The notes under the pieces were generated by a model. That model was not told the DNA's origin. It made no database searches and saw only the letters and a program-made list of their open reading frames with translations. Positions 1 to 64,000 of a DNA stretch of 64,000 bases are shown here, one piece after another. The stretch lies in assembly GCF_964031115.1 (NCBI RefSeq), contig NZ_OZ035006.1, positions 1,116,001 through 1,180,000 on the forward strand, in the 5' to 3' direction. The first letter of the stretch is position 1, and every line of letters begins with the position of its first letter. The translations under genes were made by a program, and so were the position numbers. Origin of the DNA: Spiroplasma endosymbiont of Clivina fossor. GTDB lineage: Bacteria; Bacillota_I; Bacilli_A; Mycoplasmatales; Nriv7.

Positions 1-2
1 AA

Positions 3-2144
3 GCGGTAGCTTTACAAGGTGGTGAAGCGCAAGAATTAAGAAATGCTCTGCGAAATCTTTTAACGGCTAGTGTTCGTAATCCTGAAAATGGTGATGTTAA
101 AGAAGTAAATTTAGCTGATCAAGGTGTTAATACGGATTCTGATATTTATAACTATTTTCAAAATGGTGATGTTACTTTTAATGAGGTTCTTAGTTATAAT
201 AAGAATTCGCCAAATAGTGATTTAACAATTGATATTAATAATGAAGATGATACTTATGATAAGCAAAACTATTTAAATCCGTTTCGTCCTTTTTTAGTAG
301 AACTTGTTAATAGTGAATTTAAAGATGTTATGAATAACAAATATAAAAATAAGTATTTAATTACATCTTCATCATTACAGCTTAAACCTAATAATAGTGA
401 TAAAGTAAGTGATATTGCTTTTATTGAAATTAGTGGTGAAGAGGCAGCCGCTGGTTTAGCTAAGATTTTTAGTGCTGGCATTAAAGGAATTGCCTACCAA
501 GTTGAGTCATATTCAGTATCCGATACCGTAATTAGTAATGTTACAAAGGTGATGATGATTATTACTGTTAGTGTTATTTTGTTAATAACATTAGTTATTT
601 TGGCAGTATTTTATCGTGTTTTGGGTCTTATTTTGGGTCTTATTTTAGCAACAACAATGGTCGTTGCAATGGTTGTGTTTAATGTTTTATTAGGGATTTA
701 TGGCTGAGAAGTGTTTATTGCCATGCTGATAGGTATGATGGTTACTTTAAGTAGTAGTATTATTTTATTAGAACGAATGAAAACTGAGTTTAATGGGGGT
801 AAATCTTTAATTCAATCTTTTTTAGATGCTAATCGAAAATCAATATCAACAGTTTTTGATACGACTGTTTTGCCGTTGATAATTAGTTTCTTTATTTATT
901 GATTTGGAACCGGTATTATTAAATCGTTTGCGATTATGCTAATTATTAGTATTTTAGGAGCTTTTATTTTTGGTATTGTTTTAATCCGAGGAATTTATTA
1001 TTCGCTATTATCGTTAAACTGGATTAATAGCCGTCAAAATTTAGTAATGATTAATTCTATAATTATAAAACAAAAAATTCATCATGTTATTAAAAAGCTT
1101 GGTTTTAATCGGATAACGCAATTTTCTAAGAAATTTAGTTATCAAAAAAGTTTTAAATGATTAGTTTTACTTTCTACGATTATTATTTCGTGTGGTGTTA
1201 TTGTTGTTACAACTGCGGGACCGGGTACTAGTTTAGAATTTACGCGGGGAACAATTTTTCAAGTGCAAACTTCTGGACATAGTATTACTACGAGTGCTGA
1301 TGAGACGTTTCTAAAAGCGATTGCAGAAACTAAAAATGAAATTATTAGTAAATTTAAAACCGATTATTCAGCAGATAGTTATTCTCTAGCAGTATTTAAG
1401 CGTAGCGAAGATGGTGGATATAATATTTTTATTAAAACTTCCTTAATTGATAATAAATATGTTAACTCTTTACAAACTTGGTTATCAGAAAATAATTTCC
1501 AATCTGAAATTAGAATTAATGATGTTAGTTATGGTTCTTTATGAAATGAAACTAGTGGTAGCGTTGTCATTAATGGGGTTATTGTGTTAGCAGTTATTAT
1601 GGTGATTATTCTAATTTATTTAATTATTCGTTTTGATTGAAGTTTTATTCTACCATTAATATTGACAATTATTCATGATGTTTTATTAACTTGTTCTTTG
1701 ATAATTATTTGTCGTTTTGAAGTAACGATTGAAGTTGTTACAGCTATTTTAGCAGTAGTTATCTTTGCTATTTTTCATAAAATAATTATCTTTGACCGTG
1801 TTCGGGAAAATAAAATTGGTTTGGATAGTACGAAAATGAATAAGAGTAATTTATCGGATTTGGTAGATACGGGATTTACAATGACTTTAAAAAGTAGTTT
1901 AATTGTTTTATCGTTAGTCTTGTTATTGTCAATGGCGTTATTTGTTATTGGTCAAAATATTGGAGCAGCATTTGGTCTTTTATTAGGTAGTGTTATTGGT
2001 ATTTATTCTTCAACAATTTTATTGCGATGATTATGAGTATATTTTGCTAACATTAAAGGAAAACTTTTACGAAATAAAAAGCAAAAAATTTATAACTCAT
2101 TAACTGGACCTGATGAGCAAATTGTTATCGGTGTTAATGATTAA
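3..2144 (+). CDS. secDF: Protein translocase subunit SecDF, 5' end outside window
   Basis: SecDF is the membrane part of the Sec export machine that uses the ion gradient to pull proteins out after SecA has acted. The reading frame is open from the window edge to TAA at 2142-2144 only if five or more TGA codons are read as Trp. Two groups of hydrophobic segments are visible, one around 540-1020 and one around 1560-2040, separated by a soluble stretch around 1210-1540. This matches fused SecD and SecF halves. The SecF-half motif FDRVREN is at about 1793-1813, and ERMKTE in the first half occupies the equivalent place. apt follows 25 bases downstream, an order also known in other Firmicutes (secDF, apt, rel). 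Confidence 0.93.
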
Positions 2145-2169
2145 TAATGTTGGAAGGATGAGTTAGTTA

Positions 2170-2682
2170 ATGGATTTAAAAAAATTAATAATTGATGTTC
2201 CTAATTTTCCAAAACCAGGAATTCAATTTAAGGATATAACACCATTATTGGCTAATGGTGTAGCATTTAAGCAAGTTGTTAAACAATTAGAAGAAATTGT
2301 TAAATCATTTAAACCGGATGTTATTGTGGCACCCGAAGCCCGAGGATTTATTTTTGCAACTCCGGTTGCTAGTGCATTGGGATTGGGATTTGTTCCCATT
2401 CGTAAGTCAGATAAATTACCGCGAGCAGTTATTCATAAAAGTTATGAATTAGAATATAATAAAAGTACTTTAGCAATTCATAAGGATGCGATTGTTCCCG
2501 GAATGAAAGTTGTTATTGTTGATGATTTGTTAGCCAGTGGTGGTACGATTGATGCCATTATTAATTTAATTGAAGAATTACAGGGTGAGGTTATTGCCGC
2601 GGTATTTGTTATTGAGTTGACTAGTTTTAAAGCTCGCGAACAATTTCCTAATTTAAAAATTGAAAGTTTAATTCAGTATTAA
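2170..2682 (+). CDS. apt: Adenine phosphoribosyltransferase
   Basis: Purine salvage enzyme that makes AMP from adenine and PRPP in the cytoplasm. The 170-residue protein has the usual length of the family. The PRPP-binding loop VVIVDDLLASGGT lies near residues 116-128, and the N-terminal stretch FPKPGIQFKDITPLL is typical of Apt. The ATG is preceded by a GGAAGG ribosome binding site at about 2152. It sits between secDF and rel with short gaps, so the three are probably co-transcribed. Confidence 0.95.
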   Translation: MDLKKLIIDVPNFPKPGIQFKDITPLLANGVAFKQVVKQLEEIVKSFKPDVIVAPEARGFIFATPVASALGLGFVPIRKSDKLPRAVIHKSYELEYNKSTLAIHKDAIVPGMKVVIVDDLLASGGTIDAIINLIEELQGEVIAAVFVIELTSFKAREQFPNLKIESLIQY

Positions 2683-2701
2683 AATAAGTGAGTTTGATAT
2701 T

Positions 2702-4927
2702 ATGAAATCGATAACATTTAAACAAGTTTTAGATAAAGTTAAAACCTATATTAGTAATGAAAAAGATATTGAGGAAATAAAACGCGCATATGCCTATGCT
2801 TATAATAAACATGATCAGCAGTTAAGAAAAAGTGGTGAACCTTATATTAATCATCCTTTATGAACAACTTATTATTTGGCAACATGGCATATGAATTTAG
2901 CAACATTAATTTCTGGTTTATTACATGATGTGTTAGAAGACACACCAACAACTTTTGAAGACTTGAATAAAGAGTTTGGTATTGAGATATCAACTTTAGT
3001 TGAAGCGGTCACGAAAGTATCTTATTTTGCTAAAATGAATCGTAGTGAAATTAAATCTAATTATTTGAGAAAATTATATTTAAGTATGGCGCATGATATT
3101 CGTGTTATTGTTATTAAGTTAGCAGATCGTTTGCATAATATCCAAACAATTGAATATTTGGAACCAGAAAAACAAAAAGTTATTGCGAAAGAAACTTTAG
3201 AAGTTTATTCTTCAATTGCGCACCGGTTAGGGATGCGACAAGTAAAAAGTCTTTTAGAAGACTTGTCTTTCGCAATTTTAAATCCTGTTGAATATAAAAG
3301 AATTTCTCGCAATGTTGATTTGGAAAAAGAACATTTAGAATCATTAATGGCCGTAATGATTAACAATATTAAGTCATTATTAGATAGTAAAAATATTAAA
3401 GCAACAATTTCTGGTCGTAGTAAAAGTATTTATTCAATTTATCGTAAGATGTATTATTTTGGGCGTAAATTTGAAGATATTCATGATTTATTAGCGATAA
3501 GAATTATTACTAATACGATTGATGAATGTTATACGATTTTAGGTTATTTACATCAGCAATTTCCGCCTTTACCGGGAAGATTTAAGGACTATATTGCAAC
3601 ACCTAAATATAATTTATATCAGTCATTACATACAACAGTAATTCAAGATGCAACAATTTATGAGATTCAAATTCGAACTGTTGATATGGATGAAAAGGCA
3701 ACTTATGGAGCAGCATCGCATTGGAAATACAAAGAGGGCGAAATCTATAATACTAAAAAACGCCAAGCTGATATTGATGAGCGCTTAGATATTTTTAATC
3801 GGATTTTAGATTTAGAAAATATTAACAATGAAGAGTTAGAAAGTAATGAAAAACCAAATATGGAGTTAGCCGTTAAGAGTGATATTTTTACTTCTTTAAT
3901 TTATGTTTTAACTCCTAATGGTAAAGTTATTACTTTGCCTTTTGGGTCAACAATTTTAGATTTTGCATATAAAGTTCATACTGATATTGGTGAGAAAACT
4001 ACGGGTGGTAAGATTAATGGTAACTATGTTTCTGTTAGTACTGTTTTAAAATCTGGTGATGTTGTGGAAATTAAAACTAGTAAAAATATGCGACCATCCC
4101 GTGACTGACTAGTTATTGCTAAAACTAGTTATGCATTGCATAAAATTAAAAGATTTTTAAAAAAACAAGAACAAGAATTTGATGAAACTCATAAAGATAA
4201 TGAATCTAAAAATCTTAAAAAAATTAAAAATGTTAAAAAAGCAATTGATGATGTTTTAACGCAACGGAAATTAAAATGAAAGTTAGTTTCCCAAAAAGAA
4301 CTAATGCATCGCTTAAAGCAATTAAAATATCATACTTTAGAAGATTTTTATTTAGATGTTGCCAATAAGAAATATCAACTTGATGATGCGATTAATCTTT
4401 TATTAGCAAGTAATGAAACTAGTCCTAATACTTATTTAAATCATCTTCAAGAAAAAAAAGTTGAAAAAATTAACTTAAAAGATGACATTATTGTTAAAGG
4501 TGCTGATAATATTAAAGCAACTTTAGCTCATTGTTGTATGCCAGTGCCGTTAGAATCAATTACGGGATATGTTAGTAAACTTGGTGGGATTCGTGTGCAT
4601 CGCGTTAATTGCCATAATATTCTTCCAGAAGAACGCCAAGGACGACTTTTGGAAGTGTGATGGAATGAAAATGTCGTTAAGCGGCATCAATATTATAGTA
4701 ATATTAAAGTAATTTGTTATGACCGTGATGGTTTAATGGCTAATATTACCAATATTCTTGCTAATTTAAATGCTTCGATTCAACAAATTCATATTGAAAC
4801 AAGTTCAGATAATAAATACAGTATTAATCTTGTTATTAAAATTGCCAACAAAGTTCTTCTTCAACAATTGCTGTCATCATTACGACAAATACCCCACGTG
4901 TACGATGTGGTTGTAATGGAAAACTAG
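2702..4927 (+). CDS. rel: Bifunctional (p)ppGpp synthetase/hydrolase Rel
   Basis: Makes and breaks the stringent-response alarmone (p)ppGpp. The 741-residue frame needs TGA as Trp (for example at 2861, 4106 and 4658). Domains in order: the HD hydrolase domain with H51 and the HD pair at residues 75-76; the synthetase domain with the RFKDYIA..K.N.YQSLHTTV block and the EIQIRT motif; the TGS domain beginning IYVLTPNGKV; the Cys-containing region HCCMPVPLE; and a C-terminal ACT domain ending at the TAG. Key residues of both catalytic domains are present, so both activities look intact. The ATG is 19 bases after the apt stop with only a weak ribosome binding site, which suggests co-transcription. 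A terminator follows directly. Confidence 0.94.
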
Positions 4928-4937
4928 ATATACAGTA

Positions 4938-4984
4938 AAATAAGTCTCTAACAAAGGAATTTAGCTAGAGACTTATTTTTTTAT
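4938..4984 (+). terminator. Rho-independent terminator after rel
   Basis: Perfect 13-bp inverted repeat, AAATAAGTCTCTA (4938-4950) with its complement at 4966-4978, a 15-base loop and a T run. It closes the secDF-apt-rel unit. An ISA copy is inserted one base after the T run. Confidence 0.9.
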
Positions 4985-4985
4985 T

Positions 4986-6053
4986 AGACTTCTTGCAAAA
5001 TTAATATGATAATTATAATTTTTAAATTTAAAATAAATATAAAAGTGTTATTAAAATAATTTTTAGATTATTTTTACAAATATTTTGTCATTAAAACATA
5101 ATAAAAATTATTATTTACAATAAAAAAAGACTGAAATTTTAAATTATCAAATATATTTAAACTAATAGTTGTAAATTATAAATTGAAGCTATTAAATTAA
5201 ATCTTAAAGCAAATCTTTTTCTACGATTTCGATATTTTTCACTAATAATTTTAAATTTTTTAAGTATAGCAAAAACATTTTCAATAACAATTCTCATTTT
5301 TGAAATTCGCTCATTATTTTGCTTTTCTTCTTTATTTAAAGGGTTTTTCTTTGATTTTCTTTTAGGAATTAAAACATTATGATTAATTTTTTGTATGCCT
5401 TGATAACCTAAATCCACTAAAACAGTTGTTTCTGGTAAAAATTTAATTTTTGAATCTTTTAAAATTTTAAAGTCATGGTTTTTACCATAAGAAAAATCAG
5501 AACTAATAATTTTTTTACTATCTTTTTCAATTATAACTTGTGTTTTTATTGTGTGTTTTTTCTTTTTTCCTGAGTAGTGCTGTTTTTGTCTTTTTTTGGG
5601 CGTTGGATTTGGCTTTCAGTTACATCAATTATAACAGTCTTATCTTTGAAATAATCTTTTAATAGTGATTTTTGACCAGTAAGTTGTTGAAAATTAGGGT
5701 GTTTTATTAAAGTGTCTTCAATTCATTTGATATTTCTATAACAACTACTTTCACTAATATCATAACTTTTTGCAATATGAAAATAAGTTCTATATTCTCT
5801 TCAATATTCTAAAGTCATTAAAATACGATTTTCTAATGATAATTTATTGGTTCTTCCGCGACGAAATCTCTTTTTTAATTCTTCTATTTTTAAAATTTCT
5901 AGCATTTTATTAAAAGTAGTATGTTTAATACCAGTTAATCTTAAAAAATTTTTATCACTTATTTGATTATTTTTTTTAAATTTCATTTAAATTCCACCTT
6001 TTTATTAAAAACAACAATTCAATTATATTTTAAATTAATTTTGCAAGAAGTCT
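4986..6053 (-). mobile_element. ISA copy 1 (IS5 family, ISL2-like), complete
   Basis: 1068 bp bounded by 20-bp perfect inverted ends AGACTTCTTGCAAAATTAAT and flanked by the 3-bp duplication ATT (4983-4985 and 6054-6056). ANT duplications of 3 bp are typical of the ISL2 group of IS5. This is the reference description for the ISA copies in this window. All complete copies have the same length and differ by only a few bases. Confidence 0.93.
5157..5986 (-). CDS. ISA transposase OrfAB, made by -1 frameshift
   Basis: DDE transposase of the IS5 family. OrfA begins at 5986 after a GGTGG ribosome binding site and, with TGA as Trp, runs about 146 codons to TAA. A run of seven A (CCC AAA AAA AGA in the -1 frame) lets the ribosome slip back one base into OrfB. 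The joined protein is about 276 residues and then shows the family block HYSGKKKKHT. Catalytic candidates are the Asp in IIDVTE, the Asp in VDLGYQG and the Glu in RIVIENVFA. No copy joins the two frames without slippage, and the A7 run is identical in the copies that keep it, so I read this as programmed frameshifting and not decay. Confidence 0.85.
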
Positions 6054-6072
6054 ATTTTATTGTTTTAATTTG

Positions 6073-6165
6073 TTAGCAACTATGTTTCCTAGTACTATCT
6101 TTCTTACAGTCCTTGCAATTATGTCCCTCAGAACAAGAACATTTGCAGTCCGTACACTTGTTCAT
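6073..6165 (-). CDS. Cysteine-rich, metallothionein-like small protein
   Basis: A 30-residue protein with seven cysteines and two histidines: MNKCTDCKCSCSEGHNC, then KDCKK and a final HSC. The CxxCxCxC...CxxC spacing is what metal-thiolate proteins show, so binding of Cu, Zn or Cd in the cytoplasm is a reasonable guess. The start is supported by a very strong ribosome binding site, AAAGGAGG, seven bases before the ATG. It has no signal peptide. ISA copy 1 is inserted about 17 bases after its stop. I cannot assign it to a named family with certainty. Confidence 0.6.
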   Translation of the reverse strand: MNKCTDCKCSCSEGHNCKDCKKDSTRKHSC

Positions 6166-6362
6166 TTTATTGCCTCCTTTCTCCTGATGTAGAATAGATA
6201 GATGAAAAATAACTTATATCAATGATAAAATTATTGCTCGCTTTTTGTGGTTATATTTTTCAGTCTCAGATATTTATGCTTTAATTTTATTTTTTCAAAT
6301 TCAGGGGTGCTTCATATATCAGTTTTTTTTCATAAATAAATTTTTTCTAAATTAATTAAATT
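6166..6362. other. Leader of the Cys-rich gene and a possible gene tail
   Basis: The 60 bases next to 6165 hold the ribosome binding site and presumably the promoter of the Cys-rich gene (minus strand). Further right, the minus strand has a short open frame of about 40 codons ending at about 6237 (ending ITTKSEQ). It has no start and could be the tail of a gene lost by rearrangement. I do not recognise it. Confidence 0.25.
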
Positions 6363-6365
6363 AAA

Positions 6366-6442
6366 AAAAAATTATATTTTTTAGTAGCAAAACAAACAAA
6401 TTCTACTTTATGTGTAACTAAAACAACAATTAATCCTGAAGC
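6366..6442 (+). mobile_element. Internal fragment of ISB transposase gene
   Basis: About 77 bases match the ISB transposase codons around LYFLVAKQTNSTLCVTK, for example the same stretch at about 22620-22695. Both ends are broken. It joins directly to a GGTCGCG repeat. Confidence 0.75.
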
Positions 6443-6561
6443 GGTCGCGTTTAGTTTTATTAGGTATTTTTTAAAAAAGAAAAAATAATCATTTACTATA
6501 AATTATTTCAATATTCAAATTAAGTATATATTTCTTATGTATGATTGTTGTTGTAAAAAAT
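6443..6561. repeat. Dispersed GGTCGCG end repeat (ISLre2-type end, variant)
   Basis: Begins GGTCGCGTTTAGTTTTATTA. The same 120 bases occur in opposite orientation at about 29670-29797. Related ends close the ISLre2-family element at 40808, so this is probably the end of a relative whose body is gone. No gene seen. Confidence 0.55.
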
Positions 6562-6683
6562 TTTTAATTTTGTCGAAAACTCTTGATAAAATAAAAAAAA
6601 TCATCAACTTGATAATTTTAAAAGACTTTTATGTAAAATTACTATTTTTTTTATTTTATCAAGAGTTTTCGACAAAATTAAAA
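6562..6683. mobile_element. ISB fold-back remnant (two 3' ends)
   Basis: 122 bp bounded by both ISB terminal repeats (TTTTAATTTTGTCGAAAACT). Each side matches the 3' end of ISB and neither matches the 5' end. The flanking 8-mers differ, so it is a recombination product and not a simple insertion. Confidence 0.7.
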
Positions 6684-6859
6684 AAAATAATCCTTTAAAT
6701 CCAGATAAAAAGGAATATAATAGCTTTTTAAGTAAAGTTAGAATTGTCATTGAACATGTTTTTGCTAGATTAAAAAGATTTAAAATACTAGTTTATCGTT
6801 ATCGCAATAAGATTAGAAGATTTGGATTACGATTTAACTTAATTTCAGGAATATATAAT

Positions 6860-8187
6860 GGGACTGTACAATTAACTGTGTCTTTAAGTAATTAACTTAA
6901 ATTCACTCTGTCCTCAAATTTTATCATTAAATGTGAAATTGCACTACCCCAATTTTGAATTGGCATCGTTCATTTCTTAACCATATTTTGAAATGCTAAA
7001 TAAAATATTTTAAAAACTGATGCGTCATTAGGAAAAATCTTTTTATTCTTAATGACTTTTCTTAGTTGACTATTAACAGATTCAATCGCATTAGTTGTGT
7101 AAATAATCCTTCTAAATTCTTGAGGATATTCAAGAAAAATTATTAAATTATTTCAGTTATTTTTTCATGATTTAGTAATTTGTGGATACTTTTTATTTCA
7201 TTTTTCAGAAAAATGATCTAAAGCAACTAGCGCTATTTCTTCATTAATTGCTGTATAAATTGATTTTAAATCATTAGCTACAAGTTTGCGTTCTTTGTAA
7301 GGGACAAATTTTAAACTATTACGAATTTGATGAACAATGCATAATTGGTGCTGTGTTTTTGGGAACACAGCTTCTATTGCATCAGACATTCCAGTTAAAT
7401 TATCGCTACAAGCAACAAGAATATCTTGTAAGCCACGATTTTTCATTTCCGTAAGGATTATTAAGTCAAAATTTGGCGCCCTCATTCTCGCTAATTCACA
7501 TTCCTAAAATATCTTTTAAACCATCTAAATTAATTCCTAAGGCAAGATAAACTGCTTTATTTATTATTCGTTTATCTTGCTTTACTTTAACAACAATACA
7601 ATCAAAATAAACAATCGGATAAATCTTCTCTAAAGGTTTAGTTTGTCACATTTTAACTTCTTCAATAACATCATCAGTTATTTGACTAATTAAACTTTCT
7701 GAAATTTCTGCTCCGTGATAGAATTCTTGCAATTGTGCTTTGATATCAGAAATTGTCATTCCTCTTGCATATAAAGAAATTACTTTTTGATCAAAGTTAT
7801 CAAATCTTCTTTGTCTTTTCGGAATAATTACTGGTTCAAAAGTACTATTTCGATCTCTTGGTACATCAATTGCGATTGAACCATTTTTAGTAATAATGGT
7901 TTTTTGTGTGTTGCCATTTCTTTTATTATGATTCTCATCAGTTTCAAGATAATCTTTAATTTCCGTATTTAACATTCGTTCAGTTAATTTTTTGGTAAAT
8001 TCCTGAAAAATAGTATTGCCTTTAAATAAATCTTGTGGATTATCAATATTTTCTAAAAAATAATCAACAACTTTATCAATTGCGTCAGGTTCTTTTTTTA
8101 TTTTTTTTTTTTTTGTCATTTTCTGTTCTCCTTCTTTTAAGTATAATTCAGAATGAATTATCAAGACACAGAATTTTGGACAGGCCC
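6860..8187 (-). mobile_element. ISD copy 1 (IS256 family)
   Basis: 1328 bp with imperfect inverted ends (GGGACTGTACAA at the 3' side of the gene, GGGCCTGTCCAA at the 5' side). The 8-bp target duplication is TATATAAT at 6852-6859 and 8188-8195. This is the best defined full-length copy and the reference for ISD. Confidence 0.92.
6892..8119 (-). pseudogene. ISD transposase (IS256/mutator type), frameshifted
   Basis: About 408 residues in the unbroken family form. The DDE Asp lies in YFDCIV and in VACSDNLTGM, followed by the QLCIVHQIRNSLK block, and the catalytic Glu lies in TTNAIESVN. All are classic for IS256. In this copy the A run right after ATG has 14 A and is in frame, but an extra base near 7452 (TAAGGATT where the other copies have TAAGATT) shifts the frame and cuts the protein. 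A GGAGA ribosome binding site precedes the ATG at 8119. Confidence 0.88.
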
Positions 8188-8261
8188 TATATAATTTTGA
8201 ATTAAGCTAGTTATAGTTATGTACCAAGTCTTTTGAAATTTAATTAATAAACTATTTTTAA

Positions 8262-8302
8262 AAAATAAATAAGGGAATGACAAATTTGTTAATTGTCATT
8301 CC
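8262..8302 (-). terminator. Terminator after potCD
   Basis: Stem GGAATGACAA (8274-8283) with its complement at 8293-8302, 9-base loop, followed on the minus strand by a T-rich tail. It lies 7 bases after the potCD stop. Confidence 0.8.
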
Positions 8303-8309
8303 TGATAAT

Positions 8310-10718
8310 CTAATAACCGCCTAAACCAGCACTTATTACCCGCGTATAGGAATCAGTAATTTCCTTAATAAATTTATTTTGAAAACCAGCATCAGCAGTT
8401 TGAATATCAGTAACTCATTGACCATTAATAAAATTAACAACTGGTAAATAAATACTAGCAACAGATTTATACTCATCATTAACAATATCTTGTGTATCTT
8501 TAAACAAAGGCGTATTATAACCAAATTCTAATGATAACTCTGTTTGTACTTTATCTTGTAAAACAAATTGTAAAAACTTATATGCTAAATCCTTATTAGA
8601 ACTATGTTTAGTAATCATCGCCACATCAGCTCAAACATTTGTTCCTTGCGGTGTTAAAACATCTATATTAGATATTCCTGTTGTCGAATCAATCTTTGGA
8701 ATTGCTTTTCGTGGTCGCACACTTTTAAAATTACGATCACGAATATTTTGATTTTTATCATAAAACGAAGCAACAGCATCACCATTATACATTACGGCAA
8801 TATCAAATAAACGACTAGACTCCGGATCATATGGGGCTGAAAGACTATTAACAATTTCATCACTTTGTAAAGTAACATTATTCTTATAATCAACAATTAA
8901 TTCCTTTAATAATTTTGTTGCAAATTCAACATCTTCTTTTCTTTCGGGATTAACTGTTTGATTAATTCTTTGAAATGCTAAACCATATAAACTACGAAAA
9001 TCACTTAATGCAAAAACATTTTTACCTTCTCGGGCAGCTTGTCATATTAATTCTCATGATACTGTTGTCGGATTTAAATATTCTTCTTTTTTTTCATCAT
9101 TAGTAGTTAAAATTTCAACACCTTTTTCAATTAACCAATTTTTAGTTTCTGGTTTTTCAAAGTTCAATAATATTGTTAAATCACCTCAAAAATAAGGAAC
9201 AGCATAATCACTTAATAATCCCTTTTCTGTTTTATAACCATCAGCAGAAATTACTTTTTTAATACCATAATCAAGATAAGTTCATAAACTATCTACTGGC
9301 TTTGTACCATCTAAATCTGAACAACTATTCCCACTAGAAACCTGATCATTACCAATTGGCATTAAGCGACTTCAATCCAATTTTTCAACCTTATTTTCAG
9401 CAATAAGTCTTGAAGCCATATAATCAGAAGGAACAATAACATCATAATCAGTAGTAAACATTTTATTATATAAAACTTCATTCTTATCATAAGTTTCTAC
9501 CTTCATCTTAATGTTATGTGCCATTTCAAATCTTTCCACAACCGAACTATTAATATATTCTCCTCAAATTCCTAATTTAAAATCATAAAGATTATTTTGC
9601 ACATAAACAAATGTTAAAGCTCCTAATGAAGTAAAACTTAATGCCACAATAATAATTGCTCGTCAAGGTCAACGAACTAATCAATAATATTTCTCTCGCC
9701 TTTTCTCACTAATTCGTTCTTGTCGTTTATCGCGACGAATAATTTGTGCCTTTTTTGATTTAATTCATAACTTTTCTTTATCAACTTTAATTTCTAAATG
9801 AAAAATTTTTCGTTTTAATTTTAAAATATTAAGATTTTTTACAAGATTAAGATTATTTAACTGCAAATATAACTGCAATAGTTTTCTTTCACTATTAACA
9901 ATAATTTTAGCCCGATATTTTTCTGTTAAAATTTTATGATTTCGTGACTTAATCTGTGTACTAACAATGGTATAACAATTTCAACTTAAAACTAAAATCG
10001 CCACAATTGAAATTAATATTGTGGCAAAAGCATTAACAACCGGTGTTAATCGTTTTAAAGTATAAATATATGTGGCAACATTAGTTACATTGCCACCTGT
10101 AAAATAAGAAATAATAAAATCATCAAACGACATCGCAAAAGAAATAACACTAGCAGCCACAATAGCGGGTCAAATTAAAGGTAAAATAACTTTTCTTAAA
10201 GTATATCGTGGACTAGCACCTAAATCTAACGATGCTTCAATAATTGATGGATGAACTCTTCTTAATCGTGGTAAAACCGTAATAATTACATAAGGAATAT
10301 TAAAAGAAATATGTCCTAAAATTAAACTAAAAAGACCAAACTTAAAACCTAAAGCAATAAACAACATCATTAACGATACCGCAGTAACAACATCAGCATT
10401 AATTAAAGGAATATTAGAAATATTTAATGTTAACGATTGCGTTACTTTTTTAGCTTTACTAACGCCAATGGCAGCTAAAGTTCCAATAATAACTGAAACA
10501 ATTGTTGCAATAACCGCTACTAACAAACTAGAAATAATTGATTCAAGAAACAACCGATCTTGAAAAAACTTTTCATATCAAGTTAATGAAAAATTACCAT
10601 TAAAATGTGTTAAGCTTCGCTCATCATTAAAAGAATAAAAAATTAAAATACTAATAGGCACATAAATAAATAATAATACTAAAAGTAAATAAGAACTTTT
10701 AAAGATTTTTTTAATCAT
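8310..10718 (-). CDS. potCD: Fused spermidine/putrescine ABC permease and binding protein (PotC-PotD)
   Basis: One 802-residue frame (TGA as Trp) joins two parts of a polyamine importer. Residues 1 to about 270 are the PotC permease with several membrane segments and the inner-membrane loop EASLDLGASPRYTLRKVILP that contacts the ATPase. A basic linker of about 75 residues (rich in KRKIFHLEIK and RRDKRQERISEKRR) leads to another membrane segment near RWPWRAIIIVALSF. The rest is a PotD-type binding domain (VRPRKAIPKID, LSLEFGYNTPL). In a cell without periplasm the fusion tethers the binding domain outside. The ATG overlaps the potB stop by eight bases, so translation is probably coupled. Confidence 0.92.
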
Positions 10719-11667
10719 TATTTCGTCCTGCCTTACCATAAATTCTTTTCCCTAATAAGTGCAACACAATAACTAATAATAAAATTATAAATCCTAAAAA
10801 TACTGAAATTGCAGCTGCTAAACCAAAATTAGCACCTTGAAAAAAATATGCTTCAATAATAGAAGATATTAAAGTAATTTTTTCTTGCCCCATATACTTA
10901 ACAACAATTAAACTTGTTGCTGCTTGTAATAACATAAAAATAATTCCAGCAATAATTCCTGGCATTGAATAACGAAAAGTAATTCTTCAAAATGTTTGAT
11001 AAGGACTAGCGCCTAAATCTTTACTCGCTTCAATTCAACTACGATCCATTTTATCTAAACTATTAAATATAGGAATAATAACAAAAGGAATAAACATATA
11101 AATCATTCCAATAACGATTGCTATTGATGTTCCTAATAAGTGCACATTAGTTATTCTTTCAATTAAATCAAACATGGTTTTTAAACCAATAGTTTTTACT
11201 AACATATTAATTCAAATTGGTAATGTTACTAATATTCAAATATTTTTTGATACTAATTTTGACTTTGAAAATGCCATTAAATATGCAACTGGATAACCAA
11301 TAAGAATGGCAAAAAATGTCGCAACAGTTGCATATAATAATGAACGACCTAGTGATGATAAAAATGATTGCTCATAAAAAAAACTTTTAAAATTATTTAT
11401 TGTAAAATCAAAAATTAAAACATCATTAGTAGGACTAATTAGGGAATATAGTAAAAGAATAAAAAGTGGTGCAACAATCAATAATATCATTAAAATAACA
11501 TAAGGAATCATTAATGGGACTCAACTATTATTACTTTTTTTAACAAAACGATTTTCCTTAATATTTTGTAAATTCTTTTTAAAATTTTCTTGTAGTCATT
11601 GAAAACGAATTTTGACATTATATGTTATCCGACTAAAAAAGTTATTTTTATCTTTATCTTTTTTCAC
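10711..11667 (-). CDS. potB: Spermidine/putrescine ABC transporter permease PotB
   Basis: 318 residues. The GTG start at 11667 lies one base after the potA stop with a GAGG ribosome binding site. The hydrophilic N-terminus of about 50 residues is followed by about six membrane segments. Sequence around MIPYVILMILLIVAPL and the region near 10970-11060 (EASKDLGASPYQTF-like loop) fit binding-protein-dependent permeases. It pairs with the permease half of PotCD to form the channel. The end (GRNND then TAA) overlaps potC. Confidence 0.9.
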
Positions 11668-11668
11668 C

Positions 11669-12733
11669 TTATTCAACCTCTTTTCACATTACATGAATGT
11701 CTTCTACTGACCACCTAACACCAACTTTTTTACCAACAATAACTGTATCTGTTGAATGTACCAAAAAAATTCGTCTTCGCGTTGCAATAACAATTTCTCA
11801 ATAAACACCTTTAAAAGTTACATTCTTAACGGTACCACGAAAATATCCACTCTTTTCACCAACAATATCAATATCTTCTGGACGAATTACAATATCAATA
11901 TTAGTTTCACTAATACCATATCCTTTATCTAAACAACGAAAATCACGACCATCAAAATGAACTAAGTTATCATGAACAAATACCGCATCCTCAATAATAT
12001 TTGATGCCCCAACAAATTTAGCTGTTCATTTATTTTCTGGTTCATTATAAATATTTTCTGGACTTCCTACTTGTTGAATTTGTCCTTCATTCATCACAAC
12101 AATCCGATCAGACATTGTAAATGCTTCTTCTTGATCATGCGTTACTAAAATAAAAGTAATATCTAAATCATTTTGTAATCGTTTTAATTCTAACTGCATT
12201 TGTTGTCTTAATTTTAAATCTAAAGCTGCTAATGGTTCATCTAATAATAAAACTTTAGGTTTATTAACTAATGCTCTTGCAATTGCTACGCGCTGTTTTT
12301 GACCACCAGATAATTCATCAATATCCTTATCTTGAAAACCAACTAAATTAACTAATTCCAATGCTTCTAAAACTGCCTTTTTAATAACATCAATTTTTAA
12401 TTTTTTAATTTTTAAACCATAAGCAACATTTTCATAAACATTCAAATGCGGAAACAACGCATAATTTTGAAAAATTGTATTAATTTTGCGTTTATGAATT
12501 GGCACCCGAAGCATATTCTGACTTTCAAAAAGAATTTCACCACTATTAGGGTCATCAAAACCACCAATAATTCTTAAAGTAGTAGTTTTTCCACAACCAC
12601 TCGGTCCCAATAAAGTAATAAATTCACCAGCTTTAATATTTAAACTAATTCCCTTTAAAACTACTTCACCAGAAAAATCTTTCGTAATATTTCGTAACTC
12701 TAATATATTAGGTTTAATTACTGTATCAATCAT
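11669..12733 (-). CDS. potA: Spermidine/putrescine ABC transporter ATP-binding protein PotA
   Basis: 354 residues. Walker A GPSGCGKT at residues 43-50, Q-loop [10 protein letters not shown], signature LSGGQKQR, Walker [12 protein letters not shown] and the switch THD are all present. A C-terminal TOBE-like region follows (about residues 240-354). I chose ATG 12733 because GGAG lies 8 bases upstream. An earlier ATG at 12793 would overlap the regulator gene and lacks such a site. It energises the PotB-PotCD channel. Confidence 0.93.
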
Positions 12734-12765
12734 TTTTTCATCACTCCTAAATAGTAAATATCTTT

Positions 12766-13305
12766 TTAAAACCTTGGTGGTGTTGTAATTCAAAGAACTT
12801 TACTTTCACCATTTAACATATTATTTTTTAAATAATGTTCTTCATTAACCTCTAAATGAAAAGCATCGCCCGTATTGGCAGTAATCTGTTTATTACCAAC
12901 AATGACAACAACCCGACCAGTCAAAACTAATCCAAACACTTCGCCAATAAAAGGATTAACTTTTGGTGAACTTTTTCCTGCTTTTAATGTTATTAAAATT
13001 GGTTCCATATTATGAGCTTGACTCGTAGCAATAAGTCACTTAATATGATAATCTGTTTCTTCTAAAATTGACATCGTATCACTAGAAAATACATAGCTTT
13101 TATTTTTTTCATCATCTTTAAAAAAATCACTTAAAGAACAATTCAATACCGAAATAATATCTTGTAATGTTTCAATACTTGGTGATGTTAAATCTCGTTC
13201 CAATTGACTAATAAACCCCTTAGTTAACTCACATCGTTGTGCTAATTCATCAATTGTTAAATCTTGTTTTAACCGTAATGCTTTAATTTTCTTACCAATA
13301 TGCAT
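12766..13305 (-). CDS. XRE-family regulator with cupin domain
   Basis: 179 residues. Residues 1-65 form a helix-turn-helix ([20 protein letters not shown], then [20 protein letters not shown]). The C-terminal half is a cupin beta-barrel ([20 protein letters not shown]). Regulators of this architecture control amine and polyamine genes (PuuR type). It is the first gene ahead of potABCD, 32 bases upstream of potA, so the likely role is polyamine-responsive control of this operon. The frame reads TGA as Trp at 13036 and 12790. Confidence 0.87.
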
Positions 13306-13400
13306 AAAACACCACCATTCTTTGTTTAGTATTAGTAAACATTAAGTTTAATTACAAAACGATTATATACGATTTTATCGTGATGTCAATTAAATTAACA
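13306..13400 (-). promoter_or_regulatory. Promoter/operator region of the regulator-pot operon
   Basis: GTTTAGTATTAGTAAAC at 13324-13340 has 5-bp inverted arms (GTTTA/TAAAC) and overlaps a possible minus-strand promoter with TTGTAA about 17 bases before TAATAC. It is a candidate auto-operator for the XRE protein. The evidence is only position and symmetry. Confidence 0.35.
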
Positions 13401-13503
13401 AAGAAAAACTAAGAATTATCTAAAAATCCTTAGTTATTTTTATTTATTTTAAATGATTAAAATCACTGTAAATATTTCTACAAATCGTAATTTTTCTTAT
13501 TTC

Positions 13504-14477
13504 CTAATAATCAGCAAACTGCTTTAGTTGCAATGAATCAATTCCAATATTAGCACCATTATCCAGCAAGAATTTAATGAATTCAATGTCACGATTTCGT
13601 AATGCATAATAAAGTGGCGTCTTATCATTAATATCTTGTATATTAATATTCGCACCCCGATCCAACAATAATCTAACAAATTCAATGTTTTCTTGCAATA
13701 TTGCACAATACAGAGGCGTATAACCATTAATATCTTGTATATTAAGATCCGCGCACCCCCCAATCCAACAGCAATTTCACAACAGCAATATTTTCCTGTA
13801 ATACTGCATAATGAAGGGGCGACTCACCAATACCATTTTGAATATTTACATCCGCACCACTAGCAAGCAACAACTCAATTACGGTAATCTTATTACCATT
13901 TCTTACAGCATAAAAAAGGGGCGAGTCACCATTACGATTTTTCATATTAATATTAGTACCATTATTTAAGCAATAATTCAATTGCTTCAATATTTTTTCT
14001 TAGTACTTCAATATGAAGTAGCGTATTACCATAGTTATTTCAAAAATTACTATTTAATCCATAATTAATTAATATTTTCAATACCGGCAATGATTTATTA
14101 AATTTAATTTTTTGAAAACGATTTTTAATCGCTTCATTATTAATAAATATTGGAGCATTAATATTTAAATCTATTGGCGTATTTTCTAAAAATTCTCCAA
14201 TTGCAATAACATCTTCACTAGTAATTAATTGTTCTAAACGATTAAAAATTTCATCTAATTGTTGTGCATTATAATTCGTTGCTAATGCTCTCATCCGATA
14301 ATCAATGCGTCGCATATAATTATCTAATTGTTCCTTTTCATTAGCGATATCTAACGCTTTTTGTAATTCAACAAATTTCATTCTTAAACTTGTTAATTCA
14401 ACAACCGAATAGTTGACATAATTACTAAACTCTTTTTTTATTGTTAATAATTGCTTTTGTAATCCTTGTGGTAACAT
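13504..14477 (-). pseudogene. Ankyrin-repeat protein, broken by two frameshifts
   Basis: The start at 14477 has a good ribosome binding site (AAAGGAGAAGG). The N-terminal 150 residues are helical without recognised domain. They are followed by about five ankyrin repeats, such as GDSPLFYAVRNGNKITVIEL, GESPLHYAVLQENIAVVKLL and DKTPLYYALRNRDIEFIKFL. The gene changes frame near 13985 (one extra A) and near 13755 (about four extra bases in a G/C-rich spot). The three pieces are in three frames, yet each keeps perfect repeat sequence, so the breaks are young. Ankyrin proteins are common host-interaction candidates in spiroplasmas. That role is inference. Confidence 0.8.
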
Positions 14478-14502
14478 TTACCTTCTCCTTTTAAATTAAT
14501 TT

Positions 14503-14526
14503 AAAAATAACGCCATCGGCGTTATT
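14503..14526 (-). terminator. Hairpin terminator
   Basis: AATAACGCC (14506-14514), 3-base loop, GGCGTTATT (14518-14526), followed on the minus strand by a T run. It lies just after the stop of the IS3/IS481 remnant. Confidence 0.65.
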
Positions 14527-14533
14527 AGACTTT

Positions 14534-14778
14534 TTAAACAGAACTCATCCTCAAACTGTAATAAGTTTTTAACCTAATAAAATTATTATGAAATATTAAA
14601 AGTAAAATAACAAGGTAACAACAATAAAATTTATTTAAAGTTTCAAATGGAGTTTTGTAATTCAAACTTTTATGTTTTCGCTTGAAATTATAAAATGCGT
14701 ACCACTCATTCAAATGAATTTGTAATTGTTTAACATCAAATTTTATTTCAAAACCACATTTTTTAAACCAAAATAAAC
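14534..14778 (-). pseudogene. C-terminal remnant of an IS3/IS481-type transposase
   Basis: About 80 codons open on the minus strand, containing LNEWYAFYNFKRKHKSLNYKTP. This is the typical end of rve-type transposases (W..YN..R.H.SL...TP). The N-terminal part has been replaced by an ISB fragment. There is no start, so it is dead. Confidence 0.65.
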
Positions 14779-14886
14779 TTTAATTTTGTCGAAAACTCTT
14801 GATAAAATAAAAAAAATCATCAACTTGATAATTTTAAAAGGCTTTTATGTAAAATTACTATTTTTACTTTAACTTTTTTATACATT
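14779..14886 (-). mobile_element. ISB 3' end fragment
   Basis: 108 bases of the ISB 3' end in minus orientation. ISA copy 2 interrupts it at the same ATT used by the ISA copy at 60662. Confidence 0.85.
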
Positions 14887-15821
14887 AGACTTCTTGCAAA
14901 ATTAATTTAAAATATAATTGAATTGTTGTTTTTAATAAAAAGGTGGAATTTAAATGAAATTTAAAAAAAATAATCAAATAAGTGATAAAAATTTTTTAAG
15001 ATTAACTGGTATTAAACATACTACTTTTAATAAAATGCTAGAAATTTTAAAAATAGAAGAATTAAAAAAGAGATTTCGTCGCGGAAGAACCAATAAATTA
15101 TCATTAGAAAATCGTATTTTAATGACTTTAGAATATTGAAGAGAATATAGAACTTATTTTCATATTGCAAAAAGTTATGATATTAGTGAAAGTAGTTGTT
15201 ATAGAAATATCAAATGAATTGAAGACACTTTAATAAAACACCCTAATTTTCAACAACTTACTGGTCAAAAATCACTATTAAAAGATTATTTCAAAGATAA
15301 GACTGTTATAATTGATGTAACTGAAAGCCAAATCCAACGCCCAAAAAAAGACAAAAACAGCACTACTCAGGAAAAAAGAAAAAACACACAATAAAAACAC
15401 AAGTTATAATTGAAAAAGATAGTAAAAAAATTATTAGTTCTGATTTTTCTTATGGTAAAAACCATGACTTTAAAATTTTAAAAGATTCAAAAATTAAATT
15501 TTTACCAGAAACAACTGTTTTAGTGGATTTAGGTTATCAAGGCATACAAAAAATTAATCATAATGTTTTAATTCCTAAAAGAAAATCAAAGAAAAACCCT
15601 TTAAATAAAGAAGAAAAGCAAAATAATGAGCGAATTTCAAAAATGAGAATTGTTATTGAAAATGTTTTTGCTATACTTAAAAAATTTAAAATTATTAGTG
15701 AAAAATATCGAAATCGTAGAAAAAGATTTGCTTTAAGATTTAATTTAATAGCTTCAATTTATAATTTACAACTATTAGTTTAAATATATTTGATAATTTA
15801 AAATTTCAGTCTTTTTTTATT
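14887..15821 (+). mobile_element. ISA copy 2, right end deleted
   Basis: The left end and whole transposase are intact, but the element stops at 15821 where copy 3 begins. The expected remaining 133 bases are absent. This fits insertion of copy 3 into copy 2 at ATT, then deletion between the two right-end repeats. Confidence 0.88.
14954..15783 (+). CDS. ISA transposase OrfAB (copy 2)
   Basis: OrfA 14954-15394, slip site A7 at 15343-15349, OrfB to TAA at 15783. Coding sequence complete, but the element has lost its right terminal repeat. Confidence 0.8.
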
Positions 15822-16889
15822 AGACTTCTTGCAAAATTAATTTAAAATATAATTGAATTGTTGTTTTTAATAAAAAGGTGGAATTTAAATGAAATTTAAA
15901 AAAAATAATCAAATAAGTGATAAAAATTTTTTAAGATTAACTGGTATTAAACATACTACTTTTAATAAAATGCTAGAAATTTTAAAAATAGAAGAATTAA
16001 AAAAGAGATTTCGTCGCGGAAGAACCAATAAATTATCATTAGAAAATCGTATTTTAATGACTTTAGAATATTGAAGAGAATATAGAACTTATTTTCATAT
16101 TGCAAAAAGTTATGATATTAGTGAAAGTAGTTGTTATAGAAATATCAAATGAATTGAAGACACTTTAATAAAACACCCTAATTTTCAACAACTTACTGGT
16201 CAAAAATCACTATTAAAAGATTATTTCAAAGATAAGACTGTTATAATTGATGTAACTGAAAGCCAAATCCAACGCCCAAAAAAAGACAAAAACAGCACTA
16301 CTCAGGAAAAAAGAAAAAACACACAATAAAAACACAAGTTATAATTGAAAAAGATAGTAAAAAAATTATTAGTTCTGATTTTTCTTATGGTAAAAACCAT
16401 GACTTTAAAATTTTAAAAGATTCAAAAATTAAATTTTTACCAGAAACAACTGTTTTAGTGGATTTAGGTTATCAAGGCATACAAAAAATTAATCATAATG
16501 TTTTAATTCCTAAAAGAAAATCAAAGAAAAACCCTTTAAATAAAGAAGAAAAGCAAAATAATGAGCGAATTTCAAAAATGAGAATTGTTATTGAAAATGT
16601 TTTTGCTATACTTAAAAAATTTAAAATTATTAGTGAAAAATATCGAAATCGTAGAAAAAGATTTGCTTTAAGATTTAATTTAATAGCTTCAATTTATAAT
16701 TTATAACTATTAGTTTAAATATATTTGATAATTTAAAATTTCAGTCTTTTTTTATTGTAAATAATAATTTTTATTATGTTTTAATGACAAAATATTTGTA
16801 AAAATAATCTAAAAATTATTTTAATAACACTTTTATATTTATTTTAAATTTAAAAATTATAATTATCATATTAATTTTGCAAGAAGTCT
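15822..16889 (+). mobile_element. ISA copy 3
   Basis: 1068 bp with both terminal repeats. Flanks differ (ATT left, AAT right), in keeping with the deletion described for copy 2. Confidence 0.9.
15889..16706 (+). CDS. ISA transposase OrfAB (copy 3), four residues short
   Basis: A C to T change makes TAA at 16704-16706 in place of the Gln codon, removing the last residues (QLLV). Catalytic residues are untouched. Confidence 0.75.
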
Positions 16890-16894
16890 AATAA

Positions 16895-17044
16895 TTACCG
16901 CTTAAAAGGTCAAAAGAGTAGAAAAATAATGGCTGAAAACAACATTACAATTATTAAAATTGAAAACAAAAATACAACTTGGGGTGGTAAATCGGCAGTT
17001 GGATAAATTAATTCAATTAACTCAATAATTATTTTTTTAAACAT
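16895..17044 (-). CDS. Plectrovirus-type small membrane protein
   Basis: 49 residues with one long hydrophobic segment (VVFLFSILIIVMLFSAIIFL) and the end WPFKR. It is similar in length, layout and position to the phage gene at 30861-31022 (both have the P..P.QV pattern before the membrane span). It is the last gene of a leftward phage fragment, cut short by ISA copy 3. Confidence 0.6.
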
Positions 17045-17053
17045 TTTCTAAAC

Positions 17054-17266
17054 CTACTTTTTAATTTCTTTTTCATCTTGTTCTAATAAATTTCGCTTAA
17101 ACTTTGCAATGAATATTCGCTGTGAATAAGTAAAATCTTTTGGTAGCTGTTTTGCTTCACTACCATATTTCTTTTTATCTTTAAAAAACCGATAAATATT
17201 AACAGCAATATAATATGCTAGTAATAATGTTAAAATCGTAAAAAACACTAATCCAAATATACTCAT
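17054..17266 (-). CDS. Plectrovirus-type membrane protein
   Basis: 70 residues. An N-terminal membrane segment (FGLVFFTILTLLLAYYIA) is followed by a basic tail. It resembles the phage gene at 30640-30861, including the shared pattern F(I/L)A(K/R)F.. near the end. Good ribosome binding site AAGGAG before 17266. Function unknown, probably virion assembly. Confidence 0.65.
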   Translation of the reverse strand: MSIFGLVFFTILTLLLAYYIAVNIYRFFKDKKKYGSEAKQLPKDFTYSQRIFIAKFKRNLLEQDEKEIKK

Positions 17267-17296
17267 CTTTCTTTTCTCCTTAATTTTCTAATTAAT

Positions 17297-17491
17297 TTAT
17301 TTTTTTAAACAATTATGTTCAACAAAATCAAAACAAAGTCAATTATCACCAACTAAATCAGTTCTAACAGAATCAACTGCAGATTTAGACGCTCAAATTT
17401 TTTGTTCTAATCCGGTTTTTTTATTAATAGAATATATAAACTCTTGACAATAATCTTTGCCAGGCTCATCCACACTAACTCACATTTTCAT
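17297..17491 (-). CDS. Small phage-associated protein, unknown
   Basis: 64 residues beginning MKMWVSVDEPGKDYCQEF, soluble, three cysteines, ending FVEHNCLKK. It has three TGA-coded Trp codons. It lies between two phage genes and has no counterpart in the main phage block. I do not recognise it. Confidence 0.55.
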
Positions 17492-17579
17492 TTCTAAAAC
17501 TCCAAAATTAATTTTTTTACTACATTAAATCAAAAAATGCAATAACTTAGTTAAATAACTCAAACTAACATTGATAATT

Positions 17580-17610
17580 AACGGGCGGAGCATACGCTTT
17601 CCGCACCGTT
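17580..17610. other. GC-rich hairpin in the phage fragment
   Basis: AACGGGCGGA (17580-17589) pairs with TCCGCACCGTT (17600-17610) with one bulged A and a 10-base loop. It is strikingly GC-rich for this DNA and lies in a 200-base gap between two phage genes with no T run. Possibly a replication or packaging signal. Confidence 0.5.
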
Positions 17611-17699
17611 TAAACACCTTAAAAACCAACCTAAATTTTTTTAAACTATATTTTATTTTTATTTCTTTACCTCTATTCTTAAAATGCCTTAAAACACCT

Positions 17700-18032
17700 T
17701 TAAAATGAATTTTTAAAATAATTAAAACTTACATCCTTTTTAGCAATCTCTTTCTCCGCAACAAAAAAACCTAACAACTCATGACCTAAAATCAAACTAG
17801 ATTCTTGACCTTTCTTATTATTAACTAAAACCAACTGATACTCACCATCTTTAATTATTCCGATACAAATAGAATTCTCATATTTTCCTTTATAAACAAA
17901 TCGTTTTGAAAACCAAATACCAGTAGATTCATACAATCAGGGAATTGCTGGTGCTTTAATAAGTACTGCATTTTGCGTTTCTTTCAAAAGATATTTTTCA
18001 GTATTTAAAAAAATATTTTCAATATTTCTCAT
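17700..18032 (-). CDS. Plectrovirus-type first protein (homologue of 30311-30637)
   Basis: 110 residues. It shares IWF.KRFVYKGKYENSICIG and much of the flanking sequence with the phage protein at 30311 and with the copy at 28852. No membrane segment. By size and place as the first gene it may bind single-stranded DNA, but I see no diagnostic motif. Start ATG 18032. Confidence 0.7.
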
Positions 18033-18299
18033 ATACATACCACCCTTACAATATTTAGTTATATTAACTTAGTTATATTTAACTTAGTCTTTTAACTTAG
18101 TTCAATATATTTCTCTTTAAACTCTTTCTTTAAACTAAATTAACATAACTTGTTAGTAAACTTCGTTTACTAAAAAACTTAGTTTATCAACAACAAGGCA
18201 CAAAAAAATACAAGGCATAACTAAAAATAATAAATATTAATTTAACCTTATATTTCTTGTAATAAATAAATGAGCTCGTATTTATTTATTAATTAAAAG
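18033..18299. promoter_or_regulatory. Phage leader with TAACTTAGT repeats
   Basis: TAACTTAGT occurs at 18065, 18080 and 18093. TTAGTAAAC/GTTTACTAA forms a 9-bp hairpin at 18153-18173. The same repeats precede the homologous gene at 30311 and lie in the copies near 29200 and 51880. No gene seen in this stretch. Confidence 0.5.
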
Positions 18300-18306
18300 C
18301 AAGTTT

Positions 18307-18345
18307 GTAGAAACCAAAATCTTGTCATATGTATATGGTTTCTAC
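18307..18345 (-). terminator. Terminator-like hairpin related to the uvrA terminator
   Basis: GTAGAAACCA pairs with TGGTTTCTAC across a 19-base loop. A close copy, split by ISB, follows uvrA (42250-42273 plus 46511-46540). Confidence 0.5.
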
Positions 18346-18349
18346 AAAA

Positions 18350-18531
18350 TTCCTGAAAAATAGTATTGCCTTTAAATAAATCTTGTGGATTATCAATATT
18401 TTCTAAAAAATAATCAACAACTTTATCAATTGCATCAGGTTCTTTTTTTATTTTTTTTGTCATTTTCTGTTCTCCTTCGTTTAAGTATAATTCAGAATGA
18501 ATTATCGAGACACAGAATTTTGGACAGGCTC
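18350..18531 (-). mobile_element. ISD fragment (5' end)
   Basis: 5' terminal repeat and first codons of an ISD transposase (ATG at 18463). The A run after ATG has 8 A, which would be in frame. The rest is missing. Confidence 0.85.
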
Positions 18532-19583
18532 TTTTTTATACATTAAAATATAATACCGCTGTTTGTTGGTTTGGAGTTAAGCCCTTATGTTGGTATTTTC
18601 ATTTTCAGAGATTTAAATAATTTTGAATATTAGTAAAACCTAAACCATGATAATGAATTAAGGCTTCTTTAAGACTAGATTGTAATTTACTGATTTTATT
18701 TAAATTACGATAACTAGCTTCAGGATTAATTGTTGTTTTAGTTACACATAAAGTAGAATTTGTTTGTTTTGCTACTAAAAAATATAATTTTTGCATATCA
18801 GAAGTAATAATTGAATTTTCGTTAATTAATTCTTTGTTCATATTTTCAATAACTCATTGTTTTTGTAAACGTTTGGTGTTTGTGGATTTAACATAAATAT
18901 TGTTATTAATTATCAATTGCCATTTGAATACAGCATTTAGTATTAGTTGCGAATGGGTCAAGGTGAATTCTTCGTGGATCAGTTTTATATTTGAAATTTC
19001 CTTTATGAATTTCTTTAATAAATGTTTCATCGATTTGGATTTTACCAGATAATTTTTTAAATTTTAATTGGGTATTTTCTAATTGTTTTGATTTCATTAA
19101 TTTTTGACGATTATATCAAGCAGTTTTTAATGTAGTTTTAATAAAACGAGAAATTGTTTTACTAGATTGCCCCAGCAATGAAATTTGAATCAATAAATTT
19201 CATTGTTCATAATTTAAATGACTTCAATAAATAAAATGATTACGAAAAGCGTCAAAACTTGCACGGCAATTTTTACATAAATATTTTTGTTTTCCTTCTG
19301 AATTATGTCCATTTTTAACGCAATGGTAAGATTCACATTTAGGGCATTTAATACCTTGCGCTCTAAATTTTTGATCAATTTCATTTAAACGTTTTTGTTT
19401 TTTTATTAATTCTGCTTGTTGTTTGACTTTTTCATAAAATTCTAAAAATTGATCATCTGTTAAAGTATTTACTAGTTCTTGAATTATTTTTTCCATAATT
19501 ATTATCCACCTCTATCATATTAAAAATATACCTAAAATTAAGTATATTCAATAAATATCAAGAGTTTTCGACAAAATTAAAAA
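18532..19583 (-). mobile_element. ISB copy 2, 3' end missing
   Basis: The 5' terminal repeat at 19583 is intact. The 3' end is cut where it meets the ISD fragment. The transposase gene (19496-18536) has one extra A near 18909 that breaks the frame after MAIDN. Confidence 0.85.
18536..19496 (-). pseudogene. ISB transposase, frameshifted
   Basis: 961 bases where intact copies have 960. See 21915-22874 for the intact protein. Confidence 0.85.
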
Positions 19584-19612
19584 AAATTAATAATATTATC
19601 CCACACCCAAAT

Positions 19613-19650
19613 AAAAACTGTTTCTTATTTTTATTAAGAAGCAGTTTTGA
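19613..19650 (-). terminator. Terminator after the 19673-20611 gene
   Basis: 14-bp stem AAAACTGTTTCTTA (615-628) with TAAGAAGCAGTTTT (636-649), one G-U pair, T-rich tail on the minus strand. Confidence 0.85.
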
Positions 19651-19672
19651 AAATTATTAAATAACAAATTAC

Positions 19673-20611
19673 TTAAAACCGTTGGTGTTGTCTTTTAGTA
19701 GCAACATTTGATAAATCAATGACTAGCGGTTGATCATCTTTTTGAAGTAATGCTTGAAATACTTGATAAACAATAGTATACATAAAAATTAAATTTATCG
19801 TTGCTCCAATATTACTAAAAAATCCACGATTTTTACGACTAAACATTTGATTTAAATAACCAATAGTATTAATTACAAGAACAATAAGCATTTTAACTAA
19901 TATAAAAATAATACTAAAACCAATCATTAACTTAGCAAACTGATCATTAAATGACTTTACTGGCACATTTTGTAAAGAATTACTATCTGGTAAATTAACA
20001 TTTTTTAATTTACTAATTGACAATAAGTCCATCACTCCAAATAATAAGAATACCCCCGCAACACTTAAAGTAATAACAAAGGGTTGTTTTATATTGACAA
20101 TTTCACTATTAAGATTTTTTGTCAATAGTAAAACAGTAGTAAAAATTATTAACATCGCACCTGATAAAGCAAAAACACTTGATTCATGTAATGCCATTTT
20201 TCTTTTCACTTTAATACCAGTCTCAATTCTTTTTTGATCTAATCAAAGCAACATAAATCCAGTAAAAAATGTCATATTAAAGAAACTATAAACTAAAATT
20301 AATCAACGATGTTTAATAAATTGCTCATCATTAAGTGATATTGCTCATTTAATAATTAAAGCACTATAAATTAATTGCATTGCTCCCATATAAATAATTA
20401 ATACCATAACTGGAAAATAACCCTTATTTATAATATCAGTAATTACTGTACGAAAATCATTATCATATGCTGTTAACTCCGTAATCTGATTTCTTAATGC
20501 TGCAATTGTATAAAAAGCAATCATTGTTAACACAAAGAACGCACCAATAAACACAAAAACATTAGCAAAAATTATAAAAAAACGGCGAAATGCAAAATTA
20601 GAATTTCTCAT
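19673..20611 (-). CDS. Polytopic membrane protein, unknown function
   Basis: 312 residues (TGA as Trp). A basic N-terminus is followed by at least six hydrophobic segments, for example FFIIFANVFVFIGAFFVLTM, FPVMVLIIYMGAMQLIYSAL and ATINLIFMYTIVYQVFQALL. The soluble C-terminal tail is short (QKDDQPLVIDLSNVATKRQ). No transporter signature is seen. It has its own ribosome binding site (AAGGAGG), a TATAAT-like box at 20634-20639 and its own terminator, so it is a single-gene unit. Confidence 0.7.
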
Positions 20612-20674
20612 TATAAAAAACCTCCTTCTTTTAATTATATCCTATCTTGTTTAAAAAAGAAAAACAAAACAAAC

Positions 20675-20806
20675 GGGACGCGTAAAGTTTTGTTAGGTAG
20701 GTAAATATTTGAATAAGTATTAAGGCAGTCGGCAATGATTGTCTTTTTATTTTATAAGGTGTTAAAATTTTGTTCTTTGAAAATTAAATACAAGTGAATT
20801 AATAAT
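20675..20806 (+). repeat. Phage leader copy, outer part (continues at 23938 and 25077)
   Basis: The same 130 bases occur at 29811-29940 and, inverted, at about 52227-52361. Removing ISC (20807-23937) and ISA (24009-25076) rejoins it to 23938-24008 and 25077-25110, giving one continuous leader. No gene. Confidence 0.75.
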
Positions 20807-21829
20807 CGACTTGGTACATAACCTTTAATTTTATCTACTATTTTGATAATATTATTTCCTAGGTGAAATACAAATGTTAGATAAATACAAAGACGAAAAC
20901 GAATTTTATAGTTTAATAGGCATAAAATATAAAACTTTCATGAAAATGGTAGAAATTTTAAAAGAAGGTGAAGCTAAACAAAAACAAATTGGTGGTAGAC
21001 CAAATAAATTATCAATAGAGCAAAGATTACTTATGACTTTAGAATACTGAAAAGAATATAGTACATATCGTATTATTGCAAAAAAATATAATATTAGTCA
21101 TGTTAGTTGTATTCGTAATATCTTTTGAGTTGAAAATACTCTAATAAAAAATAGTCACTTTCATATACCTGGCAAAAAGATATTATTAGAAAATAAGGGT
21201 ACTACTAATAATTTATTAGCAATTGATGCTACAGAAATTCCAATTGAAAGAATTAAAAAAAACTAAAATTATTATTTTCTGGTAAGAAAAGGCAACATTC
21301 ATTAAAATCGCAAATAATTATTGATTTATTTAACAATAAAATTATTTCAGTAGATTTTTGTTATGGCAGTACTCATGATTATAAGTTATTTTTAAAATCA
21401 AATACACTTATAAATCCAAAATTAGAATTAATTGCCGATTCAGGATATCAAGGTTTGCAAAATGTTCATAAAAATACATTATTGCCAATTAAAAAGAGTA
21501 AAAATAATCCTTTAAATCCAGATAAAAAGGAATATAATAGACTTCTTGCAAAATTAATTTAAAATATAATTGAATTGTTGTTTTTAATAAAAAGGTGGAA
21601 TTTAAATGAAATTTAAAAAAAATAATCAAATAAGTGATAAAAATTTTTTAAGATTAACTGGTATTAAACATACTACTTTTAATAAAATGCTAGAAATTTT
21701 AAAAATAGAAGAATTAAAAAAGAGATTTCGTCGCGGAAGAACCAATAAATTATCATTAGAAAATCGTATTTTAATGACTTTAGAATATTGAAGAGAATAT
21801 AGAACTTATTTTCATATTGCAAAAAGTTA

Positions 21830-22975
21830 TTTTAATTTTGTCGAAAACTCTTGATATTTATTGAATATACTTAATTTTAGGTATATTTTAATATGATAGA
21901 GGTGGATAATAATTATGGAAAAAATAATTCAAGAACTAGTAAATACTTTAACAGATGATCAATTTTTAGAATTTTATGAAAAAGTCAAACAACAAGCAGA
22001 ATTAATAAAAAAACAAAAACGTTTAAATGAAATTGATCAAAAATTTAGAGCGCAAGGTATTAAATGCCCTAAATGTGAATCTTACCATTGCGTTAAAAAT
22101 GGACATAATTCAGAAGGAAAACAAAAATATTTATGTAAAAATTGCCGTGCAAGTTTTGACGCTTTTCGTAATCATTTTATTTATTGAAGTCATTTAAATT
22201 ATGAACAATGAAATTTATTGATTCAAATTTCATTGCTGGGGCAATCTAGTAAAACAATTTCTCGTTTTATTAAAACTACATTAAAAACTGCTTGATATAA
22301 TCGTCAAAAATTAATGAAATCAAAACAATTAGAAAATACCCAATTAAAATTTAAAAAATTATCTGGTAAAATCCAAATCGATGAAACATTTATTAAAGAA
22401 ATCCATAAAGGAAATTTCAAATATAAAACTGATCCACGAAGAATTCACCTTGACCCATTCGCAACTAATACTAAATGCTGTATTCAAATGGCAATTGATA
22501 ATAATAACAATATTTATGTTAAATCCACAAACACCAAACGTTTACAAAAACAATGAGTTATTGAAAATATGAACAAAGAATTAATTAACGAAAATTCAAT
22601 TATTACTTCCGATATGCAAAAATTATATTTTTTAGTAGCAAAACAAACAAATTCTACTTTATGTGTAACTAAAACAACAATTAATCCTGAAGCTAGTTAT
22701 CGTAACTTAAATAAAATCAGTAAATTACAATCTAGTCTTAAAGAAGCCTTAATTCATTATCATGGTTTAGGTTTTACTAATATTCAAAATTATTTAAATC
22801 TCTGAAAATGAAAATACCAACATAAGGGTTTAACTCCAAATCAACAAACAGCGGTATTATATTTTAATGTATAAAAAAAGTTAAAGTAAAAATAGTAATT
22901 TTACATAAAAGCCTTTTAAAATTATCAAGTTGATGATTTTTTTTATTTTATCAAGAGTTTTCGACAAAATTAAAA
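21830..22975 (+). mobile_element. ISB copy 3 (IS1595-like), complete
   Basis: 1146 bp with ends TTTTAATTTTGTCGAAAACT and 8-bp duplication AAAAGTTA at 21822-21829 and 22976-22983. Reference copy for ISB. The 8-bp duplication fits the IS1595 family. Confidence 0.92.
21915..22874 (+). CDS. ISB transposase, IS1595-like with N-terminal zinc finger
   Basis: 319 residues with TGA as Trp. The zinc-binding N-terminus has KCPKCES and YLCKNCRASF (about residues 50-80). The DDE domain starts near GKIQIDETFIKEIHKG, with a second acidic motif IITSDMQKLY. A GAGGTGG ribosome binding site precedes ATG. The zinc ribbon plus the G.I.IDET motif point to IS1/IS1595-type enzymes. The family name is my best fit, not a database result. 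Confidence 0.85.
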
Positions 22976-24008
22976 AAAAGTTATGATATTAGTGAAAGTA
23001 GTTGTTATAGAAATATCAAATGAATTGAAGACACTTTAATAAAACACCCTAATTTTCAACAACTTACTGGTCAAAAATCACTATTAAAAGATTATTTCAA
23101 AGATAAGACTGTTATAATTGATGTAACTGAAAGCCAAATCCAACGCCCAAAAAAAGACAAAAACAGCACTACTCAGGAAAAAAGAAAAAACACACAATAA
23201 AAACACAAGTTATAATTGAAAAAGATAGTAAAAAAATTATTAGTTCTGATTTTTCTTATGGTAAAAACCATGACTTTAAAATTTTAAAAGATTCAAAAAT
23301 TAAATTTTTACCAGAAACAACTGTTTTAGTGGATTTAGGTTATCAAGGCATACAAAAAATTAATCATAATGTTTTAATTCCTAAAAGAAAATCAAAGAAA
23401 AACCCTTTAAATAAAGAAGAAAAGCAAAATAATGAGCGAATTTCAAAAATGAGAATTGTTATTGAAAATGTTTTTGCTATACTTAAAAAATTTAAAATTA
23501 TTAGTGAAAAATATCGAAATCGTAGAAAAAGATTTGCTTTAAGATTTAATTTAATAGCTTCAATTTATAATTTACAACTATTAGTTTAAATATATTTGAT
23601 AATTTAAAATTTCAGTCTTTTTTTATTGTAAATAATAATTTTTATTATGTTTTAATGACAAAATATTTGTAAAAATAATCTAAAAATTATTTTAATAACA
23701 CTTTTATATTTATTTTAAATTTAAAAATTATAATTATCATATTAATTTTGCAAGAAGTCTAATAGCTTTTTAAGTAAAGTTAGAATTGTCATTGAACATG
23801 TTTTTGCTAGATTAAAAAGATTTAAAATACTAGTTTATCGTTATCGCAATAAGATTAGAAGATTTGGATTACGATTTAACTTAATTTCAGGAATATATAA
23901 TTTTGAATTAAGCTAGTTATAGTTATGTACCAAGTCTAATGTTGGTATGTATTAAAGCACGATAAATTGTGGGTGGTCGCCATAGCCAAAAGAAGTTTAC
24001 CAGTTAAT

Positions 24009-25076
24009 AGACTTCTTGCAAAATTAATTTAAAATATAATTGAATTGTTGTTTTTAATAAAAAGGTGGAATTTAAATGAAATTTAAAAAAAATAATCAAA
24101 TAAGTGATAAAAATTTTTTAAGATTAACTGGTATTAAACATACTACTTTTAATAAAATGCTAGAAATTTTAAAAATAGAAGAATTAAAAAAGAGATTTCG
24201 TCGCGGAAGAACCAATAAATTATCATTAGAAAATCGTATTTTAATGACTTTAGAATATTGAAGAGAATATAGAACTTATTTTCATATTGCAAAAAGTTAT
24301 GATATTAGTGAAAGTAGTTGTTATAGAAATATCAAATGAATTGAAGACACTTTAATAAAACACCCTAATTTTCAACAACTTACTGGTCAAAAATCACTAT
24401 TAAAAGATTATTTCAAAGATAAGATTGTTATAATTGATGTAACTGAAAGCCAAATCCAACGCCCAAAAAAAGACAAAAACAGCACTACTCAAGAAAAAAG
24501 AAAAAACACACAATAAAAACACAAGTTATAATTGAAAAAGATAGTAAAAAAATTATTAGTTCTGATTTTTCTTATGGTAAAAACCATGACTTTAAAATTT
24601 TAAAAGATTCAAAAATTAAATTTTTACCAGAAACAACTGTTTTAGTGGATTTAGGTTATCAAGGCATACAAAAAATTAATCATAATGTTTTAATTCCTAA
24701 AAGAAAATCAAAGAAAAACCCTTTAAATAAAGAAGAAAAGCAAAATAATGAGCGAATTTCAAAAATGAGAATTGTTATTGAAAATGTTTTTGCTATACTT
24801 AAAAAATTTAAAATTATTAGTGAAAAATATCAAAATCGTAGAAAAAGATTTGCTTTAAGATTTAATTTAATAGCTTCAATTTATAATTTACAACTATTAG
24901 TTTAAATATATTTGATAATTTAAAATTTCAGTCTTTTTTTATTGTAAATAATAATTTTTATTATGTTTTAATGACAAAATATTTGTAAAAATAATCTAAA
25001 AATTATTTTAATAACACTTTTATATTTATTTTAAATTTAAAAATTATAATTATCATATTAATTTTGCAAGAAGTCT
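24009..25076 (+). mobile_element. ISA copy 5, complete
   Basis: Duplication AAT on both sides. The uninterrupted target is visible at about 29993-30010. Confidence 0.93.
24076..24905 (+). CDS. ISA transposase OrfAB (copy 5)
   Basis: Slip site intact. Two substitutions relative to the other copies: Thr to Ile just before the first catalytic motif (KIVIIDVTE) and Arg to Gln in EKYQNRRKR. Confidence 0.82.
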
Positions 25077-25162
25077 AATAGATAACACCCTATTAGCTAT
25101 AGCAATTTGTTTTTTTAATTTTGAAAACTCTTGATAAAATAAAAACTTTTTTACATTTTTTA
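25077..25162. repeat. Phage leader remnant joined to degenerate ISB end
   Basis: 25077-25111 continues the leader repeat. 25112-25155 resembles the ISB 3' end but lacks three bases of the terminal repeat. No gene. Confidence 0.6.
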
Positions 25163-26012
25163 GGGCCTGTCCAAAATTCTGTGTCTCGATAATTCATTCT
25201 GAATTATACTTAAAAGAAGGAGAACAGAAAATGACAAAAAAAAAAAAATAAAAAAAGAACCTGACGCAATTGATAAAGTTGTTGATTATTTTTTAGAAAA
25301 TATTGATAATCCACAAGATTTATTTAAAGGCAATACTATTTTTCAGGAATTTACCAAAAAATTAACTGAACGAATGTTAAATACGGAAATTAAAGATTAT
25401 CTTGAAACTGATGAGAATCATAATAAAAGAAATGGCAACACACAAAAAACCATTATTACTAAAAATGGTTCAATCGCAATTGATGTACCAAGAGATCGAA
25501 ATAGTACTTTTGAACCAGTAATTATTCCGAAAAGACAAAGAAGATTTGATAACTTTGATCAAAAAGTAATTTCTTTATATGCAAGAGGAATGACAATTTC
25601 TGATATCAAAGCACAATTGCAAGAATTCTATCACGGAGCAGAAATTTCAGAAAGTTTAATTAGTCAAATAACTGATGATGTTATTGAAGAAGTTAAAATG
25701 TGACAAACTAAACCTTTAGAGAAGATTTATCCGATTGTTTATTTTGATTGTATTGTTGTTAAAGTAAAGCAAGATAAACGAATAATAAATAAAGCAGTTT
25801 ATCTTGCCTTAGGAATTAATTTAGATGGTTTAAAAGATATTTTAGGAATGTGAATTAGCGAGAATGAGGGCGCCAAATTTTGACTTAATAATCTTACGGA
25901 AATGAAAAATCGTGGCTTACAAGATATTCTTGTTGCTTGTAGCGATAATTTAACTGGAATGTCTGATGCAATAGAAGCTGTGTTCCCAAAAACACAGCAC
26001 CAATTATGCATT
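25163..26012 (+). mobile_element. ISD copy 3, 3' part missing
   Basis: 5' end GGGCCTGTCC intact. Cut at 26012 by ISA copy 6, inserted at ATT. Confidence 0.88.
25231..26012 (+). pseudogene. ISD transposase, truncated
   Basis: The A run after ATG has 13 A, giving an immediate TAA. The downstream frame is open to the truncation in TQHQLCI. Confidence 0.85.
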
Positions 26013-26577
26013 AGACTTCTTACAAAATTAATATGATAATTATAATTTTTAAATTTAAAATAAATATAAAAGTGTTATTAAAATAATTTTTAGATTATTT
26101 TTACAAATATTTTGTCATTAAAACATAATAAAAATTATTATTTACAATAAAAAAAGACTGAAATTTTAAATTATCAAATATATTTAAACTAATAGTTGTA
26201 AATTATAAATTGAAGCTATTAAATTAAATCTTAAAGCAAATCTTTTTCTACGATTTCGATATTTTTCACTAATAATTTTAAATTTTTTAAGTATAGCAAA
26301 AACATTTTCAATAACAATTCTCATTTTTGAAATTCGCTCATTATTTTGCTTTTCTTCTTTATTTAAAGGGTTTTTCTTTGATTTTCTTTTAGGAATTAAA
26401 ACATTATGATTAATTTTTTGTATGCCTTGATAACCTAAATCTACTAAAACAGTTGTTTCTGGTAAAAATTTAATTTTTGAATCTTTTAAAATTTTAAAGT
26501 CATGGTTTTTACCATAAGAAAAATCAGAACTAATAATTTTTTTACTATCTTTTTCAATTATAACTTGTGTTTTTATT
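26013..26577 (-). mobile_element. ISA copy 6, 5' part missing
   Basis: 3' half of ISA with OrfB codons ending at 26184. One terminal-repeat base differs (TCTTACAA). Copy 7 is inserted in it at ATT. Confidence 0.88.
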
Positions 26578-27645
26578 AGACTTCTTGCAAAATTAATTTA
26601 AAATATAATTGAATTGTTGTTTTTAATAAAAAGGTGGAATTTAAATGAAATTTAAAAAAAATAATCAAATAAGTGATAAAAATTTTTTAAGATTAACTGG
26701 TATTAAACATACTACTTTTAATAAAATGCTAGAAATTTTAAAAATAGAAGAATTAAAAAAGAGATTTCGTCGCGGAAGAACCAATAAATTATCATTAGAA
26801 AATCGTATTTTAATGACTTTAGAATATTGAAGAGAATATAGAACTTATTTTCATATTGCAAAAAGTTATGATATTAGTGAAAGTAGTTGTTATAGAAATA
26901 TCAAATGAATTGAAGACACTTTAATAAAACACCCTAATTTTCAACAACTTACTGGTCAAAAATCACTATTAAAAGATTATTTCAAAGATAAGACTGTTAT
27001 AATTGATGTAACTGAAAGCCAAATCCAACGCCCAAAAAAAGACAAAAACAGCACTACTCAGGAAAAAAGAAAAAACACACAATAAAAACACAAGTTATAA
27101 TTGAAAAAGATAGTAAAAAAATTATTAGTTCTGATTTTTCTTATGGTAAAAACCATGACTTTAAAATTTTAAAAGATTCAAAAATTAAATTTTTACCAGA
27201 AACAACTGTTTTAGTGGATTTAGGTTATCAAGGCATACAAAAAATTAATCATAATGTTTTAATTCCTAAAAGAAAATCAAAGAAAAACCCTTTAAATAAA
27301 GAAGAAAAGCAAAATAATGAGCGAATTTCAAAAATGAGAATTGTTATTGAAAATGTTTTTGCTATACTTAAAAAATTTAAAATTATTAGTGAAAAATATC
27401 GAAATCGTAGAAAAAGATTTGCTTTAAGATTTAATTTAATAGCTTCAATTTATAATTTACAACTATTAGTTTAAATATATTTGATAATTTAAAATTTCAG
27501 TCTTTTTTTATTGTAAATAATAATTTTTATTATGTTTTAATGACAAAATATTTGTAAAAATAATCTAAAAATTATTTTAATAACACTTTTATATTTATTT
27601 TAAATTTAAAAATTATAATTATCATATTAATTTTGCAAGAAGTCT
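26578..27645 (+). mobile_element. ISA copy 7, complete
   Basis: 1068 bp. Left flank ATT, right flank AAT. The right side enters ISB at the same AAT where another ISA entered ISB near 42310/43913. The unequal flanks show recombination after insertion. Confidence 0.92.
26645..27474 (+). CDS. ISA transposase OrfAB (copy 7)
   Basis: OrfA from 26645, A7 slip site, OrfB to 27474. No changes seen in catalytic residues. Confidence 0.82.
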
Positions 27646-28757
27646 AATATACTTAATTTTAGGTATATTTTTAATATGATAGAGGTGGATAATAATTATG
27701 GAAAAAATAATTCAAGAACTAGTAAATACTTTAACAGATGATCAATTTTTAGAATTTTATGAAAAAGTTAAACAACAAGCAGAATTAATAAAAAAACAAA
27801 AACGTTTAAATGAAATTGATCAAAAATTTAGAGCGCAAGGTATTAAATGTCCTAAATGTGAATCTTACCATTGCGTTAAAAATGGACATAATTCAGAAGG
27901 AAAACAAAAATATTTATGTAAAAATTGCCGTGCAAGTTTTGACGCTTTTCGTAATCATTTTATTTATTGAAGTCATTTAAATTATGAACAATGAAATTTA
28001 TTGATTCAAATTTCATTGCTGGGGCAATCTAGTAAAACAATTTCTCGTTTTATTAAAACTACATTAAAAACTGCTTGATATAATCGTCAAAAATTAATGA
28101 AATCAAAACAATTAGAAAATACCCAATTAAAATTTAAAAAATTATCTGGTAAAATCCAAATCGATGAAACATTTATTAAAGAAATCCATAAAGGAAATTT
28201 CAAATATAAAACTGATCCACGAAGAATTCACCTTGACCCATTCGCAACTAATACTAAATGCTGTATTCAAATGGCAATTGATAATAATAACAATATTTAT
28301 GTTAAATCCACAAACACCAAACGTTTACAAAAACAATGAGTTATTGAAAATATGAACAAAGAATTAATTAATGAAAATTCAATTATTACTTCTGATATGC
28401 AAAAATTATATTTTTTAGTAGCAAAACAAACAAATTCTACTTTATGTGTAACTAAAACAACAACTAATCCTGAAGCTAGTTATCGTAACTTAAATAAAAT
28501 CAATAAATTACAATCTAGTCTTAAAGAAGCTTTAATTCATTATCATGGTTTAGGTTTTACTAATATTCAAAATTATTTAAATCTCTGAAAATGAAAATAC
28601 CAACATAAGGGTTTAACTCCAAACCAACAAACAGCGGTATTATATTTTAATGTATAAAAAAGTTAAAGTAAAAATAGTAATTTTACATAAAAGCCTTTTA
28701 AAATTATCAAGTTGATGATTTTTTTTATTTTATCAAGAGTTTTCGACAAAATTAAAA
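27646..28757 (+). mobile_element. ISB copy 4, 5' terminal repeat missing
   Basis: Begins inside ISB at AATATACTTAATTT after ISA copy 7. 3' end intact at 28757, where it cuts a phage gene. Confidence 0.88.
27698..28657 (+). CDS. ISB transposase (copy 4)
   Basis: Full 319 codons with ribosome binding site. Differences from copy 3 are a few substitutions (TTTNPEA, NKINKLQ). Confidence 0.85.
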
Positions 28758-28849
28758 CTAATTTTTATTTTGGCATAAATTTTATAAGCAAAATATGCCA
28801 ATAGCATGATGCTGATAATAATAAATATTAGTCCAATTGCAATATTCAT
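28758..28849 (-). pseudogene. Phage membrane-protein gene, cut by ISB
   Basis: First 30 codons (MNIAIGLIFIIISIMLLAYF...) of a gene equal to 30640-30861, in the opposite direction, truncated at the ISB end. Confidence 0.8.
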
Positions 28850-28851
28850 TT

Positions 28852-29178
28852 TTAAGCTCCTTTAAAATAGTTATAATTTATATCTTTTTTGTTGTTTTCT
28901 TTTTCGGCAATGAAGAAGCCTAATAATTCTTGTCCTTTAATTAACTTGGTTTCTTGCTCTTGTTGATTAATTGAAATTACTTGATATTTACTATCTTTTA
29001 TTATTCCAATACAAATCGAATTTTCATATTTTCCTTTATGAACAAATCGCTTTGGAAACCAAATGCCGATTTGTTCATAAAATCATGGAATTTTAGGTGC
29101 TTTAATAAACATTGCGTTTTGTGTTTCTTTTAAGAGATATTTTTTAGTATTTAAGAAAATGTTTTCAATGTTTTTCAT
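28852..29178 (-). CDS. Plectrovirus first protein, inverted second copy
   Basis: 108 residues, intact, about 92-95% the same as 30311-30637 (for example FYEQIGIW against FNEQIGIW). It faces away from that gene, and the two leaders lie back to back between them. Confidence 0.75.
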
Positions 29179-29561
29179 AATAAATTACCTTTCTTATTTG
29201 TTATAAACTAAGTTACATTAACTAAGTTAGTTGACTCAGTTTTTTAAACACTTATATATCGCAGATTTAAGTGTTTAACAAGCTTTGTTAGTAAATTTTG
29301 TTTTTTTAATTAGATAAAGATTTTAATAATTTTAAACTTAGTATACCCCTATATAGAAATTTCTACACTTTAACATCCGCATCTTACCCTTGGAACTAAT
29401 TTAATAGCGTGTATATTTTTAGGAAATCCACCCATTCATTTTTTTATTGCAAAATGAAACAAATTGCTATAGCTAATAGGATGTTATCTATCAACTGGTA
29501 AACTTCTTTTGGTTATGGCGACCACCCACAATTTATCGTGCTTTAATACATACCAACATGG

Positions 29562-29810
29562 TCGCGTTTAGTTTTCTTAGGTATTGCTTTGAAGAAGTAA
29601 AACAATCAGCTAATTGGGCCTGTCCAAAAGGTTATAAAAACTAAGTAAAATGCTTATAAAAACAACATTAAAATATTTTTTACAACAAAAATCATACATA
29701 AGAAATATATACTTAATTTGAATATTGAAATAATTTATAGTAAATGATTATTTTTTCTTTTTTAAAAAATACCTAAAAAAACTAAACGCGACCAATTAAT
29801 AAGGACGCAT
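29562..29810. repeat. Spacer of ISLre2-type ends and an IS256-like end
   Basis: 29564-29615 matches the GGTCGCG end repeat, 29619 onward begins GGGCCTGTCCAAAAGG like an IS256-family end, and 29670-29797 is the inverted partner of 6443-6561. No gene seen. Confidence 0.5.
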
Positions 29811-30310
29811 AAAGTTTTGTTAGGTAGTAAAATATTTGAATAAGTATTAAGGCGGTCAGCAATGATTGTCTTTTTATTTTATAAGGTGTTAAAAATTTGT
29901 TCTTTGAAAATTAAATACAAGTGAATTAATAATGTTGGTATGTATTAAAGCACGATAAATTATGGGTGGTCGCCATAACCGAAAGAAGTTTACCAGTTAA
30001 TAGATAACATCCTATTAGCTATAGCAATTTGTTTCGTTTTGCAATAAAAAAATGAATGGGTGGATTTCCTAAAAATATACACGCTATTAAATTAGTTCCA
30101 AGGGTAAGATGCGGATATTAAAGTGTAGAAATTTCTATATAGGGGTATGCTAAGTTTAAAATTATTAAAATCTTTATCTAATTAAAAAACAAAATTTACT
30201 AACAAAGCTTGTTAAACACTTAAATCTGCGATATATAAGTGTTTAAAAAACTAAGTTAACTAAAACTTAGTTAATATAACTTAGTTTATCTATAAGAAAG
30301 GTAATTTATT
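29811..30310 (+). promoter_or_regulatory. Phage leader region, untranslated
   Basis: 500 bases without a gene. They contain an 11-bp hairpin TTAAACACTTA (30212-30222) with TAAGTGTTTAA (30236-30246), then three AACTTAGTT-type motifs in both directions (30253-30292), then the ribosome binding site AAAGG of the first gene. Copies exist at 51850-52361 and 29179-29560. It probably holds the phage promoter and perhaps the replication origin. Confidence 0.5.
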
Positions 30311-30637
30311 ATGAAAAACATTGAAAACATTTTCTTAAATACTAAGAAATATCTTTTAAAAGAAACACAAAACGCAATGTTTATTAAAGCACCAAAAATT
30401 CCATGATTTAATGAACAAATCGGCATTTGGTTTCCAAAGCGATTTGTTTATAAAGGAAAATATGAAAATTCGATTTGCATCGGAATAATAAAAGATAGTA
30501 AATATCAAATAATTTCAATTAATCAAAAAGAAAATGAAACCAAATTAATTAAGGGGCAAGAATTATTAAGTTTCTTCATTGCCGAAAAAGAAAACAACAA
30601 AAAAGATATAAATTATAACTATTTTAAAGGAGTTTAA
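30311..30637 (+). CDS. Plectrovirus first protein
   Basis: 108 residues, soluble, no signal peptide. Pattern IPWFNEQIGIWFPKRFVYKG followed by YENSICIGIIKD and a Lys/Asn-rich tail. It is conserved in three copies here (also 28852 and 17700). A small first gene ahead of membrane and coat genes could encode a single-stranded DNA-binding protein, as in other filamentous phages, but I see no specific motif. Its stop is two bases before the next ATG. Confidence 0.7.
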
Positions 30638-30639
30638 AA

Positions 30640-30861
30640 ATGAATATTGCGATTGGATTAATATTTATTATTATCAGCATCATGCTATTAGCATATTTTG
30701 CTTATAAAATTTATGCCAAAATAAAAATTAGAATTAAATATAAAAATGCCATTAAAAATAATACTGGTAATTTCACGAAAGACGAAAAAGTATTTATTGC
30801 TCGTTTTGAGGAATGAGTTAAATCTCCTAATTCAAAAGAAAATAACGCGGATAAAAAATAA
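30640..30861 (+). CDS. Plectrovirus small membrane protein
   Basis: 73 residues. An N-terminal membrane segment (IAIGLIFIIISIMLLAYFAY) is followed by a Lys-rich cytoplasmic part. The start follows AAAGGAG. It has homologues at 17054 and 28849. The TAA overlaps the next ATG (TAATG), so translation is coupled. Confidence 0.7.
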
Positions 30862-31022
30862 TGTTTTGAGAAATTATTATGGAATTCTTAAAACTGTTTA
30901 TTCCGATAGAAAAAATGCCTGCACAAGTTGCGTTTATTGCCGGATTAATTATTATCATTACTTTTCTTTTCGCATTAATTTCAATTATGTATTTACCAAT
31001 AAAAATGATTTTTGGGAGATAA
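30861..31022 (+). CDS. Plectrovirus small membrane protein
   Basis: 53 residues (TGA as Trp). The segment AQVAFIAGLIIIITFLFALI spans the membrane. It is counterpart of 16895-17044. An internal ATG at 30879 with better spacing may be the real start. The ATG overlaps the preceding stop. Confidence 0.6.
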
Positions 31023-31025
31023 AAA

Positions 31026-31256
31026 ATGACAATAAACTTAAAAGAATTTAATTGAGAACAAATTAAACAAACTTTCTGAGATTTATTTATTCAAATTACA
31101 ACTATTCCGGCTCACATTACTGGTGGTAAAGAAATTAAATTAAACGAAGCGCCACTTTGACTTTTAATAGCAAACATTGCTTTTTGATTCTTAACAGCGA
31201 TTATGGTGTGATTTATTCTAATGCTCCTTTGAAAAACCATATCAGTATTTAGATAG
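31026..31256 (+). CDS. Plectrovirus membrane protein
   Basis: 76 residues with eight TGA-coded Trp. N-terminal amphipathic half, then a strong membrane segment (LWLLIANIAFWFLTAIMVWF). Three bases after the previous stop. Role unknown, perhaps a minor virion or assembly protein. Confidence 0.65.
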
Positions 31257-31267
31257 GGAAAAAATTA

Positions 31268-31402
31268 ATGTCAAGAAGTTACATTCTGATGCATTCCCAA
31301 AGAAATTCAAAATTAATTAGGAAAAAATACAATCGTGTTAAGGTTAACCGTGGTTTTAACAAATTTAAGAAAAACTTTGAATATAAATGATGAATGTTTT
31401 AA
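31268..31402 (+). CDS. Small basic phage protein
   Basis: 44 residues, very basic (MSRSYILMHSQRNSKLIRKK start), no membrane segment. It may bind DNA inside the virion or during assembly. It lies just ahead of the putative coat gene. Confidence 0.55.
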
Positions 31403-31421
31403 AAAGAAAGGGGGTGATTAT

Positions 31422-31664
31422 ATGATTGGAACTTTCTTAACAGAAGTACCAGCAGTAACAAAGATAACAGCTAGTGACGCGATGACTAAATTATGAAATG
31501 CGATTATAACAGCGTTTACTAAAATGTGAGAAATTATTGCTGTTAATATGCCACAAGTCGGTAACTTCTTTGCTGACTACTGAATCTTCATTTTTCCATT
31601 TATTTTGGCAATATTCTTTATTTGCTTTAAAATGTTTGAAAAATTACTTGGAGCAGTACGCTAA
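31422..31664 (+). CDS. Candidate major coat protein of the plectrovirus
   Basis: 80 residues. A mildly acidic, amphipathic N-terminal half is followed by one membrane segment (YWIFIFPFILAIFFICFKMF) and a basic end (EKLLGAVR). This is the plan of filamentous-phage coat proteins. It has the strongest ribosome binding site of the block (AAAGGGGGTG), and a hairpin follows directly, as expected for a protein needed in thousands of copies. The 82-residue protein at 33002 is the alternative candidate. Confidence 0.6.
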
Positions 31665-31673
31665 CAAAAAAAT

Positions 31674-31755
31674 AAAGTGAGGTGCAAGATGAAATTTTGC
31701 AAATGAATAATAGAAAAAAATAACCATTTTATTGAATTGAATCGCACCTCATTTT
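31674..31755 (+). terminator. Hairpin after the coat gene, covering the start of the Zot-like gene
   Basis: AAAGTGAGGTGC (31674-31685) pairs with GCACCTCATTTT (31744-31755), one G-U pair, 58-base loop, T-rich tail. The left arm includes the ribosome binding site of the next gene. It could act as a leaky terminator or as translational control. Confidence 0.5.
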
Positions 31756-32672
31756 TAATTTTATGACATTGCGGAGCAATTTGATATATTTACAACGGTT
31801 ATTTTAAAAATATTGTAAGCTATTTATTTTTAGCAGGTTGTATTTTAATTTTTCTTTTTAAAATCGGTAATTTAACACAAATTAACAAAGTTATTAATTT
31901 CTTAAAAAATTCACCATTAAATATTGTGATTGGTTCATTAGGAACTGGAAAAACTGCTTTTCTAGTATATGCATCAAAATTACTAAAAAAGAAGAAATAT
32001 CACATCGCATCAACATTTCCATTACTAGAAACCCAAAAATTAAGTTTAGGTCATATGGGATTATTAGATTTTGATTATCCGGTATTGCCAGACAAAACCT
32101 TACTTTTATGAGATGAAACCAACTTATTTTTAGAAGGTACTGATTGAGAAAAAAATAATACCAAAAACGAGGAAACCGGTATCCAAGAATATTTCGCTCT
32201 GGCACGGCATTTTGGTCATATTGTTCTGGCTAGCGGTCAAAGAGATAAACATATTTGAGTTAAAGTTCGTGATATTGCCAATAATGTGATTGTGGGAATT
32301 CGCAAAAAAACCGTTAATATTTTTCGGCCCTACTTAAAAGTCATCTATGGTACCTTTACGAGCATTGAAGAATATGAACGCTGACGAAACACCTTAATTG
32401 ATGCTAAAAATAGCAAAAAAGGTCGTCGCATTAAATACCGTGATATCCCTGAACTTGATATTTATTTTTTTAAACTAAAAATTCCTTTACCAATACTTAA
32501 CACTTACAATTCTTTTTACCTAGCTTTTTTAAGAGATTACTTAAATGCAAAAGTAAATCCTGACTATGAAGACAAATACTATACTGACACAGCAATTGAT
32601 TTAGAAGATTTAGAATATTTAAAAATGGATAAATTTAGCAAATTTTTAAGAAAAATGAAAGAAAAGGAATAA
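31689..32672 (+). CDS. Zot-like assembly ATPase of the plectrovirus
   Basis: 327 residues. One or two N-terminal membrane segments (SYLFLAGCILIFLFKIG) precede a P-loop domain. Walker A is GSLGTGKT at residues 82-89, and Walker B is the run TLLLWDE. The pattern LARHFGHIVLASGQR with R and Q after the third strand is typical of Zot/pI proteins, which power extrusion of filamentous virions through the membrane. Start ATG 31689 has GAGGTG four bases upstream. Confidence 0.85.
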
Positions 32673-32678
32673 TAAAAA

Positions 32679-32999
32679 ATGGAAAATCTCGCAAAAATGG
32701 CCGACTTTCTCGCTCAAATGCTTTATAAAGTTTTTGACTTAATTTGAAGTTTAGAAGTGCCAGGAACAAATATTCAATTAATATTTCCTTTGTTCTTAAC
32801 GCTGGCTGTAGAATTTCTTATGGCAATTATTCTTGGATTTGGTAGTCAACAAGTTAATTTAGAAAAACAACGCCAATATGCGGTTAAAAATAAAGGACGG
32901 TTAAGTGCGTGAGGAAAAACTAAAAAACAAATAAAACCAATAAATCCAAATAAAATTAATTGAAAACAAAGAAATAAAAAAACAAAACAAGGTAACTAA
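32679..32999 (+). CDS. Plectrovirus membrane protein
   Basis: 106 residues. Amphipathic N-terminus, two hydrophobic stretches (NIQLIFPLFLTLAVEFLMAI...) and a strongly basic C-terminal half (Lys/Asn/Gln). Six bases after the Zot-like stop and two before the next ATG, so part of the same operon. Function unknown. Confidence 0.65.
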
Positions 33000-33001
33000 C
33001 G

Positions 33002-33250
33002 ATGTTTAAACTAATTATTATTTTTATCTTAATAACTGTTCTTGGACTATTAGCTGGTAGTCATTTTGAAACTTTAACAAACTATATTAGCGAAGGCCTT
33101 GCGAATTTCCAAAAGTTTATTACTAGCAATTTAACAATTTTAGAACTATTTAAACCAATGGCTCGGACATTTTCACAACATCCAATCTTCACCATTCTTG
33201 GCGTTACTTGTGTACTGATTGCCTTATTTATTGTGATTAAAGGTAGATAA
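33002..33250 (+). CDS. Small phage protein with two membrane segments
   Basis: 82 residues. N-terminal segment FKLIIIFILITVLGLLAG and C-terminal segment FTILGVTCVLIALFIVIKG with a short outside loop. Alternatively the first segment is a cleaved signal peptide, which would make it a second coat-protein candidate. Confidence 0.65.
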   Translation: MFKLIIIFILITVLGLLAGSHFETLTNYISEGLANFQKFITSNLTILELFKPMARTFSQHPIFTILGVTCVLIALFIVIKGR

Positions 33251-33254
33251 AAAA

Positions 33255-33374
33255 ATGGAAAAATGAACTAAAAAACAAGAATTAGAAATAGAAAATGACA
33301 AATTAAAAATTGTTAATGTCATATTAGAAAATAGTGTTAATACTCTTAAATACATAAATAATGGAAAAAAATAA
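33255..33374 (+). CDS. Tiny coiled-coil phage protein
   Basis: 39 residues (MEKWTKKQELEIENDKLKIV start), heptad-like spacing of Leu/Ile. Starts four bases after the previous stop. The next 100 bases (33379-33483) code for a similar stretch (VIENEKLKIF) without a start, which suggests an old duplication. Confidence 0.45.
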
Positions 33375-33483
33375 ATAAATTTTAGAACTAGAAAAGCGAA
33401 ATAGTGTTCATATAGATGAGAAATCAGAACTAGTTATTGAAAATGAAAAATTAAAAATTTTTAAACACGAAAGGAAAACTAAA

Positions 33484-33867
33484 ATGAAAAAAATTTTAGG
33501 CAAATTATTTAAAAAAGATAATTCAAAAGAAAAAACGCCATTAAGATTAAGGATTAAAAATTCTTTTAAAAAGCAGTGGTTAAAAGTATCATTAAGTATC
33601 ATTTTCATCTTTATAAGCTTATTAATTTGTGCATTAACAGTAATCGATACTAAATGAATAACCGGAACAAGTGACGAATTTAATAATTTTATGAATGAAG
33701 AGATGGTTAAATTCTTTGGCAAGTTCAATAGTGGTATTATGCTAGCAGGAATATTTGTTTTTTGATGAGGCGGAGCAATATATTTTGCAATTAAATTTGA
33801 AAAATTAATCCGCTTTATTATTCAAAAAATTAAAGAAAAAAGAACAATGAAAAATAAAATATTTTAA
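33484..33867 (+). CDS. Plectrovirus membrane protein
   Basis: 127 residues. A basic N-terminal 35 residues, membrane segment VSLSIIFIFISLLICALTVI, an acidic outside loop (TSDEFNNFMNEEMVKFFGK), a second membrane segment and a basic tail. Ribosome binding site AAAGGA nine bases before ATG. The layout suggests a minor coat or a partner of the following large protein. Confidence 0.65.
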
Positions 33868-33882
33868 AAAGGAGTGATAAAA

Positions 33883-36072
33883 ATGTTTATGAAAATATTT
33901 ACCGTGCTAACTATTAGTTTCAATAACATTTTTACTATTCCCCAAAATATTAACAATGATAAAACAACAGTAAATTCACTAATTAGAAACAAAAGACAAA
34001 ATAATAAAGTTTATGATTTTGAAATTAGAAACTTAGAAAAAATAAGATTTTTAACAGAAAGGCAAGACCATGACCTTTTAAAAGTTGAGATAAGAACAGA
34101 AGATAATATAAATGCAAATATAGATAAACAATTACCAAATTTAAAAAATGTAAAAATTTTTAGTTTAGAGTTTAATGCAGAGCTTGTAAATAACAGAATT
34201 AAACAAAAAGACTTTCAAAAAATAACAAATACTTATGGAACAAAAATAGATACTCCGGGTTTAAATTTTTATACCTGAATGATTAGTATACCCAATAAAA
34301 CAATAAGAATTAAAACACAAGGAACAGAATTACTAACTTTTGAGCATGGTAGTACCAACAATTATAGATTAAATAATACAAATGATTTTAATATAGAAAT
34401 TGAAAAAGACAGTACCGACATTGATTTACCAATAACAACTACTAAATTTGATGGTAACCACAAATACAATGATGTTATTGATAACCTTGATTATTTAATG
34501 ATTCATCGCGGTGATTTTGACAAATTTAATTATTCTTATCTTTATTGAACACCAGTATTTAATTTCATTGACACTTTAGAAAAAGGTTACTATAAAGAAT
34601 TCACCATTAAAAATCATGGTTTTAAAGACGAGAGCTATTTTTATCACAAGACTTCAACTATTTTACCAAACTCAGAAATAATCGACCCTACAAATGCAAC
34701 CAAAATTGAAGTTATCAAAAAAATTAAAAAAAGACTTAATGAAACAATTAACAATCTTACTGGCGTAAATAATGCAATTGAAGGCATCGACTATAATACA
34801 GAAATTAAAGATAACGACAACAATTACTTAGATGATAGTGCTACTTTTGATTTAACAACAGATAATGTTGCTGACAGAACATTTACCGTTAAATTCGCTG
34901 CAATTGAAACGAGTACACAATTGCAAGGAACAAATACGATTAAAATGGTCATTCCGAAACAAGAGGATACCAACGATAATGTCCTTAAAATTAAGGCATT
35001 TAACAAAACTCTAATTGCTGGAAATAATTATTTACAATTATTACACGGTGAAACTGAAATCTGAAAATATGACACTGAAAATGCTAACGATTATTACCTA
35101 ATTAAGTACCTTTTTGGAACATTGAATTATCTTAATGTTAAATTTAGTTTTCTACGCTATGACCCTGAATTAAGGAACGATATTTACCTTTATTTTAAAA
35201 ACAACATTCTTGGTATTAACAATAATGATTACAAAAATATCTTTGACGAAATTTATGAAATCCTTGGTAATTTCTTTGCCAGTTTATTTTATGCTACTTT
35301 TGATATGGACGAAAAAACTTATACCGAAATTGATTTTAAAGGAGTAGATGATTACAACAAAAATTACTTTATTCAAATCGGTTTCTTTTATCGCTCGTTA
35401 ATTACTTTTTATCCCAAAAAATATTTTATTAACATTACTGGAAATTCAGAATTACTACTAAGAAGTTATTTCTTTACTTTTGATAAAAAAACGCACCAAG
35501 AGAATTATAATGCCATTAAAAATAAAAATAGTATCTACCAAATTGACTTTAATGTGCTTAAATCCTACGACAATAAACTTATTACCTTGCCAATCAACAA
35601 TACTGCTAACAGCATTAATTATCTCAATACCGATATTGATATTCGCTACGGTATTAATATTTTTACGCTGACTTTCCCGCTTTATCACAAGGATAACACC
35701 TATAATTACAATTTTAAAATTTATGACTTTAATGTCTTAAATTCCACGGCCTTTATTCCTGACGGTTCAACCAACTCAGAATGGGATGACCTAATTCCAC
35801 CACCAAATTGCAAATATTCCGGGCGGTGAATACCAACCTTTAACGATATTGGTTGTGCTATTCAAAATGCTGGTATTAAAATGCTAAACTGAATACTAAC
35901 AGCTTCACAAATAATTACCATTTTACGGCCGTTAGCAATCATTGCAAAAGCAACAGTTAATTTTTCAACTGCTATTTTTCCAGTTTTTAAAACAGTACCA
36001 GCTTTTTATTATACCTTTCAATTTCTAATTGGTTTTGCCATTTTTCTAATGATATTAAGGATTTTCGTGTAA
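33883..36072 (+). CDS. Large plectrovirus adsorption/minor coat protein
   Basis: 729 residues with TGA as Trp. I chose ATG 33883 over GTG 33874 because GGAG (33871-33874) is then 8 bases away. A signal-like N-terminus is followed by a domain of about 140 residues (NKVYDFEIRNLEKIRF to LTFEHGSTNNYR), then about 480 further extracellular residues. Near the C-terminus lie hydrophobic segments (IITILRPLAIIAKATVNFS and FYYTFQFLIGFAIFLMILRI) that anchor it. This layout is that of pIII-like proteins, which bind the host. It corresponds to the large ORF1-type protein of SpV1 phages. Its N-terminal domain is almost the same as the lipoprotein at 36122. Confidence 0.8.
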
Positions 36073-36089
36073 TATATATATATATATAT
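36072..36089. repeat. (AT)9 tract ahead of the lipoprotein gene
   Basis: Nine AT units starting within the phage gene stop codon and ending 32 bases before the lipoprotein ATG, in the place of a promoter. Such tracts change length by slippage. Confidence 0.75.
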
Positions 36090-36121
36090 TGAAAAAATAA
36101 AGTAATAAAGGAATTAAAATA

Positions 36122-36640
36122 ATGAAAATTTTAAATATAATAACTCTTTCCGCATTAACAATATTACCAGTAATTGGATGTTCTAAAAAAGCAAGTGAAT
36201 CAGTAGAACAAAAAAATAAAGATAACGAAAACAAAGTTTATGATTTTGAAATTAGAAACTTAGAAAAAATAAGATTTTTAACAGAAAGGCAAGACCATGA
36301 CCTTTTAAAAGTTGAGATAAGAACAGAAGATAATATAAATGCAAATATAGATAAACAATTACCAAATTTAAAAAATGTAAAAATTTTTAGTTTAGAGTTT
36401 AATGCAGAGCTTGTAAATAACAGAATTAAACAAAAAGACTTTCAAAAAATAACAAATACTTATGGAACAAAAATAGATACTTCGGGTTTAAATTTTTATA
36501 CCTGAATGATTAGTGTACCCAATAAAACAATAAGAATTAAAACACAAGGAACAGAATTACTAACTTTTGAGCATGGTAGTACCAATAATTATAGATTAAA
36601 TAATACAAATAATTTTGGAATTGAAATTGAAAACCCTTAA
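36122..36640 (+). CDS. Lipoprotein carrying the phage adsorption-protein N-domain
   Basis: 172 residues. Signal peptide with lipobox (LTILPVIGC, Cys at residue 20), a short Lys/Glu linker, then about 130 residues nearly identical to the N-terminal domain of the phage protein at 33883 (only a handful of base changes over about 390 bases). It stops soon after that domain, at IEIENP. It would be fixed to the outer face of the membrane. Possible roles: blocking the phage receptor (superinfection exclusion), or a host surface protein that the phage copied. A clear AAAGGA ribosome binding site precedes ATG. Confidence 0.8.
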
Positions 36641-36750
36641 TAATTAAATTTAAAAACTGTTAAAATTACTACCCTAAAAGGTGGTTGTCTATGATGACAA
36701 TACTCTTAAACAACTAAGCAATTTTTCTTCTTTTTATTTTGTCAGAATAA

Positions 36751-36795
36751 AAACCAGTAATTTTAGTTAATTACTGGTTTGAACATTTTTTATTT
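36751..36795 (+). terminator. Terminator after the lipoprotein gene
   Basis: Perfect 12-bp stem AAACCAGTAATT (36751-36762) with its complement at 36769-36780, 6-base loop, then GAACATTTTTTATTTTT. The preceding 36641-36750 holds no gene apart from an 8-codon frame after a good ribosome binding site. Confidence 0.75.
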
Positions 36796-36874
36796 TTACA
36801 AGAAATTTAAACTTGTTGTGCTTGTTTCAATTAAAGTTATTGTTCTAAATAGCTAATATCGTTTTTATAAAACC

Positions 36875-38992
36875 TTATACTATAGTAGTAACTGTATTTG
36901 TTCTTACCGCCCCCTCTCTTTCTAATGAAAATAATGCTTCACCGTTAAATGTTATTTTATCATTGTTTTTATCTATAATAATTTCATTGGGTAATAAACT
37001 ATATTTTTGTAAAATTTGCATTACTTCTGTAATTGATAATGTAATTATTTGTTCTTTATTGTTATCATCAATTATTTTGGCAGTAATATTTCCTGTAATT
37101 TTTTGTTTTAAATTTAATATAACTTTAGATGTAATTATTCTTACTGGATAAGTAATTTTTAATTTTTCATTGGGATTAAGTTCAAATTTATCAGCGGGTT
37201 CCTTAAAAATACTTAAAATCATTTCTTGTTCTTGTTTATTTGTGTTTGATAAATCAAATTCATTTGATAATACATTAATGATTTCAGAATTTCTATTATT
37301 TATATTTGTAAAATCTGTTAATTTCATTTCATCATCAGAATTTATGTTTCAACCATTTAATTTATTTTCTTGTTTTGTTTTAGTTAATCCTGTTGTAATT
37401 TGAAATACTAATTTTGATTTCGAATTATATTCACAAGCAGGTACATTAAATGATCTTGTATTTGGAGTTTTATTGATAATTTCTCTATCAGAACATACAT
37501 TTTTAGGAACATTAGATCATAAAAATGAATTTTCTTTTTTTGTTATTTCAATATCTGAAAAATTTAAATTATTAGTATCAATATAATTTATTTCCTTAAA
37601 TTTTAAATTAGGATTTTCGTTTCGAAATTTAAAAAATAATGCTTTTTTAATCAATTCATTTAAATTAATAATTTTATTTTGCCCATTATCAATTGAATAA
37701 TGTATTTTTATATTATTATTTAAATTATTTTTTATTTTTAATATAGCTGAATTTTTTGTCTTGTTAATAATTTCTAATTGTGAAATATCTAAATCAGGAT
37801 TTAAATAATTTAATTCACTTAAAATTACATTATCAGAATTATTATTAATTTGTCCTAAATTTGAATTTAAATAGTATCCACTATACTCATAAACATTATG
37901 GTCTTGTGAGCCAAAATATAATTTATGGTTAAAAACAACCCCAGAAGACAAAACTTCTCCTTCTGTTCTAAAAACAACTTTTTGTTGTCCTGTTGCCGGA
38001 TCATATTCATAAACATTATGATCTTTTGAACCAAAATATAATTTATTGTTTAAAATTACACCAGAAGATCATACTTCCCCTTCTGTTCTAATAACAATTT
38101 TTTGTTGTCCTGTAGTAGGATCATACTCATACACATTATAATCTTTTGAACCAAAATATATTTTATTATTTAAAATAATTCCACTAGAAAAAACCGCACC
38201 CTTTGCTATCTTAATAATTTTTTGTTGTTCTGTAACAGAATCGTATTCATAAATATTACTGTCTTCTGAACCAATATATAATTTATTGTTAAAAACAACC
38301 CCAGAAGAAGGAAGTCATCAATTTGTTCTAATAACAATTTTTTGTTGTCCTGTAGTAGGATCATACTCATACACATTATAATCATCTGAACCAAAATATA
38401 CTTTATTATTTAATATTACACCAGAAGAATGAATGTTAGCTTTTGTTCTAATAACAATTTTTTGTTGTCCTGTAGTAGGATCATACTCATAAACATTATG
38501 ATCATCTGAACCAATATATAATTTATTGTTTAAAATAATTCCACTAGAAAATCAAACTTCTCCCTCTGTTCTAATAACAATTTTTTGTTGTCCTGTGACG
38601 GGATCATATTCATAAACATTATGATCTTTTGAACCAAAATATAATTTATTGTTTAAAATTACACCAGAAGATCATACTTCCCCCTCTGTTCTAATAACAA
38701 TTTTTTGTTGTCCTGTAGCAGGATCATACTCATAAACATTATGATCATCTGAACCAAAATATATTTTATTGTTTAATAATATTCCACTAGCAAAAACTCC
38801 GCCATTTGTTTTAATAACAATTTTTGTTCTATTTATTTTATTATTTTCATTATTGCTTCGTTTTTGTCTTTTATTATTTATATTTTCTATTTTTTCTTGT
38901 GTTGGAGTTGGATACGGACTATTGGCAACAATGCCCGACATTCCGCTTCCTGCTATTGTTATTGTACTTAATAAACTAAGTAATTTTTTCAT
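36875..38992 (-). CDS. Secreted beta-propeller repeat protein
   Basis: 705 residues with TGA as Trp. A signal peptide (MKKLLSLLSTITIAGSGMSG) is followed by eight repeats of about 40 residues. Each carries a (W/F).SGV(I/V)LNNKLYFGS(K/D)DHNVYEY core and a DP.TGQQKIVIRTEGE linker, typical of PQQ-type propeller blades. The C-terminal 300 residues (from LGQINNNSDNV) are unrelated and contain two short domains with Asn-rich strands. Repeats are also alike at the DNA level, so blades can be gained or lost. Ribosome binding site AAAGGA is before the ATG. Probably a cell-surface binding or adhesion protein; no enzyme motif. Confidence 0.8.
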
Positions 38993-39234
38993 ATTAATTA
39001 AATCCTTTTCATGAATTTTTGCTAATTAATAAATTTTTATAGTAATCACTCGACCCTTTCTTAAATTTATAAAATTTAATTAATACAAATTAATTATAAA
39101 TAATTAAATAAGAATTTTTATCATTTTTTCAGAATATTGAATACTAATTCTAGAAAAAATTATCATTAAAACAAAAAAATAATCAAACCAAATTAAACTT
39201 TATTAAAATTAATACCAAGAAAGGTGGTTTTTCT
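38993..39234. other. Intergenic region between divergent genes
   Basis: Very AT-rich. It must hold the promoter of the propeller gene (minus) and the left end of the ISLre2 element (plus). I could not fix the element's left terminal repeat. Confidence 0.4.
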
Positions 39235-40617
39235 ATGTTAGAAATTAATAATAATTTAAAAACCCCAGAAAATAAGCATTGATTAAACTTATTTACAACC
39301 CATAAAAATATGTACACCAACAAATGTGAACAACTAGCTAATGAATACGAAAAATTAGATGAATACCTATATTTACATCATTATCGGTTAAAACAAGGTT
39401 ATAAAGTAGTTCATTTTGCAACAAGAACAATTATTACAATTTTTGGTGATGTTATTTTTAAACGACGCCGATATAAATATTGAAATCAAAAATCAGGTAA
39501 ATTTGAATATGTATGTTTATTAGATAAAGAAATTGGTTTACTGCCCAAACAACGCATTTATTTTGATGTCCAATTTAAAGTTTTAAGTCTTTTGGGTGAT
39601 GGTAAACGCTATCGCGATGTTTTAGATGCTCTAAATCATTGTTATATTTCAAAAGCTAGTATTTCGAATGTTTTAAATAAATATGATATTGCTGAATATT
39701 TTCAACTAGCAGAAAAAGAAACTAAAAATAGAATTGATGTCAAAAATAAGAATTTATATATTCAACTAGATGAGACATTTTTAGCGACATTAGATCAGAA
39801 AGTTAAACAAGACCAGAGAATTCGTTTAGTTACTTTTCATACCGGACATAAAGAAAAAAATTATAAAAATGCTCGTAGAGAATTAGAAAACAAACGAGGT
39901 CATTTTCTAATGTTAAAAGTTGGTAAACGAATAAATACGATGGATTATCGTGATTTATTAATTAAAGAATTACAAAAACATTATGTGAATATTAATTATG
40001 ACAAAATAATTGTTTGTGGTGATGGTGATACTTGAATTAGAGAAATTGCTAATAGTTTCGGTAATGTTAGATATATTTTAGATGGTTATCACGCTATTAA
40101 AAAATTAAAACAAACGGCATTTAATATTATTTTTGAAAATCGCAAAGTAACATTAAATAGTTGAATTAAATTATATAAGGATGGAAATAATCAAAAATTA
40201 ATCAAAAACATTCGTAATGATGCTAAAAATGAATTAAATAAAGATATTAAAACAAATTTAAGAAAGGCGAGTAATTATTTCAGTAATAATAAGCATGGTA
40301 TTCATAACCAAAATTTAGAATGAAATATCGGTTGTAGCATTGAAAGTGATGTATCGCATTTAGTAAAACAACAATTAGGCTATGGGGCAAAAATATATAA
40401 TCATAAGAATTTAAATAATTTATTACATTTAAGAATGGCAAATTTAAACAAATTAAATGTATTACATTACATTAATGAAAATATTAATTCAGAAATAGAA
40501 ATCAGAAAAGAAATATATAAAAATTCATTATGAAATAAATATAATAATAAAAATGACGATAGTTGAATTAATTATAAAGGTAATGCTGTAACAAATAAAT
40601 ATAATAGATTTAAGTAA
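39235..40617 (+). CDS. ISLre2-family transposase (UPF0236)
   Basis: 460 residues, the normal length of this family. The N-terminal part has the beta-rich HFATRTIITIFGDVIFKRRR segment typical of UPF0236/ISLre2 proteins. The middle has NLYIQLDETF and KIIVCGDGDTWIRE, with candidate catalytic acids in LDETF and GDGD, followed by LDGYHAIKKLKQ. The late block CSIESDVSHLVKQQLG holds a candidate Glu. AAAGGTGG ribosome binding site. The gene looks intact and is the only complete copy here. Confidence 0.85.
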
Positions 40618-40808
40618 GTAAAAATATTTAGTGAAAATTTAATAAAATTAATAATTTTTTATTGTGTAAAAATTCAATAATATGATAGAATGGTAATGAA
40701 TAAAAATGACAATAACAAGAAAGGCAGGGTTAGTTTAGTAATTAAATAATATAATTAGCTGATTGTTTTACTTCTTCAAAACAATACCTAAGAAAACTAA
40801 ACGCGACC
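39235..40808 (+). mobile_element. ISLre2-family element, left end undetermined
   Basis: The right end reads ...CCTAAGAAAACTAAACGCGACC at 40787-40808 and recurs as GGTCGCG-type ends at 50522, 53919 and 29564. The left end is somewhere between 39040 and 39230. Confidence 0.6.
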
Positions 40809-40972
40809 AATTAATAATTTTTATTGTGTAAAAATTCAATAATATGATAAAATCATAACGAATAAAAATGACAATAACAAGAAAGGCAGGGTTAGTTTAG
40901 TAATTAAATAATATAATTAGCTGATTGTTTTACTTCTTCAAAGCACAATACCTAAGAAAACTAAATGCGACC
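40651..40972. repeat. Tandem duplication of the ISLre2 right end
   Basis: Two about 160-base copies (from 40651 and from 40813), both ending in GCGACC. A third, shorter GCGTCC-type end lies at 41111-41135. CCTAAAAAGTGT is then repeated three times (40971-41006). Confidence 0.8.
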
Positions 40973-41033
40973 TAAAAAGTGTCCTAAAAAGTGTCCTAAA
41001 AAGGGTTGCCATTCCAAACATTAGCAAAATAAA

Positions 41034-41085
41034 ATACGATATGTTTAATAAATTTCATTAAACATATCGTATAAAAATTTTATTT
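41034..41085. terminator. Strong hairpin, probable bidirectional terminator
   Basis: Perfect 16-bp stem ATACGATATGTTTAAT (41034-41049) with its complement at 41057-41072, 7-base loop, A/T runs on both sides. The stretch 41086-41445 holds no gene. Confidence 0.8.
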
Positions 41086-41445
41086 TAATAATTAATTTTG
41101 AGTAATAACTTCAAACAAAACTTTACGCGTCCTATTAAAAAGGATAAAGTTTTTTAATTTAATTTTAAAGATAGTTTATAATTAAGTTCCTTAAATGTAA
41201 GAAAATCAAAATAAATGCAAATATTTTAGTTGGATTTTTTATATCTTAGAGAGGAACTTATTTAAATAAAAGTGGTTGGTTAAGAGAATAAAAAATTAAA
41301 AATCTTAAAATGATGAATTAATAATGATTAAATTTAATTATGTAATAATGTCTAGAAAAAAAAGAATTTTTCACTTTATTTTATATTAAAATAAAAATGT
41401 TCTTAAAATATTAAATTAATTGGTAAGGAAAGAAGGAATGTTAAG

Positions 41446-42051
41446 GTGAAAAAAATATTATCAATTTTAGGAATGACTAATTTTATAGTAATATGAACAA
41501 GTTTAATTATTTCTTGTAGTGATAAATTAACAAAACCAATAGAACAACCAAAACCAATAGAACAACCAAAACCAATAGAACAACCAAAACCAATAGAACA
41601 ACCAAAACCAATAGAACAACCAAAACCAATAGAACAACCAAAACCAATAGAACAACCAAAACCAATAGAACAACCAAAACCAATAGAACAACCAAAACCA
41701 ATAGAACAACCAAAACCAATAGAACAACCAAAACCAACTAATGAATCACTAACTAATACTAAAATTAAGATAAATAACATATTTGTAAAAAATCCATCTA
41801 ATGTTACTCAAGAAGAATTAAATAAAATATTACTACCGAAAATTACAAAAAAAATTAAAGAAATTGATAATGCAATAAATGAAAATCATATAAATTTTAT
41901 TTTTAAAGATGTCTTTTTAAATGAAAATCATATAAATCTAAAAGAAAAAAAGGATATTAAAATTGACCTTTTGGTTTTAACAAAAGATAAAATGAATATA
42001 AATTCATACGAAAATATAACTATTAGTCTACCAATTGCAAAAAAAATATAA
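41446..42051 (+). CDS. Lipoprotein with 11 PKPIEQ repeats
   Basis: 201 residues from GTG at 41446 (GAAGGA upstream). Signal peptide with lipobox IISC, Cys at about residue 25. Then 11 repeats of PIEQPK, which would form an extended stalk, and a C-terminal 100-residue domain (NIFVKNPSNVTQEELNKILL start; ENITISLPIAKKI end). The tail resembles the small domains found repeatedly in Spiroplasma lipoproteins and adhesins. The stalk lengthens or shortens by whole repeats without frame change. Confidence 0.8.
41533..41730. repeat. 11 x 18-bp tandem repeat
   Basis: Unit AAACCAATAGAACAACCA, eleven copies without any base change that I can see. It codes for the PKPIEQ stalk. All frames on the other strand are open as a side effect. 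Confidence 0.9.
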
Positions 42052-42060
42052 AAAAATAAA

Positions 42061-42226
42061 TTAAGGGGAAATTAATTTATAGATTTTTTGAACGCAACTA
42101 TCGTTATTCCCTAAGTTTCTAATATGGAAGCACCAGCGACATATTTTTAATTTGTCGTTTCTTTTAAAATTAAAAATCGTTTTTATCACAAGAATTGCAG
42201 ATTCCAAACTGTATGTTATTATCCAT
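42061..42226 (-). pseudogene. Small zinc-ribbon-like protein, frameshifted
   Basis: From ATG 42226 the frame gives MDNNIQFGICNSCDKN. Removing one A from a five-A run lets it continue as FKRNDKLKICRWCFHIRN to a TAA at 42061. Two CxxC pairs suggest a zinc ribbon. Not recognised, and it could be chance. Confidence 0.35.
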
Positions 42227-42310
42227 AACTAAAAGAAAATACATCCTAAAAGTTTGTAAAAACTAAAATTTTGTTTTAATTTTGTCGAAAACTCTTGATA
42301 TTTATTGAAT

Positions 42311-43378
42311 AGACTTCTTGCAAAATTAATATGATAATTATAATTTTTAAATTTAAAATAAATATAAAAGTGTTATTAAAATAATTTTTAGATTATTTTT
42401 ACAAATATTTTGTCATTAAAACATAATAAAAATTATTATTTACAATAAAAAAAGACTGAAATTTTAAATTATCAAATATATTTAAACTAATAGTTGTAAA
42501 TTATAAATTGAAGCTATTAAATTAAATCTTAAAGCAAATCTTTTTCTACGATTTCGATATTTTTCACTAATAATTTTAAATTTTTTAAGTATAGCAAAAA
42601 CATTTTCAATAACAATTCTCATTTTTGAAATTCGCTCATTATTTTGCTTTTCTTCTTTATTTAAAGGGTTTTTCTTTGATTTTCTTTTAGGAATTAAAAC
42701 ATTATGATTAATTTTTTGTATGCCTTGATAACCTAAATCCACTAAAACAGTTGTTTCTGGTAAAAATTTAATTTTTGAATCTTTTAAAATTTTAAAGTCA
42801 TGGTTTTTACCATAAGAAAAATCAGAACTAATAATTTTTTTACTATCTTTTTCAATTATAACTTGTGTTTTTATTGTGTGTTTTTTCTTTTTTCCTGAGT
42901 AGTGCTGTTTTTGTCTTTTTTTGGGCGTTGGATTTGGCTTTCAGTTACATCAATTATAACAGTCTTATCTTTGAAATAATCTTTTAATAGTGATTTTTGA
43001 CCAGTAAGTTGTTGAAAATTAGGGTGTTTTATTAAAGTGTCTTCAATTCATTTGATATTTCTATAACAACTACTTTCACTAATATCATAACTTTTTGCAA
43101 TATGAAAATAAGTTCTATATTCTCTTCAATATTCTAAAGTCATTAAAATACGATTTTCTAATGATAATTTATTGGTTCTTCCGCGACGAAATCTCTTTTT
43201 TAATTCTTCTATTTTTAAAATTTCTAGCATTTTATTAAAAGTAGTATGTTTAATACCAGTTAATCTTAAAAAATTTTTATCACTTATTTGATTATTTTTT
43301 TTAAATTTCATTTAAATTCCACCTTTTTATTAAAAACAACAATTCAATTATATTTTAAATTAATTTTGCAAGAAGTCT
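42311..43378 (-). mobile_element. ISA copy 8, complete
   Basis: 1068 bp. Left flank AAT (from ISB), right flank AGT (from ISA copy 9). Confidence 0.92.
42482..43311 (-). CDS. ISA transposase OrfAB (copy 8)
   Basis: OrfA from 43311, slip site and OrfB complete, same as copy 1. Confidence 0.82.
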
Positions 43379-43912
43379 AGTAAAAAAATTATTAGTTCTG
43401 ATTTTTCTTATGGTAAAAACCATGACTTTAAAATTTTAAAAGATTCAAAAATTAAATTTTTACCAGAAACAACTGTTTTAGTGGATTTAGGTTATCAAGG
43501 CATACAAAAAATTAATCATAATGTTTTAATTCCTAAAAGAAAATCAAAGAAAAACCCTTTAAATAAAGAAGAAAAGCAAAATAATGAGCGAATTTCAAAA
43601 ATGAGAATTGTTATTGAAAATGTTTTTGCTATACTTAAAAAATTTAAAATTATTAGTGAAAAATATCGAAATCGTAGAAAAAGATTTGCTTTAAGATTTA
43701 ATTTAATAGCTTCAATTTATAATTTACAACTATTAGTTTAAATATATTTGATAATTTAAAATTTCAGTCTTTTTTTATTGTAAATAATAATTTTTATTAT
43801 GTTTTAATGACAAAATATTTGTAAAAATAATCTAAAAATTATTTTAATAACACTTTTATATTTATTTTAAATTTAAAAATTATAATTATCATATTAATTT
43901 TGCAAGAAGTCT
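43379..43912 (+). mobile_element. ISA copy 9, 5' half deleted
   Basis: Only OrfB (to 43741) and the right end remain. Right flank AAT pairs with the AAT at 42308-42310, so copy 9 was the outer element, copy 8 entered it at AGT, and the left half was lost between the two left-end repeats. Confidence 0.88.
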
Positions 43913-43964
43913 AATATACTTAATTTTAGGTATATTTTTAATATGATAGAGGTGGATAATAATT

Positions 43965-44925
43965 ATGGAAAAAAATAATTCAAGAACTAGTAAATACTTT
44001 AACAGATGATCAATTTTTAGAATTTTATGAAAAAGTCAAACAACAAGCAGAATTAATAAAAAAACAAAAACGGTTAAATGAAATTGATCAAAAATTTAGA
44101 GCGCAAGGTATTAAATGATCTAAATGTGAATCTTACTGTTGCGTTAAAAATGGACATAATTCAGAAGGAAAACAAAAATATTTATGTAAAAATTGCCGTG
44201 CAAGTTTTGACGCTTTTCGTAATCATTTTATTTATTGAAGTCATTTAAATTATGAACAATGAAATTTATTGATTCAAATTTCATTGCTGGGGCAATCTAG
44301 TAAAACAATTTCTCGTTTTATTAAAACTACATTAAAAACTGCTTGATATAATCGTCAAAAATTAATGAAATCAAAACAATTAGAAAATACCCAATTAAAA
44401 TTTAAAAAATTATCTGGTAAAATCCAAATCGATGAAACATTTATTAAAGAAATCCATAAAGGAAATTTCAAATATAAAACTGATCCACGAAGAATTCACC
44501 TTGACCCATTCGCAACTAATACTAAATGCTGTATTCAAATGGCAATTGATAATAATAACAATATTTATGTTAAATCCACAAACACCAAACGTTTACAAAA
44601 ACAATGAGTTATTGAAAATATGAACAAAGAATTAATTAACGAAAATTCAATTATTACTTCTGATATGCAAAAATTATATTTTTTAGTAGCAAAACAAACA
44701 AATTCTACTTTATGTGTAACTAAAACAACAATTAATCCTGAAGCTAGTTATCGTAACTTAAATAAAATCAGTAAATTACAATCTAGTCTTAAAGAAGCCT
44801 TAATTCATTATCATGGTTTAGGTTTTACTAATATTCAAAATTATTTAAATCTCTGAAAATGAAAATACCAACATAAGGGTTTAACTCCAAACCAACAAAC
44901 AGCGGTATTATATTTTAATGTATAA
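43965..44925 (+). pseudogene. ISB transposase, degenerate
   Basis: One extra A after ATG shifts the frame. The zinc finger has lost CPKC (CC to GA, giving W-S-K-C) and His is changed to Cys (YCCVK). Confidence 0.85.
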
Positions 44926-45016
44926 AAAAGTTAAAGTAAAAATAGTAATTTTACATAAAAGCCTTTTAAAATTATCTTTCAAGTGGGACTGTACAATTAA
45001 CTGTGTCTCTAAGTAA

Positions 45017-46389
45017 TTAACTTAAATTCACTCTGTGTCTTCAAATTTATCATTAAATGTGAAATTGCACTACCCCAATTTTGAATTGGCATCGTTCATT
45101 TCTTAACCATATTTTGAAATGCTAAATAAAATATTTTTCTAATTTTAAAGATAAGTATTGACAGGGTAAAAAACCCTTATTAAATATAGGGATTTGTAAA
45201 AACACGGTTTTACTAAAAACCCAGCAAAATCAAGGTTTTATTGAAATATCAATACTTATCTTTAAAATTAAAGAAAATATTTTAAAAACTGATGCGTCAT
45301 TAGGAAAAATCTTTTTATTCTTAATGACTTTTCTTAATTGACTATTAACAGATTCAATCGCATTAGTTGTGTAAATAATTCTTCTAAATTCCTGAGGATA
45401 TTCAAAAAAAATTATTAAATTATTTCAGTTATTTTTTCATGATTTAGTAATTTGTGGATACTTTTTATTTCATTTTTCAGAAAAATGATCTAAAGCAATT
45501 AACGCTATTTCTTCATTAATTGCTGTATAAATTGATTTTAAATCATTAGCTACAAGTTTACGATCTTTGTAAGGAACAAATTTTAAACTATTGCGAATTT
45601 GATGAACAATGCATAATTGATGCTGTGTTTTTGGGAACACAGCTTCTATTGCATCAGACATTCCAGTTAAATTATCGCTACAAGCAACAAGAATATTTTG
45701 TAAGCCACGATTTTTCATTTCCGTAAGATTATTAAGTCAAAATTTGGCTCCCTCATTCTCACTAATTCACATTCCTAAAATATCTTTTAAACCATCTAAA
45801 TTAATTCCTAAGGCAAGATAAACTGCTTTATTTATTATTCGTTTATCTTGCTTTACTTTAACAACAATACAATCAAAATAAACAATCGGATAAATCTTCT
45901 CTAAAGGTTTAGTTTGTCACATTTTAACTTCTTCAATAACATCATCAGTTATTTGACTAATTAAACTTTCTGAAATTTCTGCTCCGTGATAGAATTCTTG
46001 CAATTGTGCTTTGATATCAGAAATTGTCATTCCTCTTGCATATAAAGAAATTACTTTTTGATCAAAGTTATCAAATCTTCTTTGTCTTTTCGGAATAATT
46101 ACTGGTTCAAAAGTACTATTTCGATCTCTTGGTACATCAATTGCGATTGAACCATTTTTAGTAATAATGGTTTTTTGTGTGTTGCCATTTCTTTTATTAT
46201 GATTCTCATCAGTTTCAAGATAATCTTTAATTTCCGTATTTAACATTCGTTCAGTTAATTTTTTGGTAAATTCCTGAAAAATAGTATTGCCTTTAAATAA
46301 ATCTTGTGGATTATCAATATTTTCTAAAAAATAATCAACAACTTTATCAATTGCGTCAGGTTCTTTTTTTATTTTTTTTTTTTTGTCAT
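45017..46389 (-). pseudogene. ISD transposase, broken
   Basis: The A run after ATG has 13 A (out of frame). The C-terminal part is split by the 137-bp element within VFKIFYLAF. Confidence 0.87.
45137..45273. mobile_element. MITE-like non-autonomous element
   Basis: 137 bp between two copies of AAAATATTT (45128-45136 and 45274-45282), which is single in other ISD copies. Ends are inverted repeats of about 23 bp (TAATTTTAAAGATAAGTATT core). Inside is a short inverted run AGGGTAAAAAACCCT and no open frame. It matches none of the other elements' ends in this window. Confidence 0.85.
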
Positions 46390-46510
46390 TTTCTGTTCTC
46401 CTTCGTTTAAGTATAATTCAGAATGAATTATCGAGACACAGAATTTTGGACAGGCTCTATCAAGTTGATGATTTTTTTTATTTTATCAAGAGTTTTCGAC
46501 AAAATTAAAA

Positions 46511-46540
46511 AAATTTTATCATATGTATATGGTTTCTACA
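46511..46540 (-). terminator. Remaining half of the uvrA terminator
   Basis: GTAGAAACCATATACATATG reads right after the uvrA stop. Its partner (42250-42273) was moved 4.2 kb away by ISB copy 5. An undisturbed relative is at 18307-18345. Confidence 0.55.
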
Positions 46541-49406
46541 TATTTAATTTAATATTATCATTAATTTGATAAACTTTTCTTAAATATTCAGCGGTATATG
46601 AATTTTTATTACTATTAATTACTTGCTCTGGTGTTCCTGTAACAATTACTTCCCCACCATACTTCCCACCATTAGGTCCTAAGTCAATAATGTAATCACC
46701 TAACTTAATAACATCTAAATTATGTTCAATAACAAGAACGGTATCACCATTATTAACAATACGACTAAGAACTGATAATAATCTTTTAACATCATCAATA
46801 TGTAATCCTGTTGTTGGTTCATCTAAAATAAATAGTGTTTTTCCAGTTGCTCTTTTTTGTAAGTAAGTCGCTAATTTAACTCTTTGAGCTTCCCCACCAG
46901 ATAATTGGGTTGTTGGTTGTCCTAACTTAATATATCCCATACCAACATCAAGTAAGGTTTGTAATTTAACATTAATTTTGAGAATATTTGCAAAAAACAC
47001 TTGCGCTTCAATAACTGACATATTTAAAACATCATAAATATTTTTCCCTTTATATTTAACTTGTAAAGTTTCATCATTATAGCGCATTCCTTCACATATT
47101 TCACAAGTAACAAAAACATCTGGTAAAAAATGCATCGCAATTTTAATAATTCCTGCTCCCTGACAGCGTTCACATCTGCCACCACGAACATTAAAAGAAA
47201 ACCTTCCTTTAAGATAACCTTGAGTTTTAGCTAATGGCGCCGCAGCAAATAAATCACGAATATCATCAAAAACTGAAGTATAAGTTGCTGGATTACTATG
47301 CGGTGTCCTTCCAATCGGTTCTTGCGAAATATTAACAACTTTATCAATATTATCCATTCCCTTAATATTTTGATGTTTACCCGGACGATTAATCTTTTGT
47401 CCTAAATTTCGTAACAGATTTTTATATAACACTTCATTTACTAAAGTTGATTTTCCACTGCCAGAAACCCCTGTAACAACAATAAGTTTTCCTAAAGGAA
47501 TAGTAACATCAATATTTTTTAAATTATTTTCTCTTGCTCCAATAATAGTAATTTTCTTACCATTGCCACTTCGGCGTTTTTTTGGAATTGTAATCGTTTC
47601 TTGATGTGATAAATATCTCCCTGTAATTGACTTTTCATTAGCAATAATATCAGCCATTGTTCCCACAGCAATAATTTCACCACCAAATTTACCAGCTTTA
47701 GGTCCAATATCAACAAGGCAATCAGCTTGATACATCATATCTTCATCATGTTCAACAACAATAACGGTATTTCCTAAATCTCGTAGCGATTTTAAAGTTT
47801 TAATTAAACGGTCATTATCTTTCTGATGTAAACCAATTGAAGGTTCATCTAATACATATAATACTCCTGTCAATTTTGAACCAATTTGCGTTGCTAAACG
47901 AATTCGTTGCGCTTCGCCACCAGATAATGATTGGGCTGCTCTTGATAAATTTAAATATCTTAAACCAACATCATTTAAAAAACTTAAACGATTAACTAAT
48001 TCATTAATAACTAACTTCGCAATTTCTTGTTGTTGCTCTGATAGTTTCAAACTAAGAATATAATCCAAACTTTCATCAATATCTAAATTAGTAAATTCAT
48101 TAATATTTATTGTTCCTACTTTAACACATAATGCTTTAGGATTTAATCGTGCCCCTTTACAAGACCAACAAGTTTTATCACTCATAAATTTCCGATAATA
48201 TTCACGACGCATTTCATTAGCAGTTTCAACAAAGCGTCGTTCAATAATACTAGCAACACCTTCAATATAATCATAACTTTTATAAGTATTATTACTATTA
48301 GATACTAAAGTATAATTTAATTGTTCATCACTACCATACATTAAATAATTAATTTGTTCATCACTAAGATTTTTAATCGGTTGATCTAAGTCAATACCAT
48401 ATTCTTTACAAATAATTTTTAATTTCTGTCATTCTAAAGTATCACCACCAATAAAATTTTTATAAAATTCAATCCCACCTTGATTAATTGAAAGATTACG
48501 ATTAGGAAATAATAAATCTTCATCAACTTCCAAGCGAATCCCAATACCTTTACATTCAGAACAAGCCCCCATTGGCGCATTAAAGGAAAATAAACGAGGT
48601 TCTAACTCCGGAATTGTAAAACTACACTGATTACACGCATGATTTTGCGAAAATAATAATTGTTCTTTACTATTAACAAGAATAACTTTTGCTAATCCTT
48701 TACTATATTTTAATGATTTTTCTAAACTGTCATGAATATTAGATCAAACATTATCATCATCACTTAATTTAATGCGATCAACAACAATATCAATATTATG
48801 GCGTTTATTTTTATCTAATTGAATATCATCATCTAACGAATAAGCGTGGTTATTAACCTTAACCCGTAAAAATCCTTCATGGCGCAAAGTTAAAAACAAC
48901 TCATAATGCGTCCCCTTTTTATCAATAACTACTGGCGACAAAATTTCAATGCGTTCTTCCATTGTTACTTGTTTTAATCGTTTAATCATTTCCTTAATGG
49001 TCATTGCTTTAATTAAACCATGACCATTAATACAATATGGTAGTCCCACACGAGCATATAATAATCGTAAATAATCATATATTTCCGTCACCGTTCCCAC
49101 AGTACTACGAGGATTATTACTAGTAGTTTTTTGATCAATAGAAATTGCTGGTGATAATCCTTCAATAGAATCAACATCAGGTTTTTCACTATTACCTAAA
49201 AATTGTCGGGCATACGCCGACAATGACTCCATATATCTTCTTTGTCCTTCAGCATAAATCGTATTAAAGGCTAATGATGACTTTCCACTACCAGAAACAC
49301 CCGTAAAAACAATTAATTTATTTTTAGGAATTGTTAAATCAACATTTTTTAAATTATGTTCTCTAGCTCCTTTAACAATAATATATTTTGTTGCATCATC
49401 CATCAA
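46536..49406 (-). CDS. uvrA: UvrABC system protein A
   Basis: Damage-recognition ATPase of nucleotide excision repair, acting with UvrB and UvrC. 956 residues with TGA as Trp. N-terminal Walker [10 protein letters not shown] follows [20 protein letters not shown]. The first zinc-module site is weak (LPYCINGHG). The insertion has [15 protein letters not shown]. Then come signature [12 protein letters not shown] with [12 protein letters not shown], second Walker [10 protein letters not shown], zinc finger CERCQGAG...CEICEG, second signature [12 protein letters not shown] and [12 protein letters not shown]. Ribosome binding site GGAGGTGA before ATG 49406. It follows thiT closely. Confidence 0.96.
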
Positions 49407-49418
49407 ATCACCTCCAAT

Positions 49419-49444
49419 AATTAATTAGCATTTGCTAATTAATT
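49419..49444. other. Hairpin at the thiT/uvrA junction
   Basis: Perfect 12-bp stem AATTAATTAGCA/TGCTAATTAATT with a 2-base loop, covering the thiT stop codon and ending eleven bases before the uvrA ATG region. No T run. It may limit read-through or couple translation. Confidence 0.45.
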
Positions 49445-50328
49445 TGATCATTATATTTTTCTTTTCACGGCATTAATACTCTAAATAATAACGGCAATGA
49501 TAATATCATTAAAGGATACACAAAAATAAAAACATAAATTAAATTATATATTAATGCATAACCTCAAACACTAAAACCATCTCACGCATAATTACCAAAA
49601 TATAATACCCCCGATAATACATTGCATATATATATAATAATACAAATAACTGTTATTATAAAGGAAATTTTAATGTTAGCATTAAATCGCTTTTTAAAAT
49701 TAATATTCACTATTCCTATTAAAGAAGGCATAATCATAGGAATAAAATAATCTAATAAATATTGTCAAGGATTAATAATTGCTCCTTGGGGAATAATAAT
49801 TAATGAAATTAAAGCACTAATACCACCGGTTACAATTCCGTGTCAAAAACTAACAACAAAAGCAATTAAAAATACAGGTCAATATTTTAAACCAATACTG
49901 CCCCCCATTGGTAATTTAGGAAAAAATATCATCAGATAATCTAAAATTAATGATAAACTAACAAAAAAAGCAATTAATACTAAATCAAATGTTTTTCAAT
50001 GGTAAATTTTAAAGCATTGTTTTTTAATCACTTTAAAATCAACATTAGATTTTATTATTTTTTGCCAACTTAATAACCAAATTAATATTAAATTAGCAAC
50101 TAAAAATAATCATAAAACCACAATAACGGCAATTTTAATAAATAAGACAATTTTATTATTAATTAATTGTGTATTTCTAAAATTAGAAGAAAAAATGCTT
50201 AAAAATTTTTCTTCCGAACTTATCGTTATCAAAATTATTACTCCGACAATTAAGAAACAAAAAATTCCATTAATTAATATTAAAATTCAACGATAAATTT
50301 GATTAGTCTTATTTACTTCTTGCATCAT
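49435..50328 (-). CDS. thiT: ThiT-type thiamine transporter (ECF S component)
   Basis: 297 residues, many TGA-coded Trp, so long open frames are hidden under the standard code. An N-terminal extension of about 130 residues with two membrane segments precedes the ThiT-like core. The core contains WPVFLIAFVVSFWHGIVTGG, ALISLIIIPQGAIINPWQYL and LLDYFIPMIMPSLIGIVNI, where G..P.Q.LLDY is the ThiT/YuaJ signature. It would work with the shared ECF module to import thiamine. The TPP riboswitch just upstream supports this. The start is ATG 50328 with AAGGAGG. Confidence 0.85.
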
Positions 50329-50378
50329 TTTTAACCTCCTTAATGATAGCAAGAAATCTAATATATTTTGAAATATAC

Positions 50379-50451
50379 AAGACTTCTTCCGCTAGTATTA
50401 CCTAGTTCAAGTTCCAAGAGTATCTCTCAGGCAAAATGCCACCTCTGTCTT
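50379..50451 (-). promoter_or_regulatory. TPP riboswitch (thi box)
   Basis: On the minus strand: P1 arms AAGAC (50451-50447) and GTCTT (50383-50379), the CCTGAGAGAT core, then TTGAACTAGGTAATACTAGC and GGAAGAAG. These are the conserved thi-box blocks. It is 50 bases ahead of thiT. The 3' P1 side AGAAGTCT (50387-50380) can also pair with AGATTTCT (50359-50352), which lies close to the ribosome binding site. No T run follows, so control of translation is likely. Confidence 0.92.
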
Positions 50452-50475
50452 ATATCAATTGATATATCCATATAT

Positions 50476-50481
50476 ATTATA
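50476..50481 (-). promoter_or_regulatory. -10 box of the thiT promoter
   Basis: Perfect TATAAT on the minus strand, 25 bases before the riboswitch. The upstream AT-rich region has no clear -35 box. Confidence 0.55.
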
Positions 50482-50521
50482 GTGAATTTACGATAAAATA
50501 TAAAGTACTTTTAATTTGTGG

Positions 50522-50781
50522 TCGCGTTTAGTTTTCTTAGGTATTGCTTTGAAGAAGTAAAACAATCAGCTAATTATATTATTTAATTACTAAACTAACC
50601 CCGCCTTTCTTGTTATTGTCATTTTATTCGTTATGATTTTATCATATTATTGAATTTTTACACAATAAAAAATTATTAATTATTATTAAATTTTCACTAA
50701 TTATCTAAATTTATGTTTTCTATATTTATTCTTATATACAATACCACCTTTATTAATTCAACTATCATCATTTTTCTTATT
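50522..50781 (-). mobile_element. ISLre2-family remnant (3' end)
   Basis: GGTCGCG end plus the last 70 or so bases of a degraded transposase gene (codons for NDDSWIN at the ISA junction). The body is missing. Confidence 0.7.
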
Positions 50782-51849
50782 AGACTTCTTGCAAAATTAA
50801 TTTAAAATATAATTGAATTGTTGTTTTTAATAAAAAGGTGGAATTTAAATGAAATTTAAAAAAAATAATCAAATAAGTGATAAAAATTTTTTAAGATTAA
50901 CTGGTATTAAACATACTACTTTTAATAAAATGCTAGAAATTTTAAAAATAGAAGAATTAAAAAAGAGATTTCGTCGCGGAAGAACCAATAAATTATCATT
51001 AGAAAATCGTATTTTAATGACTTTAGAATATTGAAGAGAATATAGAACTTATTTTCATATTGCAAAAAGTTATGATATTAGTGAAAGTAGTTGTTATAGA
51101 AATATCAAATGAATTGAAGACACTTTAATAAAACACCCTAATTTTCAACAACTTACTGGTCAAAAATCACTATTAAAAGATTATTTCAAAGATAAGACTG
51201 TTATAATTGATGTAACTGAAAGCCAAATCCAACGCCCAAAAAAAGACAAAAACAGCACTACTCAGGAAAAAAGAAAAAACACACAATAAAAACACAAGTT
51301 ATAATTGAAAAAGATAGTAAAAAAATTATTAGTTCTGATTTTTCTTATGGTAAAAACCATGACTTTAAAATTTTAAAAGATTCAAAAATTAAATTTTTAC
51401 CAGAAACAACTGTTTTAGTGGATTTAGGTTATCAAGGCATACAAAAAATTAATCATAATGTTTTAATTCCTAAAAGAAAATCAAAGAAAAACCCTTTAAA
51501 TAAAGAAGAAAAGCAAAATAATGAGCGAATTTCAAAAATGAGAATTGTTATTGAAAATGTTTTTGCTATACTTAAAAAATTTAAAATTATTAGTGAAAAA
51601 TATCGAAATCGTAGAAAAAGATTTGCTTTAAGATTTAATTTAATAGCTTCAATTTATAATTTACAACTATTAGTTTAAATATATTTGATAATTTAAAATT
51701 TCAGTCTTTTTTTATTGTAAATAATAATTTTTATTATGTTTTAATGACAAAATATTTGTAAAAATAATCTAAAAATTATTTTAATAACACTTTTATATTT
51801 ATTTTAAATTTAAAAATTATAATTATCATATTAATTTTGCAAGAAGTCT
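50782..51849 (+). mobile_element. ISA copy 10, complete
   Basis: ATT on both sides, although the left neighbour is an ISLre2 remnant and the right neighbour phage leader. The matching triplets could be chance. Confidence 0.92.
50849..51678 (+). CDS. ISA transposase OrfAB (copy 10)
   Basis: OrfA, slip site and OrfB intact, no distinguishing change seen. Confidence 0.82.
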
Positions 51850-52361
51850 ATTACCTTTCTTTTCTTATAGATAAACTAAGTTATATTAACTAAGTTAGTT
51901 AGTTAACTTAGTTTTTTAAACACTTATATATCGCAGATTTAAGTGTTTAACAAGCTTTGTTAGTAAATTTTGTTTTTTAATTAGATAAAGATTTTAATAA
52001 TTTTAAACTTAGTATACCCCTATATAGAAATTTCTACACTTTAATATCCGCATCCTACCCTTGGAACTAATTTAATAGCGTGTATATTTTTAGGAAATCC
52101 ACCCATTCATTTTTTTATTGCAAAACGAAATAAATTGCTATAGCTAATAGGATGTTATCTATTAACTGGTAAACTTCTTTTGGTTATGGCGACCACCCAC
52201 AATTTATCGTGCTTTAATACATACCAACATTATTAACTCACTTGTATTTAATTTTCAAAGAACAAATTTTTAACATCTTATAAAATAAAAAGACAATCAT
52301 TGCTGACTGCCTTAATACTTATTCAAATATTTACCTACCTAACAAAACTTTATGCGTCCTC
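51850..52361 (-). repeat. Phage leader copy without genes
   Basis: Over 500 bases match 29811-30310 in reverse, including the AACTAAGTT motifs, the 11-bp hairpin and the GGACGC end. It stops where the first gene's ribosome binding site would be, cut by ISA copy 10. No gene. Confidence 0.8.
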
Positions 52362-53660
52362 TCGATAATTCATTCTGAATTATACTTAAACGAAGGAGAA
52401 CAGAAAATGACAAAAAAAAATAAAAAAAGAACCTGACGCAATTGATAAAGTTGTTGATTATTTTTTAGAAAATATTGATAATCCACAAGATTTATTTAAA
52501 GGCAATACTATTTTTCAGGAATTTACCAAAAAATTAACTGAACGAATGTTAAATACGGAAATTAAAGATTATCTTGAAACTGATGAGAATCATAATAAAA
52601 GAAATGGCAACACACAAAAAACCATTATTACTAAAAATGGTTCAATCGCAATTGATGTACCAAGAGATCGAAATAGTACTTTTGAACCAGTAATTATTCC
52701 GAAAAGACAAAGAAGATTTGATAACTTTGATCAAAAAGTAATTTCTTTATATGCAAGAGGAATGACAATTTCTGATATCAAAGCACAATTGCAAGAATTC
52801 TATCACGGAGCAGAAATTTCAGAAAGTTTAATTAGTCAAATAACTGATGATGTTATTGAAGAAGTTAAAATGTGACAAACTAAACCTTTAGAGAAGATTT
52901 ATCCGATTGTTTATTTTGATTGTATTGTTGTTAAAGTAAAGCAAGATAAACGAATAATAAATAAAGCAGTTTATCTTGCCGTAGGAATTAATTTAGATGG
53001 TTTAAAAGATATTTTAGGAATGTGAATTAGCGAGAATGAGGGAGCCAAATTTTGACTTAATAATCTTACGGAAATGAAAAATCGTGGCTTACAAGATATT
53101 CTTGTTGCTTGTAGTGATAATTTAACTGGGATGTCTGATGCAATAGAAGCTGTGTTCCCAAAAACACAGCATCAATTATGCATTGTTCATCAAATTCGCA
53201 ATAGTTTAAAATTTGTTCCTTACAAAGATCGCAAACTTGTAGCTAATGATTTAAAATCAATTTATACAGCAATTAATGAAGAAATAGCGTTAATTGCTTT
53301 AGATCATTTTTCTGAAAAATGAAATAAAAAGTATCCACAAATTACTAAATCATGAAAAAATAACTGAAATAATTTAATAATTTTTCTTGAATATCCTCAG
53401 GAATTTAGAAGAATTATTTACACAACTAATGCGATTGAATCTGTTAATAGTCAATTAAGAAAAGTCATTAAGAATAAAAAGATTTTTCCTAATGACGCAT
53501 CAGTTTTTAAAATATTTTATTTAGCATTTCAAAATATGGTTAAGAAATGAACGATGCCAATTCAAAATTGGGGTAGTGCAATTTCACATTTAATGATAAA
53601 ATTTGAGGACAGAGTGAATTTAAGTTAATTACTTAGAGACACAGTTAATTGTACAGTCCC
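52362..53660 (+). mobile_element. ISD copy 5, 5' terminal repeat lost
   Basis: Begins at CTCGATAATTC, about 25 bases inside the normal left end, fused to the GGACGC leader end. Right end complete. Confidence 0.87.
52407..53628 (+). pseudogene. ISD transposase, open except for the A run
   Basis: All codons after the start region are open to TAA at 53626-53628 with every catalytic motif. The A run after ATG has 9 A, which puts ATG out of frame. Slippage in transcription could still give some full protein. Confidence 0.8.
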
Positions 53661-53687
53661 CCGTTTTTTAACAATTTTATTTTGCAT
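53661..53687 (-). pseudogene. First nine codons of the gene after rpmG (secE position)
   Basis: Ribosome binding site GAAAGGA then MQNKIVKKR, cut by the ISD right end. In most bacteria secE follows rpmG, so it may be the secE start. Nine residues are not enough to prove it. Confidence 0.4.
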
Positions 53688-53723
53688 AATATTTATCCTT
53701 TCATATATAAAAAAAGAAAAGGA

Positions 53724-53873
53724 TTATTTCTTTTCTTTATGCATTGTTTTTGCGTTACAACGCGAACAATATTTATTGAATTCTACTCGTTCGGGATGCA
53801 ACTTTTTATTTTTCTTATCAATATAATTTTCTTCTTTACAAATTTCACAACGTAATGTAATACCTTCACGCAT
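53724..53873 (-). CDS. rpmG: 50S ribosomal protein L33
   Basis: 49 residues: [20 protein letters not shown] start, then [16 protein letters not shown] and a basic end. The two CxxC pairs form the zinc ribbon of the C+ form of L33. Very strong ribosome binding site AAAAGGAGG before ATG 53873. The upstream region (53874-53918) is short and bounded by an ISLre2 end, so its promoter must be there or have been lost. Confidence 0.93.
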
Positions 53874-53918
53874 CCTTGTTCCTCCTTTTATACCCAATAT
53901 GTTAAATTATATAATTAA

Positions 53919-54074
53919 GGTCGCGTTTAGTTTTCTTAGGTATTGCTTTGAAGAAGTAAAACAACCAGCTAATTATATTATTTAATTACTAAACTAACCC
54001 TGCCTTTCTTATCATTGTCATTTTTATTCGTTACCATTTTATCATATTATTGAATTTTTACACAATAAAAAATT
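53919..54074 (-). repeat. ISLre2-type right end, cut by ISB
   Basis: GGTCGCGTTTAG end and 150 bases matching 40813-40972 in reverse, stopping at the ISB end at 54075. Confidence 0.75.
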
Positions 54075-54611
54075 TTTTAATTTTGTCGAAAACTCTTGAT
54101 AAAATAAAAAAAATCATCAACTTGATAATTTTAAAAGGCTTTTATGTAAAATTACTATTTTTACTTTAACTTTTTTATACATTAAAATATAATACCGCTG
54201 TTTGTTGGTTTGGAGTTAAACCCTTATGTTGGTATTTTCATTTTCAGAGATTTAAATAATTTTGAATATTAGTAAAACCTAAACCATGATAATGAATTAA
54301 GGCTTCTTTAAGACTAGATTGTAATTTACTGATTTTATTTAAGTTACGATAACTAGCTTCAGGATTAATTGTTGTTTTAGTTACACATAAAGTAGAATTT
54401 GTTTGTTTTGCTACTAAAAAATATAATTTTTGCATATCAGAAGTAATAATTGAATTTTCGTTAATTAATTCTTTGTTCATATTTTCAATAACTCATTGTT
54501 TTTGTAAACGTTTGGTGTTTGTGGATTTAACATAAATATTGTTATTATTATCAATTGCCATTTGAATACAGCATTTAGTATTAGTTGCGAATGGGTCAAG
54601 GTGATATTCTT
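54075..54611 (-). mobile_element. ISB copy 6, 5' half missing
   Basis: 3' end and C-terminal half of the transposase (54175-54611), cut by ISD copy 6. Confidence 0.87.
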
Positions 54612-55563
54612 GGGACTGTACAATTAACTGTGTCTCTAAGTAATTAACTTAAATTCACTCTGTCTTCAAATTTTATCATTAAATGTGAAATTGCACTACC
54701 CCAATTTTGAATTGGCATCGTTCATTTCTTAACCATATTTTGAAATGCTAAATAAAATATTTTAAAAACTGATGCGTCATTAGGAAAAATCTTTTTATTC
54801 TTAATAACTTTTCTTAGTTTACTATTAACAGATTCAATCGCATTAGTTGTGTAAATAATTCTTCTAAATTCCTGAGGATATTCAAGAAAAATTATTAAAT
54901 TATTTCAGTTATTTTTTCATGATTTAGTAATTTGTGGATACTTTTTATTTCATTTTTCAGAAAAATGATCTAAAGCAATTAACGCTATTTCTTCATTAAT
55001 TGCTCTATAAATTGATTTTAAATCATTAGCTACAAGTTTGCGATCTTTGTAAGGGACAAATTTTAAACTATTGCGAATTTGATGAACAATGCATAATTGA
55101 TGCTGTGTTTTTGGGAAAACAGCTTCTATTGCATCAGACATCCCAGTTAAATTATCACTACAAGCAACAAGAATATCTTGTAACCCACGATTTTTCATTT
55201 CCGTAAGATTATTAAGTCAAAATTTGGCTCCCTCATTCTCACTAATTCACATTCCTAAAATATCTTTTAAACCATCTAAATTAATTCCTAAGGCAAGATA
55301 AACTGCTTTATTTATTATTCGTTTATCTTGCTTTACTTTAACAACAATACAATCAAAATAAACAATCGGATAAATCTTCTCTAAAGGTTTAGTTTGTCAC
55401 ATTTTAACTTCTTCAATAACATCATCAGTTATTTGACTAATTAAACTTTCTGAAATTTCTGCTCCGTGATAGAATTCTTGCAATTGTGCTTTGATATCAG
55501 AAATTGTCATTCCTCTTGCATATAAAGAAATTACTTTTTGATCAAAGTTATCAAATCTTCTTT
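54612..55563 (-). mobile_element. ISD copy 6, 5' third missing
   Basis: 3' end and C-terminal two thirds of the transposase (stop at 54644). One unusual change (YRAINEE). Cut by ISC copy 2. Confidence 0.87.
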
Positions 55564-56286
55564 AGACTTGGTACATAACCTTTAATTTTATCTACTATTT
55601 TGATAATATTATTTCCTAGGTGAAGTACAAATGTTAGATAAATACAAAGACGAAAACGAATTTTATAGTTTAATAGGCATAAAATATAAAACTTTCATGA
55701 AAATGGTAGAAATTTTAAAAGAAGGTGAAGCTAAACAAAAACAAATTGGTGGTAGACCAAATAAATTATCAATAGAGCAAAGATTACTTATGACTTTAGA
55801 ATACTGAAAAGAATATAGTACATATCGTATTATTGCAAAAAAATATAATATTAGTCATGTTAGTTGTATTCGTAATATCTTTTGAGTTGAAAATACTCTA
55901 ATAAAAAATAGTCACTTTCATATACCTGGCAAAAAGATATTATTAGAAAATAAGGGTACTACTAATAATTTATTAGCAATTGATGCTACAGAAATTCCAA
56001 TTGAAAGAATTAAAAAAAAACTAAAATTATTATTTTCTGGTAAGAAAAGGCAACATTCATTAAAATCGCAAATAATTATTGATTTATTTAACAATAAAAT
56101 TATTTCAGTAGATTTTTGTTATGGCAGTACTCATGATTATAAGTTATTTTTAAAATCAAATACACTTATAAATCCAAAATTAGAATTAATTGCCGATTCA
56201 GGATATCAAGGTTTGCAAAATGTTCATAAAAATACATTATTGCCAATTAAAAAGAGTAAAAATAATCCTTTAAATCCAGATAAAAA
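55564..56286 (+). mobile_element. ISC copy 2, 3' part missing
   Basis: The transposase runs from ATG 55631 in one frame through a 9-A run to 56286 (about 218 codons), ending in NPDKK where ISD copy 7 begins. This shows ISC needs no frameshift when the run has 9 A. Confidence 0.87.
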
Positions 56287-57323
56287 GAGCCTGTCCAAAA
56301 TTCTGTGTCTCGATAATTCATTCTGAATTATACTTAAACGAAGGAGAACAGAAAATGACAAAAAAAAAATAAAAAAAGAACCTGACGCAATTGATAAAGT
56401 TGTTGATTATTTTTTAGAAAATATTGATAATCCACAAGATTTATTTAAAGGCAATACTATTTTTCAGGAATTTACCAAAAAATTAACTGAACGAATGTTA
56501 AATACGGAAATTAAAGATTATCTTGAAACTGATGAGAATCATAATAAAAGAAATGGCAACACACAAAAAACCATTATTACTAAAAATGGTTCAATCGCAA
56601 TTGATGTACCAAGAGATCGAAATAGTACTTTTGAACCAGTAATTATTCCGAAAAGACAAAGAAGATTTGATAACTTTGATCAAAAAGTAATTTCTTTATA
56701 TGCAAGAGGAATGACAATTTCTGATATCAAAGCACAATTGCAAGAATTCTATCACGGAGCAGAAATTTCAGAAAGTTTAATTAGTCAAATAACTGATGAT
56801 GTTATTGAAGAAGTTAAAATGTGACAAACTAAACCTTTAGAGAAGATTTATCCGATTGTTTATTTTGATTGTATTGTTGTTAAAGTAAAGCAAGATAAAC
56901 GAATAATAAATAAAGCAGTTTATCTTGCCTTAGGAATTAATTTAGATGGTTTAAAAGATATTTTAGGAATGTGAATTAGCGAGAATGAGGGCGCCAAATT
57001 TTGACTTAATAATCTTACGGAAATGAAAAATCGTGGCTTACAAGATATTCTTGTTGCTTGTAGCGATAATTTAACTGGAATGTCTGATGCAATAGAAGCT
57101 GTGTTCCCAAAAACACAGCATCAATTATGCATTGTTCATCAAATTCGCAATAGTTTAAAATTTGTTCCTTACAAAGATCGCAAACTTGTAGCTAATGATT
57201 TAAAATCAATTTATACAGCAATTAATGAAGAAATAGCGTTAATTGCTTTAGATCATTTTTCTGAAAAATGAAATAAAAAGTATCCACAAATTACTAAATC
57301 ATGAAAAAATAACTGAAATAATT

Positions 57324-58468
57324 TTTTAATTTTGTCGAAAACTCTTGATATTTATTGAATATACTTAATTTTAGGTATATTTTAATATGATAGAGGTGGA
57401 TAATAATTATGGAAAAAATAATTCAAGAACTAGTAAATACTTTAACAGATGATCAATTTTTAGAATTTTATGAAAAAGTCAAACAACAAGCAGAATTAAT
57501 AAAAAAACAAAAACGTTTAAATGAAATTGATCAAAAATTTAGAGCGCAAGGTATTAAATGCCCTAAATGTGAATCTTACCATTGCGTTAAAAATGGACAT
57601 AATTCAGAAGGAAAACAAAAATATTTATGTAAAAATTGCCGTGCAAGTTTTGACGCTTTTCGTAATCATTTTATTTATTGAAGTCATTTAAATTATGAAC
57701 AATGAAATTTATTGATTCAAATTTCATTGCTGGGGCAATCTAGTAAAACAATTTCTCGTTTTATTAAAACTACATTAAAAACTGCTTGATATAATCGTCA
57801 AAAATTAATGAAATCAAAACAATTAGAAAATACCCAATTAAAATTTAAAAAATTATCTGGTAAAATCCAAATCGATGAAACATTCATTAAAGAAATCCAT
57901 AAAGGAAATTTCAAATATAAAACTGATCCACGAAGAATTCACCTTGACCCATTCGCAACTAATACTAAATGCTGTATTCAAATGGCAATTGATAATAATA
58001 ACAATATTTATGTTAAATCCACAAACACCAAACGTTTACAAAAACAATGAGTTATTGAAAATATGAACAAAGAATTAATTAACGAAAATTCAATTATTAC
58101 TTCTGATATGCAAAAATTATATTTTTTAGTAGCAAAACAAACAAATTCTACTTTATGTGTAACTAAAACAACAATTAATTCTGAAGCTAGTTATCGTAAC
58201 TTAAATAAAATCAGTAAATTACAATCTAGTCTTAAAGAAGCCTTAATTCATTATCATGGTTTAGGTTTTACTAATATTCAAAATTATTTAAATCTCTGAA
58301 AATGAAAATACCAACATAAGGGTTTAACTCCAAACCAACAAACAGCGGTATTATATTTTAATGTATAAAAAAGTTAAAGTAAAAATAGTAATTTTACATA
58401 AAAGCCTTTTAAAATTATCAAGTTGATGATTTTTTTTATTTTATCAAGAGTTTTCGACAAAATTAAAA
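57324..58468 (+). mobile_element. ISB copy 7, complete
   Basis: 8-bp duplication AAATAATT at 57316-57323 and 58469-58476. Confidence 0.92.
57409..58368 (+). CDS. ISB transposase (copy 7)
   Basis: 319 codons intact, one Pro to Ser change (TINSEAS). Confidence 0.86.
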
Positions 58469-58864
58469 AAATAATTTAATAATTTTTCTTGAATATCCTC
58501 AGGAATTTAGAAGAATTATTTACACAACTAATGCGATTGAATCTGTTAATAGTCAATTAAGAAAAGTCATTAAGAATAAAAAGATTTTTCCTAATGACGC
58601 ATCAGTTTTTAAAATATTTTATTTAGCATTTCAAAATATGGTTAAGAAATGAACGATGCCAATTCAAAATTGGGGTAGTGCAATTTCACATTTAATGATA
58701 AAATTTGAAGACAGAGTGAATTTAAGTTAATTACTTAGAGACACAGTTAATTGTACAGTCCCATTAAATTAGTCTCTTTTACTTTATATTTACTTTATAA
58801 TTCTAAATTAACATAAGAACTTATTTTATCATTAAATAAGCGTATATTATTTATTTTAATTAAT

Positions 58865-59932
58865 AGACTTCTTGCAAAATTAATATGATAATTATAATTT
58901 TTAAATTTAAAATAAATATAAAAGTGTTATTAAAATAATTTTTAGATTATTTTTACAAATATTTTGTCATTAAAACATAATAAAAATTATTATTTACAAT
59001 AAAAAAAGACTGAAATTTTAAATTATCAAATATATTTAAACTAATAGTTGTAAATTATAAATTGAAGCTATTAAATTAAATCTTAAAGCAAATCTTTTTC
59101 TACGATTTCGATATTTTTCACTAATAATTTTAAATTTTTTAAGTATAGCAAAAACATTTTCAATAACAATTCTCATTTTTGAAATTCGCTCATTATTTTG
59201 CTTTTCTTCTTTATTTAAAGGGTTTTTCTTTGATTTTCTTTTAGGAATTAAAACATTATGATTAATTTTTTGTATGCCTTGATAACCTAAATCCACTAAA
59301 ACAGTTGTTTCTGGTAAAAATTTAATTTTTGAATCTTTTAAAATTTTAAAGTCATGGTTTTTACCATAAGAAAAATCAGAACTAATAATTTTTTTACTAT
59401 CTTTTTCAATTATAACTTGTGTTTTTATTGTGTGTTTTTTCTTTTTTCCTGAGTAGTGCTGTTTTTGTCTTTTTTTGGGCGTTGGATTTGGCTTTCAGTT
59501 ACATCAATTATAACAGTCTTATCTTTGAAATAATCTTTTAATAGTGATTTTTGACCAGTAAGTTGTTGAAAATTAGGGTGTTTTATTAAAGTGTCTTCAA
59601 TTCATTTGATATTTCTATAACAACTACTTTCACTAATATCATAACTTTTTGCAATATGAAAATAAGTTCTATATTCTCTTCAATATTCTAAAGTCATTAA
59701 AATACGATTTTCTAATGATAATTTATTGGTTCTTCCGCGACGAAATCTCTTTTTTAATTCTTCTATTTTTAAAATTTCTAGCATTTTATTAAAAGTAGTA
59801 TGTTTAATACCAGTTAATCTTAAAAAATTTTTATCACTTATTTGATTATTTTTTTTAAATTTCATTTAAATTCCACCTTTTTATTAAAAACAACAATTCA
59901 ATTATATTTTAAATTAATTTTGCAAGAAGTCT
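58865..59932 (-). mobile_element. ISA copy 11, complete
   Basis: AAT on both sides. Removing it rejoins the reading frame of the decayed gene (NHT/LIKINN). Confidence 0.93.
59036..59865 (-). CDS. ISA transposase OrfAB (copy 11)
   Basis: OrfA from 59865, slip site and OrfB intact. Confidence 0.82.
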
Positions 59933-61167
59933 AATGTGTGATTTGTTTCAATTTCAAAATTATATTTTCCTTTTCCATAAATAACAGATAATTCCAATCG
60001 CTTAAAATTACTTATTTCTTTTTCTAAAAGAAATTTACATTGCTTAGTAATGTCAAGTTTATTTATTTCTTCAATTCACCTAAAATTACTTAATAACGCC
60101 TCCAATCCCTTTCCATAAATATTCATAACACTGCTTAATTGTGTTTTTTCAACAATACAATTTACAAAATTTTTACCATAATTTCCATCCGCTAATTTTA
60201 TATCTTTTGGTAATAAACTAGGGATGTCGTTTGGTTCCAAATTATTAATTAATGGCAGTCAATTAAACTGGTTACTGTTCAATTTAAATAATTGATTTTA
60301 TGATATGTCATCATTAACTAATTGAATATGATTATTATCAAAACTAAAGTACTCTGATTTTAAAACAACTTCTACATCTTTAAATTTATAATATCCATCA
60401 GCAGTTGCAATTCCTGTTTGTAACTCCAAACATTGTAGCACTGTCTCTTACTGCTTCTAAAATAATTTTTGTATTACTTCTTTATTGAGGCTCTCTTTTA
60501 TTTCTGTTTAAATTTTCTAAATTATTGCTACTTGTTTGTAAATAATTAATTTTTTTAATTTTGTCGAAAACTCTTGATAAAATAAAAAAAATCATCAACT
60601 TGATAATTTTAAAAGGCTTTTATGTAAAATTACTATTTTTACTTTAACTTTTTTATACATTAGACTTCTTGCAAAATTAATTTAAAATATAATTGAATTG
60701 TTGTTTTTAATAAAAAGGTGGAATTTAAATGAAATTTAAAAAAAATAATCAAATAAGTGATAAAAATTTTTTAAGATTAACTGGTATTAAACATACTACT
60801 TTTAATAAAATGCTAGAAATTTTAAAAATAGAAGAATTAAAAAAGAGATTTCGTCGCGGAAGAACCAATAAATTATCATTAGAAAATCGTATTTTAATGA
60901 CTTTAGAATATTGAAGAGAATATAGAACTTATTTTCATATTGCAAAAAGTTATGATATTAGTGAAAGTAGTTGTTATAGAAATATCAAATGAATTGAAGA
61001 CACTTTAATAAAACACCCTAATTTTCAACAACTTACTGGTCAAAAATCACTATTAAAAGATTATTTCAAAGATAAGACTGTTATAATTGATGTAACTGAA
61101 AGCCAAATCCAACGCCCAAAAAAAGACAAAAACAGCACTACTCAGGAAAAAAGAAAAAACACACAAT

Positions 61168-62235
61168 AGACTTCTTGCAAAATTAATATGATAATTATAA
61201 TTTTTAAATTTAAAATAAATATAAAAGTGTTATTAAAATAATTTTTAGATTATTTTTACAAATATTTTGTCATTAAAACATAATAAAAATTATTATTTAC
61301 AATAAAAAAAGACTGAAATTTTAAATTATCAAATATATTTAAACTAATAGTTGTAAATTATAAATTGAAGCTATTAAATTAAATCTTAAAGCAAATCTTT
61401 TTCTACGATTTCGATATTTTTCACTAATAATTTTAAATTTTTTAAGTATAGCAAAAACATTTTCAATAACAATTCTCATTTTTGAAATTCGCTCATTATT
61501 TTGCTTTTCTTCTTTATTTAAAGGGTTTTTCTTTGATTTTCTTTTAGGAATTAAAACATTATGATTAATTTTTTGTATGCCTTGATAACCTAAATCCACT
61601 AAAACAGTTGTTTCTGGTAAAAATTTAATTTTTGAATCTTTTAAAATTTTAAAGTCATGGTTTTTACCATAAGAAAAATCAGAACTAATAATTTTTTTAC
61701 TATCTTTTTCAATTATAACTTGTGTTTTTATTGTGTGTTTTTTCTTTTTTCCTGAGTAGTGCTGTTTTTGTCTTTTTTTGGGCGTTGGATTTGGCTTTCA
61801 GTTACATCAATTATAACAGTCTTATCTTTGAAATAATCTTTTAATAGTGATTTTTGACCAGTAAGTTGTTGAAAATTAGGGTGTTTTATTAAAGTGTCTT
61901 CAATTCATTTGATATTTCTATAACAACTACTTTCACTAATATCATAACTTTTTGCAATATGAAAATAAGTTCTATATTCTCTTCAATATTCTAAAGTCAT
62001 TAAAATACGATTTTCTAATGATAATTTATTGGTTCTTCCGCGACGAAATCTCTTTTTTAATTCTTCTATTTTTAAAATTTCTAGCATTTTATTAAAAGTA
62101 GTATGTTTAATACCAGTTAATCTTAAAAAATTTTTATCACTTATTTGATTATTTTTTTTAAATTTCATTTAAATTCCACCTTTTTATTAAAAACAACAAT
62201 TCAATTATATTTTAAATTAATTTTGCAAGAAGTCT
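61168..62235 (-). mobile_element. ISA copy 13, complete
   Basis: AAT on both sides (61165-61167 and 62236-62238). Opposite orientation to the ISA copy it sits in. Confidence 0.94.
61339..62168 (-). CDS. ISA transposase OrfAB (copy 13)
   Basis: OrfA from 62168, slip site and OrfB intact. Confidence 0.83.
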
Positions 62236-62773
62236 AATAAAAACACAAGTTATAATTGAAAAAGATAGTAAAAAAATTATTAGTTCTGATTTTTCTTATG
62301 GTAAAAACCATGACTTTAAAATTTTAAAAGATTCAAAAATTAAATTTTTACCAGAAACAACTGTTTTAGTGGATTTAGGTTATCAAGGCATACAAAAAAT
62401 TAATCATAATGTTTTAATTCCTAAAAGAAAATCAAAGAAAAACCCTTTAAATAAAGAAGAAAAGCAAAATAATGAGCGAATTTCAAAAATGAGAATTGTT
62501 ATTGAAAATGTTTTTGCTATACTTAAAAAATTTAAAATTATTAGTGAAAAATATCGAAATCGTAGAAAAAGATTTGCTTTAAGATTTAATTTAATAGCTT
62601 CAATTTATAATTTACAACTATTAGTTTAAATATATTTGATAATTTAAAATTTCAGTCTTTTTTTATTGTAAATAATAATTTTTATTATGTTTTAATGACA
62701 AAATATTTGTAAAAATAATCTAAAAATTATTTTAATAACACTTTTATATTTATTTTAAATTTAAAAATTATAA

Positions 62774-63754
62774 TTATCATATTAATTTTGCAAGAAGTCT
62801 ATTAAAATATAATACCGCTGTTTGTTGGTTTGGAGTTAAACCCTTATGTTGGTATTTTCATTTTCAGAGATTTAAATAATTTTGAATATTAGTAAAACCT
62901 AAACCATGATAATGAATTAAGGCTTCTTTAAGACTAGATTGTAATTTACTGATTTTATTTAAGTTACGATAACTAGCTTCAGGATTAATTGTTGTTTTAG
63001 TTACACATAAAGTAGAATTTGTTTGTTTTGCTACTAAAAAATATAATTTTTGCATATCAGAAGTAATAATTGAATTTTCATTAATTAATTCTTTGTTCAT
63101 ATTTTCAATAACTCATTGTTTTTGTAAACGTTTGGTGTTTGTGGATTTAACATAAATATTGTTATTATTATCAATTGCCATTTGAATACAGCATTTAGTA
63201 TTAGTTGCGAATGGGTCAAGGTGAATTCTTCGTGGATCAGTTTTATATTTGAAATTTCCTTTATGGATTTCTTTAATAAATGTTTCATCGATTTGGATTT
63301 TACCAGATAATTTTTTAAATTTTAATTGGGTATTTTCTAATTGTTTTGATTTCATTAATTTTTGACGATTATATCAAGCAGTTTTTAATGTAGTTTTAAT
63401 AAAACGAGAAATTGTTTTACTAGATTGCCCCAGCAATGAAATTTGAATCAATAAATTTCATTGTTCATAATTTAAATGACTTCAATAAATAAAATGATTA
63501 CGAAAAGCGTCAAAACTTGCACGGCAATTTTTACATAAATATTTTTGTTTTCCTTCTGAATTATGTCCATTTTTAACGCAATGGTAAGATTCACATTTAG
63601 GACATTTAATACCTTGCGCTCTAAATTTTTGATCAATTTCATTTAAACGTTTTTGTTTTTTTATTAATTCTGCTTGTTGTTTAACTTTTTCATAAAATTC
63701 TAAAAATTGATCATCTGTTAAAGTATTTACTAGTTCTTGAATTATTTTTTCCAT
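62774..63754 (-). CDS. ISB transposase (copy 8) with changed C-terminus
   Basis: The frame is intact to the last codons, where ISA entered. The last two residues are replaced by about nine read from the ISA end (RLLAKLIW), so the enzyme is probably still functional. Confidence 0.82.
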
Positions 63755-63949
63755 AATTATTATCCACCTCTATCATATTAAAAATATACCTAAAATTAAG
63801 TATATTCAATAAATATCAAGAGTTTTCGACAAAATTAAAAATTAATTTCATTTTTTGTTGTATTTTGGAGCCGGAGCGTTTCCAACAAGTCCCGCCATTC
63901 CGCTTCCTGCTATTGTGATTGTTCCTAAGAATCCTAGTATTTTTTTCAT

Positions 63950-64000
63950 ATTAATTAACTTCCTTTTTGTGAATTTTTACTAATTAATAAAATTTATAAC
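63950..64000 (-). promoter_or_regulatory. Leader of the decayed exported-protein gene
   Basis: AAAAGGAAG ribosome binding site and AT-rich leader, alike to 38993-39050 ahead of the propeller gene. Confidence 0.4.

Follow-up and report, generated by a model that had tools for sequence, protein, structure and literature searches.

Short copper metallothioneins of fungi (Neurospora type) have about 25-30 residues and seven Cys. The bacterial metallothioneins SmtA and BmtA (PF02069), known from cyanobacteria and Pseudomonas, contain nine Cys and one His in their solved clusters (PMC7387436, in excerpt). MymT, a mycobacterial protein of 4.9 kDa reported to be needed for copper resistance, began as a small Cys-rich open reading frame (ORF) missed by annotation and was later proved to be a copper metallothionein (PMC7558416, in excerpt). 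No metallothionein of a mollicute itself was found in the open-access literature, judged by titles and abstract starts; on the same basis, the papers containing both words concerned host or unrelated genes. Here we compare with these systems a 30-codon gene of a Spiroplasma endosymbiont of Clivina fossor. The gene was analysed in a window, by which we mean the whole stretch of 64,000 nucleotides studied (contig NZ_OZ035006.1, positions 1,116,001 to 1,180,000).

The 30-codon gene and its product

The initial annotation had described an ORF with seven Cys in 30 residues, arranged in CxxCxCxC and CxxC groups, two His and a strong ribosome-binding site, leaving the strand unstated. The ORF was present as described, on the minus strand, and its ribosome-binding site was equally clear (Table 1). 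Cys residues occupy positions 4, 7, 9, 11, 17, 20 and 30 of the peptide and His residues positions 15 and 28; the translation contains no aromatic residue, and neither a signal peptide nor a hydrophobic stretch was seen by eye. The minus strand directly 5' of the gene reads ...AGGAGAAAGGAGGCAATAAA-ATG. A search of the whole genome carrying the window (G000) revealed a single copy of the gene. In the other genomes of the genus (G001, G002, G003 and G004), the Shine-Dalgarno sequence was the same in G003, AAAGGAGA in G004 and AAAGGGGG in G001.

Table 1. Positions in the window of the peptide gene and of the features next to it.
Feature	Position	Strand	Details
relA/spoT	2702..4927	plus	741 aa; PF04607, PF13328, PF02824, PF13291
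Hairpin after relA/spoT	4940..4984		ataagtctctaac...agagacttatttt; by eye
Insertion sequence	4986..6053	minus	1.07 kb; ends agacttcttgcaaaattaat / attaattttgcaagaagtct, by eye
30-codon peptide gene	6073..6165	minus	ATG 6165-6163, TAA 6075-6073; product MNKCTDCKCSCSEGHNCKDCKKDSTRKHSC
Conserved upstream stretch	6166..6280	minus	identity in 107/115 columns with G003 and 107/116 with G004
Shine-Dalgarno sequence	6173..6180	minus	AAAGGAGG; spacer of 7 nt to the ATG of the peptide gene

Distribution and conserved scaffold

The absence of conservation in relatives, named in the initial annotation as grounds for dropping the gene, did not hold: relatives were found in all five genomes of the genus and in 11 of the 20 genomes of a second genus (the Spiroplasma apis/cantharicola/helicoides group). 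Four of the own-genus copies are intact, while in G002 the 5' end is replaced, the first codons being swapped for other DNA, and the homologous frame starts at the CSDGHNC part. The second-genus copies are diverged, 33-36 aa long and placed at another locus; ten harbour the full motif and one (G078) is shortened and lacks the first Cys block. The peptide is present in S. cantharicola CC-1 (G090) and S. helicoides TABS-2 (G120) and absent from S. apis B31 (G123). Since nine of the 20 second-genus genomes do without it, the gene is dispensable. The own-genus member G001 (NZ_CP065193.1) belongs to the Spiroplasma endosymbiont of Nebria riversi, listed as 'Unplaced' among Spiroplasma clades (PMC10232968, in excerpt).

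The Cys/His scaffold is invariant. The motif C-x2-C-x-C-x-C-x4-N-C-x2-C was conserved in all 14 full-length members, a count that excludes the cut G002 and shortened G078 copies, and each of them has a His near the C-terminus, 2-4 positions from the end. These members have 30-36 aa, 7-8 Cys (seven in the own genus, eight in the second), 0-1 aromatics and 0-1 internal Met.

A single-sequence search of the order gave matches in 12 of 298 genomes at E values up to 10. Five were in the second genus, all to a common 33-residue ORF; the remaining matches outside the own genus were rejected on reading as chance frames. With a profile built from both groups, 16 of 320 order genomes (5 + 11) showed convincing matches (E ≤2.1e-5), and the other 304 gave ten weak matches (E 0.03-0.93) or none; outside the two genera, the remaining 295 genomes of the order had no convincing match. 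In samples of the class (395 genomes) and the phylum (392), sets that share genomes with one another and with the order set, members appeared only in the same two genera, and tblastn against plasmid and phage records gave no match to the peptide. A degenerate DNA pattern, scanned over genome contigs with partial coverage (second-genus copies fitting the pattern were missed), hit 35 stretches. The sole true member was that of the Nebria riversi endosymbiont; the other 34, read in frame, were chance frames or low-complexity Cys stretches.

As the combined profile is partly circular, a second profile was made from second-genus members only (eight distinct sequences; neither the shortened G078 nor the duplicates G022 and G090 were used). 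Among 1,633 window frames, this profile put the window ORF at the top with E 0.0079, the runner-up having E 3.9. Composition-matched shuffles scored as high as the window ORF in 27 of 20,000 cases, and 81 of 400,000 shuffles had the same six-Cys spacing. Common ancestry of the two groups is likely from these scores, the link being significant but modest. By these comparisons, the peptide is a member of a small family found only in two Spiroplasma lineages, both of them insect-associated.

A gene rather than a chance reading frame

In a second-order Markov model of chance (150 simulated windows, 137,317 ORFs of 20-60 aa), none of the simulated windows contained an ORF with at least seven Cys at a density of 7/30 or more, and none contained an ORF with the Cys spacing of the peptide. 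Density alone is nevertheless no proof of a gene and was rejected as such, because two more ORFs of the window are almost as dense: one of 22 aa with five Cys (start 34920, minus strand) and one of 31 aa with seven Cys (start 3721, minus strand), which is antisense to relA/spoT. Their presence, together with the open antisense frames of most members, is what speaks for a chance ORF or for the antisense as the coding strand.

The codon pattern argues for the peptide frame. For the four intact copies of the genus taken together, pS was 0.213 and pN 0.032, and 22 of the 31 pairwise differences fell in third codon positions. Such close relatives give little evidence of constraint, because the genus genomes are so alike (relA/spoT 95-98% identical) and because relA/spoT has a pN (0.005-0.022) no higher than that of the peptide (0.01-0.05); conservation within the genus is consequently a weak proof of selection. 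The argument for selection rests on the second genus, where pN/pS was 0.23 in the peptide frame. Of the antisense frames, the one in the same register gave 2.07 and the next-best one 0.49. These ratios were calculated from eight of the 11 copies, leaving out G152, whose match started a codon too late, G120, which differs in length, and the shortened G078. With this pattern, a ribosome-binding site on the peptide strand and a family that spans two genera, a chance or antisense origin is hardly credible. The codon evidence indicates that 6073-6165 is a gene and not a chance ORF, and the real, conserved tiny gene proposed in the initial annotation stands, with a purifying codon pattern.

Neighbourhood of the gene in the two genera

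relA/spoT lies beyond the peptide stop in convergent orientation in all five genus genomes, with the same two genes after it in every case, and the own-genus neighbours of the peptide gene are relA/spoT and apt-like genes. In the window, the insertion sequence has landed between the hairpin of relA/spoT and the peptide gene and parts the two. Its transposase is broken into two frames (5986-5546 and 5417-5157) with matches to PF13613 and PF13359; no transposase ORF was found between the peptide gene and relA/spoT in the other four genomes. A like hairpin was seen by eye directly between the convergent genes in G001 and G003 (partly in G004); in G001 and G003 it could serve both genes. The terminator scan of G003 did not call this hairpin.

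The conserved upstream stretch likely holds the promoter or leader of the gene. Its identity to G003 and G004 does not prove constraint, because relA/spoT is itself 97-98% identical in these genome pairs. No sigma-70-like promoter scored above the shuffle level in this stretch, which had no Rfam match, and terminator scans gave nothing above that level; an upstream ORF remnant in G003 had no Pfam match over the cut-off. Further upstream, a palindromic element of ~128 bp (window 6555-6682) had 88 matches in G000, 84 in G001, 28 in G002, 20 in G004 and none in G003. Only 40 candidates were scored in four of the five genomes; owing to the palindromy, the numbers include matches on both strands. 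In G001, the end of a palindromic copy replaces the conserved upstream stretch to ~30 nt from the peptide ATG (by eye). A transposase-like gene, labelled by eye, occupies 6892-8164 on the minus strand as two frames that overlap (6892-7485 and 7406-8164), a further sign of the load of insertion sequences around the peptide gene.

In the second genus, the gene is preceded on the same strand by a probable MTA/SAH nucleosidase in ten of the 11 copies, at distances, measured between ORF ends, of ~150 nt in nine and ~690 nt in G078. In the remaining copy (S. helicoides, G120) it follows trmFO. A hairpin with a T-rich tail close behind the peptide stop was seen by eye in ten of the 11 copies. No metal-resistance gene, transporter or regulator is conserved beside the peptide gene in either genus, and ORF clusters and sequence starts from 16 genomes revealed no shared regulator of the smtB type (cyanobacterial) next to it.

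Two alternative roles bear on these neighbours. Short Cys-rich ORFs can serve as leaders, and the peptide might accordingly be a Cys-sensing leader controlling the gene behind it. We consider this very improbable: the next gene past the stop is convergent in the own genus (with the insertion sequence between them in the window), and in the second genus the hairpin and T-rich tail seen in ten of the 11 copies come soon after the stop, and the gene behind varies. The nucleosidase association would instead suit a thiol-redox or sulfur-handling peptide, such as a cysteine store, sulfane carrier or oxidant scavenger, perhaps tied to this sulfur-adenosine gene. The one nucleosidase of ten that was tested scored over the Pfam cut-off but below the NCBIfam one, the neighbour is absent in the own genus and in S. 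helicoides, and the Cys spacing and the conserved His speak for metal sites; a sulfur-handling role is improbable on this account, if somewhat less so than the leader.

Comparison with protein families

No family or other domain was found for the peptide in Pfam, NCBIfam or the PDB at E values up to 10, and six members searched had no Pfam families. The profile of the bacterial metallothioneins (PF02069, Metallothio_Pro) exceeded its cut-off in none of 25 genomes and gave nothing at the peptide gene; its three weak matches (E 0.1-0.3) were all elsewhere in the genomes. In the control set of 14 genomes, this profile matched four, one of them over the cut-off. The nine Cys plus His that hold the three-/four-metal Zn/Cd cluster of PF02069 proteins are not reached, as the peptide family has seven or eight Cys. 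By contrast, the composition expected of metallothioneins in the broad sense (small size, high-Cys CxC/CxxC arrays, few or no aromatics) is present. The description of the peptide as metallothionein-like was kept, as it explains the sequence most economically, whereas membership of a known family, with no PF02069, Pfam or NCBIfam match, was dropped. The peptide is metallothionein-like in composition and, as far as these profiles tell, outside the known bacterial family.

Proposed function

We regard it as fairly probable that this real gene stands alone and encodes a cytosolic metal-thiolate peptide of 30 residues, metallothionein-like, that buffers or stores a soft metal. Composition, Cys/His conservation and the absence of another domain make metal holding the most likely reading. 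The metal binding, the metal's identity, the cytosolic location and the buffering or detoxifying role are predictions. In a peptide without a hydrophobic core, the Cys residues, seven in the own genus and eight in the second, would wrap round soft metal ions together with the C-terminal His. With zinc this would give about two tetrahedral Zn(II) sites, with copper a small Cu(I)-thiolate cluster; Zn(II) is slightly favoured over Cu(I), because all full members keep a His. The bound metal would thereby be buffered or stored, as by a very short metallothionein. An AlphaFold single-sequence model was weakly defined (mean pLDDT 64, pTM 0.20). Such a model may be expected of an apo metallothionein and of many short peptides too, and it neither supports nor refutes the proposal.

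A zinc-knuckle microprotein, in which the Cys would make up a structural Zn site or two and which would function by docking onto another protein or an RNA instead of holding metal as such, would account for part of these features. The two CxxC pairs and the conserved C-terminal His could make Zn(Cys3His) or Zn(Cys4) sites, the sequence from C4 to C20 is well kept, and the weak model puts two short strands after the second CxxC. However, one structural site would need neither the crowded CxCxC nor as many as 7-8 Cys in 30-36 residues, there are hardly any aromatics for a core or an interface, and no zinc-finger family matched in Pfam or NCBIfam. We consider a zinc knuckle unlikely, and metal holding by a metallothionein-like peptide is the reading followed below.

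Metal-export ATPase and Fur

A heavy-metal P-type ATPase exceeded the TIGR01525 cut-off in nine of the 25 genomes. In the own genus, this was the case in G001, where the gene is intact, and in G003, where it has one in-frame stop near its end; G000 and G004 retain broken pieces and G002 has none. The ATPase gene is broken by insertion sequences at L096 (G000:C1:1814500-1824500) and L097 (G004:C1:510500-524000). The genes flanking the own-genus ATPase are presumably engB-like and valS-like. In the second genus, the ATPase was present in two of the 11 genomes with the peptide vs. five of the nine without it (Fisher p 0.16, kinship ignored). A Cys-containing ORF of 124-131 aa (L092 5253-5648 in G120, L095 2549-2923 in G078) and a 72-aa ORF, HMA-like by eye, precede the ATPase in these two genomes. 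Fur was uninformative, because all 25 genomes have it; the Fur-family gene of G000 (G000:C1:136037-136198) matches only positions 2-54 of the 121 of the profile, in its first half, and the matches in the other 24 genomes are longer.

In G000, insertion sequences disrupt the ATPase gene while the 30-codon gene is intact. It is conceivable, if rather doubtful, that Spiroplasma possesses a minimal metallothionein of its own, which arose independently, lies at the low end of bacterial sizes and remains as a cytosolic metal sink where the export ATPase is lost. Such a trade-off between exporter and sink is put forward as a hypothesis only, as presence of the peptide does not track the ATPase and both genes are intact in G001.

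Comparison with known metallothioneins

If the product is a metal-thiolate peptide, it would reveal how soft metals are held in an insect symbiont with few genes and no cell wall, and it would rank among the smallest metallothionein-like proteins of bacteria available for study; relatives occur in the described and isolated species S. cantharicola and S. helicoides. The gene also illustrates how easily genes this short get missed. We propose, as a plausible but unproven interpretation of the sequence, that the peptide is a new lineage-restricted metallothionein-like variant.

The fungal copper metallothioneins of the Neurospora type are like the peptide in length and in Cys number, but they have another Cys spacing and no His, and they belong to another kingdom. 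SmtA and BmtA share with it a very small size, Cys richness with His and a presumed metal-thiolate cluster; the Cys spacing of SmtA differs, and members of the Spiroplasma family, at 30-36 aa, have 7-8 Cys against the nine of the solved clusters. Pseudomonas metallothionein genes likewise lack a metal regulator beside them (PMC7387436, in excerpt). The nearest parallel in history, by analogy, is MymT, likewise a small Cys-rich ORF overlooked at first; the Spiroplasma peptide differs in being unrelated in sequence, so far as Pfam and NCBIfam show, and in having a metal that is only predicted.
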